Source: Nocardia neocaledoniensis
GTDB taxonomy: Bacteria; Actinomycetota; Actinomycetes; Mycobacteriales; Mycobacteriaceae
Reading direction: 5' to 3'
DNA: 64,000 nucleotides
Assembly (NCBI RefSeq): GCF_003182135.1
Contig: NZ_QGTL01000010.1
Location: 124,001 to 188,000, forward strand
Shown here one piece after another: positions 1 to 64,000 of the stretch (its first letter is position 1; each line of letters opens with the position of its first letter). The position numbers and the translations under genes are program-made. The notes beneath the pieces are model-generated. The model was not told the DNA's origin. It worked only from the letters and a program-made list of their open reading frames with translations, and did no database searches.

Positions 1-36
1 GACGGCGTGCTCGCCGCGCTGCGCGGCAAGGACTGA
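1..36 (+). CDS. 3' end of a truncated gene, product unknown
   Basis: Only the last 11 codons and a TGA stop of a plus-strand gene lie inside the window (peptide tail ...LRGKD). Nearly every third codon position is G or C, as in the neighbouring genes, so coding is credible. The fragment is too short to identify. It converges on the minus-strand Abi-alpha-like gene, whose stop lies 3 bp further on. Confidence 0.5.
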   Translation, partial: DGVLAALRGKD

Positions 37-39
37 CGC

Positions 40-882
40 TCACGGCAGCCGGGGGCCCTTGCCCAGGTAGACATCGCCCCGATCGTCACTGGCCCAGCCG
101 CCCCCGGTGTAGTCGCCGAGCACGAAACACGCGTCGCAGAACTGCTTTCCGAACACCGACAGGTAGATGCTGCGGTAGGAACTGATGGCGCGCATCTTCA
201 CCGCCTTGTAGGCGGCCTGCGCGCTTGGCTGTGCCTCCAGGAACGCGTAGCGGCGGAAGTCGGCGACCGGCTCGGTGGAGAAGCGCACCAAGCCCAGCCT
301 GCTGAGATTGCCGAGGTAGTGGTGATCGCGTTCGGGCAGTGCGCAACCGGCCATATAGGCGATCATGTTGATGCCGTCGGCCAGGCGTTGCGACCCGATC
401 CCGAACGGTGTCTTGGTGCGGATGTCGATGGCCGGTTGCGGCCCGGCGACGGCGAGGAAGCGCAGGATGCGGGCCTCGTCGGGGGTCAGGTCGTGCAGGA
501 TCGGCACGAACGAGGGATGCAGGTCGCGCGGCTGCTGGGCCGAGTCCCAGCCCTCGGTGATCATCGCGTCGCCCATCGCCTTGAGATCCTCGGCGCCCAC
601 GCTGTTCTCGCCGGAACCGTAGACGCCGGAGGCGGTGCTCGTCAGGCCGAGCGCGGCCAGTGCGATCTTGCGCAGCGACTCGACCCGCTCGTCGATGATC
701 TGGGAGATCGGTTCGCCCGCGCGGATGTCGTCGGCCAGGTCGGTGGCGGTGTGCAGGGCGCCCCGGGTGACGGCGCCCACGATGTGGCGCAGCGACAGCC
801 CGGCGATGCGCGCCAAACCCACCAGGTCGGTGGGGATTCCGGGCTCGGGCTCGGGTGCGGGGAGATTGTCGCGCTCGTCCAT
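40..882 (-). CDS. Abi-alpha (DUF4393)-like protein
   Basis: 280 aa. The middle and C-terminal part has the look of the Abi-alpha/DUF4393 family: a 'PSFVPILHDLTPDEARIL' block near residue 125, then a 'YLGNLSRLGLVRF' block near residue 200. The N-terminal 110 residues are a helical, mostly polar stretch. The name Abi-alpha comes from an abortive-infection system, but most chromosomal members have no proven role. The ATG lies 2 bp after the stop of the upstream DUF445 gene, so the two are almost certainly one operon and may act together at the membrane. The family call rests on remembered motif shape, not on a search. Confidence 0.55.
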   Translation of the reverse strand: MDERDNLPAPEPEPGIPTDLVGLARIAGLSLRHIVGAVTRGALHTATDLADDIRAGEPISQIIDERVESLRKIALAALGLTSTASGVYGSGENSVGAEDLKAMGDAMITEGWDSAQQPRDLHPSFVPILHDLTPDEARILRFLAVAGPQPAIDIRTKTPFGIGSQRLADGINMIAYMAGCALPERDHHYLGNLSRLGLVRFSTEPVADFRRYAFLEAQPSAQAAYKAVKMRAISSYRSIYLSVFGKQFCDACFVLGDYTGGGWASDDRGDVYLGKGPRLP

Positions 883-884
883 GT

Positions 885-2303
885 TCACACTCCGAAGACC
901 AGCAGGTGCAGGGCGCCGACGAGCACACCGAGGACGCCGCCGTGCAGGTAGAGCAGCCAGGCGTCCTGTTCGATGGCGGTGTACAGCATTTCGACGAATT
1001 CGTCCGGCGGCAGTTCGCGCAGCTTCTCGGTGGCGAGGCGGTCGACGCTGGCGGCGGTGGTCTGGGAGAACTCCACGTCCTCGACCAGCCACGGCTTCAT
1101 CTCCGTGGCGAGGCTCGCGCCCGCGGTGGCCTGGATGGCGTCGAACTGGGCCGGGCCGACCGCGAGCCGGGTCACCGAGCGCAGCGGGCCGAGCACCCGG
1201 TCGATCTCCACCTTGAGGAAGTGGGCGATGACAGCGCGGGTCTTGTCCCCGCTCGGCCCGTCGAGCAGCTGTTCGGTGACGACGTCGAGGGTGACGATCT
1301 GATAGCCGATGGCATGGCCGAGATCGGCGGCCGCCTGATGCTGCCGCTTGGCGAATTTCGCGACTCGCCACGGGTATTTGTAGCGCGGCTGCGGCGACGC
1401 GGGCTCGAAGACTACCTTGATCGCGATGATGTTGACCAGCACGCCGACCACCGCGCCACCGAGCAGCACCCACAACCACGCGGGCAGGAAGTGCAGGATG
1501 TCGTAGAGCCAGCCCGGCAGCGAGATCATGGCGGGCGTGTCTCCGTGCGGGGTGCTGTAGTGCAGCAGCGACAACCACAGCGCCACGATCACCCCGAACG
1601 GGAAACCGAGCACCCCGCTGCGGGTCATGAACCGCAGCTCCGGCGCGCCGAGCCCGTAGATGACGTCCTTGAGCAGTTCGGGGCGGCGCCGCAGATACCC
1701 CACGACCATCAGCTTCACATCCAGCAGCTGGTCGATGTTGGCGCCGATGAAGTCGAAGGCGCGGTCGGTGATGGCGGGCAGCTCCGATTCGACCCGCGTG
1801 TACACGACTTCCCGTGCGCGCGGCGGCATGTCGGCCCACAGCTGCGGATGCTCGGTGACCATGATCGAATCCACCATCGACCGCACGTTCGGCAGAGCGA
1901 CGTGGGCGACCTGCGCGGAGATCTTGCGCGGATCCATCTGGTCGAAGAAGTCCTTGGCGGTGCCGATCTTGGCGACCGCGTTGTCGACCATCAGGCTGGC
2001 CATCTTCTCCGCGCGCGCCGGGATGAAACCCTGGAAGCCGAGGATGCCGCCGGGGGCGAAAGTGGGCAGGATCTGCACTTTGCGCGGGAGCAGCGGGAAG
2101 ATCGTCTTGAGGCCGGGCACATAGAAACCGGTGAACCGCACGGGCGCGAACAGCATGATCACGCCGGTCCAGTTGGTGATCAGACCGGCCATCGCACTGA
2201 AGATCGGAATGCTGATCATGTCGACCCAGAACTTGCTCAGGCCGGTCGTCTTCTCCCAGTCGAGCAGGCCGAAGAAGCCCGCCGCCTCGATCCCAGCATT
2301 CAT
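885..2303 (-). CDS. DUF445 family membrane protein
   Basis: 472 aa. Two copies of the DUF445-type membrane motif are visible: 'GLITNWTGVIMLF' near the N terminus and 'GVLVNIIAIKVVFEP' in the middle, after a hydrophobic segment. A third hydrophobic segment closes the C terminus (LHGGVLGVLVGALHLLVFGV). The function of the family is unknown; members are thought to sit in the cytoplasmic membrane with long helical cytoplasmic parts. The ATG at 2303 is preceded by a GGAG about 10 nt upstream. Longer in-frame starts up to 2417 would add an arginine-rich stretch without family likeness. It leads an operon with the Abi-alpha-like gene. Confidence 0.75.
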   Translation of the reverse strand: MNAGIEAAGFFGLLDWEKTTGLSKFWVDMISIPIFSAMAGLITNWTGVIMLFAPVRFTGFYVPGLKTIFPLLPRKVQILPTFAPGGILGFQGFIPARAEKMASLMVDNAVAKIGTAKDFFDQMDPRKISAQVAHVALPNVRSMVDSIMVTEHPQLWADMPPRAREVVYTRVESELPAITDRAFDFIGANIDQLLDVKLMVVGYLRRRPELLKDVIYGLGAPELRFMTRSGVLGFPFGVIVALWLSLLHYSTPHGDTPAMISLPGWLYDILHFLPAWLWVLLGGAVVGVLVNIIAIKVVFEPASPQPRYKYPWRVAKFAKRQHQAAADLGHAIGYQIVTLDVVTEQLLDGPSGDKTRAVIAHFLKVEIDRVLGPLRSVTRLAVGPAQFDAIQATAGASLATEMKPWLVEDVEFSQTTAASVDRLATEKLRELPPDEFVEMLYTAIEQDAWLLYLHGGVLGVLVGALHLLVFGV

Positions 2304-2388
2304 CCGGCGTCCACTCCGTCGTGTTCCGAACATCGCGCGTCCGGACATCATAAGTGAACGAACCTCAGGTTTCGGGCGGCTTTGACCG

Positions 2389-2411
2389 TTACCCGCTAAA
2401 CCGGAGCAAAC
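2389..2411 (-). promoter_or_regulatory. candidate SigF/SigB-type promoter of the DUF445 operon
   Basis: Read on the minus strand, GTTT (2411-2408) is followed after 13 nt by GGGTAA (2394-2389). This resembles the GTTT / GGGTA(A,T,C) pattern of general-stress sigma factors, although the spacing is short for the mycobacterial SigF consensus. The site is about 85 nt upstream of the chosen start. Confidence 0.25.
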
Positions 2412-2424
2412 CCGCAATGCTCAC

Positions 2425-3222
2425 TCAGGGCTCCACGGCACCGTGAGTCGTGTTGACCAGGAGCAGGTTGGTGTCGATGTCATGGGTGACCTTGTTGGCG
2501 ACCGAACCGAGAAGCCGCGCGGGACCGCTCATTCCGCGATTGCCGATGACGACCAGGTCGTATTTCCAGGCCGCGTTGCAGATCGCCTCCGCGGCGGGCA
2601 CGCCGGTGAGCACGTCGCGGCCGAACAGCGCCGGATCGTCGACGCCGGCCGCGCCTTCGACCTCGAGCAGGGTGTCGGCGCCGTCGTCGTCGGTCTTGGC
2701 CGAGGTCACCAGAAAGGGGCGCGCGCCCAGGGCGACCGCGACGTCGTAGCCGCGGCGTACCGCGATGATCGAACTGGCCGATCCGTCGGTGGTCAGCCCG
2801 ACGGTGGTCCAGCGCTTGGGGATCTTGTGGGTGAACACGACATCGGATTCGCTGTGGTGCGACACGTGATTGGCGGTGGAGCCGAGCAACCGGGCCTTCG
2901 AACTACCCAGCCCGCCGCCGCCGATGACCAGCAGCGTGTCGGGTGCGCGCGCGGCCTCCTCGAGCAGCACGGTTCCCGCGGTGCCGGGGATCTCGCTGCG
3001 CACGACCTCGGGAACACCGGCCTCGAGCAGGACCTCGGCGGCGCTCGCGGTGACCGCCTCCGCCCATGCGGCGTCGGTGCCCGCCTTGAGGGTGGCTTCC
3101 TTCCACACGCTGACGACCGTGACACCCAGATCGAGGCGCAGCGCCAGCTCGCCGGCCACCGCGACGGCGGTGCGCGCCGATTCCGAGCCGTTGGTCCCCA
3201 CCACGATGCGCTGGTACCCCAT
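2425..3222 (-). CDS. universal stress protein, two UspA domains
   Basis: 265 aa, the usual size of tandem-domain actinobacterial Usp proteins. Domain 1 starts at residue 3 with 'RIVVGTNGSESA'. Domain 2 starts near residue 140 with 'TVGLTTDGSASS'. Each ends with an ATP-binding glycine motif: 'GGGGLGSSKARLLGSTANHV' in domain 1 and 'GNRGMSGPARLLGSVANKV' in domain 2. Cytoplasmic nucleotide-binding proteins of this kind are induced by stress or slow growth. The ATG at 3222 has a GGAGAG ribosome site and a TATACT -10 about 45 nt upstream. The longer in-frame extension is arginine-rich and unlikely. Confidence 0.9.
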   Translation of the reverse strand: MGYQRIVVGTNGSESARTAVAVAGELALRLDLGVTVVSVWKEATLKAGTDAAWAEAVTASAAEVLLEAGVPEVVRSEIPGTAGTVLLEEAARAPDTLLVIGGGGLGSSKARLLGSTANHVSHHSESDVVFTHKIPKRWTTVGLTTDGSASSIIAVRRGYDVAVALGARPFLVTSAKTDDDGADTLLEVEGAAGVDDPALFGRDVLTGVPAAEAICNAAWKYDLVVIGNRGMSGPARLLGSVANKVTHDIDTNLLLVNTTHGAVEP

Positions 3223-3266
3223 GTGACGCTCTCCGATCGACGGCGGGTCAGCTGCGCTTGGCCCAC

Positions 3267-3272
3267 AGTATA
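3267..3272 (-). promoter_or_regulatory. -10 element of the universal stress gene
   Basis: The minus strand reads TATACT here, close to the vegetative -10 consensus and rare in this GC-rich sequence. It lies about 45 nt upstream of the start codon at 3222. Confidence 0.4.
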
Positions 3273-3343
3273 AACGGCGCACACTTCCAGCAACCGGGTC
3301 TGCGCGCCGTCCACGACGCGAACGCGTGCTCCCGCGCCGATGG

Positions 3344-5935
3344 TCAGTGCCCCGACTCGCCGGACGGCGGGAGCTGGGTGCTCGCGCGCGCATCCGTGGG
3401 CGCCGCGACGCGGCGGTCACCGGCCGGTTGCCGATCGGGGGCCTCGGGCAGCGGCAGGCGCTTGAGCCGCAGCGCGTTGAGCGCGACGATCAGGCTCGAT
3501 CCCGACATCGCCATGGCCGCGATCTCCGGGCGCATCGTCAGACCCCACGGCTCGAACACCCCGGCCGCGATCGGCAGAGCCAGGCCGTTGTAGCCGACCG
3601 CCCAGGCCAGGTTCTGATGTTCCTTGCCGACTGTGCCGCGCCCGATCCGCAGCGCGGTCGACACCGTGAACGGGTCCGAGCGCATGAGCACCACATCGGC
3701 GGTCTGGATGGCGACGTCGGTACCCGCGCCGACGGCGATGCCCAGATCGGCGCGAGCCAGCGCGGGCGCGTCGTTGACGCCGTCGCCGACCATCGCCACC
3801 TTCTTGCCTGCCTGCTGGAGCTCGGCGACGCGGTCGGTCTTGTCGCCCGGGAGCACCTCGGCGATGACGGTGTCGATGCCGAGGTCCTCGGCGATGCGGC
3901 GCGCGGTGGCCTGGTTGTCGCCGGTCAGCATCACCACGTCCACGCCCAGGTCGTGCAGGGCCGCGACGGCGGCCGCCGACGTGGGGCGTGGCGCGTCGGC
4001 CAGGGCGATCACCGCGGTCGCGGCGCCGTCGACGGCGACCAGGACCGCGGTGTGCCCGGAGGCGGCCAGCTCGTCACGGCGCCGCGCCAGCTCGCCGAGC
4101 TCGACATTCTCCTGATCGAGCAGGCCACGATTCCCGACGAGGACTCGGCTGCCGTCGACGGTGGCCGTCGCGCCCCGGCCGGGGACGTTCTCGAAGCCTG
4201 CCGCGGAAAGTACCGGCACGCCGTGCTCTTTCGCGTAGGCGACGACGGCCTCGGCGAGCGGGTGCTCGGATTCGCGTTCCACGGCCGCGGCCAGCGCCAG
4301 CATCCGCTCGGTGTCGATCCCGTGTGCCGTCACCACGTCGGTGACCTCCGGCGCGCCCCTGGTGAGGGTGCCGGTCTTGTCGAGCACGACCACGTCGATG
4401 CGGGCCGAATCCTCCAGCGCCGTGGCGTTCTTGAACAGCACACCGCGCTTCGCGCCGAGTCCGGTGCCGACCAGGATCGCGGTCGGCGTCGCGAGGCCGA
4501 GTGCGTCGGGACAGGTCACCACGACCACGGTGATCGCGAACAGCAGCGCGCGGCTCAGCGACGCGCCCGCCAGCAGCCACACCACGAGCGTCGCGACGCT
4601 GCCGACGAGTGCGACCAGGGTCAGCCAGAACGCGGCCCGATCGGCCAGCCGCTGCCCCGGGGCCTTCGAATTCTGTGCCTGCTGAACGAGTTCCACGATC
4701 TGCGCGAGGGCGGTGTCGGAACCCACCTTGGTCGCCCGCACCCGCAGGCTGCCGGTGGTGTTGATGGTCGCGCCGATCACCGCGGACCCGGGTTCCTTGC
4801 GCACCGGCAGGCTCTCGCCGGTGACCATGGACTCGTCGACCTCGCTGGAGCCGTCGACCACCGTGCCGTCCACGGCGATCTTCGCGCCGGGCCGCACCAG
4901 CAGTACATCGCCGACCGCCACGTCGGCCGTGGGGATCTCGACCTCGTCGCCGTCCCGCAGCACGACCGCTTTCGGCGGCGACAGATCCAGCAAGGTCGAC
5001 ACCGCGTCGTTGGCACCGCCGCGCGCCCGCATCTCGAACCAGTGCCCCAGCAGCACGAAGGTCGCCAGCATGGTGGCGGCCTCGTAGAAGACCTCCCCGC
5101 CGCCGGTGAGGGTCACCCCCAGCGAATACAGCCAGCCGGTGCCGATCCCGACCGAGACCAGCACCATCATGTCGAGCGTGCGTGCCTTCAACGCCTGCCA
5201 CGCGCCGGTGAAGAAGATCGTCGACGAGTAGAAGATCACCGGCAGGCTCAGGATCAGCGCCCACACGTCCACGCGTAGACCGAACGGGACCGGCAGGTGC
5301 AGGCCGAGCATGTGGGTGGCCATCGGCGACCACAGCATCACCAGTGTGGAGAACACCAGGGCGACGAGGAAGCGGTTGCGCATGTCGCGGGCCATGTCGT
5401 CCATGGACATCGTGGCGTGCCCGGCGTGGGCGTGTCCGCCCGCGTGCTCGGTGTGCGCCTGCCAGGCGGATGCGTCATCGGCCTCGGACGCATGCGCGGC
5501 GCCGCTACCATGTCCGGGCGTGTCCGGGTCGGAGTCAGCGCGTGTCCGATGATCCGCCGCCGCAGCGTCTCCTGGGCGCGGGAGGTTCGACGGGTGCGCG
5601 ACCTCGTGTGGGTGCGGAGCGTCGCGACTGTGGCGGGTCCGCTCGGCGTTCCCCGTGGACGCCGGTTCGCTGAGCGGGTCGCACAGATGGTTCGGCACCG
5701 CGCGGCCGGCGCAATGGTAGCCACAGTCCCGGACCCAGCCGCGTAGCTCGGCGACCGAAGTGCGGGCCGGGTCGTAAGTGACGGTGGCGGTCTGCGCCGC
5801 CGGGTTGGTGTCGACCTGGAGTACGCCGGGGCGGCGGCCGAGTGCCCGGGTGAGGACCAGGTGGGAGCTGGCTCGCAGCACCCCGCCGACGTGCAGCACC
5901 GCGGTCGCGGTGGCGGGGTGGTCCGTGTCCGGCAT
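3344..5935 (-). CDS. heavy-metal P-type ATPase (P1B) with a CPD transmembrane motif
   Basis: 863 aa. Order of parts: an HMA-like ferredoxin fold at residues 10-75 that lacks the CxxC pair, a short Cys cluster (C71, C75, C85), a His-rich linker (about 100-175), then the ATPase core. Core landmarks are TGES (372-375), the membrane metal motif CPD (475-477), the DKTGT phosphorylation site (519-523), an 'EHPLAEA' HP motif and the '[11 protein letters not shown]' hinge. These enzymes export or deliver transition metals, usually copper or silver. CPD in place of CPC or CPH makes the metal uncertain. The ATG at 5935 has an AGGAG ribosome site. No regulator or chaperone gene is adjacent. Confidence 0.9.
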
Positions 5936-6013
5936 CGCCGCTCCTGTCGCCGATCGAACGCACGACGCGACAGCGCCACGCGCCTCACTCGATCGCGACA
6001 GTACCCCGTGGGC

Positions 6014-6037
6014 GTCGCGGGTCCGGGGACCCGCGAC
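6014..6037 (-). terminator. hairpin terminator after mshC
   Basis: A perfect 11-bp GC-rich inverted repeat (6014-6024 with 6027-6037) lies 3 bp beyond the mshC stop. There is no U-tract, as is common in actinobacteria. Confidence 0.5.
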
Positions 6038-6040
6038 CCG

Positions 6041-7279
6041 TCAGAGGGTGATGCCGAGCAGCGCGTTCACCGCGTCACGCACCAGGGCGGGCGCCGCGGT
6101 GTCGGTACCGCCGTAGGTGAGCGCTTGGGTGGCCCAGTTGTCGATCGCGTCGAGCGCCTTCGGGGTGTCCAGGTCGTCGGCGAGGTGCTGACGCAGGCGG
6201 GCGACGGTGTCGGTGGCCGACGGGCCTGCGGTCAGGGCGACGGCGTCGCGCCACCGGGCCAGCCTCGCCTGCGCCTCGGTGAGCACCTCGTCGGTCCACA
6301 TCCGGTCCTGCCGGTAGTGGCCGGCGAGCAGTCCGAGGCGGATCGCCGCCGGGTCGACCCCGGAGCGGCGCAGCTTCGACACCAGCACCAGGTTGCCCTT
6401 GGACTTCGACATCTTCTCGCCGTCGAGCCCGATCAGCCCGGCGTGCACGTAGTGGCGGGCGAAGCGGCGGGTGCCGGTGATCGCCTCGGCGTGCGCGGCG
6501 GAGTATTCGTGGTGCGGGTACATCAGATCCGAGCCGCCGCCCTGGACGTCGAACTCGGTGCCGATGCGGTTGAGCGCGATCGCGGCACACTCGATGTGCC
6601 AGCCGGGACGTCCGTCGCCGAACGGCGCCTGCCACGACGGTTCTCCGGGGCGGGCGGAACGCCACAGCAGGGCGTCGATGGTGTCGCGCTTGCCGGGGCG
6701 GTCGGGGTCGCCGCCGCGCTCGGCGAACAGCGTCTCCATGGTGGCGCGGTCGTAGCCGGACTCGTAGCCGAACTGCTCGGTGGCGTCGGTGCGGAAGTAG
6801 ATGTCGGGGTACTCGGCGTCGTCGACGATGTAGGCGGCGCCGGCCGCGAGCAGCTTCTGCACCAGTTCGACGACCTCGTCGACCGATTCGATGGCGCCGA
6901 TGTAGTCGCGTGGGGGCAGCACGCCGAGCGCGGTCATGTCCTCGCGGAACAGCGCGATCTCGGAGCTGCCGAGCTCGCGCCAGTCGACGCCGTCGCGGGC
7001 GGCGCGCTCGAACAGCGGGTCGTCGACGTCGGTGACGTTCTGGACGTAGTGCACCTCGTGGCCCGCGTCGCGCCAGAGCCGGTTGATCAGGTCGAACGTG
7101 AGGTAGGTGGCGGCGTGGCCGAGGTGGGTGGCGTCGTAGGGAGTGATGCCGCAGACGTACATCTTCGCGGTCGCGCCGGGGGTGACCGGGCGGACCTGGC
7201 GATCGGCGGTGTCGTACAACCGCAACGGCGGCCCTGCTCCGGGGACGGTCGGTAGGGCGATATCGGACCAGGACTGCAT
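6041..7279 (-). CDS. mshC: cysteine:GlcN-Ins ligase (mycothiol synthesis)
   Basis: 412 aa, the normal MshC length. It joins cysteine to 1-D-myo-inosityl-2-amino-2-deoxy-glucopyranoside in an ATP-dependent step of mycothiol synthesis. The protein is a cysteinyl-tRNA-synthetase paralogue: the N-terminal '[10 protein letters not shown]' and '[20 protein letters not shown]' (HIGH-like HLGH) are typical of MshC, the zinc-site Cys and His lie in '[10 protein letters not shown]' and '[14 protein letters not shown]', and the loop is KMSKSKGN. The C-terminal tRNA-binding part of CysS is missing, as expected. The ATG at 7279 gives the standard N terminus; an in-frame TTG at 7507 would add 76 unrelated residues. 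Confidence 0.95.
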
Positions 7280-7535
7280 GATTCGAGGGTAGAGCCCCGG
7301 CTGAAGTGCTCGGCCCGCGGGCCGGTCAGGGGGTTGCCGGCGGTGTCGTGGCAACGGCCCGCTACCTGCACACAAACGTGTCCGGCGGCTTCGGTCAAGG
7401 GTTGTACTCAGCCGGATTCGCAGGTCACGGCCCTGGAGCCGGGTCCAGCGCGCCGACGGGCCGCGTTCCTGGGCGAACAGGTTGCCACGCTCGGGCGACG
7501 GCGACAATGGTCACACAACACAATGACGTATACAT

Positions 7536-7570
7536 CCCTATTGCCCCCTATTCATACCTGCGTTTAGGGT
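7536..7570 (+). promoter_or_regulatory. leaderless promoter and CCCTATT direct repeat
   Basis: CCCTATT occurs at 7536-7542 and again at 7546-7552, exactly 10 bp apart. TAGGGT (7565-7570) sits 6 nt before the ATG at 7577 and fits a -10 element for a leaderless transcript. The repeats would lie at about -41 to -25, a good place for an operator. The whole block is AT-rich for this genome. Confidence 0.45.
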
Positions 7571-7576
7571 AGTTTC

Positions 7577-7996
7577 ATGACAGATCGTCTCTATTCGGTG
7601 GAGCAGGTCGCCGAACTGCTCGGGCTGCATGTGCGCACCGTGCGCAGCTATGTGCGCGACGGCAAACTGCCCGCGGCGCGCATCGGCAAGCAGTACCGCA
7701 TCGCCCACGACGACCTCGAGGCCTTCACCGGGCTGCCGCTCACCTCGCCGCCGCCCGCCACCGACCAGGCCGACGTGTCCTGCATCGTCGAGATCGACGC
7801 CGTCGACCGCACCACCGCCGACCGCATCACCACCCTGCTCACCGCCACCGCGGCGACCCGGGGACCGGGCGGCCGGGCGCTGCGCGTGGAGACCGGCTAC
7901 GACCCGGGACGCTCGCGCCTGAAGGTCATCGTGCTCGGCGGCCTCGCCGACACGGCCCGCCTGCTCGACTACATGGACGGAGTTCTCAGCTCATGA
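7577..7996 (+). CDS. helix-turn-helix (MerR/excisionase-like) regulator
   Basis: 139 aa. Residues 4-50 form a MerR/Xis-type winged helix of the HTH_17 kind: 'YSVEQVAELLGLHVRTVRSY', then 'VRDGKLPAARIGKQYRI'. The C-terminal 85 residues form an alternating alpha/beta domain of unknown role. It overlaps the following hydrolase gene by ATGA, so the two are co-translated. The TANNNT hexamer 6 nt before the ATG suggests a leaderless mRNA. The CCCTATT repeats upstream may be its own operator (inference). Confidence 0.75.
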   Translation: MTDRLYSVEQVAELLGLHVRTVRSYVRDGKLPAARIGKQYRIAHDDLEAFTGLPLTSPPPATDQADVSCIVEIDAVDRTTADRITTLLTATAATRGPGGRALRVETGYDPGRSRLKVIVLGGLADTARLLDYMDGVLSS

Positions 7997-8856
7997 CCAC
8001 GATCTACAAAACACCCGAGGGCCGACGCGTCGTCGAACAGCGTTACCGCGCTCACCTCGACGCCTGGCCCGTCCCCCGCGAGGAGCTGCGGGTACCGACG
8101 TCGGTGGGTGAGACCTTCGTCGTGGCCTCCGGCCCTGTCGACGCGCCGCCCCTGGTTCTGCTGCACGGATCGGGATCGAATGCCTCGGCCTGGCGCGGTG
8201 ACGTCGCGGACTGGTCGCGCGGGTACCGGGTGTACGCGGTCGACCTGCCCGGCGAACCCGGCTTCAGCGCGCCCACCCGGTTGCCGCTGGACAGCGACGC
8301 GACCGCGAGCTGGCTCGACGAGGTCGTCGACGGGCTCGGGCTCACGACGGTCGCGATGGCCGGAATGTCGCTCGGCGGCTGGACGGCCCTGGACCACGTG
8401 CTGCGCAGGCCGGGCCGCGTCACGGCACTCGTGCTGCTGTGCCCGGGCGGCCTGGGACCGCACCGCTACGGCTGGATGGTGAAGGGCCTGCTGCGGCGGC
8501 TCGTCGGACGCGGCACGGTGCGGGACATGGCGCGGGCCGGGCTGGGACTCGACGAGGCGGCAGCGGGCCCGATCCTCGACGATGTCGAGGTGACGTTCGC
8601 GCACTTCTCGGCGCGTTCCGGGCGGCTGCCCATCTTCCCCGACGAGCGCCTGCGCACCGTGGCGATTCCCGTACTGGTGCTCGTCGGCGAGCGCGACGCG
8701 CTCTTCGATTCGGCGCGGACCGCTGCCCGCGCCCGCGGCGCGTTCCCGCGCGGCGAGGTGCGCGTCCTGCCCGGCGTCGGCCACGCGATCCTCGAGCAGA
8801 CCGTGCCGATCAGGCAGTTCCTCGACGCGCACGCCGAGCGGGACGCCCGGCGGTGA
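7993..8856 (+). CDS. alpha/beta hydrolase
   Basis: 287 aa, single alpha/beta-hydrolase fold. The oxyanion-hole segment is 'LVLLHGSGSNASAW' (about 54-67). The nucleophile elbow is G-M-S-L-G with Ser126. The acid lies in 'GERDALFD' and the catalytic His in 'GVGHAI'. The triad looks intact, so an esterase, lipase or similar activity is expected, but the substrate cannot be told. There is no signal peptide. The start overlaps the HTH gene stop (ATGA), so expression depends on that regulator's transcript. Confidence 0.8.
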   Translation: MTTIYKTPEGRRVVEQRYRAHLDAWPVPREELRVPTSVGETFVVASGPVDAPPLVLLHGSGSNASAWRGDVADWSRGYRVYAVDLPGEPGFSAPTRLPLDSDATASWLDEVVDGLGLTTVAMAGMSLGGWTALDHVLRRPGRVTALVLLCPGGLGPHRYGWMVKGLLRRLVGRGTVRDMARAGLGLDEAAAGPILDDVEVTFAHFSARSGRLPIFPDERLRTVAIPVLVLVGERDALFDSARTAARARGAFPRGEVRVLPGVGHAILEQTVPIRQFLDAHAERDARR

Positions 8857-8909
8857 CGGGTGCGGTGCCGCCGCGCGTCGGGAGCGGCGACACCGGACTC
8901 ATCGAAGGA

Positions 8910-9179
8910 TCAGGCCTGCTCGTAGCACTGCACGTTCAGGGTGTCGGCGTTCTGGCCGAACTGGGGCAGCGCGTAGTAGGCGGCACCGACCTGGTCGGCG
9001 GCCTGGACGGTGACCTCGGGCAGCGCCGCGCCGGTGTTGCGGTCGGTGGCGGTGCACACGAAGGTCTTCTCGGTCCACCAACCGGCGGGGAAGGCCTGGG
9101 CGGGCGCGGCGACGGCGGCGGCCGCACCGGTGAGCAGCATCGCGGCGGCAGTGGTGGTGACGATGGATCGGGTCGACAT
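8910..9179 (-). CDS. small secreted protein, unknown function
   Basis: 89 aa. A Sec signal peptide (MSTRSIVTTTAAAMLLTGAA, then AAVAAPAQA) should be cut near residue 29, leaving a mature peptide of about 60 residues starting FPAGWW. The mature part has two cysteines ('FVCTATDR' and 'NVQCYEQA') that could form one disulfide. AGAGGA stands about 9 nt before the ATG. No family is recognised; small secreted proteins of this shape are common in Nocardia and mycobacteria. It appears monocistronic. Confidence 0.7.
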   Translation of the reverse strand: MSTRSIVTTTAAAMLLTGAAAAVAAPAQAFPAGWWTEKTFVCTATDRNTGAALPEVTVQAADQVGAAYYALPQFGQNADTLNVQCYEQA

Positions 9180-9308
9180 GAAAATCCTCTGATCTCGCGT
9201 GGTATGACGAAAGTGCTTGCAGCACAGTAGCACCGGCCCCGACCCGGAAACAGCGTCACAATACCCCACGCCGGGGCGTGCGCGCACCGGAACGGACCTA
9301 CCCGCGGA

Positions 9309-10106
9309 TCAGAACGCGGGCCAGGGAATCGGGCGCGACGAATTCGGCACGGGCATCACCGGATGCTCGAGCAGCCCTTTGGTGCGTTCGATCAGGGCGG
9401 TGATCTCGGCGTCGGTGATGTGGGGAGCCAGCGAATCCGCCACGGCGCCGGGCAGATTCGCGGCGAACGTCGTGATGTCGGTGACCAGTGATTCGTGCAC
9501 CGGGCGCCCGGCCCACCCCCACAGCACCGTGCGCAGCTTGGGTTCGCTGTGCAGGCAGATGCCGTGGTCGACGCCGTACACGTGCCCGTCGACGCCTTCG
9601 AGCGCGTGTCCGCCCTTGCGGTCGGCGTTGTTGAGCAGCAGATCCAGCACCGCCATCCGTTGCAGGCGTGGATCGTCGGCGTGGACGAGCGAGACCTCCT
9701 CGCCCTTGCCGTCGAGCGCGCGCAACACCTCACAGAAACCGTCGGGCACCGTGCCGGGGCGCACCAGATCGACCAGGTCGAGGCGCGGCCCGGCCTGGGT
9801 GTGGTGGTCGACGGCGGTCACCCAGCGCTGCACCATGCCCGGCCCGAACGGGCCGTCGCGCAGCACCGTCTCCGGGATGACGCCCCAGCCCAGGTGCTCC
9901 GAGATCAGATACGAGGCGACCTCGCGGCCGGCGAGGGTCCCGTCCGGGAAGTCCCACAGCGGCCGTTCCCCGCGCACCGGCTTGTACACCACGCGCAGCG
10001 GAGCGCCGTCGGGTTCGGGCGCGGCGATCTCGCAGACCAGCGTCAGATTGCTGGCGATGCCGACCCGGCCGACGATGTCCAGCTCGCCCTCGGTGAGCAC
10101 CGGCAC
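9309..10106 (-). CDS. SCO1664 family protein
   Basis: 265 aa. The sequence 'VVYKPVRGERPLWDFPDGTL' followed by 'LLNNADRKGGHAL' and 'YGVDHGICLH' matches the SCO1664 family, which has a protein/phosphoinositide-kinase-like fold; the biochemical role is unknown. Genes of this family usually sit beside DUF3090 and the MSMEG_4193-type phosphatase near mshC, as here. The start is taken as GTG at 10106, because GAGGAG precedes it by 7 nt and lies inside the end of the upstream DUF3090 gene. The upstream stop is 4 bp away, so the two are coupled. Confidence 0.8.
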   Translation of the reverse strand: MPVLTEGELDIVGRVGIASNLTLVCEIAAPEPDGAPLRVVYKPVRGERPLWDFPDGTLAGREVASYLISEHLGWGVIPETVLRDGPFGPGMVQRWVTAVDHHTQAGPRLDLVDLVRPGTVPDGFCEVLRALDGKGEEVSLVHADDPRLQRMAVLDLLLNNADRKGGHALEGVDGHVYGVDHGICLHSEPKLRTVLWGWAGRPVHESLVTDITTFAANLPGAVADSLAPHITDAEITALIERTKGLLEHPVMPVPNSSRPIPWPAF

Positions 10107-10110
10107 GCGA

Positions 10111-10698
10111 TCACTCCTCGTCGAGCTCGGCCGCGCCGAAGATCTCGCCGCGCTTGTAGCCGTTGGTGCGCACACACATGTGCCCACGCGAGGAGAGCGG
10201 CTCCCCGCACAGCGGGCACGGTGGCCTGCCCGCGGCGATGACCCGGGCCGAGCGCAACGCGAACTCGCGCGCCTGGATGGGGGTCAGGAACACCCGCACG
10301 GCGTCGGGCCCTTCGTCGGTGTCGTCGAGTACCACCGATTCGTCGACCTCGGTCTCGGTGATCGCCAGCAGTTCCACCACCACGGCGCCCGCGTCGGCGT
10401 CCCAGCCCAGACCCATGGTGCCGACCCGGAATTCGGTGTCGATGGGCGTCACCAGCGGGTCGACATCGCGGACGTCGTCGCCCTGGGGCGGCACATCGGC
10501 GCCGAAGCGGCGCGCGACCTCGTCGAGCAGCAGTCCCATCCGGTCGGCGAGCACCTTCACCTGCTGCTTCTCCAGCAGCACGCTGACCACGCGCGGTTCC
10601 TGCACGGCCTGCAGGTAGAACGAACGATCGCCCGGTTCACCGACGGTCCCGGCGACGAAACGATCGGGGGTGCGGAATACATGGATTGCGCGTGACAC
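10111..10698 (-). CDS. DUF3090 family protein
   Basis: 195 aa, starting 'MSRAIHVFRTPDRF' at a GTG with a strong AGGAGGTG ribosome site. The family is conserved across actinobacteria and has no known function. The C terminus carries a small zinc-ribbon-like Cys pair plus Cys ('CPLCGEPLSSRGHMC'). It is translated just before the SCO1664 gene and follows the histidine-phosphatase gene in the same direction, the standard actinobacterial block around mshC and uppP. Confidence 0.85.
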   Translation of the reverse strand: MSRAIHVFRTPDRFVAGTVGEPGDRSFYLQAVQEPRVVSVLLEKQQVKVLADRMGLLLDEVARRFGADVPPQGDDVRDVDPLVTPIDTEFRVGTMGLGWDADAGAVVVELLAITETEVDESVVLDDTDEGPDAVRVFLTPIQAREFALRSARVIAAGRPPCPLCGEPLSSRGHMCVRTNGYKRGEIFGAAELDEE

Positions 10699-10749
10699 AT
10701 GCACCTCCTGATACGTGACCCTGATCGACACTCACGAACAACATTCCCT

Positions 10750-11460
10750 CTAAGGAGAATCGCGGAGTCCCGCATTCCCATTATCCGCGCCGGGCGCGGT
10801 CGGCACCTCTCCGCCCGGCACCGGTGCGGCGGTGACGGCGAGCGCGGACAGGTCGGCGCCGGTGTCGTTGAACTTCCACACCGACGGTCCCATCGTTCCG
10901 TAGCGGACGACGCTGATCGAGGCTGGTTCCACCGCGATCCGCTGGAAGCTGTCCAGGTGCAGGCCGAGCGCGTCGGCCAGGATCGCCTTGATGACGTCGC
11001 CGTGCGCGCATGCCACCCACAGCACGTCCCGGCCCGCCTGATCGGCCAGCCTGCGCTCGATGTCGCGGATGGCGGCGACGGCGCGCTGCTGGACCTGCGC
11101 CAGGCCCTCGCCACCGGGGAACACCGCGCCGGAGGCGTGCCCCTGCACGACCTTCCAGAGCGGTTCGGTGAGCAGTTCGGCCAGCGGACGGCCGGTCCAC
11201 TCGCCGTAGTCGACCTCGATGAGACGTTCGTCGTGCTCGGGTTCGAGGCCGAGTTTCTCGGCCAGCGGGGCGACGGTGCGCTGGCAGCGCAGCAGCGGCG
11301 AGCTGGCGATGTGCTCGATCGGCAGCGTCGCGAGCCGGTCGGCGACCGCCGCGGCCTGCTCGGTGCCGCGCTCGGTGAGCTCCACACCGGGGGTGCGCCC
11401 GGCCAGGGTGCGACCGACGTTGGACGTGGACACTCCGTGCCGGAGCAGGATCACCGTCAT
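10750..11460 (-). CDS. histidine phosphatase, MSMEG_4193 type
   Basis: 236 aa. The phosphoglycerate-mutase-like signature 'LLRHGVSTSN' (residues 5-14) holds the phospho-accepting His. The second catalytic His is in 'VACAHGDVIKAIL', and the acid region is 'LIEVDYGEWTG'. The substrate is unknown. The C-terminal 35 residues are low-complexity. It lies between DUF3090 and uppP, the same neighbours as Rv2135c in M. tuberculosis. Confidence 0.85.
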   Translation of the reverse strand: MTVILLRHGVSTSNVGRTLAGRTPGVELTERGTEQAAAVADRLATLPIEHIASSPLLRCQRTVAPLAEKLGLEPEHDERLIEVDYGEWTGRPLAELLTEPLWKVVQGHASGAVFPGGEGLAQVQQRAVAAIRDIERRLADQAGRDVLWVACAHGDVIKAILADALGLHLDSFQRIAVEPASISVVRYGTMGPSVWKFNDTGADLSALAVTAAPVPGGEVPTAPGADNGNAGLRDSP

Positions 11461-11491
11461 GGGACCAGCCTAACCATCGCCTGCCGTCCGC

Positions 11492-12433
11492 TCAGGTCGC
11501 CGAGATGACACCGGCGGCGAGCAAACCCATCACGACCAGGCCGACGATGATGCGGTAACCCACGAACCAGTAGAACGAGTGCTTGGCGACGAACTTCAGC
11601 AACCAGGCGACCGAGGCGTAGCCGACGACGAAGGCCAGCACGGTCGCGACCAGCAACTGCGGGCCGCTGGCGTTGAGTCCTTCACCGGCCGGTTCGAAGG
11701 CGTCGGGCAGGCTGAACAGCCCGGACGCGGTCACGGCCGGAATGGCCAGCAGGAAGGAGAACCGCACCGCCGCTTCACGCTCGAGTCCCAGGAACAGGCC
11801 CGCGGTGGAGGTCGCGCCGGAGCGGGACACGCCCGGGACCAGGGCGAGGCACTGCGCGAAGCCCATGATCAGGCCGTCGCGGGTGGTGAGCTGCTCGATC
11901 GAGCGCTCCTTCTTGCCGAAGTGCTCACCGGCGGCGATCACCAGCGCGAAGGCGATCAGCATGAACGAGACCAGCCACAGGTTGCGGGCGCCGGTGCGGA
12001 TCTCGTCCTTGAACAGGAAGCCGAGCACGCCGATGGGGATGGTGGCGATGATCACGTACCAGCCGATGCGGTAGTCCAGTTCGCGCTGGGTGTCGCGTTC
12101 GTGGGCCTCGCGGGCGCTGCGATCCATCACCGGCAGTTTCGTGGTGACGCGGTCACCGACGGCGACCGACTGCTGCGAGCGCTCCCGCCAGCGCATGGCC
12201 AGGGTGGTGAACCAGGCGATGACGATGCGCTGGATGTCCTTGGCGAAGTACACCAGCACCGCGGCCTCGGTGCCGAGCTGGGTGACGGCGGTGAACGACG
12301 CGCCCGCGTCGCTGCCGAAGAACACCTCCGACACGATGCGCAGATGTCCGGAGGAGGAGATCGGCAGGAACTCGGTGAGTCCCTGTACGAGCCCGAGCAG
12401 CAATGCCTGGAACCAGGTCATCGACTCGCCCAC
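11492..12433 (-). CDS. uppP: undecaprenyl-diphosphatase
   Basis: 313 aa. UppP (BacA family) dephosphorylates undecaprenyl diphosphate on the outer face of the membrane to recycle the lipid carrier for peptidoglycan and arabinogalactan. Both signature motifs are present: '[16 protein letters not shown]' near the N terminus and '[18 protein letters not shown]' in the second half, with about eight membrane segments. The GTG at 12433 is preferred because GGAGG lies 7 nt upstream; the ATG at 12421 (MTWFQALL) is a credible alternative. An insertion of about 45 residues near 95-140 ('[17 protein letters not shown]...') is charged and probably cytoplasmic. Confidence 0.93.
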
Positions 12434-12593
12434 CAACTGTCCTCCTGCTGCTTCGTGCCCGAAAGACGTCGTCCTCCTGGGCTTTTGCCACGTCGGTCCG
12501 CCCCGAGGGCACGACCTCGCAGCGACCCTACCCGTCCACCGCACCTTCGCGCCGTCGGCGGGTCGTCGGCGGAGAACCCGCCGGTGCGCCCAT

Positions 12594-12599
12594 TAGGCT
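12594..12599 (+). promoter_or_regulatory. -10 element, leaderless promoter
   Basis: TAGGCT followed by 7 nt and a GTG (12607). This is the spacing seen before other leaderless starts in this window. Transcription would begin at the GTG of a tiny ORF ahead of the aldo/keto-reductase homologue. Confidence 0.4.
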
Positions 12600-12606
12600 G
12601 GGCGCC

Positions 12607-12630
12607 GTGACGAAAACACGGGCGCGGTGA
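12607..12630 (+). CDS. possible 7-aa leader peptide
   Basis: GTG followed by six sense codons and TGA (peptide MTKTRAR). It begins 7 nt after a TAGGCT hexamer, and its stop overlaps the ATG of the next gene by one base (TGATG). The arrangement suggests a leaderless mini-ORF that couples translation to the downstream gene, which has no ribosome site of its own. No conservation evidence is available. Confidence 0.25.
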   Translation: MTKTRAR

Positions 12631-13607
12631 TGGAACAGCGAACGGTGGGGCGCAGCGGCCTGCGGGTGTCGCGCATCGGCTTGGCCACCCACACCTGGGG
12701 GACACATACCGACGCCGACGAGGCCGCGGTGCAGTTGGCGGCGTTCACCGAGGCCGGTGGCACGCTCGTCGACCTCTCCCCCGTCTACGGCGACGGCAAG
12801 GCGCAGCGGATCATGGCCGACCTGCTCGGCGATCTGGTCTCGCGCGACGAGCTGGTGCTCAGCGGCAGTGCCGGGGTGGTCTGGCACGGTCCCGGCGCCG
12901 GCGTCGGCGACACGGTCCCCGCGCCCGCGGCGACCGGCCCGGTCGTGGACGCGTCGCGGCGCACCCTGCTGGCCCAGCTCGACCAGACGCTGCGCGAACT
13001 GGGCACCGATCATCTCGACATCTGGAGCATCGCGGCCTGGGACCCCTACACCCCGCTCGACGAGGTGGCGGCGACCCTGGACACCGCGATCCGCTCCGGT
13101 CGCACCAGGTACGCGGGCGTGCGCGGATTCTCGGCGTGGCAGCTGGCCAGTCTCGCGGCGATCGCGCCGGTGACGGCGGCGCAGACGCCGTACTCGCTGC
13201 TGGCGGGTGGCACCGAAGCCGAGGTGATCCCGGCCGCGCGGCATCACGGGGTCGGGGTGATCGCGTCGGCGCCGCTGGCGGGCGGCATCCTCACCGGCAA
13301 ATACCGCGACGGCGTGCCCGCCGACTCCCGGGGCGCCGACGAGGCGACGGCCGCGGAGATCCGCCGCAGGCTCGACGACGATCGGGCGGTGCGGGTGGTC
13401 GACGCCCTGGTCACCGCGGCAGACGGGCTCGGCACCTCGCCGCTGGCGGTGGCGCTGGCCTGGATCCGGGACCGGCCCGGTATCGCGAGCATGATCGTGG
13501 GCGCGCGCGACATCGGTCAGCTCACCGGCGTGCTCGCCGCGGAGACCCTCGAGTTGCCGCGCGCGATCGCGGCGGCCCTGGACGACGTGAGCGCCCGTTC
13601 CGAATGA
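12630..13607 (+). CDS. aldo/keto reductase homologue with a degenerate active site
   Basis: 325 aa, TIM-barrel AKR family. The N-terminal 'RTVGRSGLRVSRIGLATHTW' and the C-terminal NADP-binding 'PGIASMIVGARDIGQLTG' are typical. Of the catalytic tetrad, Asp48 and Tyr53 are present ('VDLSPVYGDG'). The Lys position reads Ser80 ('LVLSGSAG'), and the His position reads Ala135 ('LDIWSIAAWDP'). Normal reductase chemistry is therefore doubtful. The start is the ATG at 12630, directly after a GTG in the same frame. The gene is divergent from uppP. Confidence 0.85.
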   Translation: MEQRTVGRSGLRVSRIGLATHTWGTHTDADEAAVQLAAFTEAGGTLVDLSPVYGDGKAQRIMADLLGDLVSRDELVLSGSAGVVWHGPGAGVGDTVPAPAATGPVVDASRRTLLAQLDQTLRELGTDHLDIWSIAAWDPYTPLDEVAATLDTAIRSGRTRYAGVRGFSAWQLASLAAIAPVTAAQTPYSLLAGGTEAEVIPAARHHGVGVIASAPLAGGILTGKYRDGVPADSRGADEATAAEIRRRLDDDRAVRVVDALVTAADGLGTSPLAVALAWIRDRPGIASMIVGARDIGQLTGVLAAETLELPRAIAAALDDVSARSE

Positions 13608-13624
13608 TGGCTAGCCTTACCTGC
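13606..13624 (+). promoter_or_regulatory. candidate IdeR/DtxR iron box overlapping the -10 element
   Basis: GATGGCTAGCCTTACCTGC matches about 13 of 19 positions of the DtxR/IdeR consensus (TTAGGYTAGSCTAACCTAA). It overlaps TAGCCT (13612-13617), a -10-like hexamer 7 nt before the ATG at 13625. Binding of iron-loaded IdeR here would block transcription of the transporter operon. Confidence 0.5.
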
Positions 13625-14638
13625 ATGAGACTGCGCGGTGTGCTGACGACGGTGATCGCGGCGACGGTGCTCCTCGGCACCGTCGCGTGCACGACGAGCA
13701 ACCCTGCATCGACTGCCGGTTCGGGTGGCCCGGCGACCGCACAGCTGGCCGACCTGGACCCCGTCCCGATCGGCCCGCCGCCCACTCCCCGCCTGCCCGC
13801 CACCGCGAAGTCGTTCGACGGCACCGACGTCACCGTCACCGACGCGTCCCGCATCATCGCCGTGGACCGCTACGGCACCCTCGCTCAGACCGTCTACGCC
13901 CTCGGGCTCGGCGCGAACCTGGTCGGCCGCAGCACCTCCGCCTCGTTCCCCGCCGTGGCCGATGTGCCGAACGTCGCGGGCGGCAACGGCGCGCTGAGCG
14001 TCGAGGCGGTGCTGGCGCTGCGGCCGTCGGTGTTCCTCACCGACACCACCAGCGCCGCCCCCGCGGTGCGCGACCAACTGCGCGCCGCGGGCGTCAACGT
14101 CGTCTACTTCGATCCGGACCGCACCATGGACGGTGTCGTGCCGCAGATCGAAGCGGTCGCCGACGCGCTCGGTGTGCCCGACGCGGGCAAGCAACTCGGG
14201 CAGCGCACCCGCGACGAGATCGCCGCCGCCACCGCGCGCGTCCCGAAACAGGACCCCGCGCCCAAGATCGCCTTCCTGTACCTGCGCAGCACCGCGATCA
14301 CCATGATCGCGGGTCCGGGATCGGGCGCCGATTCGCTGATCACCGCGATCGGCGGCGTCGACGCGGGCACCGCGGCCGGCATGAGCGAACCGTTCACCGC
14401 CATCACCAGCGAGGCCATGATCGCGGCTGCCCCGGACGTGGTGCTGGTGATGTCCGACGGTTTGAAGTCGGTCGGCGGCGTCGACGGCCTGGTGAAGATC
14501 CCCGGCATCGCCCAGACACCGGCCGGGCGCGGCAAGCGGGTCGTCGACATGGCCGACGCGGTGCTGCTGAGCTTCGGCCCCAACACCGGACGCGTCATCT
14601 CGGCACTGTCGGAGGCCGTCTACGGCAAGCCCGCATGA
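13625..14638 (+). CDS. hmuT: hemin-type ABC transporter substrate-binding lipoprotein
   Basis: 337 aa. The signal sequence ends in a lipobox ('LLGTVACTTS', Cys about residue 21), so the protein is an anchored lipoprotein. The mature part is a class III periplasmic-binding (BtuF/HmuT) fold: 'SRIIAVDRYGTLAQTVYALG', 'LSVEAVLALRPSVFLTD', 'GSGADSLITAIGGVDAG' and 'IPGIAQTPAGRGKRVVDM' are typical of actinobacterial hemin-binding proteins. The His and Tyr ligands described for C. diphtheriae HmuT are not obvious at the expected places, so another iron or heme compound is possible. The ATG at 13625 is chosen because of the promoter and iron box; an in-frame ATG at 13607 would lie within that box. Confidence 0.8.
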   Translation: MRLRGVLTTVIAATVLLGTVACTTSNPASTAGSGGPATAQLADLDPVPIGPPPTPRLPATAKSFDGTDVTVTDASRIIAVDRYGTLAQTVYALGLGANLVGRSTSASFPAVADVPNVAGGNGALSVEAVLALRPSVFLTDTTSAAPAVRDQLRAAGVNVVYFDPDRTMDGVVPQIEAVADALGVPDAGKQLGQRTRDEIAAATARVPKQDPAPKIAFLYLRSTAITMIAGPGSGADSLITAIGGVDAGTAAGMSEPFTAITSEAMIAAAPDVVLVMSDGLKSVGGVDGLVKIPGIAQTPAGRGKRVVDMADAVLLSFGPNTGRVISALSEAVYGKPA

Positions 14639-15756
14639 GCGAGACACCGGATCTGACGAAGCCCTCGACCGCGCCGCGCATCGACGACGCGACGCCCGAT
14701 CCGCTGCCGTCGCCGCGGCACCGCTGGACCCGGGTCGGCGTGGTCTCCGCTGTCGCCGTGCTCGCCCTGGTTGCGCTGGCTGTGGTGTCGGCCGTGCTCG
14801 GGCAGGTGCCGACCACGGCCGCCGAGGTACTCGGCAGCCTCGCGCACCGGATCGGCCTGGATCTCGGTCCCATGCCGGCCCATCCCGCCGGCGAGGTGAC
14901 GCTGTGGGAGGTGCGTTTCCCGCGCGTTCTGCTGGCGATCCTCGTCGGTGCGGCACTGGCGACAGCGGGTGCGTTGCTGCAGGGCGTGTTCGCCAATCCG
15001 CTGGCCGAGCCCGGTGTGATCGGGGTGTCGGCGGGTGCCGCGGTCGGCGCGGGCACCGTCATCGTGATCGGCGGCGCCTTCGTGGCGTCGTGGTCGGTGG
15101 CCGCGGCCGCGTTCGCCGCCGGACTGATCACCACCGCGCTGGTCTATCTGCTGTCGCGCTCGGGCGGCCGCACCGAGGTCGTCACCCTGATCCTGACCGG
15201 GGTGGCGATCAACGCGTTCGCGGGCGGCCTGATCGCGCTGCTGTTGTTCGTCGCCACGCCGGCCGCACGCGATCAGATCGTGTTCTGGCAGCTCGGCAGT
15301 CTCAACGGGGCGACCTGGTCGGCGGTCGGGGTGGTCGCGACGCTGGCCGCGATCGGTGTCGCCGCCGCGGTCGTCATCGCCGGCCGTCTCGATCTGCTGG
15401 CGCTCGGTGATTCCGCGGCCCGCCACCTCGGCGTCGACGTGGAACGGCTGCGCAGGCAGGTGATCGTGATCGTCGCGGTGCTGACCGCGGCGGGCGTGGC
15501 CTTCAGCGGCATCATCCTGTTCGTCGGCCTGATCGTGCCGCACGTGGTGCGCATGCTCGTCGGCCCGGGCCATCGGGTGCTGGTGCCGCTGAGCGCCGTC
15601 CTCGGGTCGGTGGTACTGCTCGGCGCCGACGTGCTGGCACGCACCCTCGTGCACAACGCCGACCTGCCCCTGGGCATGCTGACCTCGCTCATCGGCGGCC
15701 CGTTCTTCTTCTGGCTGCTGCGCCGCACGAGGGCCAAGGCGGGAGGCTGGGGATGA
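14635..15756 (+). CDS. hmuU: FecCD-family ABC transporter permease (hemin type)
   Basis: 373 aa with about ten hydrophobic segments. FecCD landmarks are 'ALLQGVFANPLAEPGVIGVS', 'FWQLGSLNGATW', 'FVGLIVPHVVRMLVG' and 'PLGMLTSLIGGPFFFWLL'. The first 40 residues are a Pro-rich cytoplasmic extension. It forms the membrane channel for the preceding binding protein. ATGA overlaps on both sides (with the lipoprotein gene and the ATPase gene) show a single coupled operon. Confidence 0.88.
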   Translation: MSETPDLTKPSTAPRIDDATPDPLPSPRHRWTRVGVVSAVAVLALVALAVVSAVLGQVPTTAAEVLGSLAHRIGLDLGPMPAHPAGEVTLWEVRFPRVLLAILVGAALATAGALLQGVFANPLAEPGVIGVSAGAAVGAGTVIVIGGAFVASWSVAAAAFAAGLITTALVYLLSRSGGRTEVVTLILTGVAINAFAGGLIALLLFVATPAARDQIVFWQLGSLNGATWSAVGVVATLAAIGVAAAVVIAGRLDLLALGDSAARHLGVDVERLRRQVIVIVAVLTAAGVAFSGIILFVGLIVPHVVRMLVGPGHRVLVPLSAVLGSVVLLGADVLARTLVHNADLPLGMLTSLIGGPFFFWLLRRTRAKAGGWG

Positions 15757-16637
15757 CCGACCTGCGCGAAACCGCGCCCACCGGCAGGTGGTCGCTGCGC
15801 GGCCTGTTCGCCAGGCCCGCCGACCTGCCCGCCCGTCCCGCACGCGGCGCCGTCACCCTGCGCGCACGCGAGCTCACCATCGAGCGAGGGCACCGCACGG
15901 TGCTGGAGAAGGTCGACTTCGAGGTGGCGGCGGGCGAGATCGTCGCCCTGGTCGGACCCAACGGCGCGGGCAAATCGAGTCTGCTCGCGGCCCTGGCCGG
16001 CGAACTCACCCCGAGCAGCGGCACGGTGGAACTCGAGGGCCACGCCCTCACCCACTGGACCCACGGCGAGATGGCGCGCAGACGCGCCGTGCTTCCGCAG
16101 GCGCACGCGGTCGGATTCCCGTTCACCGCACGGGAAGTCGTCGCGATGGGCCGCGCACCGTGGCTGCGCACCCCCGCCGCCGACCGCGACGAGGAGCTCA
16201 TCGCCGCCTCGCTCGCCGCGACCGACGTCGGCCACCTCGCGGGCCGAGTGTTCCCGTCGCTGTCGGGTGGCGAGCGCGCCCGGGTGGCCCTGGCCAGGGT
16301 TCTGGCCCAGGACACCGCCACCCTGCTCCTGGACGAGCCGACCGCGGCCCTGGATCTGGGCCACCAGGAAGCCGTCCTGCGCCTGGCCGCCGCCCGCGCC
16401 GCCGAGGGTGCCGCAGTCGTGGTCGTCGTCCACGACCTCGGCGTCGCGGCCGCCTACGCCGACCGCGTCACGGTCCTCGCCGACGGCCGTGTCGCCGCCG
16501 ACGGTCCGCCGCGCGAGGTTCTCACCCGCGACCTGCTCACCGATATCTACCGCCACCCGGTCGACGTCTTCGACCACCCGGCCACCGGCGCCCAACTCGT
16601 CCTGCCCGAACGCGGCCCGGTCGACCGCGCACGGTGA
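15753..16637 (+). CDS. hmuV: hemin-type ABC transporter ATPase
   Basis: 294 aa. Walker A is 'GPNGAGKSS', the Q-loop is 'AVLPQAHAV', the signature is LSGGE, Walker B is 'TLLLDEP', and the switch His is in 'VVVHDLG'. The sequence around 'LPQAHAVGFPFTAREVVAMG' is characteristic of heme/siderophore importers. About 35 residues precede the usual start of the domain. Start and upstream stop overlap (ATGA). It is the last gene of the iron-box operon. Confidence 0.9.
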   Translation: MTDLRETAPTGRWSLRGLFARPADLPARPARGAVTLRARELTIERGHRTVLEKVDFEVAAGEIVALVGPNGAGKSSLLAALAGELTPSSGTVELEGHALTHWTHGEMARRRAVLPQAHAVGFPFTAREVVAMGRAPWLRTPAADRDEELIAASLAATDVGHLAGRVFPSLSGGERARVALARVLAQDTATLLLDEPTAALDLGHQEAVLRLAAARAAEGAAVVVVVHDLGVAAAYADRVTVLADGRVAADGPPREVLTRDLLTDIYRHPVDVFDHPATGAQLVLPERGPVDRAR

Positions 16638-16647
16638 GCACGGGCCA

Positions 16648-16673
16648 GCCGCCCACGACCTCGCGCGGGCGGC
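16648..16673. terminator. hairpin between convergent genes
   Basis: A 7-bp GC-only inverted repeat (16648-16654 with 16667-16673) with a 12-nt loop lies between the hmuV stop and the MMPL stop. It could serve both strands. Confidence 0.35.
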
Positions 16674-16677
16674 GTGG

Positions 16678-18774
16678 TCACCGCCAGATGATCTTGAGCA
16701 GGGCCGGGGTGAGGACCATGCGGATGATCGTGGCGTCGATGAGCAGCGCCACGATCATGCCGTAGGCGATGTATTTCATCAGCACCAGATCCGAGAACCC
16801 GAACGCGCCGGTGACGACGATGAGAATCGCGGCGGCCGAGGTGATCACGCTGCCCGTGTGGGCGACGCCGTACCGGATCGATTCGGTGGCGTCGGCGCCC
16901 GCGGCGCGTTTCTCCGCGATCCGCGAGAGCAGGAACACCTCGTAGTCGGTGGACAACCCGAAGATCACCGTGACGATCAGCGCCACCACCGCGAACATCA
17001 GCGGTCCCGGCGTGAAGTGGAAGACCCCGGACCCGTGCCCCTCCACGAAGATCCAGGTCAGCACGCCCAGCGTCGACACCAGGCTCAGCGCGCTCATGGC
17101 GACGGCCTTCACCGCCAGGATCACCGACCGGAACGCGATCACCATCATCGCCATCGCCGCCACCATGAGGATCAGCAACAGCAGCGGGAGTCCTTCGATG
17201 AGGCCGTTGATGCTGTCGCGTTCCAGCGCGGGGATTCCCGCGACCATCACCTGCACCCCCGGCGGTTCCGGCAACGCGCGCAACGCCCCGATCACCGCGT
17301 CGGCGTCGCGCTTGTCGGCCAGCCCCGCCGAGAGGACGTTCATGTCGTTCTTCGTCGGTGACGCGGGCTCGAACCGTCCGGTCAGGCCGGGGATCTGATT
17401 GGCCTCGTAGCGGATGTCGCCGAGCTGCTGCGGGGAGGCGCCCACCACGATCAGCTTCACCGGTTCGGTGCGGAATCCGGGGAAGAGCCGGTCGAAGTCC
17501 TCCTGCGCCACGCGGGCCGGGTTGTCCTGCGCCAGGTATTTCTCGCTGATGCCGCCGAACTCGATGTGGCGCAACGGGATACTCAGGGCCAGCAGGGCAA
17601 GCACGATGGGCACCACCACCGCCCACGGCCGCCGCATCGACCACTGCGCGAGCCGGGAGAAGAAGCCGGCGTCGATCTCGTCCTCGGTCTTGCTGCGGGA
17701 GAAGCGTTTCCAGCCGAGCCAGTCGATGCGCCGCCCCGCGATGCTCAATGCCGCGGGCAACGCGGTCACCGACAGCAGCGCGGCCAGCATCACCGCCGAG
17801 ATGCCGCCGTAGGGCACCGAGCGCAGCACGCCGTTGGGGAAGATGAACAGCGCGCCCAGGCTCAGCGCGATGATCGCCGCCGAGAACAGCACCGTGCGGC
17901 CCGCCGTGGCGACGGTGCGGGCCGTCGCGTCCTCGACGCTGCGGCCCGCGGCGAGTTCCTCCCGGAACCTGGTGACCGTGAACAGTCCGTAGTCGATCGC
18001 CAAGCCGAGGCTGACCAGCGTCATCACCGCGCTGGCGAACACGTTGACCTCGATGTGGTCGGTGAGCACCCGCAGGATGCCGGAGGTCCCGAGCACGGTG
18101 AGCCCGCCGATCAGCACCGGCAGCAGCGCGCCGATCACCCCGCCGAACACGAAGTACAGCAGGATCGCCACGATCGGCAACGCGATGATCTCCGCGCGCC
18201 GGATGTCGTGCTGCATGCCGATGTTGATGCCCTCCACCACCGGCTGCAGGCCCGCCAGCTGCACCGTGGTCCCGCCGGGTCCACCGCCGGGCACCTCGGC
18301 GTTCAGGTGCGGTTTCAGGGCGAGGTAGTTGTTGACGGTCGCCGTCCCGCCGCCACCGGCCAGCCCGATGCTGGCGAAAGCGTGCTGCTTGCTCGGGTCG
18401 GAGGCGTTCGCCGAGAACGGGCTGTCCCAGTAGCTGTCGATCTTGTGGATGTGCTCGCCGTAGCGGGCACGCAGGTCGTTCAACGCGGCCACGACGGGTC
18501 CGCGCACCGCGGGATCGTCGACGGTGGCGCCCGGCGGGGCGGTGTAGATGACGATCAGGTCGCCGTCGGTGTCGCGGCCGAAGGTCTCGTCGGCCAGTTT
18601 CGAGGCCGCCACCGACTCGCTGGACTCGTCGAACCACCCCTCCTGGGTGTAGCGGCCCGCCAGGTCACGGCCGAACCACCCCGAGATCAGCACCGTGAGG
18701 ATGAACAGGCCGAGCACCAGGAAGCGGTGCCGGTGGACGAATCGGCCCCACCGCATCGAACGCGATTCCCGCAT
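16678..18774 (-). CDS. MMPL family transporter
   Basis: 698 aa, an RND-type exporter of the MMPL family. It starts 'MRESRSMRWGRFVHRHRFLVLGLFILTVLI' (membrane segment 1), followed by an extracytoplasmic loop, a block of five membrane segments, a second loop and a second block. The proton-relay Asp-Tyr pairs are visible in 'GLAIDYGLF' and 'GLSTDYEVF'. Relatives export lipids or siderophores across the mycobacterial inner membrane. It is shorter than MmpL3-type proteins because it lacks the long cytoplasmic tail. The ATG lies 2 bp after the stop of the Mtb12-like lipoprotein gene. Confidence 0.9.
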   Translation of the reverse strand: MRESRSMRWGRFVHRHRFLVLGLFILTVLISGWFGRDLAGRYTQEGWFDESSESVAASKLADETFGRDTDGDLIVIYTAPPGATVDDPAVRGPVVAALNDLRARYGEHIHKIDSYWDSPFSANASDPSKQHAFASIGLAGGGGTATVNNYLALKPHLNAEVPGGGPGGTTVQLAGLQPVVEGINIGMQHDIRRAEIIALPIVAILLYFVFGGVIGALLPVLIGGLTVLGTSGILRVLTDHIEVNVFASAVMTLVSLGLAIDYGLFTVTRFREELAAGRSVEDATARTVATAGRTVLFSAAIIALSLGALFIFPNGVLRSVPYGGISAVMLAALLSVTALPAALSIAGRRIDWLGWKRFSRSKTEDEIDAGFFSRLAQWSMRRPWAVVVPIVLALLALSIPLRHIEFGGISEKYLAQDNPARVAQEDFDRLFPGFRTEPVKLIVVGASPQQLGDIRYEANQIPGLTGRFEPASPTKNDMNVLSAGLADKRDADAVIGALRALPEPPGVQVMVAGIPALERDSINGLIEGLPLLLLILMVAAMAMMVIAFRSVILAVKAVAMSALSLVSTLGVLTWIFVEGHGSGVFHFTPGPLMFAVVALIVTVIFGLSTDYEVFLLSRIAEKRAAGADATESIRYGVAHTGSVITSAAAILIVVTGAFGFSDLVLMKYIAYGMIVALLIDATIIRMVLTPALLKIIWR

Positions 18775-18776
18775 GG

Positions 18777-19319
18777 TCAGCCGCAGGCGGCGGTGCGGTA
18801 GTCGGCCGAGCGCAGGATGCCGCACAGGTCGGTGCGCGAGATCTTCCACTTCCCGTCGAGCAGCACGAAATGCACGATGGTGGTGCGGACATTGGTGCCC
18901 GAGCCGTCCTTGTCCAGGCGCATCGTGGCGGTCAGGGTGCCGTCGCGATTGTCGAACACCGGGTCGACGACGCCGTAGACCGCGTGCGGGTTGTCGCGCA
19001 GCGCCTTGTACATGTCCGGGATGGCGTCCTTGAACGCGGCACCGTCCTCGATGAGGTCGGTGCGTTCGACATCGGGCAGGTTCGGGTCGAGTGCGCGCTT
19101 GATCTGCGCGTCGAGTTCGGCGGCGGTGGGCAGCGGCGCGTTGGCCTTGCTCGACGACGTCGCGATGGAGGCGGACAGGGAGGCGTTGGCCGAGGACCGT
19201 GCGGCGTCGACCGAGGCCTCGTCGGTTCCCCCGCCGCACGCGGCGGTGAGGACGACGAGGGCCGTGAGGCAGGCGGCGGCCGCGGCGGCCCTGGCGAAAA
19301 GTGTGGAAGACATCACCAT
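18777..19319 (-). CDS. Mtb12-like lipoprotein
   Basis: 180 aa. The signal sequence ends in a lipobox ('ALVVLTAACGGG', Cys about 28). After a Ser/Ala-rich linker, residues 63-178 resemble the C-terminal domain of the mycobacterial low-molecular-weight antigen Mtb12: 'LPTAAELDAQIKRALDP', 'VERTDLIEDG', and an ending of the 'LLDGKWKISRTDLCGIL' kind. The function is unknown. It immediately follows the 118-aa gene (start directly after its TAG) and precedes the MMPL gene, so it may be an extracytoplasmic partner of that transporter (inference). Confidence 0.65.
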   Translation of the reverse strand: MVMSSTLFARAAAAAACLTALVVLTAACGGGTDEASVDAARSSANASLSASIATSSSKANAPLPTAAELDAQIKRALDPNLPDVERTDLIEDGAAFKDAIPDMYKALRDNPHAVYGVVDPVFDNRDGTLTATMRLDKDGSGTNVRTTIVHFVLLDGKWKISRTDLCGILRSADYRTAACG

Positions 19320-19676
19320 CTACATACCATCAATGACGGAACTGATCCGGCCCAAGAGGGACCGGACCGCCGTGGCGTCGCGCCCGGCGGCCGGCACGAC
19401 GGGCACCGCGGTGGGGATCAGGTCGCGCACGAAGGCGGCGACGCTGCGTTCGTCGCCGAGGTCGATGTCGGTGACCTGAGCGCGCGCGACGGCGACCACG
19501 TCGTCGGCGCCGGGCACGTCCTCGCCCAGGTCGGCGCGGTAGATCTGCAGGGTGAGGGTGGCGCGGTGGGTGCGGAAGCTGAAGGCGTTGCCCTCGTCGG
19601 TCGTGCCGAATCCGTGGGCGAAGGGGCCGACGGAGAGGTCATCGATGCCGAAACCCGCTGCTGTCCGGTCGGTCAT
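19320..19676 (-). CDS. hypothetical protein, first gene of the MMPL operon
   Basis: 118 aa, acidic and soluble, with no signal peptide or membrane segment. It begins 'MTDRTAAGFGIDDLSVGPFA' and predicts mixed alpha/beta structure. AGGAG stands about 9 nt before the ATG. The stop abuts the start of the Mtb12-like lipoprotein gene. I do not recognise the family. Its position suggests a cytoplasmic accessory or regulatory part of the MMPL operon. Confidence 0.6.
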   Translation of the reverse strand: MTDRTAAGFGIDDLSVGPFAHGFGTTDEGNAFSFRTHRATLTLQIYRADLGEDVPGADDVVAVARAQVTDIDLGDERSVAAFVRDLIPTAVPVVPAAGRDATAVRSLLGRISSVIDGM

Positions 19677-19838
19677 CGTGGTGATCTCCTGCCGTGGACG
19701 GGCGTTCGATTGTCGACACGTCAACAGTAACCTGCGTCACCGACAGGCCCGACGCGCGCCACCCGGTCGAAGCTACCGGTGAGTCATCATGGTCAGATGG
19801 TGATCAGCGGTCACCTCGTGAGATTAGGAGTACGGTGC

Positions 19839-20849
19839 ATGCGCCCTCGCGGCTCGGTCGCCTCAGCGTTGTTCGGCGCGGCGGCACTGGTGATGCTGAC
19901 CGGATGTGGCGGTGGGGACGGCGGTCCCGACGTGCCGACCCGCGAGCCCGCCACCGCCGCGGCCTCCCCCGCCACCACGACGGCGCCCACCGGCCGCGTC
20001 GTCCCGCTCGCCGCGACGAAAGCGCTGCTGGCCGAACGTGGGTCCGGGCGTGTCGCCGCGCTCGACACCGCGGGCACCGCGCTCACCCTGATCGATCCGG
20101 CCGCGCCCGAGAGCGCGCGCACCGTCACCCTGCCCGCGCCGGGCGCCGCGCTGGCGCAGGGCGGCGCGGGTGAGATCCTCGTCGCCGCGCCGGGCCGGGT
20201 GCTGCGGGTCGAAGCCGTCACCGGCGCGGTCGCCGAGATCGCCGTCGACGGTGACGTGCACACCGTGCAAACTCGCAGCGACGGCACTCTCGTGGTCGGC
20301 ACCGCCGACGGCACCGTCCGCGAACTGCGCGCCGACGGCAGCGTCGTCCGCACCGTCAGCGGCCTGGTCTCCGCCGACGCGCTCGCTCTGACCGGCGACG
20401 ACATCACCGTCCTCGATCGCAAACAGACCGCGGTCGTCGGCCTCGGTGACGACGCGCTGGGCCTGATGCTGCGCGCGGGTGACGGCGCCACCAACGCCAT
20501 CGCCGACAGCGAGGGCCGGGTGCTGGTCGCCGACACGGCGGGCGGTGAACTGCTGGTCTACACGGCCGGCCCGCTCGTGCTGCGTCAGCGGTTCCCGGTA
20601 TCATCGTCGCCTTACGCGCTCGCCTACGACCAGCGGTCGAACACGGTCTGGGTGACCTGCACGCAGAGCAACGAGGTGGTCGGTTTCGACCTGTCGACCG
20701 GCATCGGTGTGGAGGTGGGACGGTTCCCCACCGTGCGCCAGCCCGACGCGGTGACCGTCGACGAACGCACCGGTGACCTGTTCGTGGCCTCGGCCGCGGG
20801 CGAGGGCCTGCAGCGCATCGGCGCGCAGGAGCGGAGGAAGGGGCAGTGA
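19839..20849 (+). CDS. lppL: LppL-like beta-propeller lipoprotein
   Basis: 336 aa. The lipobox 'VMLTGCGGG' gives lipidation near Cys23. A Pro/Thr-rich linker follows, then repeated beta-propeller-like blades ('[20 protein letters not shown]', '[19 protein letters not shown]', '[20 protein letters not shown]', '[19 protein letters not shown]'), as in NHL/YVTN proteins. The synteny with a DUF5703 gene and pyrD matches M. tuberculosis lppL (Rv2138). The ATG at 19839 has TTAGGAG 8 nt upstream; an upstream in-frame start at 19779 has no ribosome site. Function unknown. Confidence 0.8.
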
Positions 20850-21103
20850 TGGCGGCCAAGCCTCGCGGGTCTCGCTCGGCGGTCCCGCCGAGCTGGGAGA
20901 CCAGCAACGACGACTACGAATACGTGCCACTGCGGCTGCCACCCGAGGTCACCCGGGTCACCGCCTCGATGCGGCTGGCCATTCAGGCCGAGTTCGGTGG
21001 CTGGGAGTTGTCGCGGGTGCGCGCCTACACCGACGGCAGCCGCCGGGTGTTGTTGCGCCGCCGCAAGAGTGCCGTCCTTCCTGTGCCCGAACCCGGAGTG
21101 TGA
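20849..21103 (+). CDS. DUF5703 family protein
   Basis: 84 aa. The core '[20 protein letters not shown]' followed by '[20 protein letters not shown]' is the DUF5703 pattern, the same family as Rv2137c. The function is unknown. The ATG overlaps the lppL stop (TGATG), and pyrD follows 8 bp later, so the gene is part of an lppL - DUF5703 - pyrD operon. A GTG one codon upstream is the only alternative start. Confidence 0.8.
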
Positions 21104-21111
21104 GCCGACCC

Positions 21112-22191
21112 ATGTACGCCCTGTTACTACGCCTGATGTTCCTGGTGCCCCCGGAGCGGGTGCACCACCTGGTCTTCGGCGCCCTGCGCTTCGCCACCTG
21201 GTTCCCGCCGACGCGCTGGCTGGTGCGCAAGCTGACCGTGGTCGAGGACCCGATCCTGGCCACCTCCGCCTTCGGCGTCGAGTTCCCCGCCCCGCTCGGC
21301 CTGGCCGCCGGGTTCGACAAGAACGCCGACGGCGCGAACACCTGGGGTTCGCTCGGTTTCGGTTTCGCCGAGATCGGGACCGTCACCGCGCACGCCCAGC
21401 CGGGTAACCCCGCGCCGCGCCTGTTCCGGCTGCCCGCCGACCACGGCCTGATCAACCGCATGGGCTTCAACAACCACGGCGCGGCCGCGGCCGCCGCCCG
21501 CCTGCACGGCGCGCACCCGAGCGTGCCGATCGGCGCGAACATCGGCAAGACCAAGGTCACCGAGCCCGAGCACGCCGCCGACGACTACGCCACCAGCGCC
21601 CGGCTGCTCGGCCCGCTCGCCGACTTCGTCGTCGTCAACGTGTCCTCCCCCAACACCCCCGGCCTGCGCGATCTGCAGGCGGTGGAATCCCTGCGCCCGA
21701 TCCTGCAGGCCGTGCTCGACAGCGTCTCGGTGCCGGTGCTGGTGAAGATCGCCCCGGACCTGTCCGACGAGGACATCGACGCGGTCGCCGACCTCGCCGT
21801 CGAACTGGGCCTGGCCGGCATCGTCGCCACCAACACCACCATCCGCCGCGACGGGCTGAACACCCCGGCCGCCGAGGTCGAGGCGATGGGCGCCGGTGGC
21901 CTGTCCGGTGCGCCCGTGGCCGAGCGCTCCCTCGAGGTCCTGCGCCGGCTCTACGCGCGGGTGGGCGACCGGGTCGTGCTGATCTCGGTCGGCGGTATCG
22001 AGACCCCCGAGCAGGCCTGGGCCCGCATTCTGGCCGGCGCCACCTTGCTGCAGGGCTACACCGGCTTCATCTACGGTGGCCTGTTCTGGACCACGCGCAT
22101 CCACCGCGGCATCGCCGCCCGCCTGCGCGCGGAGGGCTTCGCCTCCCTGGCCGAGGCGGTCGGCGCGGAGCACCGCACGCGCTCGGCCTGA
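21112..22191 (+). CDS. pyrD: dihydroorotate dehydrogenase (quinone), class 2
   Basis: 359 aa. It oxidises dihydroorotate to orotate with a membrane quinone as acceptor, the fourth step of pyrimidine synthesis. The N-terminal amphipathic region ('[20 protein letters not shown]') is the class 2 membrane anchor. FMN- and substrate-binding landmarks are '[12 protein letters not shown]', '[12 protein letters not shown]', '[16 protein letters not shown]' (catalytic Ser) and '[13 protein letters not shown]'. It is the last gene of the lppL operon; other pyr genes are not nearby. Confidence 0.95.
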
Positions 22192-22195
22192 GGGG

Positions 22196-22585
22196 CTATC
22201 CGTAGTTGACGCGCCGCGTGCCGCCGTGCCCGAACAGCTGGGTGGTCCGCGGTTTGGTCAGCGGCGGGCGTGGTGCGCCCTCCTCGGCGTCGTCGGTGTC
22301 GAATCGTTCGAGCATCCGCTTGTAGAGGCGGATGATCGCCTGCTCCCAGACGATGCCGATGGTGTCGGCGAGCGCGTTGATCTGGGCGTGGGTGAGTCGG
22401 TCGTGGGCAGCGGTCAGGTCGCTGATCAGTTCGTCGAGTTCCATGCCCGCGTAGGCCTGGTCCCGGTTGAGCTTGCGTTCGGGCAGCCAGCTCAGGCGCC
22501 AGGTCTCGGGGTCGGCGCTCACCCGTTCCGCGTATTCGGGGCTGTGGGTGCTGCGCATGTCGTCCGGGGTGATGTGAATGGTCAT
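22196..22585 (-). CDS. hypothetical protein
   Basis: 129 aa, soluble, helical and charged. It begins 'MTIHITPDDMRSTHSPEY' and contains a long helix ('DQAYAGMELDELISDLTAAH') and an 'IGIVWEQAIIRLYKRMLERF' segment. The C terminus is Pro/Arg-rich. GGAG lies about 7 nt before the ATG. I do not recognise the family. It is divergent from the PfkB-like gene and shares the intergenic region with three 20-bp-spaced repeats. It converges on pyrD with a 4-bp gap. Confidence 0.6.
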   Translation of the reverse strand: MTIHITPDDMRSTHSPEYAERVSADPETWRLSWLPERKLNRDQAYAGMELDELISDLTAAHDRLTHAQINALADTIGIVWEQAIIRLYKRMLERFDTDDAEEGAPRPPLTKPRTTQLFGHGGTRRVNYG

Positions 22586-22759
22586 CGGAAGCTCCGATTC
22601 CACGAAGGGGAGCTGGCGGCTCCGGTGTTCCTGGGTGCCGGACGCGCGCGTGGCGGGTGCGGCGTGTGCGTCGGCGGCGCCGAATCGCACCTGAGTTCCT
22701 GCCGGTAGGGCCGGTGAAACTCGTTGCCTGGTGGGCGATGTCCCCCGTTCCAGTGTGGC

Positions 22760-22806
22760 ATTTGCCCTTCGGGATGGTCAATTGCCGTTGTAGATTGATA
22801 ATTGCC
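22760..22806. repeat. three 7-bp direct repeats at exact 20-bp spacing
   Basis: ATTTGCC (22760-22766), AATTGCC (22780-22786) and AATTGCC (22800-22806) start exactly 20 bp apart, about two helical turns. They lie in the AT-richer part of the gap between the 129-aa gene and the PfkB-like gene, 52 bp before the GTG at 22858. The arrangement suggests an operator for a regulator that binds one face of the DNA. Confidence 0.5.
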
Positions 22807-22857
22807 AGCGAAGCGAGCGCATAAACCACCGAAGTCCCGACCTGGAGGGCCGAAGGC

Positions 22858-24363
22858 GTGCCGATGATTCCGCAGGACGCACGAACCGACGTGGTACGCG
22901 GCATCCTCGCGCGGCTGGGGAAGTTCTCCGGCCTCAGCGCGGAACGCCTGCGCCACACCGAGATCGGCGCCGACCCGATCCTCGACCTGCCGATCGTCGG
23001 CGACCACGCACGGCGTTCGGGCATCTCCAGGGAGGAAGCCGTGCTGCCGGTGCTGCGCGAGACCGCCCGGCAATTGCCACCCAGCGACCGGCTGATCGCC
23101 GACACCACCCTGGCGCTGGGCCTGCTGCGCGAGCTGTCGCCGGACACCGTCGACGTCGATCAGCTCTACGCGGCCAATCTCGGCGCGCGCCGGGAATACC
23201 TGGCCCAGTCCTGGGACGCGCTGCACGCCGCGATCGGCGCGCCCACCACCACCGCCGCGCCGACGGTCAAACGCCTGCGCACCACGGCCGAACGCGGTGC
23301 ACTCACCGCACTGGCCGGACTGCTCACCGACCCGGTCACCACCCCGGCGCGCCCCAGCGAGACCCCGCGCCCGGCACTGCCCACCGGCCGCACGGTGACC
23401 GTGATCGGCGACGCCGTCATCGACCACCTGTACCGGGTCGACACCTTCCCCGGCCGCAACGCCCCCGTCGACGGTTCCTTCGCGGGCCAGCCCGGTGGCA
23501 AGGGCCTCAACCGCGCGGTCGCCGCCGCCCTGCTCGGCCTCGACGTGCGGTTGATCGCCGCCGTCGGTGACGACGAGAACGGCGCCAAGATCCTCGGCCT
23601 GCTCGACGAATTCGGCGTCGGCCGCGACCTGGTGAAGGTCGTTCCCGCCGCGGCCACGCTGGTCACGGCGGTGGTCATGAACCACAGCGGCGAGGTGCGC
23701 CTGATCGCCTGCCGCGACGCGCGCGTGCAGCTGCTCGACGAGGATTTCGACCGCCCCGACGTCCGTGCCGCGCTGGCCGGCTCCGACGTCGTGGTACTCA
23801 CCTTCGAACAGCCCGCGCCGATCATCGAGGGCGTGCTCGCGTTCCTGCGTGATCTGCCCGAGCGCCCCCAGGTGATCGTCTGCGCGGCCCCGAGTATCGC
23901 TGTCCCCCAAGGGCTGTACCTGTATCTGGACGTCGTCGACTACCTGGTGGGCAGCTCCGTCGAACTCGACGCGCTGCTGCCCGAGGTCGACACCGACTCC
24001 CCCGCCGACACCGCGCGCAGGCTACGCGGGCTCGGCGTCTCGGTGGTGTGCGCCGTCGACAACTTCGGCTGCACGGTGTACTCCGACCACGACGACATCG
24101 TGATCGACCACTTCCCGCGCGTGCTCAAGGCCGCGGTCGGCGCGGCCGCGGCCTTCGCCGCCGCCCTCGCCCACCGCGTCGCCCGGTCCGAGGATTCGCT
24201 CACCGCCGCCGATTTCCGGTGGGCGACCGCGGCGATGATCCCCACCCAGAAGCTGGGCGCGGTCTCGGCCGGATTCCCCGATGTCGCCGAGGTGGACCGG
24301 ATCGTGCAGCTCTACGCCCCCGGTGCGGGCGGCACCCGTAACACCGGCGTGACCCCCGGTTGA
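22858..24363 (+). CDS. PfkB-fold protein with N-terminal extension and broken kinase motif
   Basis: 501 aa. Residues 178-485 form a ribokinase/PfkB domain: 'TVIGDAVIDHLYRVDTFPGR', then the sugar-binding 'GGKGLNRAVAAALLG' (213-227). Residues 1-170 are an extra helical domain of unknown type. The second PfkB signature, normally DTTGAGD with the catalytic Asp, reads 'KAAVGAAAAFA' (424-434), so the catalytic base is missing and kinase activity is doubtful. It may act as a sugar or nucleoside sensor (inference). The GTG has GGAGG 9 nt upstream; an ATG two codons later is possible. The three spaced repeats lie directly upstream. Confidence 0.75.
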   Translation: MPMIPQDARTDVVRGILARLGKFSGLSAERLRHTEIGADPILDLPIVGDHARRSGISREEAVLPVLRETARQLPPSDRLIADTTLALGLLRELSPDTVDVDQLYAANLGARREYLAQSWDALHAAIGAPTTTAAPTVKRLRTTAERGALTALAGLLTDPVTTPARPSETPRPALPTGRTVTVIGDAVIDHLYRVDTFPGRNAPVDGSFAGQPGGKGLNRAVAAALLGLDVRLIAAVGDDENGAKILGLLDEFGVGRDLVKVVPAAATLVTAVVMNHSGEVRLIACRDARVQLLDEDFDRPDVRAALAGSDVVVLTFEQPAPIIEGVLAFLRDLPERPQVIVCAAPSIAVPQGLYLYLDVVDYLVGSSVELDALLPEVDTDSPADTARRLRGLGVSVVCAVDNFGCTVYSDHDDIVIDHFPRVLKAAVGAAAAFAAALAHRVARSEDSLTAADFRWATAAMIPTQKLGAVSAGFPDVAEVDRIVQLYAPGAGGTRNTGVTPG

Positions 24364-24465
24364 TGTGCGCGACGACACAGCCGGAGTAGAGTCGCGCCGT
24401 TGCCCTGCCCCACCCCGTCCACGCAGCGGATTCCCGATGCCGACACCGTCTCGGAGGAGCGCTTG

Positions 24466-25200
24466 ACGATCATCGACGCCATCCCGGTCCCGCCCAGCGT
24501 GGCGCCCGGACTCGGCGCGGACGATCTGCAACCGGAGCACCAGTTCAGCCGCCGTGGCGCCCAGCTGCGCGTGCGGGTGCACCCGATCGAGGACCCCGAC
24601 AACGGCGGCTACCTGCTGGTCTTCGGCGACCTCGGTCCCGCGCCCCTGGTCCGCGTGCATTCGCGCTGTCTCTACGGCGACGCCCTCGGCTCCGACGACT
24701 GCGATTGCGGTCCCGAGCTGGCCCTGTCGATGGACCTGATCCAGGCCGAGGGCGCGGGCGTGCTGGCCTACCTCGAACAGGAGGGTCGCGGTGCCGGGCT
24801 GGTTCTCAAGGCCATCGGCTATCGCACCAGCGAACGCTACGACCTCGACACCTTCGACAGCTACGCCAAGCTCGGGCTCGACCCCGACGCGCGCCGCTAC
24901 GAACCGGTCGCCAAGGCGCTGCTGGACATCGGCGTGCATCGGCTGCGGTTGCTCACCAACAATCCGGACAAGCTCCAGGCACTGGCCGAGGCCGGGATCG
25001 AGGTCGAGGTGCTGCCGCTGGCGGTGCGGCTGAGCACCGAGCGCGGGCAGCGCTACCTCGACGCCAAGGTGCGCCGGCGCGGGCACATGATCCCGCGCGA
25101 TGTCGGCCCGTGGGCGCCCGAATACACCGCGCGCGCCGAGCCTGTCGCCGAGGAACGCCCGCGAACCCGCAGGCGGTGGCTGTTCGGCCGTCGTCGGTAA
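24466..25200 (+). CDS. GTP cyclohydrolase II (RibA) homologue
   Basis: 244 aa. GTP cyclohydrolase II opens the GTP imidazole ring to start riboflavin synthesis. The zinc cysteines are present (Cys69 in 'VHSRCLYGD', Cys80 and Cys82 in 'DDCDCG'), as are the 'LEQEGRGAGL' loop, the Asp142-x-Arg144 catalytic pair and 'LLTNNPDKL'. The Arg that usually precedes the CDC motif is Asp here. No DHBP synthase domain and no other rib gene are adjacent, so it may serve another pterin-like or deazapurine pathway. The start is uncertain: TTG at 24466 has GGAGGAG upstream, while the frame is open from a TTG at 24400, 7 nt after a TAGAGT hexamer. Confidence 0.8.
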   Translation, partial: TIIDAIPVPPSVAPGLGADDLQPEHQFSRRGAQLRVRVHPIEDPDNGGYLLVFGDLGPAPLVRVHSRCLYGDALGSDDCDCGPELALSMDLIQAEGAGVLAYLEQEGRGAGLVLKAIGYRTSERYDLDTFDSYAKLGLDPDARRYEPVAKALLDIGVHRLRLLTNNPDKLQALAEAGIEVEVLPLAVRLSTERGQRYLDAKVRRRGHMIPRDVGPWAPEYTARAEPVAEERPRTRRRWLFGRRR

Positions 25201-25332
25201 CCCACGCCACAATCCCGTATGTCCGGTTACGATAAGTGAGCCGCGCCACTCTCGACGCCCACAGCTCGAGACGATGAGACAGATTCACTCGCATTGGCTC
25301 GGCATCCGGCACGGCCTATCGGGAACAGGGAT

Positions 25333-27159
<1,827 letters not shown>

Positions 27160-27166
27160 GCCCGAC

Positions 27167-27212
27167 AACGACGGTGGCCCCCGGAGATTCGTCTCCGGGG
27201 GCCACCGTCGTT
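27167..27212. terminator. bidirectional terminator with a perfect 21-bp stem
   Basis: The arms 27167-27187 and 27192-27212 are exact reverse complements and enclose a TTCG tetraloop. The hairpin lies between the converging FadD and PEBP genes, 7 bp after one stop and 5 bp before the other, and should stop transcription from both sides. Confidence 0.85.
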
Positions 27213-27217
27213 CGAGC

Positions 27218-27745
27218 TCAGTGCTGCTCGTAGGTGCCGATCAGGGTGGCGCGGCCGAGCGTGTGCGAGAACAGGTTGAAGCCGAGGAAGGCGGGCGAGG
27301 CGTCCGGCCCGACCTCGAGCACGGCCACGTCGACGGCGTGCACCACGACGAAATACCGGTGCGGGCCATGGCCGTTCGGCGGCGCCGCGCCCACGAAGCC
27401 GGGGAAGCCGCCGTCGTTGCGCAGCGACACGGCGCCGATGGGCAGCTGACCGCCCGCGCTGCCCGCGCCGGAGTCGAGCGAGGTGACCGAGGCGGGGATG
27501 TTGGCGACGGCCCAGTGCCAGAAGCCCGACGCGGTCGGGGCATCCGGGTCGTAGACGGTGACCGCGAAGCTCTGGGTCCCCTCCGGGAAGCCCGACCAGC
27601 TCAGCTGCGGCGAGATGTCCTTGCCGCCCGCGCCGAACACACCCGACACCTGATCGTTGCCCAGCGGCTGACCGTCGGTGATGTCGGCGGAGGTGAGGGT
27701 GAACGACGGAACCTGCGGCAGTGCGTCATACGGGTTGTAGCTCAT
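27218..27745 (-). CDS. YbhB/YbcL-type PEBP protein
   Basis: 175 aa. It has the phosphatidylethanolamine-binding protein fold: '[15 protein letters not shown]', '[20 protein letters not shown]', '[20 protein letters not shown]' and the ligand-site '[18 protein letters not shown]'. Homologues include Rv2140c (TB18.6) of M. tuberculosis, which has the same neighbour (an M20 peptidase). The exact role is not settled. No signal peptide, so cytoplasmic. It is downstream of the peptidase gene with a 17-bp gap, probably one transcript. Confidence 0.9.
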
Positions 27746-27762
27746 GGTTTCTCCGATTCGTC

Positions 27763-29121
27763 TCAGCTGTGCAGGAGGAAGTGTTCCAGTACCCGGGTGC
27801 CGAATTCCAGCGACTCGACCGGCACCCGCTCGTCCACCCCGTGGAACAGGGCGGTGAAGTCCAGTTCCGGCGGCAGCTGCAGCGGCGCGAAGCCGAAGCA
27901 GCGAATGCCCAACCGCGCGAACGCTTTCGCGTCGGTGCCGCCGGAGAGCATGTAGGGCACGGTGCGCCCGCGGGGGTCGTGGGCCAGCACCGCGTCGTTC
28001 ATGGCGTCGACGAGGTGGCCGTCGAAGGTGGTCTCGTAGGAGTCGAGCTTGGTGATCCATTCGCGTTCGACGTCGGGGCCGATGAGTTCGTCGACCTCGC
28101 GTTCGAACGCAGCCTGCCTGCCCGGCACCACCCGGCAGTCCACGACGGCCTCGGCGGTCTGCGGGATGACGTTGGCCTTGTAGCCGGCCTGCAGCATGGT
28201 CGGGTTGGCGGTGTCGCGCAGGGTGGCGCCGATGATGCGGGAGATGGTGCCCAGCTTGGCCAGCTGGCCTTCGATGTCGGGGCCGTGCGGGTCGAACTGC
28301 AGCCCGCTCTCCTCGCTCACGGCGGTGAGGAATTCGGCGACCGAGTCCGACAGCACCACCGGGAAGGTGTGTTTGCCGAGCCGGGCGACCGCCTCGGCCA
28401 GGATGGTGACGGCGTTGTCCTCGTGCAGGAACGAGCCGTGACCCGCGCGCGCCTTGGCCCGCAACCGCATCCAGCCCAGCCCCTTCTCGGCGGTCTCCAC
28501 CAGGTAGAGCCTGCGTTCGGTGCCGTCGGGGCGCGGCACGGTCAGCGAGAAACCGCCGACCTCGCCGACGGCCTCGGTGACACCGTCGAACAGGTCGGGC
28601 CGGTGCTCGACCAGCCACTGCGAGCCCCAGCGGCCGCCGTTCTCCTCGTCGGCGAGGAAGGCGAACACCAGGTCGCGGGGCGGCACGGTCCCCTCGGCCT
28701 TGAACTGGCGGGCCAGTGCCAGCGTCATGCCGACCATGTCCTTCATGTCGATCGCGCCGCGGCCCCACACGTACCCGTCGCGGACCGCGCCGGAGAACGG
28801 GTGCACACTCCAGTCGGCCGCCTCGGCGGGCACGACGTCGAGGTGCCCGTGGATCATCAGCGCGCCACGGCTCGAATCGGCGCCTTTCAATCGCGCGAAG
28901 ACATTGCCGCGACCGGGCGCGCCGGATTCGACGTACTCGGTCTCGTAGCCGACTTCGCGCAGCTGCGCGGCCACCCATTCCGCGCACTCCCGTTCGCCTT
29001 TGGTGGTGGCCAGTTCGCCGGTGTTGGAGGTGTCGAACCGGATCAGCGCGCTGACCAGCTCCACCACCTCGTCCACCGCGCGGGAGCGACCGTGGGACCC
29101 AGAACTCTCAGATGCCGACAC
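27763..29121 (-). CDS. M20 family metallopeptidase (DapE/carboxypeptidase-like)
   Basis: 452 aa. The M20 dinuclear-zinc sites are visible: '[11 protein letters not shown]' (His and Asp), '[10 protein letters not shown]' (bridging Asp), 'FLADEENGG' (Glu general base and Glu ligand) and the late His in '[10 protein letters not shown]'. The family removes amino acids or acyl groups from small peptides. M. tuberculosis Rv2141c has the same neighbours. The start is a GTG at 29121 with AAAGGGG upstream. No signal peptide. Confidence 0.9.
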
Positions 29122-29245
29122 GTCCCCTTTCCTACCACCCCGGGCCCGGTCGCCGCGCCCTGTCCCCGGTCGCGCCGCTGGTGGCGGGTACGGCGCAGGG
29201 TGAGCGCAATTCGCGCCCGGGCCGGTCGCGTGTTTGGCTGGTCCG

Positions 29246-30199
29246 ATGAGATCGCAGGTCGTCCGGGTCGGCGCCGTCGTACTGTCCGCCGCGGCGACGC
29301 TGGCAGGCGCGGCGGGTGTCGCCCTGCACTACACGGAGTGGACGGCCGAGCCCGTGGTGCTGGCCGCTTCGGCCGTGCCGTATCTGCTGGGCGGCGCGCT
29401 CGTCGGCGCGGTGGGTTTCGCGGCGAGCAGGCAGTGGGTGGTGAGCGGGGTCGCGGCGGTGGTGGTGGCCGTCGGGGTCGCGACGCAGGCACCGCTGTAT
29501 GTCGCGGACGGGGGCGGCGACGGTCCCGCGCTGACGGTGATGCAGGCGAATCTGCTGTTCGACGGCGCCGATCCCGCCGCGCTCGTCGACGCGGTGCGGG
29601 CGCGGGAGGTCGCGGTCCTGACCGTCAACGAGCTGACCCGGACGGCGGTCACCGATCTCGAGGCCGCCGGTCTCGACGAGCTGCTGCCCCACCGGTACCT
29701 GGCGCCCGGCCAGACGGCGAGCGGGACGGGGATCTGGAGCCGATTCCCCTTGTCGGACACCGTCGAATACGACGGGTACGTCCTCAACCAGATCTCGGCC
29801 ACCGCCGCGGTGCCGGAGGTCGGGCCGGTCTCCGTCTACGCCTTGCATCCGGTCCCGCCGGTCTACGACACCGGAGTCTGGGCCGACGAGCTGTCCCGCC
29901 TCGACGCCGTGCTGCGCCGGGCACCGGTGGATCGTCCGGTGATCGTGGGCGGTGACTTCAACGCCACCTATGACCACGCCCGTTTCCGCGTACTCGCCTC
30001 CGGACGTTTCGCCGACGCCGCCGCGCAGGCCGGAGCGGGCCATCTGGTGACCTATCCGACCGACAAGCGGGTGCCACCGCTGGTGGGCATCGACCACATC
30101 CTGCTCGCGGACGCGCGTGCCGTCGCGGTGGACACCGTCGACCTGCCCGGCGCCGACCATCGAGCGCTGGTGGCGCGCATCGTCGTGCCGCGCCGATAG
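29246..30199 (+). CDS. membrane-anchored endonuclease/exonuclease/phosphatase family protein
   Basis: 317 aa. The first about 90 residues hold three hydrophobic segments ('VGAVVLSAAATLAGAAGVAL', 'VVLAASAVPYLLGGALVGAV', 'VVSGVAAVVVAVGVATQAPL'). The EEP catalytic domain is extracytoplasmic or cytoplasmic after residue 95: 'LTVMQANLLF', 'VLTVNELT', 'VIVGGDFNATYDHARF', 'GIDHILLAD' and 'GADHRALVARI'. The metal and His residues look complete. It may cleave phosphodiesters or phospholipids; the substrate is unknown. The ATG at 29246 is four codons after the longest possible start. Confidence 0.8.
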   Translation: MRSQVVRVGAVVLSAAATLAGAAGVALHYTEWTAEPVVLAASAVPYLLGGALVGAVGFAASRQWVVSGVAAVVVAVGVATQAPLYVADGGGDGPALTVMQANLLFDGADPAALVDAVRAREVAVLTVNELTRTAVTDLEAAGLDELLPHRYLAPGQTASGTGIWSRFPLSDTVEYDGYVLNQISATAAVPEVGPVSVYALHPVPPVYDTGVWADELSRLDAVLRRAPVDRPVIVGGDFNATYDHARFRVLASGRFADAAAQAGAGHLVTYPTDKRVPPLVGIDHILLADARAVAVDTVDLPGADHRALVARIVVPRR

Positions 30200-30215
30200 C
30201 GACCGGCCCTCCGGG

Positions 30216-30821
30216 TCAGGACTCCACGGCGGTGCTCGCGGCCAGCAGTTGCTCGACGCGCGCCGCCAGTGTCCTACCCGCCGCGTGCAGCGGTTCGGCC
30301 GAACGCAGCGTGCGGGCCAGCACGAACGCCCCCTCCAGCGCGCTGAGCACACCGAGCACCAGGTCACGGGCGTCGGCTTCGGTGAGCCCGCGGCCGGCGA
30401 AGTACGCCGTCCCCTTGTCGATCCAGTCCGTGACGACTTCGGCGGCCACCGCGCGCAGGGCGGGCTCGCTGTCGGCGATCTCGCCCGCGACGGTGCCGAC
30501 GGGGCACATGTTCATCCATCCCGATTCCGCCATCGTGCGCGCGGCGTCGTCGAAGGCGGCGGGGACGGCGACGCGCAGGTCCTGGTGCGGGTCCATCAGC
30601 AGCGGCAGCAACTGGATGTAGGCGGCGCCCGAACCGCGCAGCGCCTCGGCGGCGATCTGCGCCTTGCCGTGGGGGAAGTGGTGGTAGAGCGATCCCATCG
30701 GCGCCTGGGCGGCCGCGGTGATCTGTTTGACCGTGATCGCGCTGTAGCCCTGCGTGCGCATCAGCTCGGCGACCGCGACGACCAGGCGTTCCCGGGTGGC
30801 CGTTGACATCTTCTCGCTCAC
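30216..30821 (-). CDS. TetR family regulator
   Basis: 201 aa. The N-terminal HTH ('RERLVVAVAELMRTQGYSAI', then 'TVKQITAAAQAPMGSLYHHF') is typical TetR/YxaF-like, followed by a ligand domain with 'MNMCPVGTVAGEIADSEPAL' as in LmrA/YxaF-type repressors. The GTG at 30821 or the ATG at 30809 may be the start. A perfect 16-bp palindrome (30846-30861) lies between this gene and the divergent hydrolase gene, so it probably controls both. Confidence 0.88.
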   Translation of the reverse strand: MSEKMSTATRERLVVAVAELMRTQGYSAITVKQITAAAQAPMGSLYHHFPHGKAQIAAEALRGSGAAYIQLLPLLMDPHQDLRVAVPAAFDDAARTMAESGWMNMCPVGTVAGEIADSEPALRAVAAEVVTDWIDKGTAYFAGRGLTEADARDLVLGVLSALEGAFVLARTLRSAEPLHAAGRTLAARVEQLLAASTAVES

Positions 30822-30845
30822 CGTTCCAGACTAGAGCAAACGCGC

Positions 30846-30861
30846 TAGAGCGTACGCTCTA
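30846..30861. promoter_or_regulatory. 16-bp palindromic TetR operator
   Basis: TAGAGCGTACGCTCTA is a perfect palindrome 15 bp before the hydrolase ATG and 24 bp before the TetR start. A half-site CTAGAGC recurs at 30831-30837. Confidence 0.65.
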
Positions 30862-30876
30862 ATTCTGGAGGTCGTC

Positions 30877-31731
30877 ATGCCCACCGTCGACGTGCCCGCG
30901 GGCCGCATCCACTACACCGAGCACGGCGACGGCCCGCTGGTCGTGTTCCTGCACGGCCCCCTGATGAACCACACGGTCTGGGACCGGGTCCTGCCCCTGC
31001 TGCCCGAGGGGTTTCGCTACCTCCGGCTCGATCTGCCCTTCGGTGGTCATCCCGAACCGCTGCGCCCCGGCACCGATTTGAGCATGCGGGGCCTGAACCA
31101 GCTCATCGCCGATGTCCTCGCCGCGCTCGATCTGCGCACGGTGACGCTCGTGCATTCCGATTGGGGCGGCGCGCTGTTCCTGACCGCCTACGGCCTCGAC
31201 GAGCGGGTCGGACGGATGATCGTCTTCCCGTGCGAGGCGTTCGACAACTTCCCGCCCGGCCTGCCCGGCAAGACCGCGACCGTGGCCGCCTACCTGCCGG
31301 GAGGTGTCGCCATCGCCCAGCGCCAGCTCCGCATCCGCTGGCTGCGTGCGAATCCATTGATGTTCGGCTGGATGGCCAAGTACCCGCTCCCCGACGCTCT
31401 CGTGCACGGCTGGACCGAGCCCGGTCTGCGCGATCCGGCCCTGCGCGCCGACCTGCTCGCCTACTTCCGTTCCGGCTTCGAACGCCCCGAACTGATCGCG
31501 AATACCGAAGCGCTACGGCGGTTCCCGGGCGAGGCGCTGATCCTGTGGTCCTCGGCGGGCAAGGTGATGCCGCGTGAGCACGGCCGCCGCCTGGCCGCGC
31601 TCATGCCCCGAGCCCGCCTGGTCGAGATCGACGACGCCTACGTGTTGTCGATGCTCGACCAACCCGCCGCCGTCGCCGACGCCATGACCGACTTCCTCAC
31701 CACCACCGCGGCCCACCCCGCCGACCGCTGA
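30877..31731 (+). CDS. alpha/beta hydrolase with Asp nucleophile position
   Basis: 284 aa. The hydrolase fold is clear ('LVVFLHGPLMNHTVWDRVLP'). The nucleophile elbow reads H-S-D-W-G-G with Asp95, as in haloalkane dehalogenases and epoxide hydrolases. The position of the catalytic His near the C terminus reads Tyr255 ('EIDDAYVLSMLDQP'), so a normal triad is not complete. GGAGG stands 7 nt before the ATG. The divergent TetR gene and shared palindrome suggest induction by a small molecule. Confidence 0.8.
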   Translation: MPTVDVPAGRIHYTEHGDGPLVVFLHGPLMNHTVWDRVLPLLPEGFRYLRLDLPFGGHPEPLRPGTDLSMRGLNQLIADVLAALDLRTVTLVHSDWGGALFLTAYGLDERVGRMIVFPCEAFDNFPPGLPGKTATVAAYLPGGVAIAQRQLRIRWLRANPLMFGWMAKYPLPDALVHGWTEPGLRDPALRADLLAYFRSGFERPELIANTEALRRFPGEALILWSSAGKVMPREHGRRLAALMPRARLVEIDDAYVLSMLDQPAAVADAMTDFLTTTAAHPADR

Positions 31732-31735
31732 ACGC

Positions 31736-32761
31736 TCAGGTCTGCGCGAGCGGTTCGTAGGCGTCGGCGGCGATCCCGAAGGTCCAGGCGACGCCCTCAC
31801 GCGCGGTTCTGGTGCTGGGTGGTACCCGCAGCCAGTAGGTGCGGCTGGTCCCGTCGGGTTCCGGGGTGGAATTCACGACCTCGACCATCACCACGTCCTC
31901 GTCCCCGACGAGCGCGATCCGCCACAGGATGCCGGTCTCGTCGCGATGCACGGGCTCGGCACCGGATTCGGCGAGGTAGCGGTCGTAGCCGTAGTGCTCG
32001 AGCATGACCCGGCGCAGTTCGGCGTTGTCCTCCTCGCGGATCCGCTGCGGGGTCAACGCGGTGAGGGTGGCGAGGAATTCGGCGGGCACCGGCATGCCGC
32101 GCCAGGCGTACAGGGCGAAATCGTCGGCGTAACGCAAGGCGGGACCGTCACCGCGGTCGAGCCGGCCCGCCTCGTCGCGATGCAGTTCCCGCGGCCGCTC
32201 CGAGATCACCGCCACCTTCTCGTAGGGCCACCACCAGCCCGCCTCCGCGGCCACGGCGGCCACGCCGTCGAGCACGGCGCCGGGCGCGGTGTCGTAGGCG
32301 CTGAGCCACGCCGCCTCGTGCTGTCCGAGGACGGCGTCGAGCAGCAGCGCCCGAATCCGCCGCTCCGCCCGGCGATCACCCGCGGCCGCGGCGTCGACCA
32401 CGCCGGCGCGGATGCGCTCGACGACGGTGCCGGTGAGTTCCCACAGTTCGGCGCCGCTCGCCTGCCAGTGCGCGCTGTATCCGGTGGCGCCGAGGGCGGT
32501 GTGCAACCGGGCCCGTTCGGCGGCCCACGGTGCGCTGCGGACGGCTTCGCGGACCGGGGCGCCGGTGTCCAGCCCGTCGGCCAGCATCCGCACCGCGGCC
32601 AGGGGCGAGGGCGCCCACCGGATCTGTGCGGGTTCGGGCAGGCCTGCGCGCGTATAGGCCAGGCGCACACCGGCTTCCGCGCGGGCCCTGTCACCGGCGC
32701 CGGTCGCGGTCGCGACCGCCCGCCAGGTCGTGTTCGTCATCGTCGTCTCCGGCGCTGTCAT
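31736..32761 (-). CDS. DUF6745-type protein
   Basis: 341 aa, soluble. The C-terminal two thirds resemble DUF6745: 'HRDEAGRLDRGDGPALRYAD' followed by 'FALYAWRGMPVPAEFL', 'IREEDNAELRRVMLEHYGYD', and the ending 'GTSRTYWLRVPPSTRTAREG'. The N-terminal 170 residues are helical with Trp-rich blocks. The function is unknown. Its ATG overlaps the stop of the preceding 108-aa gene (TGATG), so the two form a coupled operon facing the STM4015-STM4011 cluster. The identification is from memory of the family pattern. Confidence 0.7.
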   Translation of the reverse strand: MTAPETTMTNTTWRAVATATGAGDRARAEAGVRLAYTRAGLPEPAQIRWAPSPLAAVRMLADGLDTGAPVREAVRSAPWAAERARLHTALGATGYSAHWQASGAELWELTGTVVERIRAGVVDAAAAGDRRAERRIRALLLDAVLGQHEAAWLSAYDTAPGAVLDGVAAVAAEAGWWWPYEKVAVISERPRELHRDEAGRLDRGDGPALRYADDFALYAWRGMPVPAEFLATLTALTPQRIREEDNAELRRVMLEHYGYDRYLAESGAEPVHRDETGILWRIALVGDEDVVMVEVVNSTPEPDGTSRTYWLRVPPSTRTAREGVAWTFGIAADAYEPLAQT

Positions 32762-33087
32762 CAGTCCGCCACCACCCGCACCGAACCGGGCACGTACTCA
32801 CGCTGCCGCACAACCCGGTACCACCCCTTCGGCAGCCCGATCGGCGCGTGTTCCTCGTGCACCACCCGCCCGCCTTCGGGCAGGTGCAGCAGCATCGGGC
32901 CGACCGTGCTGGACTCGCGAACGAGCTTGCCCGGCCCCGGAATCGCGTGCGCGTGCCCGGTCACCTCCCCGAGCGCCAGGACGAGTCTGCCCCGGCCGTC
33001 GCGCCGCTCCCCCGTCGCCGTGCGCGCTGTGGCGGGGACGGCGTGCTCGGCCAGCGGCACGATCAGCACATCGCCTTGTCGATACAT
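32761..33087 (-). CDS. small beta-rich protein paired with DUF6745
   Basis: 108 aa. It starts 'MYRQGDVLIVPLAEHAVP' and contains 'GEVTGHAHAI', 'LLHLPEGGRVVHEEHAPIGL' and 'GWYRVVRQREYVPG'. These are conserved-looking blocks of a beta-barrel-like protein with several His residues that could bind a metal. I know this type only as a companion of DUF6745 genes. AGGAG precedes the ATG by 6-7 nt ('GGGAGGAAATC'). It is the first gene of the operon divergent from the STM4015 gene. Confidence 0.7.
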   Translation of the reverse strand: MYRQGDVLIVPLAEHAVPATARTATGERRDGRGRLVLALGEVTGHAHAIPGPGKLVRESSTVGPMLLHLPEGGRVVHEEHAPIGLPKGWYRVVRQREYVPGSVRVVAD

Positions 33088-33242
33088 GATTTCCTCCCGT
33101 CGCGGCCCACATCCCCGGACCGATGGCGAGGACGGTAGCGACGGCCACCGACAACCACGCCCAGCGCGCGGAATGTCGGTGCCCCTTGGTAGAAACACTG
33201 CAGTCACACGGGGTCACTACGCCAGAAGGGGCGGGAACACAC

Positions 33243-34223
33243 ATGTCCATCGGAGAACATCTGCGCGGGTGGGGCGGACTGCCCGCCTACACGTTCCCGG
33301 ATCTGGAGAAGGACACGGCGGTGTGGGAGGACGTCGTGCGTCAGCTGCCCGCGGCCGAGGCGGTGGCATGGCGGATCGGCGTCGAATCCTATGAGCCCGA
33401 GGAGACCTGGCCCGACGCCTTCGCCCGCTTCCTCGCCGCGGTGGAGCCCGAACGGGTGCGGGCGATCATCGTCGGCTCCTGGGCCGACGCCTACGACAAT
33501 CGCCCCGACGACGTCATCGACGCGATCGTGGCCGCCCGCGAACGATTCCCGGCACTGCGCGCCCTGTTCGTCGGCGACATCATCGGCGAGGAATGCGAGA
33601 TCTCCTGGATCCATCAGGGTGAGGTCACCCGGCTGCTCGACGCGTTCCCCGCGCTCGAAGTGCTCGGTGTGCGCGGCGGCGAGAGCCTGGAGTTCCCCGC
33701 CATCCGCCACGAGCACCTGCGCACCCTGACCGTGCAGGCGGGCGGGCTGCCCGCCACGGTCGTACGCGGCATCGCGGCCAGCGACCTGCCCGCGCTGCAC
33801 GACCTCGAATTGTGGCTGGGCACTTCCGAATACGGCGGCGATGCCGACATCGCCGATCTCGCCCCGATCCTGACCGGTGACCGGCTGCCGAGCTTGCGTC
33901 GGCTCGCCCTGCGCAACAGCGAGATCCAGGACGCGGTGTGCGCCGCGGTCGCCTCGGCGCCGGTGGTGGCGCGGCTGAGCGAACTCGACCTGTCGATGGG
34001 AGTGCTCACCGACGACGGCGCCGCGGCCCTGCTCGGCGGCCAGCCGCTGACCCACCTGACCGCGCTGGACCTGCACTACAACTACGTCAGCCCCGAGATC
34101 GGCGCCCGCCTCACCGACGCGCTCACCCCCGCCGGTGTGCGCGTGAACCTCGATACCGACGACGCCGAGTCCGACGAGGACGACGACGGCTCGGTGTGGC
34201 GATTCGTCTCGGTCGGCGAGTGA
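33243..34223 (+). CDS. STM4015 family protein (leucine-rich)
   Basis: 326 aa. It matches the STM4015 family: 'ESYEPEETWPDAFARFL', 'ECEISWIHQGEVTRLLDAF', 'LWLGTSEYGGDADIADLAP', 'LRRLALRNSEIQDAVCAA' and 'LSELDLSMGVLTDDGAAALL'. The second half is an irregular leucine-rich repeat, which suggests a protein-binding scaffold. AGAAGGGG precedes the ATG. It is the first gene of the five-gene operon; the next start follows its stop by 6 bp. No function is known for the family. Confidence 0.85.
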   Translation: MSIGEHLRGWGGLPAYTFPDLEKDTAVWEDVVRQLPAAEAVAWRIGVESYEPEETWPDAFARFLAAVEPERVRAIIVGSWADAYDNRPDDVIDAIVAARERFPALRALFVGDIIGEECEISWIHQGEVTRLLDAFPALEVLGVRGGESLEFPAIRHEHLRTLTVQAGGLPATVVRGIAASDLPALHDLELWLGTSEYGGDADIADLAPILTGDRLPSLRRLALRNSEIQDAVCAAVASAPVVARLSELDLSMGVLTDDGAAALLGGQPLTHLTALDLHYNYVSPEIGARLTDALTPAGVRVNLDTDDAESDEDDDGSVWRFVSVGE

Positions 34224-34229
34224 GCTGAC

Positions 34230-35321
34230 GTGCGCTGGGTGGTGGTCGGCAACGCCGAGAACCGGCGGGTCCGGCTGTTCACCGACGCGGCCCGCGCGGC
34301 GGGGCTCCCGGCGCCGCGGATCGTGGCATGGCAGTCGGTGCTCGCCGACGGCGGTCACGATCTCGCGGACGACGAGATCGTGCGCCTGGACTCCCCGGGT
34401 GAGAACCCGGCGGTCGACAGGCTCCTGCGCGGGGTGGCCGAGCCGACCCGCGTGGAGGGTTCGGTGCGCTGGTACACGAACTTCCTGGCCGCGGTCGGCA
34501 CACTGCGCGGCGGAATCCGTCTCGACGATCCGGCTGAGCTGGCGGTGTCGTTCGACAAGCGGCGCTGCCATGGGCGGCTGCGCGCGGCCGGAGTGCCGGT
34601 GCCGCCTTCGCCGGTGACCGCCCCGATCCGTGGCTGGTCCGATGTGCGGGATCAGATGCGGGCGGCCGGGATGGCCAGGGTGTTCGTCAAACTCGCGCAC
34701 GGGTCGTCGGCCTCGGGTGTCCTCGCGATCGAGTCGACCGCGGCGGGCCGCTGGCAGGCGACGACGTCGGTGGAACGCGGTGCCGGCGGCGCCTTGCACA
34801 ATTCGCTGCGGGTACGCCGGTATCGCGACGAGCGCGAGATCGCGGCCATCGTCGACCGGCTCGCCCCGGACGGTCTGCACCTGGAACGCTGGCTTCCCAA
34901 GGCCACCACGGCGGGCCGCAGCGCCGATCTGCGGGTCGTGGTAGTCGCGGGCCGCGCCACCCACGCCGTGGTCCGCACCAGTCGCGGGCCGCTGACCAAT
35001 CTGCACCTGGGTGGCGCGCGCGGCGATCTCACCGAGGTCATGGCTGCGGCGGGCACAGCCTGGGACGAGGCGATGCGGATCTGTGAGCGCGCCGCCGCGT
35101 GCTTTCCCGCAACGCTGTGCGTCGGGGTGGACCTGCTGCCCGGTCTGGGGTGGCGCCGGTTCACCGTGGGCGAGGTCAACGCGTTCGGTGACCTGCTGCC
35201 GGGACTGACCGGTCTGCCCGGCACGCCCGGCGAAGGGCTCGACACCTATGCCACCCAGCTCGCCGCGGCGCCCGGTTTCGTCACCGGCACACCCGCCCCC
35301 GTCCCGATCGGATCGCGATGA
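34230..35321 (+). CDS. STM4014 family protein, ATP-grasp-like
   Basis: 363 aa, GTG start. Blocks typical of an ATP-grasp ligase are visible: the nucleotide-binding Lys in 'VFVKLAHGSSASGVLAI', 'HLERWLPKA', the metal-site Asp-x-Arg in 'SADLRVVVVAGRATHAVVRT', 'GPLTNLHLGG', and 'GEVNAFGDLLPG' (Glu-x-Asn). The last two resemble RimK-like enzymes. Such proteins join a carboxylate to an amine or thiol with ATP. The substrate is unknown. Its stop overlaps the start of the STM4013 gene (ATGA). Confidence 0.85.
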   Translation: MRWVVVGNAENRRVRLFTDAARAAGLPAPRIVAWQSVLADGGHDLADDEIVRLDSPGENPAVDRLLRGVAEPTRVEGSVRWYTNFLAAVGTLRGGIRLDDPAELAVSFDKRRCHGRLRAAGVPVPPSPVTAPIRGWSDVRDQMRAAGMARVFVKLAHGSSASGVLAIESTAAGRWQATTSVERGAGGALHNSLRVRRYRDEREIAAIVDRLAPDGLHLERWLPKATTAGRSADLRVVVVAGRATHAVVRTSRGPLTNLHLGGARGDLTEVMAAAGTAWDEAMRICERAAACFPATLCVGVDLLPGLGWRRFTVGEVNAFGDLLPGLTGLPGTPGEGLDTYATQLAAAPGFVTGTPAPVPIGSR

Positions 35322-36157
35322 TCACCACCGAACCCGTGCTCGCCCAGCCGGACATGACCGAGGTCGTCGGCCGCGACGACCTGCTGCTGCTCACCCTCGA
35401 CACCTTGCGCTACGACGTCGCGACCGAACTGGCCGCGGCCGGGCGCCTGCCCACCCTGTCGGCGTATCTGCCGGGCGGCCGCTGGCAGCGGCGACACGCG
35501 CCGGGCAGCTTCACCTATGCCTCCCATCAGGCGATGTTCGCCGGCTTCCTGCCCACCCCGGCCGCGCCCGGCCCGCATCCTCGCCTGTTCGCCGCGCGTT
35601 TCGCGGGCAGCGAGACCACCGCCGAGGGCACCTTCGTCTTCGAGGAACCCGAGCTCGTCTCCGCGCTCGGCGGCCGCGGGTATCACACCATCTGTGTCGG
35701 GGGCGTCGGGTTCTTCAACAAGCAGGGCGCGCTGGGCAGCGTGCTGCCCGATCTGTTCACCGAAAGTCATTGGGCCCCCGAGTTCTCCGTGGTCTCGCCG
35801 ACCTCGTTCGAAGCGCAGGTGGCGTGTGCGCGGCGCGCGGTCGCCGCGGTGCCCGCCGGGCGCCGGGTGTTCCTGTTCCTCAACGCCTCGGCCCTGCACC
35901 AGCCGAACTGGTTCCACCTGCCCGGCGCGACCCGCGAGGCGGGTGACACCCGCGAAACCCACGCGGCCGCACTGGAATACATCGACGCGCACATCGGCCG
36001 GCTCTTCGAGGCGATGCGCGCGCGTGGCCGATGCTTCGCGATCGTGTGTTCCGACCACGGCACCGCGTACGGGGAGGACGGCTACACCGGCCACCGGATC
36101 GGGCACGAGTCCGTCTGGACGGTGCCCTACAGCCACTTCTTCCTGGAGCCGTCATGA
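35318..36157 (+). CDS. STM4013/SEN3800 family hydrolase (alkaline-phosphatase fold)
   Basis: 279 aa. Metal-site blocks of the alkaline phosphatase/sulfatase superfamily are present: 'LLLTLDTLRYD' (Asp28), the nucleophile region 'PGSFTYASHQAMFAG' (about 63-76), and 'VCSDHGTAYGEDGYTGHRIG' near the C terminus with Asp and His ligands. There is no signal peptide, unlike most sulfatases, so it acts in the cytoplasm. A phosphoester, phosphodiester or sulfate ester is the expected substrate class. ATGA overlaps on both sides couple it to its neighbours. Confidence 0.85.
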   Translation: MITTEPVLAQPDMTEVVGRDDLLLLTLDTLRYDVATELAAAGRLPTLSAYLPGGRWQRRHAPGSFTYASHQAMFAGFLPTPAAPGPHPRLFAARFAGSETTAEGTFVFEEPELVSALGGRGYHTICVGGVGFFNKQGALGSVLPDLFTESHWAPEFSVVSPTSFEAQVACARRAVAAVPAGRRVFLFLNASALHQPNWFHLPGATREAGDTRETHAAALEYIDAHIGRLFEAMRARGRCFAIVCSDHGTAYGEDGYTGHRIGHESVWTVPYSHFFLEPS

Positions 36158-37491
36158 TCAGCGCCGTCCTGCCCCGCCCCTATCAGAACTACGTCTACGC
36201 CTACCCGCACAAAACGGCCTATCGTCCGCTGCCGGAGCGGCCCGCGCTGTCGCGGGTGTGGGCGGGGGAACCCCGGTCGGCGCTGTCGCTGTATCTGCAC
36301 ATCCCGTTCTGCGAGGTGCGCTGCGGCTTCTGCAATCTGTTCACCCGGGTCGGCGCGCCCGACGAGCTCACCACCCGCTATCTCGACGCCCTCACCCGCC
36401 AGGCCGGCGCGGTCCGTGACGGGCTCGGCGACGCCGAACCCGTCCGCTTCGCCACCGCGGCCTTCGGTGGTGGCACCCCCACCTACCTCGACGCCGATGA
36501 ACTCACCAGGCTCTGCGATATCGCCGAGAACGTGATGGGCGCGGATCTGCGCGCGATCCCGCTGTCGGTGGAGGCGTCGCCACCCACCGCGACCAGCGAC
36601 CGGCTCGCCGTCCTCGCCGAGCGCGGCGCGACCCGGTTGAGCCTGGGCGTGCAGAGCTTTGTCGAGGCCGAAGCCCGCGCCGCGGTGCGCCCGCAGCGCC
36701 GCGCCGACGTCGAGGCGGCGCTGGGCCGGATCCGCGCCACCGCGATCCCGGTCCTCAATATCGACCTCATCTACGGCATCGACGGGCAGACCGCCGCGAG
36801 CTGGCGGGTGTCCCTGGACGCGGCGCTGGCCTGGCGGCCCGAGGAAATCTACCTCTACCCGCTCTATGTGCGGCCACTGACCGGGCTGGCGCGGCACGCC
36901 GATCCCGCTGTCGCCGAACAGGAATGGGACAGCGAGCGGCTCGCCCGCTATGCCGAGGGCCGCGATCATCTGATGGCCAACGGCTACGAGCAGGTGTCGA
37001 TGCGGATGTTCCGGCGCGCCGACGCCCCACCGCAGGGCCCCGACGACTACGCCTGCCAGACCGACGGCATGATCGGCCTGGGGTGCGGTGCCCGCTCCTA
37101 CACCCGCACGCTGCACTACTCCTTCGACTACGCCGTCGACATGCGCGCGGTCCGCGGCATCATCGACACCTACGTCGCGACCACCGATTTCGGTTCCGCG
37201 CTGCACGGCCGGGTGATCGACGGCGACGAAGCCGCCCGCAGGCACCTGCTGCAATCACTGCTCCAGGCCCAGGGGCTGGCGGTGGCCGACTACCGCACAC
37301 GCTTCGGCACCGACCCGTGGGACGACTTCGGCCCCGAACTGCACGCCCTCGCCGACCGCGGCTGGCTCGCCGACACCGACGCGGAGACACTGCGCCTGTC
37401 GGAGCGGGGACTGGCCTACTCCGACGCGATCGGCCCCGACTTCTTCTCCCCCGCCGTGCGCGCCGCCATGGCCGCCTACGAGCTGCGGTGA
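36154..37491 (+). CDS. STM4012 family radical SAM protein (HemW/HemN-like)
   Basis: 445 aa. The radical SAM cluster is C53-x3-C57-x2-C60 ('HIPFCEVRCGFCN'), followed by 'FGGGTPTYLDADELTRLC', 'LSVEASPPT', 'RLSLGVQSF' and 'NIDLIYGIDGQT', all as in HemN/HemW. The residue two after the third Cys is not Cys, so the extra HemN cysteine is missing. The C-terminal domain ('LLQSLLQAQGLAVADYRTRF') is the HemW-type winged region. It probably performs a radical step on an unknown substrate and not coproporphyrinogen oxidation. Start overlaps STM4013 (ATGA). Confidence 0.9.
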   Translation: MISAVLPRPYQNYVYAYPHKTAYRPLPERPALSRVWAGEPRSALSLYLHIPFCEVRCGFCNLFTRVGAPDELTTRYLDALTRQAGAVRDGLGDAEPVRFATAAFGGGTPTYLDADELTRLCDIAENVMGADLRAIPLSVEASPPTATSDRLAVLAERGATRLSLGVQSFVEAEARAAVRPQRRADVEAALGRIRATAIPVLNIDLIYGIDGQTAASWRVSLDAALAWRPEEIYLYPLYVRPLTGLARHADPAVAEQEWDSERLARYAEGRDHLMANGYEQVSMRMFRRADAPPQGPDDYACQTDGMIGLGCGARSYTRTLHYSFDYAVDMRAVRGIIDTYVATTDFGSALHGRVIDGDEAARRHLLQSLLQAQGLAVADYRTRFGTDPWDDFGPELHALADRGWLADTDAETLRLSERGLAYSDAIGPDFFSPAVRAAMAAYELR

Positions 37492-37494
37492 GCC

Positions 37495-38394
37495 GTGGAC
37501 CTGACGATTCTCTACCGGGGACCGCTGGCCTCCTGCGACTACGACTGTCCGTACTGCCCGTTCGCCAAGCGCCGCGACTCCACCGCGCAGCTGCGCGCGG
37601 ATCGTGCCGCGCTGCACCGGTTCACCGCGTGGGCGCTGGCCCAGCGCGGCGACCGGCTCTCCGTGTTGTTCACGCCGTGGGGCGAGGGGCTGGTGCGTTC
37701 CTGGTACCGCGACGCGCTGGTCGAGCTGTCGCGGCAGCCGCACATCGAGCGAGTCGCCATCCAGACCAACCTGAGCGGGCGCATCGCGTGGACCGCCGAG
37801 GCCGACCCCGACACGCTCGCCCTGTGGTGCACCTACCACCCCGGTCAAACCCCGTATGCGCGGTTCCTCGACAAGACCCACCGGCTGGCCGGGGCAGGGA
37901 TCCGCTTCAGCGTCGGCATCGTCGGGCTCCCCGAACACCTCGAGCACGCCCGCAGGCTGCGCGCCGATCTGCCCGAGCACGTCTACCTGTGGGTGAACGC
38001 GGCCGAGGGCCACACCTACACCGACGAGGCCGCGGCCGAGTGGACCGCGATCGACGCGCTGTTCCCGTTCAGCCGTCACCCGCACCGTTCGGCCGGATCT
38101 CCCTGTCGCACAGGCTCTTCGGTCATCTCCGTGGACGGCGAGGGCACCGTCCGGCGCTGCCACTTCGTCCGCACACCGCTGGGCAACCTCTACGACGGGA
38201 CCTACCGCGCCGCGCTGACACCGCGCGCGTGTCCGCTGGGCGTCTGCGATTGCCACATCGGCTACGTCCACCTCGAGACGCTGCCGCTGTACGACGTGTT
38301 CGCCGGTGGCGTCCTCGAACGCATCCCCGCGACGGCTCAGCGGGCGACACCCAGCGACAGGGCCCCGAACGCCTTGGGCGCGCCGGCCAGGTAG
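37495..38394 (+). CDS. STM4011 family radical SAM protein
   Basis: 299 aa, GTG start 3 bp after the STM4012 stop. The cluster motif is C14-x3-C18-x2-C21 ('LASCDYDCPYCPFAK'), followed by 'FTPWGEGLVRSWY', 'AIQTNLSG' and 'LWCTYHPGQTPYARFLDKTH'. More cysteines occur late ('GSPCRTG', 'RRCHFVR', 'RACPLGVCDCHIGYVH'), enough for a second iron-sulfur cluster like SPASM or Twitch domains. It is the last gene of the operon; its last 58 bp overlap the convergent methyltransferase gene. Confidence 0.9.
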   Translation: MDLTILYRGPLASCDYDCPYCPFAKRRDSTAQLRADRAALHRFTAWALAQRGDRLSVLFTPWGEGLVRSWYRDALVELSRQPHIERVAIQTNLSGRIAWTAEADPDTLALWCTYHPGQTPYARFLDKTHRLAGAGIRFSVGIVGLPEHLEHARRLRADLPEHVYLWVNAAEGHTYTDEAAAEWTAIDALFPFSRHPHRSAGSPCRTGSSVISVDGEGTVRRCHFVRTPLGNLYDGTYRAALTPRACPLGVCDCHIGYVHLETLPLYDVFAGGVLERIPATAQRATPSDRAPNALGAPAR

Positions 38395-38948
38395 AACCGG
38401 TCGAGTTCGACGGTCTCGAAACCCGCGCCGCTGATCAGCGCCGGGATGTCACGGTCGAGGTGGCAGCCGCCGGCGATACGCTTTTGGATCGGATTCAGCC
38501 GGTGCTGCCAGGTCCGCACCGAGGCGTCGGGGGCCAGTCCGTGCTCCACGAAGTGCAGTGTGCCGCCCGGTTTCAGCACCCGGCGGATCTCGGCCAGCGC
38601 GGCCGCCACGTCGGGGATGGTGCAGAGCGTGAACGTCGACAGGGCGGTGTCGAAGGTGCCGTCCCCGAACGGCAGCGACTGCCCGTCCAGCCCGGCACGT
38701 TCGATCGGAACCGTGCTTGCCGCAATCCTTTTCGCGCCGATCTTCCAGGCGACGTCGGCGGGTTCGACACCGCTGACCCGCTCGACCTCGGCCGGATAGA
38801 AGCCGACGTTGTTCCCCGACCCGAATCCCACCTCGACGACGGCGCCGTGCAGCCCGGCGCAGGCGCGCCTGCGCAGCGTGTCGTTCGCGGCGACGCCGCA
38901 CACCTTGTCGGTGAGGTGGGGCAGGATCCGGTCGGTGTAGAAGCCCAT
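38337..38948 (-). CDS. class I SAM-dependent methyltransferase
   Basis: 203 aa. The SAM-binding glycine motif is 'VVEVGFGSGNNVGFYP' (about 38-53). The acidic post-I residue is in 'SGVEPAD', and motif II/III is 'TFDTALSTFTLCTIPD' followed by 'EIRRVLKPGGTLHFVEHGL'. It resembles UbiE/Mb3374-type enzymes that methylate small or lipid substrates. The ATG at 38948 follows GAGGG. The 3' end overlaps the STM4011 gene on the other strand, so they are unlikely to be highly transcribed at once. Confidence 0.85.
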   Translation of the reverse strand: MGFYTDRILPHLTDKVCGVAANDTLRRRACAGLHGAVVEVGFGSGNNVGFYPAEVERVSGVEPADVAWKIGAKRIAASTVPIERAGLDGQSLPFGDGTFDTALSTFTLCTIPDVAAALAEIRRVLKPGGTLHFVEHGLAPDASVRTWQHRLNPIQKRIAGGCHLDRDIPALISGAGFETVELDRFYLAGAPKAFGALSLGVAR

Positions 38949-38994
38949 CCCTCGATCATGCCCCTGTGGACGCGCGCGTGCGGCGGGAATACGA

Positions 38995-39032
38995 CGGTGG
39001 GCGCCGACCCCGTTCGGAATCGGCGCCCACCG
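38995..39032 (-). terminator. hairpin terminator after the LGFP gene
   Basis: 13-bp perfect GC-rich arms (38995-39007 with 39020-39032) with a 12-nt loop, 16 bp past the LGFP stop on the minus strand. Confidence 0.6.
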
Positions 39033-39048
39033 GGGCAGCACGGCGGGA

Positions 39049-39387
39049 TCAGGCGTTGATCGTCACCGCGTCGTCGGCGATCGAGTAGCTGATCGACCCG
39101 TTCTCGAAGTGGCTGATCTTGCCGCCCTCGATGTCCTGCTCGTCGGAGGTCGGGTAGCCCAGACGGCCACCCGCGCCGCCCTCGGCCTCCCAGGCCTGAC
39201 GGATCGCGCCGTACACGGTCTTGGCACCGGTCGGGAGCTTGAAGTAGATGACGCCGCCGGTGAACTCCTGGTACTTGCCCCCGTTCGGGGCGTCCAGCTC
39301 ATCCGAGGTCGGCTGTCCCAGCGGGCTCGACGCGCCACCGGCTTCGTTGTAGTGGTCGCCGATTGCTCCGTTGACTTCGAATGCCAT
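39049..39387 (-). CDS. LGFP-repeat protein without signal peptide
   Basis: 112 aa made almost wholly of two LGFP-type repeats: 'GAIGDHYNEAGGASSPLG' then 'PTSDE', and 'AIRQAWEAEGGAGGRLGYP' then 'TSDEQ', each followed by a 'F..G.I.' beta unit. LGFP domains are common in cell-wall-associated proteins of mycolic-acid bacteria. This one has no Sec signal or membrane segment at its N terminus (MAFEVNGAIG). The ATG at 39387 is preferred; a TTG three codons upstream is possible. A hairpin terminator follows. Confidence 0.75.
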   Translation of the reverse strand: MAFEVNGAIGDHYNEAGGASSPLGQPTSDELDAPNGGKYQEFTGGVIYFKLPTGAKTVYGAIRQAWEAEGGAGGRLGYPTSDEQDIEGGKISHFENGSISYSIADDAVTINA

Positions 39388-39532
39388 TTCCAGCAATTCC
39401 TTTCACACAGATAACGATGGGCAAAGCAGCGGCGAAGTTACCGCAGGTTTGCTCGGCTCGGGCGACGACGCGCGGGCCGACATCACATCGCCAAATTCCG
39501 TACATCCGTGCGTGGGCGGGCATTCAGGCAGG

Positions 39533-39570
39533 CGCCGCCGGGGTGACAGCGCGCGGTCACCCCGGCGGCG
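39533..39570 (-). terminator. hairpin terminator after the phosphoesterase gene
   Basis: 15-bp perfect arms (39533-39547 with 39556-39570) and an 8-nt loop, 6 bp past the stop of the minus-strand metallophosphoesterase gene. Confidence 0.65.
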
Positions 39571-39576
39571 GAGCGG

Positions 39577-40662
39577 TCAGGCCAGGCGGCGGTCGAAGAC
39601 CTGGGTGCCCAAGCTGGTGGCGGGGTCGACGGTGACCGCGCGCAGGCGCACACTCTCCGGCGTGAGGTCCATGACCATGAAGCCCAGTTCGTGCTGGGTT
39701 TCGTAGAGCGCGGCGTGCGCGCCCGTGCGCGGCTCGGCCCCGGCGGTCTTGCCCGCGGCGCCGGAGACGATCTGGCGGGTGCCCTTCGACGACGCGGTCG
39801 GTTCGAGCACCTGCAGCGTGTGGTCGTGGCCGGACAGCAGCAACGACACCTTGCCCAGCACGTGCTCTTCGAAGAAGCGTTTGGCGTGCACGCCGTTGAG
39901 CGGTTCGATGGGCAGGCCTTCGTAGTTGCCCGCGTCGCCGTGCGGGCCGTTGCTCAGGTAGGGGTGGTGGGTGCAGGCGATCTTCCACGGCGCCGTCGAT
40001 TCGGCCAGCGCGGTGTCGAGCCAGGCCCGCTGCTCGTTCATGTAGGGGCCGTCGACGGCCCAGTACGGATCGAGCAGCGGCGGAATGTAGGCCGCGAGCG
40101 GGTTGACGTCGAGGACGAAGAACTCGACCACCGGATTCTGCTCGGGCACCCGCACCGAGTAGTAGCGGCTGGGCATCCACCAGCGGGCCGAACGGGCGTG
40201 GTACTCGACCTCGTGGTTGCCGCGCGCGAGCCACCCGCCGTCACCGGGGAACACCCCGGAGGTGTCGTGGTTGCCGAGCACCATCGCCCACGGAAAGTCC
40301 AGTCCCGCATTGGGATCCTCGAACTTCGCGGCGAACTGGGCGTCGTCGGGACCGTTGGGCCCCGACTCGTAGATGTTGTCGCCGAGGCCGACCGCCATCG
40401 CGAACGGCTCGCGCGCGTGGAAGGCGCGCGCGGCGTCGGCCACGGCCCACTGGGTGCGGGTGCCGGTCCCCGCGTCGCCGGTGAGCAGAATCCGCGCCGA
40501 GCGCCCGGTGCGGGGCGGGGCGAACTTCTCGACCTCGGCGGGCACCGCCTGCGCGGGCGTGAGACCGACGAGAGTCAGGCCGGCGACGACGCCGGCCGCA
40601 CCGGCCAGCACGTCCCTGCGTCCGATGCCGGTGGGACGCGGATCCGGGGTGGAATGCGACAC
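39577..40662 (-). CDS. secreted metallophosphoesterase (purple-acid-phosphatase-like)
   Basis: 361 aa. A Tat signal peptide is present ('GIGRRDVLAGAAGVVAGLTL' with a twin Arg), ending near 'AQA'. The calcineurin-type metal motifs follow: 'LLTGDAGTG', 'GLGDNIYESG', 'VLGNHDTSG', 'THHPYLSNG' and 'SGHDHTLQ'. It should hydrolyse phosphoesters outside the membrane with a two-metal centre. The chosen start is the GTG at 40662 with AAGGTGAG 7 nt upstream; another GTG at 40674 is possible. Confidence 0.85.
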   Translation of the reverse strand: MSHSTPDPRPTGIGRRDVLAGAAGVVAGLTLVGLTPAQAVPAEVEKFAPPRTGRSARILLTGDAGTGTRTQWAVADAARAFHAREPFAMAVGLGDNIYESGPNGPDDAQFAAKFEDPNAGLDFPWAMVLGNHDTSGVFPGDGGWLARGNHEVEYHARSARWWMPSRYYSVRVPEQNPVVEFFVLDVNPLAAYIPPLLDPYWAVDGPYMNEQRAWLDTALAESTAPWKIACTHHPYLSNGPHGDAGNYEGLPIEPLNGVHAKRFFEEHVLGKVSLLLSGHDHTLQVLEPTASSKGTRQIVSGAAGKTAGAEPRTGAHAALYETQHELGFMVMDLTPESVRLRAVTVDPATSLGTQVFDRRLA

Positions 40663-40699
40663 GTGGATGCTCACCTTCTGGTCAGGGGTCGGGGGAAAC

Positions 40700-41926
40700 C
40701 TACACCGCGCACATCGATTGGATGACGCCACGCACGATCGGGGCGCCGTAATCGGTCGGTGCGAACGCCAGTTTCTGCGCGATCGTCAGCGGGGTGAGCA
40801 CGGTGTCGGCCACACCGGCGAACCCGGCGACCGAGGTGCCCGCCGAGAACAGCAGGCTGGTGACGTCGAGGGTCAGGGTGGCCAGGTCGAAGGCGTTTTC
40901 CACTTCCACCTGGGCCAGCGGCACGGTGTCGAGCGCGCGGCCCTCGGCCAGGTCGGCGCCGAGGTTGGCCAGGAAGGTCACCGGGCCCATGTCGAGCGCT
41001 TCGACCAGCGGGCCGAGTTCGTCGGAGCGCCGCATCAGCACCACCTTGGCGACCCGGTTGGCGGCCAGGAACACCTGCAGGTCGTCGGCGGCCTGGTGCA
41101 TGGCGGCCTTGTCGAGGGGCACGACGCCGCTGTCGAGGTGGGCGCGGGAGCGTTCGACCACGGCGGCCAGGGTCAGGTCCGCGATCGGGGTGCAGGTGCC
41201 GTCGGCGTTCCGCACCGTCGTGGCCAGATCGCGGATCGGCTGCGGCACCTGGATCGGCGCGGTGGTGTCGGGTCCCAGTTCCAGGCGCGGATAGGCGTTC
41301 GGGGCGACGCAGCCCGCCTCGATCGAGTTCTGTACCGCGCGGGCCAGCGCCTTGGTGCCGCTGAAGGCCGCTCCGACAATCGGTTTCAGGAAGAACCCGA
41401 CCGTGGGCACCATGCCGGCGGCGAGCTTGGCCGGGATCTTCACGATCCCGGTGGCCAGGATGAACACCTCGATCGCGTCGTTGACGGTCAAGTGCGAGAC
41501 CGACATCGTCTGCTCGATCCGTCCGGTGCGGACGGCGTCGAGCCCGTTGACGAGGTAGGTGACGATCGGGTCGTCCAGCTCGGCCGGGCGGGTGCCGACC
41601 TGTTCCGGCCGGACCGGCAGCGTGTCGCGATGGACACGCTGCGCGGCGATCGTGGCGCGGAAGTCGGCGACCCGCTGGTCGTAGGCGGCGAGCTGGTCCG
41701 GTCCGACCACGCCGCGCAGCACCGACGCCGCGGCGGTGACGATGTCGTCGAAGGTCGGGGCACCGGTCGCGCAGACAGCCGCCGTGTCGCTGATGGGGGT
41801 GGCGGCCAGGGTGTCCGCGGGCTCGGCGTGCGCGGCGCCGGGGGCGAGCAGCATCCCGGTGGCCAGGGTGATCGCGGTGAGGGATCCGACGCAGGGCGCG
41901 GTGAGGCGGGACAGTGGCTTGCGCAT
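40700..41926 (-). CDS. secreted protein of unknown function
   Basis: 408 aa. The Sec signal peptide is 'LTAITLATGMLLAPGAAHA', cut after residue 34. The mature protein is mainly helical with few cysteines ('AAVCATGAP', 'IEAGCVAPN', 'DGTCTPIA', 'QSMCAV'), which could form two disulfides. Hydrophobic helices near residues 145-185 and 345-380 may associate with membrane or lipid. No family is recognised. It lies upstream of the phosphoesterase gene in the same direction with a 37-bp gap, so both may be one transcript. Confidence 0.7.
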   Translation of the reverse strand: MRKPLSRLTAPCVGSLTAITLATGMLLAPGAAHAEPADTLAATPISDTAAVCATGAPTFDDIVTAAASVLRGVVGPDQLAAYDQRVADFRATIAAQRVHRDTLPVRPEQVGTRPAELDDPIVTYLVNGLDAVRTGRIEQTMSVSHLTVNDAIEVFILATGIVKIPAKLAAGMVPTVGFFLKPIVGAAFSGTKALARAVQNSIEAGCVAPNAYPRLELGPDTTAPIQVPQPIRDLATTVRNADGTCTPIADLTLAAVVERSRAHLDSGVVPLDKAAMHQAADDLQVFLAANRVAKVVLMRRSDELGPLVEALDMGPVTFLANLGADLAEGRALDTVPLAQVEVENAFDLATLTLDVTSLLFSAGTSVAGFAGVADTVLTPLTIAQKLAFAPTDYGAPIVRGVIQSMCAV

Positions 41927-42015
41927 GCGCGGTCATCTCTCGGTCGAGGGAACGTGTGCGCACCGAAACCTAGGACCGCCCGGTTTCCGAAACAGTGCCA
42001 TTCACATGAACAGCC

Positions 42016-42028
42016 GACCAATTTGGTC
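42016..42028. promoter_or_regulatory. 13-bp palindrome GACCAATTTGGTC
   Basis: A perfect palindrome with 6-bp arms about a central T, 90 bp upstream of the secreted-protein start at 41926. It is AT-richer than its surroundings and could be an operator; no regulator gene is adjacent. Confidence 0.35.
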
Positions 42029-42051
42029 AAACGTTCAGTTCGAGGTCTGGG

Positions 42052-43530
42052 TCAGGTGGTGGCCGGGGGCTTTTCGACACCGGTCTGGCCGTGCATGTCC
42101 TCGAGGGACATGCCTTTGGTCTCGGGGACGAACCGGGAGACGAACAACAGCGACAGCAGCGCGAAGGCCGCGTACATGCCGTAGGCGAAGCCCAGGGAGA
42201 AGGTCTTCAGGCTCGGGAAGGTGACGGTGATGGCCCAGTTGGCCGCCCACTGGCCCGCCGCGGCCAGCGACAGCGCCGCACCGCGCAGCCGGTTCGGGAA
42301 CATCTCCCCCAGCAGCACCCACACCACCGGGCCCCAGCTCATGCCGAAGAAGATCACGAACAGGTTCGCCGCCACCAGCGCGATCGGGCCGCTGGCGCCG
42401 GTCAGTTGCGGCTGCAGCTCGCCCTCGGCGTCGGGGACCTGGGTGGCGCCGCCGAAGCAGATCGCCATCGTGGCCAGGGTGATCGTCATGCCGATCGAGC
42501 CGATCAGCAGCAGCGGCCTGCGCCCGATCCGGTCGATCAGCAGGATCGCCACGATCGTGGTCGCGATGTTGACCACCGAGGTGAACACGCTGATCTGGAA
42601 CGACTGCGACTCCTCGAAACCGACGGCCTCCCACAGGATGTTCGAGTAGTAGAAGATGACGTTGATGCCGACGGCCTGCTGGAAGATCGACAGGAACAAC
42701 CCCACCCAGACGATCGGGTAGATCCCGCCGGCCGGGCGCCGCAGATCCTTCCACGACGGCTTCTCCTCGCCTTCGAGGCTCTCCTGGATGCGGCCGATCG
42801 TCAGCGCGAGGTTCTTCTCGCCGAACAGCATCGTCAGCACCCGCCGCGCCTCGGGGATCTGCTGCGAGGCCACCAGATAGCGCGGCGATTCCGGGATGGT
42901 CGAGGCCAGCACGCCGTAGACCAGGGCGGGGATCATCATCGACAGGAACATGAAACGCCATGCCTCGAGCCCGAACCACAGCACTTCGCCCGCGCCACCG
43001 GCGATCTCGGCGAGCACGTAATCCACGAGCAGGGCCAGGAAGATGCCCAGTACGATCGCGAGCTGCTGCAGGGAACCGAGGCGCCCGCGGATCCGCGCCG
43101 GTGAGGTCTCGGCGATGTAGGCCGGGGCGATCACCGAAGCGATGCCGACGCCGAGACCGCCCACGACGCGCCCGAGCACCAGGACCCACACGTCGGGGGC
43201 GAAGCCGGTGACCACCGCGCTGAGGAAGAACAGCGCCGCGGCGATCTTCATGACCTTGATCCGGCCGATCCGGTCGGCGATGCGGCCCGCCGTCATCGCG
43301 CCCGCCGCGGCGCCGAGCAGTGCCGAGGCGACCGCGAAACCGAGAACCGCGTCGTCGACACCGAATTCGGACTGGATCGCCGCGACCGCGCCGTTGATCA
43401 CGGCGCTGTCGAAGCCGAACAGCAACCCGCCCAGTGCCGCGACCGCGGCGATCCGGACGACCGGACCGTTGGCGTCGGAGTCGTCGTCGGGCAGCGCGCT
43501 CCGGTCGGTGGTAGAGCCTCCGTCGTGCAT
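42052..43530 (-). CDS. sugar porter family MFS transporter
   Basis: 492 aa with twelve membrane segments. Sugar-porter signatures are present: 'FGFDSAVINGAVAAIQSEF' in segment 1, 'RIADRIGRIKVM' and 'IDRIGRRPLLLIG' loops, 'PESPRYLV', the 'QQAVGINVIFYYSNILW' segment 7 motif, and the C-terminal 'VPETKGMSLEDM'. It should import a hexose or polyol by proton symport. It appears monocistronic. The MFS gene ends 125 bp before the secreted-protein start. Confidence 0.93.
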   Translation of the reverse strand: MHDGGSTTDRSALPDDDSDANGPVVRIAAVAALGGLLFGFDSAVINGAVAAIQSEFGVDDAVLGFAVASALLGAAAGAMTAGRIADRIGRIKVMKIAAALFFLSAVVTGFAPDVWVLVLGRVVGGLGVGIASVIAPAYIAETSPARIRGRLGSLQQLAIVLGIFLALLVDYVLAEIAGGAGEVLWFGLEAWRFMFLSMMIPALVYGVLASTIPESPRYLVASQQIPEARRVLTMLFGEKNLALTIGRIQESLEGEEKPSWKDLRRPAGGIYPIVWVGLFLSIFQQAVGINVIFYYSNILWEAVGFEESQSFQISVFTSVVNIATTIVAILLIDRIGRRPLLLIGSIGMTITLATMAICFGGATQVPDAEGELQPQLTGASGPIALVAANLFVIFFGMSWGPVVWVLLGEMFPNRLRGAALSLAAAGQWAANWAITVTFPSLKTFSLGFAYGMYAAFALLSLLFVSRFVPETKGMSLEDMHGQTGVEKPPATT

Positions 43531-43698
43531 CGACTTCGTCCTCTCCGCGGCGTGGCGAGGCGGCCACGCGTCTCGCTGTGTGGGTCAGGTCGCAGTATGC
43601 CCCGCGCCGACCTCCGGAGACGGTGAGGACACGCGTGACCGGTCAGGTGCGGTGGCGACCGCACACCGGGAATTCACCTCGGTGACACAGCGCTCCTC

Positions 43699-43704
43699 TA
43701 GCGT
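43699..43704 (+). promoter_or_regulatory. -10 element, leaderless promoter of ppk2
   Basis: TAGCGT lies 7 nt before the ATG at 43712, so transcription is expected to start at or next to the start codon. No ribosome site is visible. Confidence 0.45.
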
Positions 43705-43711
43705 CCCGGGG

Positions 43712-44647
43712 ATGACCGATGTCGAGACCCGCCCGCTGCCTCGCGATCTCAGCGAGATCGCCGACCTCGCCACCGCGGTGGACCTGGCCGACACCGCCGC
43801 GTTCTCCGTCGACGACACCGACGACGACGATCCGCTGCTGCTGACCGAGCCCGGCGGGCGCGTCGTGGACACCTGGCGCGAGGGCTATCCCTACGACGAG
43901 CGCCTCGCGCGCGCCGAGTACGAGATGGACAAGCGGCTGCTGCAGATCGAATTGCTGAAGCTGCAGAACTGGACCAAGGCCACCGGGCGCCGCATCGTCA
44001 TCGTGTTCGAGGGCCGTGACGCCGCGGGCAAGGGCGGCACCATCAAACGGTTCATGGAGCATCTGAATCCGCGTGGCGCGCGGGTGGTGGCGCTGGAGAA
44101 GCCCTCGGCCAGGGAGTCCACGCAGTGGTATTTCCAGCGCTATGTCGAGCATCTGCCCGCGGCGGGCGAGCTCGTGCTGTTCGACCGGTCCTGGTACAAC
44201 CGCGCCGGGGTGGAGCGGGTGATGGGATTCTGCACGCCCGAACAGCATCGGCGTTTCCTCGCCCAGGCGCCGCTGTTCGAGCGGATGCTCGTCGACGACG
44301 GCATCGATCTGGTGAAGTTCTGGTTCTCGGTGTCGCCGCTGGAACAGCGCACCCGTTTCGCGATCCGCCAGGTCGACCCGGTGCGGCACTGGAAGCTCTC
44401 GCCGATGGATCTGGCCTCACTCGACAAGTGGGATCAGTACACCGCGGCCAAGGAGGAGAACTTCGCGCACACCGACACCGATCACGCGCCGTGGATCGTG
44501 GTCAAGAGCAACGACAAGAAGCGCGCGCGGCTCAACGCGATGCGCTACGTGCTCAACCGGTTCGAGTACGAGAACAAGGACCACGAGATCGTCGGCACCG
44601 CGGACCCGCTGATCGTGGGCCGCGGGCGCGACGTTCTCGGTTCCTGA
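43712..44647 (+). CDS. ppk2: polyphosphate kinase 2
   Basis: 311 aa. PPK2 enzymes transfer phosphate between polyphosphate and nucleotides. Landmarks are Walker A 'FEGRDAAGKGGTIKRFMEHL', the lid region 'NPRGARVVALEKPS', Walker B 'LVLFDRSWYNRAGVERVMGF' and 'WIVVKSNDKKRARLNAMRYV'. About 50 acidic residues precede the core ('ADLATAVDLADTAAFSVDDT'). The single-domain size and motifs fit class I PPK2. The gene is divergent from the sugar porter and seems to have a leaderless promoter. Confidence 0.93.
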   Translation: MTDVETRPLPRDLSEIADLATAVDLADTAAFSVDDTDDDDPLLLTEPGGRVVDTWREGYPYDERLARAEYEMDKRLLQIELLKLQNWTKATGRRIVIVFEGRDAAGKGGTIKRFMEHLNPRGARVVALEKPSARESTQWYFQRYVEHLPAAGELVLFDRSWYNRAGVERVMGFCTPEQHRRFLAQAPLFERMLVDDGIDLVKFWFSVSPLEQRTRFAIRQVDPVRHWKLSPMDLASLDKWDQYTAAKEENFAHTDTDHAPWIVVKSNDKKRARLNAMRYVLNRFEYENKDHEIVGTADPLIVGRGRDVLGS

Positions 44648-44652
44648 CCGGG

Positions 44653-45390
44653 CTAGCGCGTCAGAGCGGCGCGGTGCGCGGCGGCCATCAGCATGGCCAG
44701 CTCGTCGCGTTCGGCGGGGTCGAGGGCGTCGAAGCACGGCGCGATGAGCTCGTCGGTCGCGGCTTCGGCGGCGGCCCAGCGGGCGCGCTGGTCGTCGGTG
44801 ATCGGCGCGAACGGCTCGGACCAGCCCAGTGTCTTCGCGTGGGTCGGGCCGTCGGCGATCGGGGAACCGGCGATCAGGATGGCCTGCAGCGGGGTGAGGT
44901 CGTGGGCGAGGATCGCGAGCAGGTGCAGGCCGCCGCGCAGTTCGCGCAGCACGTGGGTCAGCTGGAGGGTGGCGGCACGGCCGTCGGCGGGCACGGGCAT
45001 GGCCCGCCAGCCGGCGAACAGCGGCAGTCCCGGTGTCGGGGCGTTGTCGACGACCCGGCGCAGCAGTTCGGCGAGGCGGTCGGCGTCGCCGAAACCGGCC
45101 AGTCTGCGGCGGCCGAACTCGTGACAGGCCTCGAGGTAGCCCTCGGCCGCCTTCGCGGCGGGGACCGGAACCGATTCCCAGGCGGCCCGGACGCACCGGG
45201 GCTCGAAGAACCCGAACGCGGCCGTGACGACGTCGGCGTCGACCTCGCCGAGCACGCCGCCGCGGCCCCGGGTGTAGGGCCCGTGGAAACCCGGCACCCC
45301 GACCGTGTCGCCGAATTGCCGTGCCTCGCGCGAGATCATGAACGCGCCGCCGAGTTCGAGCACCTGCTGTTTGACCGCTGTCGCCGCCAT
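44653..45390 (-). CDS. SCO6745 family protein
   Basis: 245 aa, soluble and helical. It matches the SCO6745 family in 'FHGPYTRGRGGVLGEVDADV', 'VVTAAFGFFEP' and 'LTPLQAILIAGSP', followed by 'GPTHAKTLGW'. The family is common in actinobacteria and is sometimes described as having a helix-turn-helix; the role is unknown. It is divergent from the sirtuin gene and converges on ppk2 with a 5-bp gap. Confidence 0.8.
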   Translation of the reverse strand: MAATAVKQQVLELGGAFMISREARQFGDTVGVPGFHGPYTRGRGGVLGEVDADVVTAAFGFFEPRCVRAAWESVPVPAAKAAEGYLEACHEFGRRRLAGFGDADRLAELLRRVVDNAPTPGLPLFAGWRAMPVPADGRAATLQLTHVLRELRGGLHLLAILAHDLTPLQAILIAGSPIADGPTHAKTLGWSEPFAPITDDQRARWAAAEAATDELIAPCFDALDPAERDELAMLMAAAHRAALTR

Positions 45391-45460
45391 CGTCTACCAC
45401 CTTCCGTAGTGTCCGACCAGACTTTAGCTCACAATAGTCAGATCGGAAAGTGGTTCGCAC

Positions 45461-45466
45461 TACTCT
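45461..45466 (+). promoter_or_regulatory. -10 element, leaderless promoter of the sirtuin gene
   Basis: TACTCT lies 6 nt before the ATG at 45473, again without a visible ribosome site. Confidence 0.4.
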
Positions 45467-45472
45467 GAATCC

Positions 45473-46195
45473 ATGTCCAGCCGACCCCTCGTGGCGATCC
45501 TGTCCGGCGCCGGTGTCTCCACCGACAGCGGGATCCCCGACTACCGCGGCCCGAACGGCCTGTGGCAGCGCGATCCCGACGCCGAGAAACTCGTCACCTA
45601 CGACTACTACATGCGCGACCCCGACATCCGCCGCCGATCCTGGCTGATGCGCGGACAGCACCCGGCGTGGCTGGCCCGCCCCAACGCCGCCCACGACGCG
45701 ATCACCGCACTGGCGAAGACCACCGCCGTGCGGGTGATCACCCAGAACGTCGACGGCCTGCACCAGCTCGCCGGCCTGCCCGACCGCAAGGTCGTCGAGC
45801 TGCACGGCAATGCCCGCGCGGCGGTGTGCACCGCGTGCGGCGCCCGCTCCACGACCGAGGCGGCGCTGGCACGCATCGAGGCGGGCGAGGACGATCCGGC
45901 GTGCCTGGAGTGCGGCGAAATCCTGAAGACGGCCACCGTGATGTTCGGCCAGGCGCTCGATCCCGAGGTGCTCGGGGAAGCCGTGGCGATCGCGCGGGCC
46001 GCGACGGTGTTCGTGGCGGTCGGCACGAGCTTGCAGGTGCAGCCGGCCGCCTCGCTCGCGGGGATCGCGGTCGAGCACGGCGCGCGGCTGATCATCGTCA
46101 ACGCCGAGCCGACGCCCTACGACGAGCTGGCCGACGAGGTGATCCGCGAACCCATCGGCACCGCGCTGCCCGCCCTGCTGGCCACGTTGGCCTGA
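45473..46195 (+). CDS. NAD-dependent protein deacetylase (sirtuin)
   Basis: 240 aa. Sir2 landmarks are all present: 'LSGAGVSTDSGIPDYRG' (NAD binding), 'ITQNVDGLHQLAG', the catalytic His in 'VVELHGNARAAVCTACGAR', the four zinc cysteines (two in that block and two in 'DPACLECGEI'), and 'VFVAVGTSLQVQPAA'. It removes acetyl or related acyl groups from protein lysines, using NAD. The Tyr and Arg of CobB/SIRT5-type desuccinylases are not evident, so plain deacylation is most likely. Confidence 0.93.
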   Translation: MSSRPLVAILSGAGVSTDSGIPDYRGPNGLWQRDPDAEKLVTYDYYMRDPDIRRRSWLMRGQHPAWLARPNAAHDAITALAKTTAVRVITQNVDGLHQLAGLPDRKVVELHGNARAAVCTACGARSTTEAALARIEAGEDDPACLECGEILKTATVMFGQALDPEVLGEAVAIARAATVFVAVGTSLQVQPAASLAGIAVEHGARLIIVNAEPTPYDELADEVIREPIGTALPALLATLA

Positions 46196-46216
46196 GCGCG
46201 CACCCGGCACCACGGC

Positions 46217-46222
46217 TAGGCT
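46217..46222 (+). promoter_or_regulatory. -10 element, leaderless promoter of the CPBP gene
   Basis: TAGGCT lies 6 nt before the ATG at 46229. Confidence 0.4.
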
Positions 46223-46228
46223 CGGGGC

Positions 46229-46885
46229 ATGACCGTCGAGGCCGGCCCCGGCAGCCGGAAGACATGGCTCGCAGTCGAATTCGTCGTCCTGTTCTTCGGG
46301 GTCATCGGCCTGTACGCGCTGCTGCTGCGCGGGGTGAGCCCGTTGCCGTTCCTGCTGGTCGCGGCGGTCGGAGTGGTGCTGTATCTGCGCCGATGCGGCG
46401 TCGATCGACGTGATCTCGGGCGGCCCGAGGCGCTGCGCGGCGCGTTGCCGGGAATGCTCGCGCTGTTCGCGGTCGCGGCGATCGGGCTCGGCGCGGCGCT
46501 GGCACTGCTGCGCCCGGACTCCCTGTTCGAGCTACCGCGGGAGCGTCCGCTGATCTGGCTGCTCGTGCTCGTGTTCTATCCGCTGGTCAGCGTGTATCCG
46601 CAGGAACTGCTGTTCCGGGCGTTCCTGTTCCAGCGGTACGCACCGGTGTTCGGCGCGGGCACCGGCATGGTCGCGGCCAGCGCAGCGGCCTTCGGTTTCG
46701 CCCACCTGATCTTCGGCAGCTGGCTCTCGGTCGTGCTGAGCGCGGCCGCGGGCTGGTTGTTCGCCGAACGCTACCGCCGCACCCGTTCCCTGCTGACCGT
46801 CTCGGTCGAACACGCCCTCTACGGCTGCCTGGTCTTCACGATCGGCCTGGGCGACTACTTCTTCCACGGCGCGGCGACCACCTAG
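46229..46885 (+). CDS. CPBP intramembrane metalloprotease homologue
   Basis: 218 aa with about six membrane segments. The CPBP/Abi motifs are 'VYPQELLFRAFLFQRY' (E126, R130), 'FGFAHLIFGSW' and 'VEHALYGCLVF'. The usual first motif is EExxxR; here the first Glu is Gln125, which may reduce or change the proposed protease activity. Members act in protein prenylation-type processing, bacteriocin immunity or unknown roles. TAGGCT 6 nt before the ATG suggests a leaderless mRNA. Confidence 0.85.
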   Translation: MTVEAGPGSRKTWLAVEFVVLFFGVIGLYALLLRGVSPLPFLLVAAVGVVLYLRRCGVDRRDLGRPEALRGALPGMLALFAVAAIGLGAALALLRPDSLFELPRERPLIWLLVLVFYPLVSVYPQELLFRAFLFQRYAPVFGAGTGMVAASAAAFGFAHLIFGSWLSVVLSAAAGWLFAERYRRTRSLLTVSVEHALYGCLVFTIGLGDYFFHGAATT

Positions 46886-46906
46886 GCGGCCTCCGTGACG
46901 GCCGCC
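46885..46906. terminator. hairpin between convergent genes
   Basis: 7-bp GC-only arms (46885-46891 with 46900-46906) and an 8-nt loop directly after the CPBP stop. It could also end transcription of the convergent 496-aa gene. Confidence 0.4.
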
Positions 46907-46919
46907 GGAGATCACGGAT

Positions 46920-48410
46920 TCACGCCGGGCTCGGTATCGCCGCGATCCGCAGCAGCGACCAGATCAGCAGGGCGCCGACGCCGATCGTGAAGAAGGCGAT
47001 CATCGGCAGGTCGACGTCGTCGCGGCGCCTGGTGACGATCTTGATCACGGCTCCCTCGGCGAAGAAGGTCAGCACGAGTACGGCCAGCACGGCCACCGCC
47101 GCCCACATGGCCTCGGGCAGGCGCGCGAAGTAGCTCAGTATCCAGCCGAGCAGCAGCGTGATCGGCAGGCCGATCAGCATCCAGCCGAAGCCGAGCAGCA
47201 CGAGGTTCTCCCCGTGCTCGGCCGCGTCGATCGCGTCCGGCTCGTCGCGCGCGGGCCGGATCCGGCCGATCTGGACGACCGCGTGAGCGAGACAGGCCAG
47301 CGCGCACGCCGTGACGAGGGTGAAGTACGCCGCCGCCGGTTCCGGTGCCGGGCCCGTCCAGCGCATCGGCAGCCATCCCGCGCACACCATGACCACGACG
47401 GCCACCACCACCGCCGGGCGTCCGCGCAGCCCGGCGCGGACGTAGCCGGCGGGGAAGAGCCGCTCGGCACGGCCGTAGAGCCAGCCAAGCCAGATCGGCG
47501 CCATCACCCCGACGAGCACCGTCAGCCATCGAGAGGGGCCGTGTGCCTGAAACATCGATACCATCGCGGCCACCCAGGACGCGACGACGATGAGCACGGC
47601 GGGGCGGGCCAGTGCCGTCCACAGCGTGTCCGCCCGCGCACGGAGCGTCTGCATCGGGTCGGGGTCGGGCAGCGACACCTGTTGTGCGACAACGTGTTGC
47701 GACGCCCACCACGCCTCGATGTCGGTGGGGTCCGGCGGTTCCCACGCGTCGACGGCGGCCGAGCCCGCGCACAGCACGGGACTGTCGTCGGTGCGGTGGT
47801 CGTAGTCGTCGTCCAGGTCGCCGAACTCGCGCATCGATTCCATGCGCGCGGTGATCCGCAGTCCGTGCCAGGGTTCGGCGCAGTACGGGTTCGGGCAGGA
47901 CGGATAGGTCGCGTCGTAGTCCCCGGGGCGTTCGCCCTCGCGCAGGCTCTCCTCGACGAGTTCGTCGATCTCGTCGAGGAGCCGCTGCACCGCTTCCGCG
48001 TCCCGCTCCGGCTCCTCCGCCCCGTGGCCGGGTGTGCCGCTGTCCGCGATCGTCCCGGTGCGAGCAGGCGCGACGGCGGCAGTGGCGTACTCGGCCACCA
48101 CCGACGGTGACGTATCGACCGGCGCGCCCCGCCGCCAGACCCGTCCGAACCACTTGCGCCGCACCACGATCGCGTGCGCGGTGCCGCCGAGCATCGTCAA
48201 CGACCAGCAGATGTCGAACACGGTCTCCTGGGTGCCGACCGCCCACAGTTCGAGCGCGAACAGCCCCAGATAGCCCAGCGCGGCCAGCGCCAGCGGGCCC
48301 GACTTCGCCCTGATCGCCAGCACCGCGAACAACGGCCACGTCAACACGCCGAAGGACACCAGCGGCACGAACGAGACGACCCAGCTCAAACCCCGGCGTA
48401 CGGCTGACAC
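46920..48410 (-). CDS. membrane protein with a CxNxxC...WHG motif
   Basis: 496 aa, GTG start. Two or three N-terminal membrane segments (residues 10-85) precede a soluble domain (90-260), followed by six further hydrophobic segments (about 265-490). The soluble domain has a coiled-coil-like acidic helix ('AVQRLLDEIDELVEESLREG') and a small Cys/His knuckle, 'CPNPYCAEPWHGLRITARME' (172-191). I associate that knuckle with actinobacterial and actinophage hypothetical proteins, but no function is known. It appears monocistronic. Confidence 0.7.
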   Translation of the reverse strand: MSAVRRGLSWVVSFVPLVSFGVLTWPLFAVLAIRAKSGPLALAALGYLGLFALELWAVGTQETVFDICWSLTMLGGTAHAIVVRRKWFGRVWRRGAPVDTSPSVVAEYATAAVAPARTGTIADSGTPGHGAEEPERDAEAVQRLLDEIDELVEESLREGERPGDYDATYPSCPNPYCAEPWHGLRITARMESMREFGDLDDDYDHRTDDSPVLCAGSAAVDAWEPPDPTDIEAWWASQHVVAQQVSLPDPDPMQTLRARADTLWTALARPAVLIVVASWVAAMVSMFQAHGPSRWLTVLVGVMAPIWLGWLYGRAERLFPAGYVRAGLRGRPAVVVAVVVMVCAGWLPMRWTGPAPEPAAAYFTLVTACALACLAHAVVQIGRIRPARDEPDAIDAAEHGENLVLLGFGWMLIGLPITLLLGWILSYFARLPEAMWAAVAVLAVLVLTFFAEGAVIKIVTRRRDDVDLPMIAFFTIGVGALLIWSLLRIAAIPSPA

Positions 48411-48490
48411 GGCACTTCTCCCCCACTACCCGGACACGATCCGCCGATCCTAGAGACGGGCGGTGCGCCGAGTCCACACGATTGCGCGGG

Positions 48491-48685
48491 CTAGTCGGGT
48501 GCGGGCGCCTCGACGGAACGCCGCCGGTCCCGCACGAGCAGCACCGCGGCCGCCACCACCCAGACGACCGCGAACGCGACGGCGCGCATCGCGCTCCAGT
48601 TGGTGATCAGCAACAGAATCGCGACGCCACCGAACAGGCCGAGCAGCCGCATGCTGTGCGCGGAGACTTTCACACGGCCGATCAT
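48491..48685 (-). CDS. small two-helix membrane protein
   Basis: 64 aa with two hydrophobic segments ('LLGLFGGVAILLLITNW' and 'AVAFAVVWVVAAAVLLV') followed by an Arg-rich turn and acidic tail. GC-rich third positions support coding. It lies 7 bp after the MFS gene stop in the same direction, so it may be co-transcribed. The family is not recognised. Confidence 0.5.
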   Translation of the reverse strand: MIGRVKVSAHSMRLLGLFGGVAILLLITNWSAMRAVAFAVVWVVAAAVLLVRDRRRSVEAPAPD

Positions 48686-48692
48686 CGCACGC

Positions 48693-49940
48693 TCACCGGT
48701 CCACAGGAGCGTCGACCGGACGGCTCAGCACACGCCGCCGCGAATGCCAGGCCAGCGCGGGCACGATGAGCAGGGCGATCAGGGCGCCGAGGTAGGCCAG
48801 CCCGGGATAGTCGCTCGCGGCCACGATCACGCCCGAGCCCAGTCCGCCGCCCGCGCCCGCGACGGCGATACCGACGTCGACGGTGCCCTGGGTGCGGGCG
48901 CGCGTCGCGAGCGGGGTGGCGTCGGCGATCATCGTCGTGCCCGCGATCAGGCCGAGGTTCCAGCCCAGACCCAGCAGGCCGAGCGCGGCGGCCAGCGCGG
49001 GAACCGAGTCCGGCGGTGCAAGGGCCGCCGCCAGCCCGGCCGCGACGAGCGTGGCTGCCGCGGCGACCGCGACGAGTCCGGCGCCGAAGCGGTCGACCAG
49101 CATCCCCGACAGCAGCGAGGGCAGATACATGCCCGCGACGTGCACCGCGATCACGAAACCGGCGGCGCCGACGCCGTGCCCGTGTTCCTGCATGTGGATC
49201 GGCGTCATCGTCATGACCGCCGCCATCACCAGCTGGGTCACCACCATCACGCTCGCCCCCGCCACGATGGGCGCCGACCAGGTCTTCGCCGCCGATTGTT
49301 CGACGGGATCGCCCGGCTCCGCGGTGCGGGCGATGTCGCGCGCGAGCACCAGCGGGTCCGGGCGCAGCAGCACCCACAAGACGATCCCGGCCAGCAGATA
49401 GGCGGCACCGGAGAGCACGAAAGGCCCTGCCAGCGACGGGATTCCGGCCGAGGTCGCCAGGTCGGCGGTCGGCTGCAGCAGATTCGGCCCGACCACAGCG
49501 CCCACGGTCGTGGCGACGAGCACGGTGCTGATCGCGCGCGCCCGGCGCGCGGGCGCGGCGAGGTCGGCGCCGGCGTAGCGTGCCTGCAGGCTCGTCGCGG
49601 TGCCCGCGCCGTAGACGATCAGCGCGAGGAACAGCAGCGCGATGCTGTCGGTCATCGCGGCCACGACGACACCGAAGCTGCCCAGCGCTCCGGTCAGGTA
49701 GCCGGCGGTGAGTCCGGCCCGGCGCCCGGCACGCTGGGAGATCCGGCCGACGGCGACCGCCGCGGCCGCCGACCCGATGGTGAACAGGGCACTGGGCAGT
49801 CCGGCCAGCCCGGTGGACCCGAGCATGTCCTGGGCCAGCAGGGCGCCGACGGTGATCCCCGCGGCCAGCCCCGCGCCGCTGAGGATCTGGGCCGCGACCA
49901 GGACGGCGAGTGTGCGCCGCTGCGCGGGATGTTCGCTCAT
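48693..49940 (-). CDS. MFS transporter
   Basis: 415 aa, twelve membrane segments in two six-helix halves with a central loop ('EPGDPVEQSAAKTW'). The loop-2 motif is 'GRISQRAGRRAGL', and the pseudo-repeat in the second half is 'GMLVDRFGAGL'. It is like drug or metabolite exporters, but no substrate can be named. The ATG at 49940 is preferred over a GTG four codons upstream. A TGGAC-N4-GTCCA palindrome lies 24 bp upstream. Confidence 0.85.
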   Translation of the reverse strand: MSEHPAQRRTLAVLVAAQILSGAGLAAGITVGALLAQDMLGSTGLAGLPSALFTIGSAAAAVAVGRISQRAGRRAGLTAGYLTGALGSFGVVVAAMTDSIALLFLALIVYGAGTATSLQARYAGADLAAPARRARAISTVLVATTVGAVVGPNLLQPTADLATSAGIPSLAGPFVLSGAAYLLAGIVLWVLLRPDPLVLARDIARTAEPGDPVEQSAAKTWSAPIVAGASVMVVTQLVMAAVMTMTPIHMQEHGHGVGAAGFVIAVHVAGMYLPSLLSGMLVDRFGAGLVAVAAAATLVAAGLAAALAPPDSVPALAAALGLLGLGWNLGLIAGTTMIADATPLATRARTQGTVDVGIAVAGAGGGLGSGVIVAASDYPGLAYLGALIALLIVPALAWHSRRRVLSRPVDAPVDR

Positions 49941-49963
49941 GAGCGTCCACACTGCGCCACAGA

Positions 49964-49977
49964 TGGACGTTGGTCCA
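49964..49977. promoter_or_regulatory. palindrome upstream of the MFS gene
   Basis: TGGACGTTGGTCCA has 5-bp arms around GTTG, 24-37 bp before the MFS start, a suitable place for an operator. Confidence 0.3.
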
Positions 49978-49982
49978 ATCCG

Positions 49983-50357
49983 TTATGCCCCGGCGTGGTC
50001 CATGCGCAGGAACTCGCTGATGCGCAGCAGTTTCGGGGGACGTGCCGCGTCGGGAGCCATCGCCGCGAACGCCTCGGTCTCGTCCACGAGGCGCGGCGCG
50101 GTCAGTTCCACCTCGGCGCCCTCGACCCGCAGCCGGGCACTGCCCGCGGCCAGGATGTTGCGGACCCAGTCCGAGCGGGCGCCGTACACGAGGACGAACA
50201 GGTAGCCGCCGTCGACGGGAAAGGCGTCGAGCGGGGTCTGGTAGGTCCGGCCCGAGCGGCGGCCGACGTGGGTGAGCACCGGCCACTTCCCGCCTTTGAC
50301 CGCACGCGGATTGAACACCCGCTTGTTGATGTGGCCCCACCACAGTGGCATCGGCAT
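49983..50357 (-). CDS. nitroreductase/deazaflavin-dependent oxidoreductase (Ddn/DUF385 type)
   Basis: 124 aa. It has the short split-barrel F420-binding pattern of Ddn-like proteins: 'PVLTHVGRRSGRTYQTPLDA' followed by 'FPVDGGYLFVLVYGARSDW' and 'VRNILAAGSARLRVEGAEV'. Such enzymes use F420H2, or bind related flavins, to reduce quinones or other acceptors. The start at 50357 has AAGGAG 6 nt upstream. It is divergent from a TetR gene with two palindromes between them and is probably controlled by it. Confidence 0.85.
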   Translation of the reverse strand: MPMPLWWGHINKRVFNPRAVKGGKWPVLTHVGRRSGRTYQTPLDAFPVDGGYLFVLVYGARSDWVRNILAAGSARLRVEGAEVELTAPRLVDETEAFAAMAPDAARPPKLLRISEFLRMDHAGA

Positions 50358-50383
50358 GGAAATCTCCTTCACAGCCAGGCGTT

Positions 50384-50416
50384 CTTACACATGTAAGGCT
50401 GGCTTACGTATGTAAG
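50384..50416. promoter_or_regulatory. two tandem TetR operators
   Basis: CTTACACATGTAAG (50384-50397) and CTTACGTATGTAAG (50403-50416) are near-identical palindromes whose centres are 19 bp apart. They sit between the divergent Ddn-like gene and the TetR gene and would cover both promoters. Confidence 0.7.
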
Positions 50417-50455
50417 GTTGTCAACACCTGTGCTGCCGTTCCCGAGGAGATGACC

Positions 50456-51160
50456 ATGCCGGCTCGACCGCCGCTCACCCGCGACCGCGTGCTCGACGCC
50501 GCCATCCGGGTGGCCGACCGGGGCGGCGTCGCGGCGATCACCATGCGCCGGGTCGCCCAGGAACTCGGCGTCGAGGCCATGTCGCTCTACCACCACGTCC
50601 CCAACAAGGACGCGATCCTCGACGGCGTCGTCGACGCGGTCTTCACCGCCATCGACCTACCCCCCGACGACCCCGACTGGCGCACGGCACTCCGCGTGCG
50701 CGCCGCCTCGGCCCGCACGGTCCTGTCCCGGCACACCTGGGCACTGGGCCTGGTGGACTCGCGCCGCACCCCCGGACCGGCCACCCTGCGCCACCACGAC
50801 GCCGTCCTCGGTGTCCTGCGCCGCGCCGGTTTCAGCCTGCCGATGGCGGCGCACGCGATCTCGCTCATCGACAGCTACATCAGCGGCTACGTCCTGCAGG
50901 AGGCGAGCCTGCCGATCACCACACCCGAGGACGTCACCGACGTCGCCGGCGCGCTCCTCGCCGACCTGCCCGCGACCGAATTCCCCCACCTCACCGAGAT
51001 GATCACCGATCACGCCCTGCGCCCCGGCTACGACCACACCGCCGAATTCGGCTACGGGCTCGACCTCATCCTGGACGGCCTCGAGGCCCGCCGCGCCCAG
51101 CCGAACGACAGCGGCCGGGCGGGTGATCCCACGCCCGGTCTCGCACCGACCCGTCAGTGA
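50456..51160 (+). CDS. TetR family regulator (TetR_C type)
   Basis: 234 aa. The HTH is 'RDRVLDAAIRVADRGGVAAI' then 'TMRRVAQELGVEAMSLYHHV', and the C-terminal domain ('LRVRAASARTVLSRHTWALG') is of the tetracycline-repressor-like C type. The ATG at 50456 has GGAG 6 nt upstream; another ATG two codons earlier is possible. Tandem palindromes upstream suggest autoregulation and control of the divergent Ddn-like gene. The 3' end overlaps the convergent small membrane gene by 7 bp. Confidence 0.9.
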   Translation: MPARPPLTRDRVLDAAIRVADRGGVAAITMRRVAQELGVEAMSLYHHVPNKDAILDGVVDAVFTAIDLPPDDPDWRTALRVRAASARTVLSRHTWALGLVDSRRTPGPATLRHHDAVLGVLRRAGFSLPMAAHAISLIDSYISGYVLQEASLPITTPEDVTDVAGALLADLPATEFPHLTEMITDHALRPGYDHTAEFGYGLDLILDGLEARRAQPNDSGRAGDPTPGLAPTRQ

Positions 51161-51456
51161 CCGCCGGGGTCGGTCAGATGAAGCCCCTCGTGCACCTTGA
51201 TCCGCCGATGTTCGGCGAGCACGATCGTCACGCCCGACAGCAGACAGATCCCGCAGATCACCCCGGCGATCACTGCCCATCCGGCATGGCCGGACGCCGC
51301 GGCGGTCAGGGTCGCGGCGAGCGAGACGATGCCGACACCGATGAGGAACAACCCGGGCCAGTTGAGCGAATCCTGAATGGACTCACCCGCGTGCGACCGG
51401 AAGGTGCGCTCGGTATCGGGGAACTTGTGTACATGCGGAACACTACTGGCGTCCAT
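51154..51456 (-). CDS. UsfY-like small membrane protein
   Basis: 100 aa. The block 'SHAGESIQDSLNWPGLFLIG' followed by two membrane segments and 'LAEHRRIKVHEGLHLTDP' resembles the mycobacterial UsfY proteins, named for their place next to sigF. The function is unknown. A GTTT-N12-GGGTAC pattern upstream is consistent with a stress sigma factor. The family call is from memory. The 3' end overlaps the TetR gene by 7 bp. Confidence 0.55.
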   Translation of the reverse strand: MDASSVPHVHKFPDTERTFRSHAGESIQDSLNWPGLFLIGVGIVSLAATLTAAASGHAGWAVIAGVICGICLLSGVTIVLAEHRRIKVHEGLHLTDPGGH

Positions 51457-51496
51457 AGCCCTGCCGTCCTTTCGGCGAACGGTTCCTCCTTCAGGA

Positions 51497-51518
51497 GTAC
51501 CCCTTGTCGCGCCGAAAC
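51497..51518 (-). promoter_or_regulatory. candidate stress-sigma promoter of the UsfY-like gene
   Basis: On the minus strand GTTT (51518-51515) and GGGTAC (51502-51497) are separated by 12 nt. GGGTAC is a typical SigF/SigB -10, but the spacer is short. It is about 41 nt upstream of the ATG at 51456. Confidence 0.3.
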
Positions 51519-51533
51519 ACCAGTGCCGATCGA

Positions 51534-52067
51534 TCAGTCCCGCACGAGCACGAAGAAGTACGGTTCGGGCAGATCACGGAAGTCCATCAGACCGAGCACG
51601 GTGTCGCCGTCGACGCGGCGGAACACGTCGATGATCGGCAGATGGTCATAGACCATCGCCGTCGTCACGACCCCGCGATGCTCCACCAACCGCAACCGCG
51701 CCCGGTACCGGCGGGTGCGCACCACCGGCTTGACCAGACCGATGAGCCCGCGCCCACGCTCGACCACCGAGGGCGGGAACTTGTCGGCGATCCCCAGCGG
51801 CACCCGCTTCGGATCGACGGCGAAGATCTCGCCCCCGCGATCACCGAACAGCAACGGATGCACACTGTCGGGGCCGTCGAACTGCTTGCCGTACCAGCCC
51901 GAGGCCGCGAGCAGCCCGTCCAGGGGGTGGCCGGTGGCCAGCTCACGACCGTGCCAGCGGCCGGTCAACTCGTCGGCCGAGACCGGCGCGAGACTGTCGA
52001 ACAGGGCCGTCGCCGCCGCCCTGTCGCAGGCGGGTTCGAGCGCGGTCAGTTCCTCGATGGCGGTCAC
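51534..52067 (-). CDS. GXWXG/DUF4334 protein, copy 1
   Basis: 177 aa. The GXWXG motif appears as 'ELTGRWHGRELATGHPLDG' (about 33-51), then 'ASGWYGKQF'. The DUF4334 part ends in 'GVVTTAMVYDHLPIIDVFRR' followed by 'DTVLGLMDFRD' and 'PYFFVLVRD'. The structure is probably a small beta-barrel; the function is unknown. The GTG start has GAGAGGAA upstream and lies 17 bp after the GMC oxidase stop, so it is the last gene of the monooxygenase - GMC oxidase - DUF4334 operon. A paralogue lies at 57719-58189. Confidence 0.8.
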   Translation of the reverse strand: MTAIEELTALEPACDRAAATALFDSLAPVSADELTGRWHGRELATGHPLDGLLAASGWYGKQFDGPDSVHPLLFGDRGGEIFAVDPKRVPLGIADKFPPSVVERGRGLIGLVKPVVRTRRYRARLRLVEHRGVVTTAMVYDHLPIIDVFRRVDGDTVLGLMDFRDLPEPYFFVLVRD

Positions 52068-52084
52068 GGATTCCTCTCGATCGT

Positions 52085-53749
52085 TCACACGGGCAGGCGC
52101 AGCGCGCCGGGCGCGGTCGACGGCACCGCGGGGCGCGCGGGCGCGACGGGACTGATCCGCTGGTAGGCCGCGCCGAGGTCGGGCCGCGGATCGGGTTCGC
52201 CCTTGTTGGGCCAGAACGCCATCGCGCGCTCGGCCTGCGCGGTGATGGTCAGCGACGGATTGACACCGAGGTTGGCCGTGATGGCGCTGCCGTCGGCCAC
52301 GTGCAGGCCGGGATGGCCGTACACCCGCTGATACGGGTCGATGACCCCGGTCTCGGCCGAGTCGCCGATGGTCGCGCCGCCGATGTAGTGGGCCGTCGCC
52401 GGGATGTTGAAGATGTCGGTCGCGATGTTGCCGCTGATGCCGTCGATGTCGGCCGCGTACGCGCGGGCGATGTCGTGTGCCAGCGGAATCCACGTCGGAT
52501 TCGGCTCCCCGCTGCCCTGCCGGGTCACCAGCCGCCGTCCCTTCAGATACGAGGTGAGCGAGTTGTCCAGCGACTGCATCACCAGCAGGATCACCGACCG
52601 ATCCGAGGCGCCGTGCGCGTTCTGCGACCGCAGGAACTGGATCGGATGCAGCAGCATCGTCAGCAGCAGTCGCAGGAAGCGGAACGCGCCACCGTCGACC
52701 ATCGGGACCGTCTGCAGGAACAGCGCGTTCTGGCCGGACCCGTAGGTACACACCTCCACGTGCGTCTGCGGCTCGGGATGGATCGAGGAGGTGATCGCCA
52801 CGCCCTGGGCGAAGTCCTTGCGCGACTTGCTCGTGACGCCGATGATCGCCTCGGAATTGCTCCTGGTCAGCGCGCCGACGCGCGGCGAAAGCCGCGGCAG
52901 GGTGCCGTCGGCGCGCAGTTTGTGCAGCAGCTTCTGGGTGCCGAGCGCGGCTGCCGCGAACACCACCTCCTTCGCGGTGAACGTGCGGCGGTTCTTGCGG
53001 AACAGGCGATCGGAGGCCACCGTCTCGATCCGGTACCCGCCGGCGCCGTCGGGCGCCACCGAGGTGACCGTGGTCAGCGGATGCACCTGCGCGCCGAGGC
53101 TTTCCGCCAGGTGCAGATAGTTGACCGTGGTGGTGTTCTTCGCGTTGTGCTTGCACCCGGTGAAACACTCCGAGCAGTGGATGCAGCCCGCGCGCCGCGG
53201 TCCGGCGCCACCGAAGTACGGGTCGTCGACCTCTTCGCCTTCGGAGCCCTCGTTGAAGAACACCCCGACCTGGGTGCGGTGGAAGGTGTCGGCGACGTCC
53301 ATTCCGCGCGCGACCTGCAGCAGCACCTCGTCCTTGGGGCCGACCCGCGGGTTCTCGACCACGCCGAGCATGCGTTTGGCCTGGTCGTAGTAGGGCGCGA
53401 GTTCGCTCTTCCAGTCGGTGATGTGCGCCCAGGCGCGATCGCCGTAGAACTCCGGCAGCGGCTCGTAGAGGGTGTTGCCGTAGATCAGCGACCCGCCGCC
53501 GACACCGGAGCCGCTGAACACCAGGCATTTCCCGAGCGCGCTGATCCGCTGCGGCCCGGTCAGGCCCAGTCGCGGGGCCCAGATCGACTTGCGAATGTTC
53601 CAGTTGGTCTTCGGGTAGTCCTCGGCGTTCCAGCGGCGCCCCGATTCCAGCACCCCGACCCGGTAACCCTTCTCGGTCAGGCGCAGCGCGGTGACGCTGC
53701 CACCGAACCCGGAGCCGATGACGATCACGTCGTAGTCGTAGTCACTCAT
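52085..53749 (-). CDS. GMC family oxidoreductase (cholesterol-oxidase-like)
   Basis: 554 aa. The FAD-binding motif 'VIVIGSGFGGSVTALRLTEK' is at the N terminus. GMC features follow: 'GSGVGGGSLIYGN', 'AAAALGTQKLL', and the C-terminal 'HYIGGATIGDSAETGVIDPY' then 'VYGHPGLHVADGSAI' and 'NPSLTITAQAERAM'. A Cys-rich 'CIHCSECFTGCKHNAKNTT' block (about 208-226) is typical of ChoD-type proteins such as Rv3409c. The substrate is likely a sterol or other lipid alcohol. The start overlaps the upstream monooxygenase stop (ATGA). Confidence 0.88.
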   Translation of the reverse strand: MSDYDYDVIVIGSGFGGSVTALRLTEKGYRVGVLESGRRWNAEDYPKTNWNIRKSIWAPRLGLTGPQRISALGKCLVFSGSGVGGGSLIYGNTLYEPLPEFYGDRAWAHITDWKSELAPYYDQAKRMLGVVENPRVGPKDEVLLQVARGMDVADTFHRTQVGVFFNEGSEGEEVDDPYFGGAGPRRAGCIHCSECFTGCKHNAKNTTTVNYLHLAESLGAQVHPLTTVTSVAPDGAGGYRIETVASDRLFRKNRRTFTAKEVVFAAAALGTQKLLHKLRADGTLPRLSPRVGALTRSNSEAIIGVTSKSRKDFAQGVAITSSIHPEPQTHVEVCTYGSGQNALFLQTVPMVDGGAFRFLRLLLTMLLHPIQFLRSQNAHGASDRSVILLVMQSLDNSLTSYLKGRRLVTRQGSGEPNPTWIPLAHDIARAYAADIDGISGNIATDIFNIPATAHYIGGATIGDSAETGVIDPYQRVYGHPGLHVADGSAITANLGVNPSLTITAQAERAMAFWPNKGEPDPRPDLGAAYQRISPVAPARPAVPSTAPGALRLPV

Positions 53750-55194
53750 GCCGAGATCACCTCGTAGTCAGCGGGATCGAACCGCGCCTGCTTCTTGTAC
53801 TGGATGCCGAGCAAGGGCCAGTTGGTGGTGATCCGCCCGTCGGCCTGCCGATACCACGAGGAGCATTTGCTCCACACGCTGCCGGCGAGGACGTCCTGGA
53901 TCCGCGCGTCGTAGGCCTGTTCCACCTCCGGCCGCACCGTCAGCGCCGATCCGGTCGCCGCGAGATGGGCGACATAGTCGGCGAGATAGTCGGCCTGGGC
54001 CTCGAGGAAGTAGATGATCGAGCCGCCGCCGGTGTTGGTGTTGGGCCCGTACATCAGGAACAGGTTGGGGAAGCGGGGCACCGTCATCCCGTAGTAGGCG
54101 TGCGCACCGGTCTCCCATTCGGTCGTCAGCGGGTGGCCCGCCGCGCCCGTGATGGTCATGGGAGCGAGGAATTCGGTCGTCGCGAACCCGGTGCCCCAGA
54201 TGATCACGTCCGCCTCGTGCTCGCGCCCGTCCTCGGTGCGGACACCGGTGGGCGTGATCGCGGCGATCCGGTCGGTGCACAGCTCGACATTCGGCTCGGC
54301 CAGCGCGGGAAGGTAGTTGTCGGAGAACAGGATCCGCTTGCACCCGATCTGGTAGTCGGGCCAGACCTTCTCGAACAGGCCCGGCTTGGCCCTGGTCTGG
54401 CGGCGCATGTGGAACTTCGACCACGCCTTGATCGCCGCCGCCAGCGGTTTGGCATAGACCCAGGCCACGCTGAGCCCCTCGACCACGCCGTACCAGGTGC
54501 CGCGTTCGGCCAGTTCGGTCGCGGGCAGCCGTTCGAAGATCTTGTGGTGCAGCGGGGAGAACTCGCGATCCGGACGCGGGATGATGTAGGGCGCGCTGCG
54601 CTGGAACACCGTCAGCGCGCCGACCCGCGGCTGGATCTCGGGCACGAACTGGATGGCGCTGGCGCCGGTGCCGATCACCACGACCCGCTTACCGCTCAGG
54701 TCGACCTCGTGATCCCATTCGGCGGAGTGGAAACTGTCGCCCGCGAAGGTGTCCCGTCCTTCGATCGAGGGCAGCGCGGGCCGCGAGAGCTGGCCGACCG
54801 CCGAGACGAGCACGTCCACCACCACCGACTCGCCCGTTCCGAGCTCAACAGTCCATTTTCCGGACGTGTCGTCGAAGGCCGCGCCGGTGACCTCGGTGCC
54901 GAAGCGGATGTGGCGGCGCACGTCGTAATCGGCGGCGACGGCGCGGATGTAGTCCAGGATCGCGGGCTGGCGCGAGAAGCGGTGCGGCCAGCGCGGATTC
55001 GGCGCGAAGGAGAACGAGTAGAACGGCGACGGCACATCGCAGGCGGCACCGGGGTAGGTGTTCTCGCGCCAGACCCCGCCGACGTCGTCGGCCTTCTCGA
55101 AGACGACGATGTCGTCGAATCCCCGCTTCTTCAGGGCGATCGCGGCGGCCAGGCCGCCGAAACCACTGCCGATGATCGCGATCGAGGGTGCCAT
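53746..55194 (-). CDS. flavin monooxygenase, Baeyer-Villiger type
   Basis: 482 aa. FAD motif 'IAIIGSGFGGLAAAIALKKR', NADPH motif 'VVVIGTGASAIQFVPE', 'GGVWRENTYPGAACDVPSPF' and 'GTGFATTEFL' are typical. The region before the NADPH motif fits FxGxxxHxxxW as 'FAGDSFHSAEWDHE' (one residue longer than the classical motif). It should insert oxygen next to a ketone or oxidise another carbonyl compound. The ATG at 55194 has GAGAGGA upstream; an extra ATG at 55251 lies in the promoter area. It leads the operon with the GMC oxidase and DUF4334 protein. Confidence 0.9.
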   Translation of the reverse strand: MAPSIAIIGSGFGGLAAAIALKKRGFDDIVVFEKADDVGGVWRENTYPGAACDVPSPFYSFSFAPNPRWPHRFSRQPAILDYIRAVAADYDVRRHIRFGTEVTGAAFDDTSGKWTVELGTGESVVVDVLVSAVGQLSRPALPSIEGRDTFAGDSFHSAEWDHEVDLSGKRVVVIGTGASAIQFVPEIQPRVGALTVFQRSAPYIIPRPDREFSPLHHKIFERLPATELAERGTWYGVVEGLSVAWVYAKPLAAAIKAWSKFHMRRQTRAKPGLFEKVWPDYQIGCKRILFSDNYLPALAEPNVELCTDRIAAITPTGVRTEDGREHEADVIIWGTGFATTEFLAPMTITGAAGHPLTTEWETGAHAYYGMTVPRFPNLFLMYGPNTNTGGGSIIYFLEAQADYLADYVAHLAATGSALTVRPEVEQAYDARIQDVLAGSVWSKCSSWYRQADGRITTNWPLLGIQYKKQARFDPADYEVISA

Positions 55195-55234
55195 GTGATC
55201 CTCTCGTGTTCCAGCGACCAGAAAAACAGTTGCT

Positions 55235-55316
55235 GCGTACGGTTTCTTCATTGGAGCAGGTTTGTTGCCGCCGCGTCAATAGTCGTCTCATTTTCCGTCA
55301 CGGCGTACGATTTCTC
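55235..55316. repeat. direct repeat GCGTACG(G/A)TTTCT in a divergent promoter region
   Basis: GCGTACGGTTTCTTC at 55235-55249 recurs as GCGTACGATTTCTC at 55303-55316. The two copies are 68 bp apart, one near each of the divergent genes (monooxygenase and TetR). The second copy includes the TACGAT -10-like hexamer (55306-55311) 7 nt before the TetR GTG. Confidence 0.4.
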
Positions 55317-55318
55317 AG

Positions 55319-55969
55319 GTGACCGTGCAACAAACCCGCCGCACCCAGGCCGAACGCCGCGCTACCACCCGCGCCCTCATCCTGACCAACGCCGCGGAAT
55401 GCCTGCTCGAACGCGGCTACGCCGCCACCACCGTCACCGCCGTGCAGGAACGCGCGGGCCTCGCCCGCGGCACCGTCCAGCACCACTTCCCCACCCGCGC
55501 CGAACTGCTCATCGCCGCCACCACCCGCGTCGTCGACCTGCGCCTGGCCGCCTTCACCCAGGCCGCCGAGCGCCTGCCCACCGGCAGCGACCGGCTCCAG
55601 GCCATCGTCGACCTCGCCTGGCGCGACCTCACCAGCCCCGCCTTCTACACCGCCCTCGACCTGTGGGTCGCCGCCCGCACCGACACCGACCTGCGCGACA
55701 ACCTCATCCACGAGGAACGCCGCGTCCTCACCGAGATGCGCACGCGCTACCGCGCCATGATCGACGAGCCCTACGACACCGACCCCCGCGCCGAAACGCT
55801 CGTCGAATTCACCCTCGACCTGCTCACCGGCCTGTCCATGACCGCCATGCTCACCGGCACCGTCGGCGACCACGACGCGGTCGTGGCCCGCTGGAAACGC
55901 GCCCTCGCCGTCCTGGTGGGACGGCTGCCCGCCGACGAACTGCTCGCCGACACCGCCGTCCGGCCCTGA
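55319..55969 (+). CDS. TetR family regulator
   Basis: 216 aa, GTG start 7 nt after TACGAT, so probably leaderless. The HTH is 'RALILTNAAECLLERGYAAT' then 'TVTAVQERAGLARGTVQHHF'. The ligand domain is followed by an acidic helix. It is divergent from the monooxygenase operon and the likely regulator of it. The C terminus is convergent with a second TetR gene 6 bp away. Confidence 0.9.
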   Translation: MTVQQTRRTQAERRATTRALILTNAAECLLERGYAATTVTAVQERAGLARGTVQHHFPTRAELLIAATTRVVDLRLAAFTQAAERLPTGSDRLQAIVDLAWRDLTSPAFYTALDLWVAARTDTDLRDNLIHEERRVLTEMRTRYRAMIDEPYDTDPRAETLVEFTLDLLTGLSMTAMLTGTVGDHDAVVARWKRALAVLVGRLPADELLADTAVRP

Positions 55970-55975
55970 CCCGCC

Positions 55976-56602
55976 TCAGCCGATCCCGGACAACCCGTTC
56001 CAGCACAGCGCGACCGTCGTCGCCACCGCGTCCCGCTTCGGGATCGGGCGCCCCGCGTCCAACCACTGCCGCGCGGCCAGATGGCTCGCCCCCACCAGCC
56101 CGAACGCACATGTGAATGCTCGCGCGTCGTCCATGCCCGCCGCCCGCAGCTCCGCGCTCACCAGCACCGCGCACTCGCTGAACGCGTGCCGCGCCCGCCA
56201 CCGCACACTCGGCTCACTGGGCACCGGCGACTCGAACACCAGCACATGCCCGGCCGGATCCTCGTCGACGAAGTCGAAATAGGCCAGCACCGCGCGGCGG
56301 ACCTTGTCCTCCTGCCCGGTGGCATCGATCAGCGCCGCCCGGATCCCCTCCACCATCCGATCCAGATGGTGTTGCAGGACAGCCAGATACAGATCCAGCT
56401 TGTTGGCGTAGAGCGTGTACAGCACCGGCTTGCTCATCCCGGCCCGCATACTGATCTGATCCATGCTCGCGCCGTGATAGCCGTGCGCGACGAACTCCGC
56501 GCGCGCCGCGTCCAACGCGGTCGTGAGCCGTTCGGCCCGGCTCGGGACCGCCGAACCCGCCGAGGCCAGGTCGGCCTCGATGTCGCTGTGCAGGAGAGTC
56601 AT
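55976..56602 (-). CDS. TetR family regulator
   Basis: 208 aa. The HTH is 'TTALDAARAEFVAHGYHGAS' then 'MDQISMRAGMSKPVLYTLYA', followed by a typical TetR C-terminal domain ('AVLAYFDFVDEDPAGHVLVF'). The ATG at 56602 has GAGGC upstream. It lies 28 bp after the alcohol dehydrogenase stop in the same direction and is likely the third gene of the DUF4334 - ADH operon. Confidence 0.88.
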   Translation of the reverse strand: MTLLHSDIEADLASAGSAVPSRAERLTTALDAARAEFVAHGYHGASMDQISMRAGMSKPVLYTLYANKLDLYLAVLQHHLDRMVEGIRAALIDATGQEDKVRRAVLAYFDFVDEDPAGHVLVFESPVPSEPSVRWRARHAFSECAVLVSAELRAAGMDDARAFTCAFGLVGASHLAARQWLDAGRPIPKRDAVATTVALCWNGLSGIG

Positions 56603-56630
56603 GCGCTGCCTCGATATTCCGAACGTCCGG

Positions 56631-57719
56631 TCACCAGGTGAGGACCGGTTTGACGACCCGCCCGGCCCGCTGGTCGGCGAGCGCGGTGTCGATCTCGGTG
56701 TGCCGGTAGCGGCCGATGAGCCGCTCGGCGGGGAAACGTCCGGCGGCATGCAGATCGAGCAGCCGCGGGATGAACTCGGCGGGCACACTGTCACCTTCGA
56801 GACAGCCCCGGATGGTCTTGCCGTGCAACACGATCTCGCTCACGTCGATCGGCGGCGTGCCGCGACCGAGTCCCACCGCGACCACGGTCGCCCCGGTCGC
56901 CAGCGCCGCGAGCGCGTCCGCCAGCACCGACGGGATACCGGTGGTGTCCAGCGCGTGCGTCGCACCGCCACCGGTCAGCTCCCGCACCGCCGCCACCGTC
57001 GGCCCGTCGGCCGGATCCACCGCGGCGTCCGCGCCCAGCTCGAGCGCGAGCTCGCGGCGCGCCGCGGAGGTCTCCACGACGAGGACCCGCACGCCGTCGA
57101 GCGTCCGAGCGGCCAGCACCGCGGCCATCCCGACCGCTCCCGCCCCGTAGACCGCCACCCACGCGCCCGGCTCCGGCCGCAGCACGTTCAGCACAGCGCC
57201 CGCACCGGTCTGGAAGCCGCAGCCGAAGGGCGCGGCCACCGCCAGATCGATCGCCGGGTCGACCACGATCGTGTTGTCCGCGGTCGTCAGCGCGTATCCG
57301 GCGAAACTCGACTGCCCGAAGAAGCCGTCCAGCACCGGACCCTCCGCGTGCGCGACGCGGGGCGCGTCGTGCCCGCGACGCCCGAACTGGTTCAGCGCCA
57401 CCGATTCCCGGCAGTAGGCCGGTCGACCGGCCAGGCAGTTCGCGCAGGCGCCGCAGTGCCGGAAGGTCAGCACCACATGGTCACCGGGACGCACCCCGAC
57501 CACCTGCGGTCCGACCGCGGCGACCACGCCCGCGCCCTCGTGACCGAGCAGAATCGGCCGGTCCGCGGCGCCCGCGCGCCGGGTCGCCAGATCGGTGTGA
57601 CAGATCCCCGCCGCCGCGATCCGCACCAGGATCTCCCCCGCACGCGGCTCGTCGATCTCGACGGGCTCGACGGAGAAGGCCGCCGCCGGATCCCGCGACA
57701 GCACCGCCGTGGTCCGCAT
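56631..57719 (-). CDS. zinc-dependent alcohol dehydrogenase
   Basis: 362 aa, MDR superfamily. Catalytic zinc ligands are in 'AAGICHTDLA' and 'GHEGAGVV'; the structural zinc cysteines are in 'RHCGACANCLAGRPAYC'. The NAD motif is 'VAVYGAGAVGMAAVLAAR'. The C-terminal 'VLHGKTIRGCLEGDSVPAEF' is like aryl-alcohol or mycothiol-dependent-type dehydrogenases. It should interconvert an alcohol and aldehyde. The ATG overlaps the DUF4334 stop (TGATG). Confidence 0.92.
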   Translation of the reverse strand: MRTTAVLSRDPAAAFSVEPVEIDEPRAGEILVRIAAAGICHTDLATRRAGAADRPILLGHEGAGVVAAVGPQVVGVRPGDHVVLTFRHCGACANCLAGRPAYCRESVALNQFGRRGHDAPRVAHAEGPVLDGFFGQSSFAGYALTTADNTIVVDPAIDLAVAAPFGCGFQTGAGAVLNVLRPEPGAWVAVYGAGAVGMAAVLAARTLDGVRVLVVETSAARRELALELGADAAVDPADGPTVAAVRELTGGGATHALDTTGIPSVLADALAALATGATVVAVGLGRGTPPIDVSEIVLHGKTIRGCLEGDSVPAEFIPRLLDLHAAGRFPAERLIGRYRHTEIDTALADQRAGRVVKPVLTW

Positions 57720-58189
57720 CAGGCGTCCCGTTCCAGCAGGAAGTAGAAATGCTCGCCCCGCGAGAGCACCAGCTCCGCGCGGCCGTTCATGATGCCCATC
57801 AGGGTGCGGTCGTCGAGCCACTTGAAATGGTCGAACACCGCGCGACCGTCGTAGACCATGGTCGCGGTGACCTCACCGCGGAACTCGATGTTCCACAGCG
57901 TCGCCTCGCCCTGTCCCAGTTCGACGTTCGAGAACAGGGAGCCGTCCTCGGCCCGGCAGATCAGCGGCTTCGCGTCGTCGACCGCGACGAAGTTCTTGCC
58001 GTACCACCGGCTCGCCGGCAGCGCACGGCACAGCGGGTGGCCGGTCTGGAACGCGGCGCCGCGCCACTGCCCGAGGATGTCCTCGCTGCGCGCCGGGCGC
58101 AGCCGGGTCCACAGCTGGTCCAGTTCGGCGGTGGACACGCCATCGGCCTGTTCCCGGAGTTGCTGCCAGCGGGGTTTGTCCGCGCCCAT
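57719..58189 (-). CDS. GXWXG/DUF4334 protein, copy 2
   Basis: 156 aa. 'DILGQWRGAAFQTGHPLCRA' carries the GXWXG motif, followed by 'ASRWYGKNF', 'GEVTATMVYDGRAVFDHFKW' and the DUF4334 ending 'DRTLMGIMNGR...HFYFLLERDA'. It is a paralogue of the protein at 51534-52067 and is also joined to a dehydrogenase/oxidase gene. AGGAA lies about 4-8 nt upstream of the ATG. It is the first gene of the DUF4334 - ADH - TetR operon, directly under the 18-bp palindrome. Confidence 0.82.
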   Translation of the reverse strand: MGADKPRWQQLREQADGVSTAELDQLWTRLRPARSEDILGQWRGAAFQTGHPLCRALPASRWYGKNFVAVDDAKPLICRAEDGSLFSNVELGQGEATLWNIEFRGEVTATMVYDGRAVFDHFKWLDDRTLMGIMNGRAELVLSRGEHFYFLLERDA

Positions 58190-58245
58190 CGTGTTCCTCA
58201 TCTCGCCGATTCGAGAACCTGCCGGTTCCAGAACGGACCCTAGTT

Positions 58246-58263
58246 CCGAACCAGATGGTTCGG
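58246..58263. promoter_or_regulatory. 18-bp palindromic TetR operator
   Basis: CCGAACC-AGAT-GGTTCGG is a perfect palindrome with 7-bp arms, 19 bp before the TetR ATG and 57 bp before the DUF4334 start. It would cover the divergent promoters, including the region upstream of TACGAT (58271-58276). Confidence 0.7.
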
Positions 58264-58282
58264 CAAGGGGTACGATGCTGCC

Positions 58283-58843
58283 ATGCGAGCGGCGGGAGAG
58301 GCGACCAGGGAACGCATACTCGCGGCCGCCAAGGCCGAATTCGCCGCCTACGGTGTCGCGGGCGCCCGGATCAACCGCATCGCCGAGGCAGCCAACGCGA
58401 GCAAGGACCGCCTCTACGCCTACTTCCCCGGCAAGCACGAGCTCTACGCCGCCGTCAGCGCGCGCTGGATCACCGAGACCGCCGCCGAGACCGCCATGAA
58501 CGCCGACGACATCCCCGGCTACGTCGGCCGCCTGTTCGACCACTTCATCGCCCACCCCGACGACGCCCGCCTGCAGGCCTGGTCCGACCTCGAACCCACC
58601 GACGTCCTCGCCGGCGAGCTGCGCCCCACCATCGACGCGAAACTCGCCGAACTCGCCCGCGGCCAGCGCGCGGGCCTGATCACCACCGACATCGCGCCCT
58701 CGATCCTGCTGCGCATGCTCACCGACCTGGTCCGCACCACCGCCATGCACGCCCACTACGCGGCCGCCAAGGGCGAACACGACCAGCTCACCCGGCGCCG
58801 TGCCGCGACCGTCGCCGCGGCCGCTCGCATCGTCAGCCCCTGA
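58283..58843 (+). CDS. TetR family regulator
   Basis: 186 aa. The HTH is 'RERILAAAKAEFAAYGVAGA' then 'RINRIAEAANASKDRLYAYF'. TACGAT lies 6 nt before the ATG, so a leaderless mRNA is likely. With the perfect palindrome upstream, it is the expected repressor of the DUF4334 - alcohol dehydrogenase operon and of itself. Confidence 0.9.
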   Translation: MRAAGEATRERILAAAKAEFAAYGVAGARINRIAEAANASKDRLYAYFPGKHELYAAVSARWITETAAETAMNADDIPGYVGRLFDHFIAHPDDARLQAWSDLEPTDVLAGELRPTIDAKLAELARGQRAGLITTDIAPSILLRMLTDLVRTTAMHAHYAAAKGEHDQLTRRRAATVAAAARIVSP

Positions 58844-58879
58844 GCACCGCCGAGGCGATTCCGCTGTCCCCCGGCGCCG

Positions 58880-58908
58880 TTGACAGTGTTCCCCGGCCAC
58901 CGGATGAT
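58880..58908 (+). promoter_or_regulatory. promoter of the FAD oxidoreductase gene
   Basis: TTGACA (58880-58885) and GATGAT (58903-58908) with a 17-nt spacer form a consensus-like sigma-A promoter, about 45 nt before the ATG at 58953. Confidence 0.5.
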
Positions 58909-58952
58909 GATCTTGGTCAGTTGTCCGAGACCCGACGAACCAGGCGGTATCC

Positions 58953-60425
58953 ATGCCCGACTCCCCCGCCGCGGCGGCCGAATCGGCCGACGTCGTCATC
59001 GTCGGCGCCCGCTGCGCCGGCGCGGCGAGCGCCATCACGCTGGCACGGGCCGGACACCGCGTCGTGGTCCTCGACGCCGCACCCCTGCCCTCCGACACCC
59101 TCTCCACGCACCTGCTCTGGCCGGCGGGTCTCGCCGAACTCCAGCACCTCGGCGCCCTCGCCGACGTGCTCGCCCTCGGCGCACCACCCCTGACCAACGC
59201 CTACGCCGCGGGCGCCGGATACGGCATCGACACCACCTTCCCCACCGTCGACGGCATCGACCACGCCCTCTGCGTCCGGCGCACCGGCCTCGACGACGTC
59301 CTCGTCCGCACCGCGCGTGCGGCGGGCGCCGAGATCAGGCAGCGCAGCCGTGTCACCTCGGTCCTGCGCGCCGGGAACCGCTGCGCCGGAGTCCGATACA
59401 CCGACGGCGCCGGCGCCACCGTCGAGATCAGCGCTGCCCTCGTCATCGGTGCCGACGGCCGCGACAGCACCGTCGCCCAGACCGTCGGCGCGCAACCACC
59501 ACTGCTCACCGTGCCCAGCGGACGCGACTGCTACTACGCCTACTGGCGCGACACCCCGGGCCGTCCCCGCGACACCGCGGCGCAATGGCGCGTCGGCGCC
59601 GACCTGGGCACCGCCTTCCCCTGCGACGACGGACTCGTCCTCAGCCTCGTCCAACCACCGGCCGTCCCGGGCCGCTGCGGCCCCAGCGCCGCCGAACGCC
59701 GCTACACCGAAGCCCTCCAGCGCATTCCGGCCCTGGCCGACCGGCTCCGCGACTGCGAACGCGTCGGCCGGGTCCGCGCCGCGACCGGCCTGTCCTCCTA
59801 CTTCCGCCGCTCCGCCGGCCCCGGCTGGGCCCTCCCCGGCGACGCCGGCCACTTCAAAGACCCCGTCACCGCCCAGGGCATCCGCGACGCCCTCCGCTAC
59901 GGCAGGCTCCTCGGCGAAGCCGTCACCGAGGTCCTCCACGAACCCGAACGACTCGACCGCGCACTGCGCGCCTGGGAACGACGCCGGGTCGACGAATGCC
60001 GTGCCATGTTCCACTGGACCAACCGGCTCGCGCGCGGAGAAGCCATGCGGCCCTTGGAAATCGAGCTCTACCGCCGCGCCGCCGACGACCCGGAACTCGC
60101 CCGCGTCACCACCGGTATCTTCTCCAGGACCCGTCGCCCCGCCGAACTCCACACCCCCGCACGCGCGCTACGCCTCGTCGCGGGCGCGCTGCGGCATCAG
60201 CCCGACACCCGCGCCGTCCTGCGCGACCTGGCCCTGGAACTGCGCATCGGCGCCCGCAACATCCACGCGACGCGAACCGCCCTGCGCGGCAACACTCCGC
60301 CCGTCCTCACGCCCCGGCGCTCCGCTGATCGATCGGACCCTCCGGTGCCGCGATCCGCACTCCCTGCCACGCTTGCCGCTGCGCCGCGTCGGGATCGATC
60401 AGTACCCGCGGCGGAACATCGATGA
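58953..60425 (+). CDS. FAD-dependent oxidoreductase (PHBH-like)
   Basis: 490 aa. The FAD motif 'VVIVGARCAGAASAITLARA' has the ARCAG variant seen in geranylgeranyl-reductase-like and related flavoproteins. 'VIGADGRDSTVAQTVGA' and 'LPGDAGHFKDPVTAQGIRDA' are the second and third FAD motifs. It probably oxidises or hydroxylates an unknown small molecule. The last about 40 residues are Pro/Arg-rich low-complexity and overlap the convergent carboxylesterase gene by 119 bp, so the true end may be degenerate or extended. A TTGACA promoter lies upstream. Confidence 0.85.
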   Translation: MPDSPAAAAESADVVIVGARCAGAASAITLARAGHRVVVLDAAPLPSDTLSTHLLWPAGLAELQHLGALADVLALGAPPLTNAYAAGAGYGIDTTFPTVDGIDHALCVRRTGLDDVLVRTARAAGAEIRQRSRVTSVLRAGNRCAGVRYTDGAGATVEISAALVIGADGRDSTVAQTVGAQPPLLTVPSGRDCYYAYWRDTPGRPRDTAAQWRVGADLGTAFPCDDGLVLSLVQPPAVPGRCGPSAAERRYTEALQRIPALADRLRDCERVGRVRAATGLSSYFRRSAGPGWALPGDAGHFKDPVTAQGIRDALRYGRLLGEAVTEVLHEPERLDRALRAWERRRVDECRAMFHWTNRLARGEAMRPLEIELYRRAADDPELARVTTGIFSRTRRPAELHTPARALRLVAGALRHQPDTRAVLRDLALELRIGARNIHATRTALRGNTPPVLTPRRSADRSDPPVPRSALPATLAAAPRRDRSVPAAEHR

Positions 60426-61839
60426 TGCGCGTCGCCCGCCGCTCGACCGTGTAGGGCGGCCACGACGGCAACGGCGAACCCGTGCGCGCGAAACTCAGCC
60501 AGTTCTCCTGGACCTGATCCTGCACCGAACGGAACGCGCGGCGACCGCCCGCGGCCGTCATCGCGCGACCCAGCGGACCGTCCACCCAGCCGAAGACCGG
60601 AAGCAGCTCGAGCGCGTGCGTCGCACCGAACCCCGCCAGCCGCACCGCGCGCGGCGCGAAGTCGAAACGGTAGGCGTAGGTCGGCGCGCACCGGCTGTGC
60701 CCGTCCAGCACGGCCAGGGTGGGCCGCCAGAACATGAAGTCACCGCCGATCCGCACCGCGGTCCGCGGCGACGGATAGCCCGGGTAGGCGCGGATCACCC
60801 GCTGTTCGACACCCGGATCGCAACGACCGAACGCCACGCTCAGCTGCTCCGGCGTGTGCGGGACCGACTTCGCGAAGCGCTGGAACAGCGTCGCCTCGTC
60901 CCGGTTTGTACCGATGATCAGCGGCACCGGATGCGCGCGGCCCGCCGCGATCACCTCCATCGGCGCCTCGGGCAGGAAGTCACCGTCGACCACCGGCGAG
61001 TACGGGAAACTGCCGGGCAGCTCACGCAGCGCGCGGCCCAGTGCGCGGTCCGCCGCCCGGCACAGATCACTCGCCTTCGCCGTGCGCAGCGCCCGTGCCC
61101 CGTCGGCCGGATCGGCACCGAGCCGCTCCAGACAGGCACGCGCGAACCGACGGGCCTCCTCGGGCCCCGCCGTCCAATCCGCAGGCGCGCTCTGCGCGAT
61201 CGCGCGATGGAACAGCCCCTTCGCGGCGGGCGTGGCCAGCAGCGTGACCACCGCGTGCGCGCCCGCCGATTCGCCGAAGACCGTCACATTCCCCGGATCG
61301 CCACCGAACGCGGCGATGTTGCGCTGCACCCACTCGAGCGCCGCCACCTGGTCGCGCAGACCCAGATTCGACTCGACAGGCCTTTCCGGCGTGGAGAACT
61401 CACTGAAGTCGACGTAGCCGAGCGCACCGAGCCGGTAGGTCACCGACACCACGATCACGTCACCGCGCGCCGCCAGCCGCGCGCCGGAGTACATGCTGGC
61501 CGCGCCGATGAGGTACCCGCCGCCGTGGATGAACACCAGGACGGGCCGCGGACCCGTCGCAGGCGCCGCGGGCGCCGTGACATTCAGCGTCAGGCAGTCC
61601 TCCCCCGTCGGCTGCCACGTCCGCGCGCCGGTGCGGGCGCCGCTGGGGTGCTGGACAGCGGCGGCGCCGAACTCCGTCGCCGACCGCACCCCCGTCCACG
61701 GCGTGACGGGTTGCGGCGCACGGAAACGCAGGTCCCCGACGGGCGGGGCGGCGTAGGGAACAGCACGCCAGCGGATGACTCGACGGCCGGCTCGACCGCG
61801 CACGACTCCGTCGGCGGTCACGATCTCGGTGGACACCAT
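60307..61839 (-). CDS. type-B carboxylesterase/lipase
   Basis: 510 aa, normal for the family. 'RWRAVPYAAPPVGDLRFRAP' opens the domain. The oxyanion hole is in 'VFIHGGGYLIG', the nucleophile is in 'VTVFGESAGAHAV' and the Glu/Asp and His are in the second half ('FGATHALELLPVFGW'). No signal peptide is seen, so it is cytoplasmic. It should hydrolyse carboxylic esters. The 3' end overlaps the FAD oxidoreductase gene by 119 bp on the opposite strand. Confidence 0.9.
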   Translation of the reverse strand: MVSTEIVTADGVVRGRAGRRVIRWRAVPYAAPPVGDLRFRAPQPVTPWTGVRSATEFGAAAVQHPSGARTGARTWQPTGEDCLTLNVTAPAAPATGPRPVLVFIHGGGYLIGAASMYSGARLAARGDVIVVSVTYRLGALGYVDFSEFSTPERPVESNLGLRDQVAALEWVQRNIAAFGGDPGNVTVFGESAGAHAVVTLLATPAAKGLFHRAIAQSAPADWTAGPEEARRFARACLERLGADPADGARALRTAKASDLCRAADRALGRALRELPGSFPYSPVVDGDFLPEAPMEVIAAGRAHPVPLIIGTNRDEATLFQRFAKSVPHTPEQLSVAFGRCDPGVEQRVIRAYPGYPSPRTAVRIGGDFMFWRPTLAVLDGHSRCAPTYAYRFDFAPRAVRLAGFGATHALELLPVFGWVDGPLGRAMTAAGGRRAFRSVQDQVQENWLSFARTGSPLPSWPPYTVERRATRIIDVPPRVLIDPDAAQRQAWQGVRIAAPEGPIDQRSAGA

Positions 61840-61906
61840 GACTCCACGGTACGTGGTACCAGCGGTACCGCGCAGGCGGTTCGGCCGACCACCATCAACC
61901 CCCGAC

Positions 61907-61912
61907 TAGACT
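61907..61912 (+). promoter_or_regulatory. -10 element, leaderless promoter of the UDG gene
   Basis: TAGACT lies 6 nt before the ATG at 61919. Confidence 0.4.
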
Positions 61913-61918
61913 GGCCCG

Positions 61919-62680
61919 ATGGTCGGCGCCGATCCGGAAAACGCCCCGCTCGCTGCTGGAACCACGCAGAGCATCGCCGAACTCGACGCTCTGATCAGTA
62001 CCTGCCGCGCCTGCCCGCGGCTGGTCGCCTGGCGCGAGGAGGCCGCCCGGATCAAGCGCGCGGCCTTCCGGGACGAGGAGTACTGGGCCCGCCCGGTCCC
62101 CGGCTTCGGACCCGACGACGCCGAGATCCTCGTGGTCGGCCTGGCGCCCGCGGCCAACGGCGGCAACCGGACCGGGCGCATGTTCACCGGGGACCGCAGC
62201 GGCGACGTCCTGTTCGCCGCCCTGCACGCGGTCGGCCTGGCGACGGGCGCGCATCCGGTGAGCGTCGACGACGGCATCGAGCTGCGCAACACCCGGCTCA
62301 CCGCGCCCGTGCACTGCGCCCCGCCCGAGAACAAGCCGACCAGCTCCGAGCGTCTTCGCTGCGCCGCCTACCTCACCCGCGAGCTGGAACTCCTCGCGCC
62401 GACCGTCCGGGTGATCGTGGTCCTCGGCGGCTTCGGCTGGCAGGCCCTGTTCACGGTCCTCGCCCAGGGCGGGTGGGTGATCCCCCGGCCGCGCCCCCGC
62501 TTCGGTCACGGCGCCCAGCTCACCCTGAACCATCCCGACGGCCGCACGCTCACGGTGCTCGGCTGCTACCACGTGAGTCCCCACAACACGTTCACCGGCC
62601 GCCTGACGCCCACGATGCTCGAAGACATCTTCCGCACCGCCATCAATCTCACCCACGCAGCCCCGCCCCTGCCGTCCTGA
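61919..62680 (+). CDS. type-5 uracil-DNA glycosylase (UdgB)
   Basis: 253 aa. Iron-sulfur cysteines are in 'STCRACPRLVAWREEAARIK' and 'VHCAPPENKPT'. Motif A is 'VVGLAPAANGGNRTGRMFTG' and motif B is 'CYHVSPHNTFTGRLTP'. The lack of the polar catalytic residue of family 1 UDGs fits family 5 (UDGb), as in M. tuberculosis Rv1259. The protein removes uracil and some oxidised or deaminated bases in base-excision repair. The gene is divergent from the carboxylesterase. Confidence 0.9.
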   Translation: MVGADPENAPLAAGTTQSIAELDALISTCRACPRLVAWREEAARIKRAAFRDEEYWARPVPGFGPDDAEILVVGLAPAANGGNRTGRMFTGDRSGDVLFAALHAVGLATGAHPVSVDDGIELRNTRLTAPVHCAPPENKPTSSERLRCAAYLTRELELLAPTVRVIVVLGGFGWQALFTVLAQGGWVIPRPRPRFGHGAQLTLNHPDGRTLTVLGCYHVSPHNTFTGRLTPTMLEDIFRTAINLTHAAPPLPS

Positions 62681-62945
62681 GCTGTTCTGTAGACGGGACA
62701 TGCGGGTATGGAGTGATGTAGGTTGGTGATTTTATATAGTTAGATGCGCATATCGCAGTATCCTTCTGTTTTTGGTGGCTCAACCATCGGGCCCTCGGCG
62801 CCACCTAATGGCCTGCTCGTCGCTCGAAACAGCGAGAACCGTTCCCCACCAAGCAATCCCACGATCCACCGCGCATCACTCCCCCACCGCACGACGGCAT
62901 CACACCTGGATGCTCCCCTCCCCCGTCGCCAAACTTTGGAGCACG
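62681..62945. other. 265-bp AT-rich gap
   Basis: GC content of 62701-62780 is about 42 percent by count (34 of 80), far below the surrounding DNA. There is a run TTTTATATAGTTAGATGCGC near 62731-62750. Short open frames inside it have no family likeness. It may be a remnant of foreign DNA or an unusual promoter area. Confidence 0.4.
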
Positions 62946-63173
62946 TCAGACGAGGGCGACCTCGTCGAAGGCGACGGTGAGGGTGTGACGGCGCTCGTGG
63001 AGGACGCCACCCTCGCGATGGACGGCGCCCTCACTGAACTCCAGGCGCAGGGTGGTGCGATGCGGATCGACCTCGCGGACGACGGCGCAGACACCACTGA
63101 ACGGTCCCGCCGGAAAGTAGACGACGTCACCCGGCGCGAACTCGGAATTCCCCACGCCGCCACCGTAGTCCAT
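62946..63173 (-). CDS. small KOW/SH3-like protein
   Basis: 75 aa. The core 'FAPGDVVYFPAGPFSGVCAV' followed by 'VREVDPHRTTLRLEFSEG' resembles the KOW domain of NusG C-terminal or ribosomal protein L24. The C-terminal part is a beta-hairpin-rich 'RRHTLTVAFDEVALV'. It has no N-terminal NusG domain. The ATG at 63173 is weakly supported; a GTG at residue 8 is possible. It follows the DJ-1 gene by 20 bp in the same direction. Function is not known. Confidence 0.5.
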   Translation of the reverse strand: MDYGGGVGNSEFAPGDVVYFPAGPFSGVCAVVREVDPHRTTLRLEFSEGAVHREGGVLHERRHTLTVAFDEVALV

Positions 63174-63193
63174 GTGGGGCACCGCGCGCCGGA

Positions 63194-63877
63194 TCAGAGC
63201 AGGGCGGCGACCTTCTTCGCGGTCTCCTCGGCCGAGCCGGGATTCTGTCCGGTCACCAGGTTCCCGTCGACCACGACATAGGAGACGAACGGCAGTTTCG
63301 CCTTCTCGTAGTTCGCGCCACGCTTCTTCATCTCCGCTTCGGCGTTGTAGGGCACGAGCTTGTCGACCCTGGCGAGAACCTCCTCCAGCCAGGCGAACCC
63401 GGTGAGGTTGCGGCCTGCCACGAGATGGGAACCGTCGGAGAGCGTCGTGTTGAGCAGGCCGCAGTAGCCGTGGCAGACCGAGGAGACGATGCCGCCGCGC
63501 TCGTAGATCTCCCGCGTGAGGCGCTGCAGCCCCACGCTGTCGGGAAAGTCGTACATGACCGCGTGCCCGCCGGTGAAGTAGATGGCGTCGTAGTCGGCCG
63601 CATCGATCTCCTCGGGACTCGCGGTCTGCTGCAGCAGCGCCATCTTGGCCGGATCCGCCCGCCACGCCTTCGCGGTCTTGTCGTAGCTGGGGAACTTCAG
63701 CGACCGGGGCTCGAGCGGCACCGGGCCGCCCGCCGGGCTGACGAGCGTCTGCTCGAAACCCTTCTCCTCGAACACCTGCCAGGCATGGGTCAGCTCGGAC
63801 AGCCACAGGCCGGTCGGATGGGACGGGTCGTCATAGTGACCGACGTTGGTGACGACGTGCAAGATGCGCTTGGTCAT
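63194..63877 (-). CDS. DJ-1/PfpI family protein
   Basis: 227 aa. 'YDAIYFTGGHAVMYDF' and the catalytic Cys in 'SSVCHGYCGLLN' are typical of DJ-1/Hsp31-type glutamine-amidotransferase-like proteins; the ending 'NLVTGQNPGSAEETAKKVA' is also characteristic. Likely roles are glyoxalase III activity or protein repair. AGGAG precedes the ATG by about 7 nt ('GAAGGAGAACCACGC'). The start overlaps the stop of the upstream truncated gene (ATGA). Confidence 0.9.
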   Translation of the reverse strand: MTKRILHVVTNVGHYDDPSHPTGLWLSELTHAWQVFEEKGFEQTLVSPAGGPVPLEPRSLKFPSYDKTAKAWRADPAKMALLQQTASPEEIDAADYDAIYFTGGHAVMYDFPDSVGLQRLTREIYERGGIVSSVCHGYCGLLNTTLSDGSHLVAGRNLTGFAWLEEVLARVDKLVPYNAEAEMKKRGANYEKAKLPFVSYVVVDGNLVTGQNPGSAEETAKKVAALL

Positions 63878-64000
63878 GCGTGGTTCTCCTTCGTCCGTCG
63901 CGACTCCTTGATCTCAGTGTGCGCCCGTACCGAGGTGGGGACCGGCATGTGCAGCGCGTTCTGCCCCTCGGTCATGACGTCGAGCTGGATGGTCCTGATC
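63874..64000 (-). CDS. 3' end of a gene upstream of DJ-1, product unknown
   Basis: The last 41 codons of a minus-strand gene (tail '...PVPTSVRAHTEIKESRRT' plus KENHA and TGA) run off the window. High GC at third positions supports coding. It is translationally coupled with the DJ-1 gene by ATGA. No family is recognised from this fragment. Confidence 0.6.
   Translation of the reverse strand, partial: IRTIQLDVMTEGQNALHMPVPTSVRAHTEIKESRRTKENHA

Follow-up and report, generated by a model that had tools for sequence, protein, structure and literature searches.

The closest described counterparts of the locus considered here are the amino-group carrier proteins, the pearlins and the ligase RimK. 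Amino-group carrier pathways employ an Arg/Lys-type kinase, reductase and aminotransferase together with a releasing hydrolase, and the load is held by an isopeptide bond at the gamma-carboxylate of the terminal Glu. As outlined in one report, LysX attaches its load to the Glu at the end of LysW (motif EDWGE), and an E54A variant of the related ArgW is described there as auxotrophic (PMC10433800). In the pearlin systems (PEARL; 3-thiaglutamate, ammosamide), a building block is made on the C-terminus, in one case outlined with the participation of a radical SAM enzyme (PMC9303977). RimK, an ATP-grasp enzyme that likewise acts on a protein C-terminus, glutamylates ribosomal protein S6.

The present locus lies in a 64,000-nucleotide stretch of the Nocardia neocaledoniensis genome (contig NZ_QGTL01000010.1, positions 124,001 to 188,000; hereafter the window, to which all coordinates refer). 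It resembles the LysW/LysX, ArgW/ArgX and Vzb22 systems in a C-terminal region that is acidic and has Glu as its last residue, a remotely RimK/LysX-like ATP-grasp protein and a set of putative tailoring enzymes. However, the putative carrier, STM4015, is a leucine-rich-repeat (LRR) protein of ~320 aa rather than a zinc-finger protein of ~54 aa, is not a relative of LysW and has no EDWGE motif, and tailoring would fall to radical SAM enzymes and phosphohydrolases. In comparison to the pearlins, an ATP-grasp enzyme replaces PEARL and the carrier is folded. The terminal Glu of STM4015, the remote likeness of STM4014 to RimK/LysX-type ligases, a divergent two-gene unit, promoters of DNA-damage type and a fusion of STM4011 to a HAD phosphatase are described here as new.

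The five-gene operon and its distribution

Five adjacent, co-directional genes occupy 33243-38394 on the forward strand, and each product exceeds the curated cut-off of its NCBIfam family, in agreement with the families named in the first-pass annotation. They encode an STM4015 family LRR protein (33243-34223; NF038076, 389.9 bits against a cut-off of 275), an STM4014 family ATP-grasp protein with a GTG start (34230-35321; NF038074, 442.1 against 175), an STM4013 alkaline-phosphatase-fold hydrolase (35318-36157; NF038075, 415.4 against 250), a HemN-like STM4012 radical SAM protein with a CX3CX2C motif (36154-37491; NF006067, 635.1 against 380), and an STM4011 radical SAM protein with a GTG start, a CX3CX2C motif and a SPASM/twitch-like, Cys-rich C-terminus (37495-38394; NF038073, 408.8 against 200). 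The open reading frames and their spacing are as had been claimed: gaps of 6 bp (STM4015-STM4014) and 3 bp (STM4012-STM4011), with ATGA overlaps at the STM4014/STM4013 and STM4013/STM4012 junctions. The operon had also been called complete, which holds for the five genes but not for the extent of the module; this reaches left to 31736, and the description missed a divergent YRQ-DUF6745 unit and promoters of DNA-damage type, as well as a HAD phosphatase that other lineages have.

The earlier statement that no function is established agrees with NCBIfam, where four of the five families are hypothetical equivalogs or a subfamily, and with literature searches (two of the queries being narrow) that returned no functional paper on these families. 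PMC3844500 and PMC2784778 contain passing mentions only, none of these sources uses the family names, a table in a mouse study lists STM4010 as a putative hydrolase (PMC4632510), and PRK08208 homologues are noted in another source as broadly distributed (PMC11964587).

A survey of gene neighbourhoods confirmed that relatives of the five genes occur together. Of 80 named loci from actinobacteria, 75 contain the whole set in this order, and the linkage of the five genes is therefore not due to chance. Three of the remaining five loci begin at a contig end. The other two are exceptions whose sequences contain no Ns: L094, an 8-kb contig, has a truncated STM4013 and neither STM4014 nor STM4015, while in L100 STM4014 adjoins STM4011 and the others are missing. 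The identical order recurs in three Deinococcus records, Methylobacterium, Paenibacillus, Salmonella and E. coli. Overall, the operon ranges over Actinomycetota, Deinococcota, Bacillota, Bacteroidota, and Alpha- and Gammaproteobacteria, including well-known gut bacteria; STM4011 was found in 154 of 5,426 complete E. coli genomes. Among viral contigs, searches recovered two STM4015 loci and five distant STM4011-like loci (21-24% identity), and a single-sequence query recovered no STM4014 relative. PADLOC lends no support to a known defence system, since six of the seven proteins of the module had no match and STM4012 matched one model over 119 residues at 29.7 bits.

The terminal glutamate of STM4015 and the STM4014 ligase

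The last residue of STM4015 is Glu in all 127 distinct sequences compared (115 actinobacterial and 12 from other phyla), including tandem and orphan copies. These are matches of at least 250 bits with a stop inside the locus, sequences with identical last 150 residues being counted once; 44-bit LRR matches in two loci were left out. The tail is of the type WRFVSVGE, and the codons for R-F-V-S-V-G-E lie at 34200-34220 on the forward strand. A variable acidic linker precedes this short conserved tail, and mean entropy is 0.88 bits in the tail, 2.02 in the linker and 1.37 in the body of the protein. Among the last 12 residues of STM4014, STM4013, STM4012 and STM4011, no position is invariant. Because the C-terminal Glu is invariant, follows a variable linker and is kept in orphan and tandem copies, STM4015 may be a substrate or carrier, and the earlier description of the LRR protein as a scaffold or sensor is probably incomplete.

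Such a pattern could in principle arise at the nucleotide level, with the terminal GAR codon a by-product of translational coupling that provides the Shine-Dalgarno sequence of STM4014; in the loci examined, the next start often follows the Glu codon within a few bases. However, both codons are used (GAG in 90 sequences, GAA in 37), all three stops follow, and Glu is kept in four orphan STM4015 copies without STM4014 downstream as well as in E. coli, where one copy is separated from the next gene by 59 bp. A ribosome-binding-site artefact is thus extremely improbable, and this explanation was rejected.

The AF2 model of STM4015 has an LRR fold with a pLDDT of 93 overall. Its nearest PDB entry, 2RA8 (Bacteroides fragilis Q64V53), is a solved structure of the STM4015 family (350 bits, E 8e-104; the alignment ends in YSYPMITE), although it has a longer N-terminus and was deposited as uncharacterised; searches of the literature by the 2RA8 code or the Q64V53 accession found no paper. 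The pLDDT falls to about 67 for the last six residues, so the tail may be available for contact with another protein, and LRR proteins commonly bind partners. STM4015 might therefore be a scaffold only, with the tail serving as a docking motif for an enzyme or for the STM4015 fold and never being covalently changed. This is unlikely, since invariance peaks at the terminal residue itself and the ligase of the operon most resembles those that use such a terminal residue.

The evidence for that resemblance comes from profile comparisons. The five best PDB matches of the STM4014 profile are LysX or RimK-type chains (E 2e-5 to 4e-5), followed by biotin carboxylase (E 5e-4). Entries 1uc8 and 1uc9, listed in the database as a lysine biosynthesis enzyme, are taken here to be LysX; single aligned stretches of STM4014 and 1uc8 give E values of 0.39 and 0.88. 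In HHalign comparisons built from 102 STM4014 sequences, E. coli RimK ranks first (95%, E 4e-8, 200 columns), and the two share the segments D-x-R, N-L-H-x-G-G, GVD-x-L and EVN. As a control, 11 distinct places with ATP-grasp proteins in the same genome were compared, of which the best, biotin-carboxylase-like, reached 89% and the others at most 41%. Residues D233, R235, R249, T256, N257, D301 and N317 of STM4014 are invariant in nine of nine sequences and were aligned to LysX and E. coli RimK, in which the ATP-grasp site presumably comprises a D-x-R...R...T-N or S-N segment and GVD...EVN. Nevertheless, STM4014 is not a plain member of the RimK family, a candidate assignment that was rejected: it scores 20.5 bits with TIGR00768, against a cut-off of 143.4, and is absent from the 11 matches of this model in its own genome, none of which passes the cut-off (best up to 40 bits). 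By sequence, then, STM4014 is most like RimK/LysX-type ligases, and the similarity is remote.

Given that RimK is the best HHalign template, STM4014 might simply glutamylate or polyglutamylate STM4015, as RimK does S6, making the modified LRR protein a regulator or interaction hub, for example in responding to damage, while the other enzymes use a separate small molecule. Two Bacteroides-type STM4015 proteins bear a WGR domain, and the promoters are of damage type (see below), both of which would suit such a regulatory tag. However, the five genes are linked as a set, which speaks for a single shared pathway and not just for a ligase with its substrate; tagging of this kind is therefore decidedly unlikely. 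STM4014 also differs from RimK in sitting among radical SAM genes.

Putative tailoring enzymes and the proposed pathway

The STM4013 profile is nearest to nucleotide pyrophosphatase/phosphodiesterases (PDB 7n1s and 2gsn), and its Thr66, invariant in eight of eight sequences, aligns with the S-L-T-F-P-N-H segment of these enzymes. The STM4012 profile matches HemN (1olt) and NocN (9p2u), and that of STM4011 matches SkfB (6efn), a peptide-modifying radical SAM enzyme. In nine of nine STM4011 sequences the CX3CX2C motif and C204, C222, C246, C251 and C253 are invariant; the Pfam SPASM model matches two Bacteroides-type relatives below its cut-off. A HAD phosphatase accompanies the operon in Bacteroides-type loci and in enterobacteria, and in two Bacteroides-type loci it is fused to STM4011. 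The ester hydrolysis and the ATP-driven ligation that had been proposed from the window fit STM4013 and the RimK-like STM4014, respectively, and the broader proposal, a pathway for biosynthesis or modification, stands.

The reading preferred here, to which we give about an even chance, makes STM4015 an LRR protein that acts as carrier or substrate, with STM4014 loading its terminal Glu and the radical SAM enzymes altering what has been attached. The LRR body would dock the enzymes, and the flexible acidic linker would present the short hydrophobic tail ending in Glu. STM4014 would activate a carboxylate of this residue and join it to an amine, perhaps an amino acid. The attached group might then be modified by STM4011, STM4012 and the phosphohydrolase STM4013, with the HAD phosphatase presumably taking part in Bacteroides-type loci and enterobacteria. 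The product could be either released or retained as a modified C-terminus. Nine annotated neighbourhoods (the plasmid gene tables being incomplete) showed no peptidase or releasing enzyme that is conserved, nor were a kinase, reductase, aminotransferase or releasing hydrolase of the amino-group carrier type conserved neighbours. Release thus lacks support, and the C-terminus may stay modified permanently. If STM4015 is indeed a carrier, metabolites would be assembled on folded LRR proteins as they are on LysW and the pearlin peptides.

The similarity of STM4011 to SkfB also bears on a RiPP-like alternative, in which the C-terminal 7-8 residues would be a core peptide that is cross-linked or otherwise modified by radical SAM chemistry and then excised, the LRR protein acting as a giant leader and the ATP-grasp enzyme forming an internal amide as in graspetides. 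A short conserved tail with aromatic residues after a variable linker would be in keeping with this, as would the tandem STM4015 copies found in 20 of 80 loci, which recall those of precursors. Additionally, transporter genes adjoin some operons, although their kind varies by lineage (TauE/SafE in Streptomyces, efflux in Paenibacillus, MFS in Salmonella and MATE in Bacteroides). However, the last Glu is the sole invariant residue of the tail: at position -5, otherwise aromatic, 6 of the 127 sequences have Ser or Asn (among others those of Methylobacterium, Salmonella, E. coli, L154 and G006). The listed tails contain no Cys, and a conserved protease is missing from the annotated neighbourhoods. 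Excision of a core peptide is therefore rather unlikely.

The divergent unit and its promoters

Two genes on the reverse strand diverge from STM4015. The nearer encodes a protein of 108 aa beginning MYRQGDV (YRQ; 32761-33087), and the second a DUF6745 protein (31736-32761; PF20530, 383 bits). The divergent pair is present in 63 of 72 testable loci. Strong YRQ matches occur in 13 of 59 genomes of the genus, the same 13 that have strong DUF6745 matches, and all 13 lie within the 17 genomes with STM4011. The predicted structure of the DUF6745 protein is confident (pLDDT 92), and its comparison with the PDB gave local matches only (Z at most 3.4), none at E of 0.001 or below. YRQ found nothing among PDB sequences at E of 1 or below and matches one PHROG of unknown function. 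Its C-terminal residue is also invariant, being Asp in 78 of 78 sequences, and terminal invariance by itself is thus not unique to STM4015.

Both divergent transcripts carry the motif TGTCRGTG-N8-TA, which is of the RecA-NDp/PafBC DNA-damage promoter type (consensus tTGTCRgtg-8nt-TannnT, as given in PMC5656591). Upstream of STM4015 it reads TGTCGGTG-N8-TAGAAA (33174-33195, forward strand), a RecA-NDp-like form whose -10 element has no final T, and upstream of the YRQ gene TTGTCGGTG-N8-TACCGT (33132-33153 from TGTC onward, reverse strand), which is the full consensus. Excluding ten non-actinobacterial loci and one copy at a contig edge, the strict motif precedes 66 of 93 first STM4015 copies and none of 21 second tandem copies, in comparison to 1.55% of 20,000 windows placed at random in these loci, operon promoters included. 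Of the 27 first copies without the strict motif, 11 do not have even a one-mismatch form. The -10 element on the STM4015 side is TAGAAC-like, its sixth base being C in 59 and A in 7 of the 66, and never T. For YRQ, 74 genes with 300 bp upstream and a recognisable start were considered; 34 have the motif, all 34 as the full consensus TTGTCRGTG-N8-TANNNT, at -62 to -73 in 33 cases and at -132 in one.

In the same genome, the motif also precedes recA, uvrA, uvrB, polA and ligA, and occurs at 53 sites against 5 in a reversed control. Fifty of these were inspected, two belonging to this operon and one on C17 being left out. An open reading frame starts downstream at 41 of the 50; by a crude test, 6 of the 41 sites seem to lie inside a longer frame, including those of the XPB, polA and uvrA genes. 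Among the 40 downstream proteins scanned (one was left out), 12 are involved in DNA repair or replication. The locus thus shares its motif with the PafBC/RecA-NDp regulon, of which it is a candidate member, yet differs in the TAGAAC-like -10 element on the STM4015 side. Because promoters of this type stand before both units, the pathway probably serves a DNA-damage response in actinobacteria, where the operon and the YRQ-DUF6745 pair would be driven together and probably induced by damage.

No convincing SOS-type site (LexA-type regular-expression match) was found upstream in Salmonella, E. coli, Paenibacillus, Methylobacterium or Deinococcus, and a crude RDRM pattern gave half-sites only upstream of the operon in other phyla. 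The two Bacteroides-type loci have one CTG-N10-CAG within an inverted-repeat stretch, and GAAC-N7-GAAC far upstream. For Streptomyces venezuelae, a passage in one report states that an initial search suggested that the Mycobacterium smegmatis PafBC motif is not conserved (PMC9380542).

If the regulon assignment is correct, radical SAM chemistry would be a new element in how actinobacteria respond to DNA damage. More tentatively, the module may represent a new class of carrier-protein biosynthesis, in which a small molecule grows on the C-terminal Glu of an LRR protein, being loaded by the ATP-grasp enzyme and remodelled by the two radical SAM enzymes, and which actinobacteria use, along with DUF6745 and the 108-aa YRQ protein, within the PafBC response to DNA damage; this is possible rather than probable. 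Both the single carboxylate at an invariant residue and the regulon can be tested directly. The genome also contains two adjacent WYL genes on C17, which are plausibly its pafB-pafC pair.

Conservation and patchy distribution of the five-gene operon

The five open reading frames that the first-pass annotation placed at 33243-38394 of the window are borne out in its sequence, including their spacing. Each protein, namely the leucine-rich repeat (LRR) protein STM4015, the ATP-grasp protein STM4014, STM4013, and the radical SAM proteins STM4012 and STM4011, also scores above the curated cut-off of its own NCBIfam model. The operon is already catalogued and so does not represent a new gene family. 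The nearest named relative of STM4011 (94%) comes from Nocardia neocaledoniensis, in a comparison that may omit the window's own records, and the window is thus probably Nocardia DNA. Relatives are encoded in at least 535 genome stretches, and the best 80 by score were used for locus counts; because these were chosen as best-scoring and come from Streptomyces, Nocardia, and close kin, the sample is biased towards the window. Among these best 80, all five genes lie together in 75, with identical order in 75 of 75, in keeping with the grouping proposed initially. Three of the five other loci begin at a contig end, and two are exceptions with missing genes: L094 has a truncated STM4013 along with STM4012 and STM4011, and L100 has STM4014 and STM4011. 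The same five-gene order is found in three Deinococcus records, Methylobacterium, Paenibacillus, Salmonella, and E. coli. In E. coli LF82 (L167), the operon is flanked by yih-type genes (yihU, an aldolase, a sugar kinase, and a DeoR regulator) and typA.

Of the 59 genomes available for the genus, 16 have STM4015 above cut-off and 17 have STM4011, including all 16 with STM4015; the seventeenth genome (G025, locus L155) has STM4011 and a short piece of STM4012 only, within the 12.5 kb fetched. In a phylum sample, STM4015 was found in 6 of 346 genomes. Therefore, the operon is accessory and patchy. STM4011 was additionally found in 154 of 5,426 E. coli genomes and in 13 of 72,556 records of a plasmid collection, one record being 11.9 Mb in length. 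The IMG/VR contigs L148-L152 encode radical SAM proteins that resemble STM4011 distantly (21-24% identity), some contigs having two or three.

The C-terminal tail of STM4015 and the associated enzymes

The body of STM4015 has an LRR fold (AF2 model, mean pLDDT 93.1), and its best PDB match (Foldseek E 3.9e-19; profile E 8.1e-104) is 2ra8 from Bacteroides fragilis, itself a member of the STM4015 family. A terminal Glu is present in 127/127 distinct STM4015 sequences (115 actinobacterial and 12 from other phyla, with 2ra8 additional) and is the only invariant position of the tail. Mean entropy is 0.88 bits in the seven-residue tail, 2.02 in the preceding linker, and 1.37 in the body. The protein of the window ends in WRFVSVGE and tandem copies end in RYTAVSE or RYVAVSE, while the ends elsewhere are WRYPSLTE (Paenibacillus), WYYPMITE (Bacteroides), YMNAMYTE (Salmonella), and YMNPMFTE (E. 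coli). The tail is also retained in four orphan copies away from the operon, at L157:1420-2382 (-; same copy in L003), L156:3987-4937 (-; L012), L161:5286-6488 (+; L118), and L070:691-1659 (-), the operon being present in the same genomes or loci. The ribosome binding site of the downstream gene, of which the terminal Glu might be a by-product, does not account for it.

In a profile comparison of STM4014 with the PDB, the five best sequences are LysX and RimK-type chains, although single stretches are each weak. HHalign gives E. coli RimK as the best template (95%, E 4e-8, 200 columns); for 11 distinct ATP-grasp places of the window's own genome, used as controls, the best was biotin-carboxylase-like at 89% and the others reached at most 41%, all behind RimK. 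With 20.5 bits against a TIGR00768 cut-off of 143.4, and up to 40 bits for other ATP-grasp proteins of this genome, the relationship of STM4014 to RimK is remote and not one of family membership. LysW ends in EDWGE, and LysX couples an amino acid to this last Glu through its gamma-carboxylate; replacement of the same Glu in ArgW leads to arginine auxotrophy (PMC10433800); acidic carrier residues are a recognition feature for enzymes acting on such carriers (PMC9303977). STM4015 likewise ends in Glu behind an acidic linker; the parallel is functional and not by descent, LysW being a small zinc-finger protein and STM4015 having an LRR fold.

The best single reading, to which we give about an even chance, is that STM4015 is a carrier or substrate whose terminal Glu would be covalently loaded by STM4014. 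The main weakness of a metabolite carrier is that a releasing enzyme is missing; a lasting C-terminal modification of STM4015 would fit too. The conserved tail could alternatively be excised in the manner of a RiPP, receive a regulatory tag of the RimK kind, or serve for non-covalent docking. New here are the STM4015 tail and its two links, to a ligase type and to the promoters described below; none of these was found in print in a search of the open-access literature.

The operon encodes three further enzymes. STM4011 has a CX3CX2C motif and a C-X12-G-X4-C...CX4CXC C-terminus, with cysteines invariant in 9/9 sequences, and its profile has SkfB as sole PDB match; the nearest PDB entries to STM4012 are HemN and NocN. 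STM4013 has an alkaline-phosphatase fold nearest to nucleotide pyrophosphatase/phosphodiesterases (NPP), and its invariant Thr, which from what is known of NPP we take to be the nucleophile, aligns with their S-L-T-F-P-N-H segment. In L028 and L154, a Cof-type HAD phosphatase forms a single fusion protein with STM4011, and a Cof-type HAD gene lies directly 3' of STM4011 in Salmonella and E. coli; from this fusion and adjacency, the HAD enzyme is likely a further pathway step in these lineages. In the Bacteroides finegoldii record L028, STM4013 and STM4012 are seen as fragments only (8572-8950), between STM4014 and the STM4011-HAD gene.

The divergent YRQ-DUF6745 unit and predicted damage-type promoters

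Divergent from STM4015 are the genes for YRQ, a 108-aa protein, and a DUF6745 protein (window 31736-33087, minus strand), with a full-consensus promoter of their own of the DNA-damage type RecA-NDp. Of the 80 loci, 72 are testable, having the full five-gene set and sufficient sequence upstream; both genes are on the opposite strand in 63 of these and neither is present in 9. Strong DUF6745 (> 350 bits) and strong YRQ matches occur in the same 13 of 59 genus genomes, all among the 17 with STM4011. In 11 further genomes, 10 of which are without STM4011, the sole DUF6745 matches are weak (40-117 bits, above the Pfam cut-off), and thus the wider family also occurs apart from the operon. In Deinococcus and Methylobacterium, too, the pair lies next to the operon, though oriented differently. 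At the loci from Paenibacillus, Salmonella, E. coli, and Bacteroides, the pair was not found; it is therefore associated with the operon and not essential. Comparison of a DUF6745 structure model (pLDDT 92) with PDB folds gave no confident match. The C-terminal residue of YRQ is Asp in 78/78 distinct sequences.

The strict motif TGTC[AG]GTG-N8-TA occurs in the 300 bp preceding 66/93 first STM4015 copies in actinobacteria, compared with 0/21 second tandem copies and 1.55% of random windows; with one mismatch allowed, it is upstream of 82/93 first copies vs 2.5% of random windows. When the 93 regions were grouped by shared 10-mers, 49 of 75 cluster representatives had the strict motif. On the other strand, the motif precedes 34/74 YRQ genes (at -62 to -73 in 33 and at -132 in one), all 34 with the complete TTGTCRGTG-N8-TANNNT. 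The published RecA-NDp consensus is tTGTCRgtg-8nt-TannnT (PMC5656591), a motif through which PafBC acts (PMC6789036). The window's own genome (7.32 Mb, 29 contigs) has 53 sites vs 5 for a reversed control, two of them a divergent pair inside the operon's 155-bp intergenic region, and 12 of 40 scanned downstream genes are for DNA repair or replication (recA, ligA twice, nfo, sbcD, an XPB helicase, an ATP-dependent ligase, a PcrA-type helicase, polA, uvrA, uvrB, and dnaB). The Bacteroides-type STM4015 proteins (L028:6513-7583 and L154:1318-2391) have an N-terminal WGR domain, familiar from PARP-type proteins, which also hints at nucleic acids.

Three points count against a damage regulon: the STM4015-side -10 is TAGAAC-like instead of TANNNT, the strict motif is missing at three of the four orphan copies (present at L118/L161), and in a Streptomyces study an initial search suggested that the M. 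smegmatis motif was not conserved in S. venezuelae (PMC9380542). By contrast, another study describes a Streptomyces gene that has a RecA-NDp promoter and is induced by UV (PMC5087735). Beyond actinobacteria, no convincing damage motif was found. The prediction of a damage regulon does not depend on the chemistry, and the case for it is better on the YRQ-DUF6745 side.

Genes without an NCBIfam name (E <= 1e-25) lie behind RecA-NDp-type sites in this Nocardia-like genome, at L182, L193, L209, L210, L215, L218, and others, and are candidate DNA-damage genes. For instance, a third site in the window (19728-19745, minus strand; contig C10:143728-143745) precedes such an unnamed 118-aa frame. Two adjoining WYL genes on contig C17 would fit pafB-pafC.
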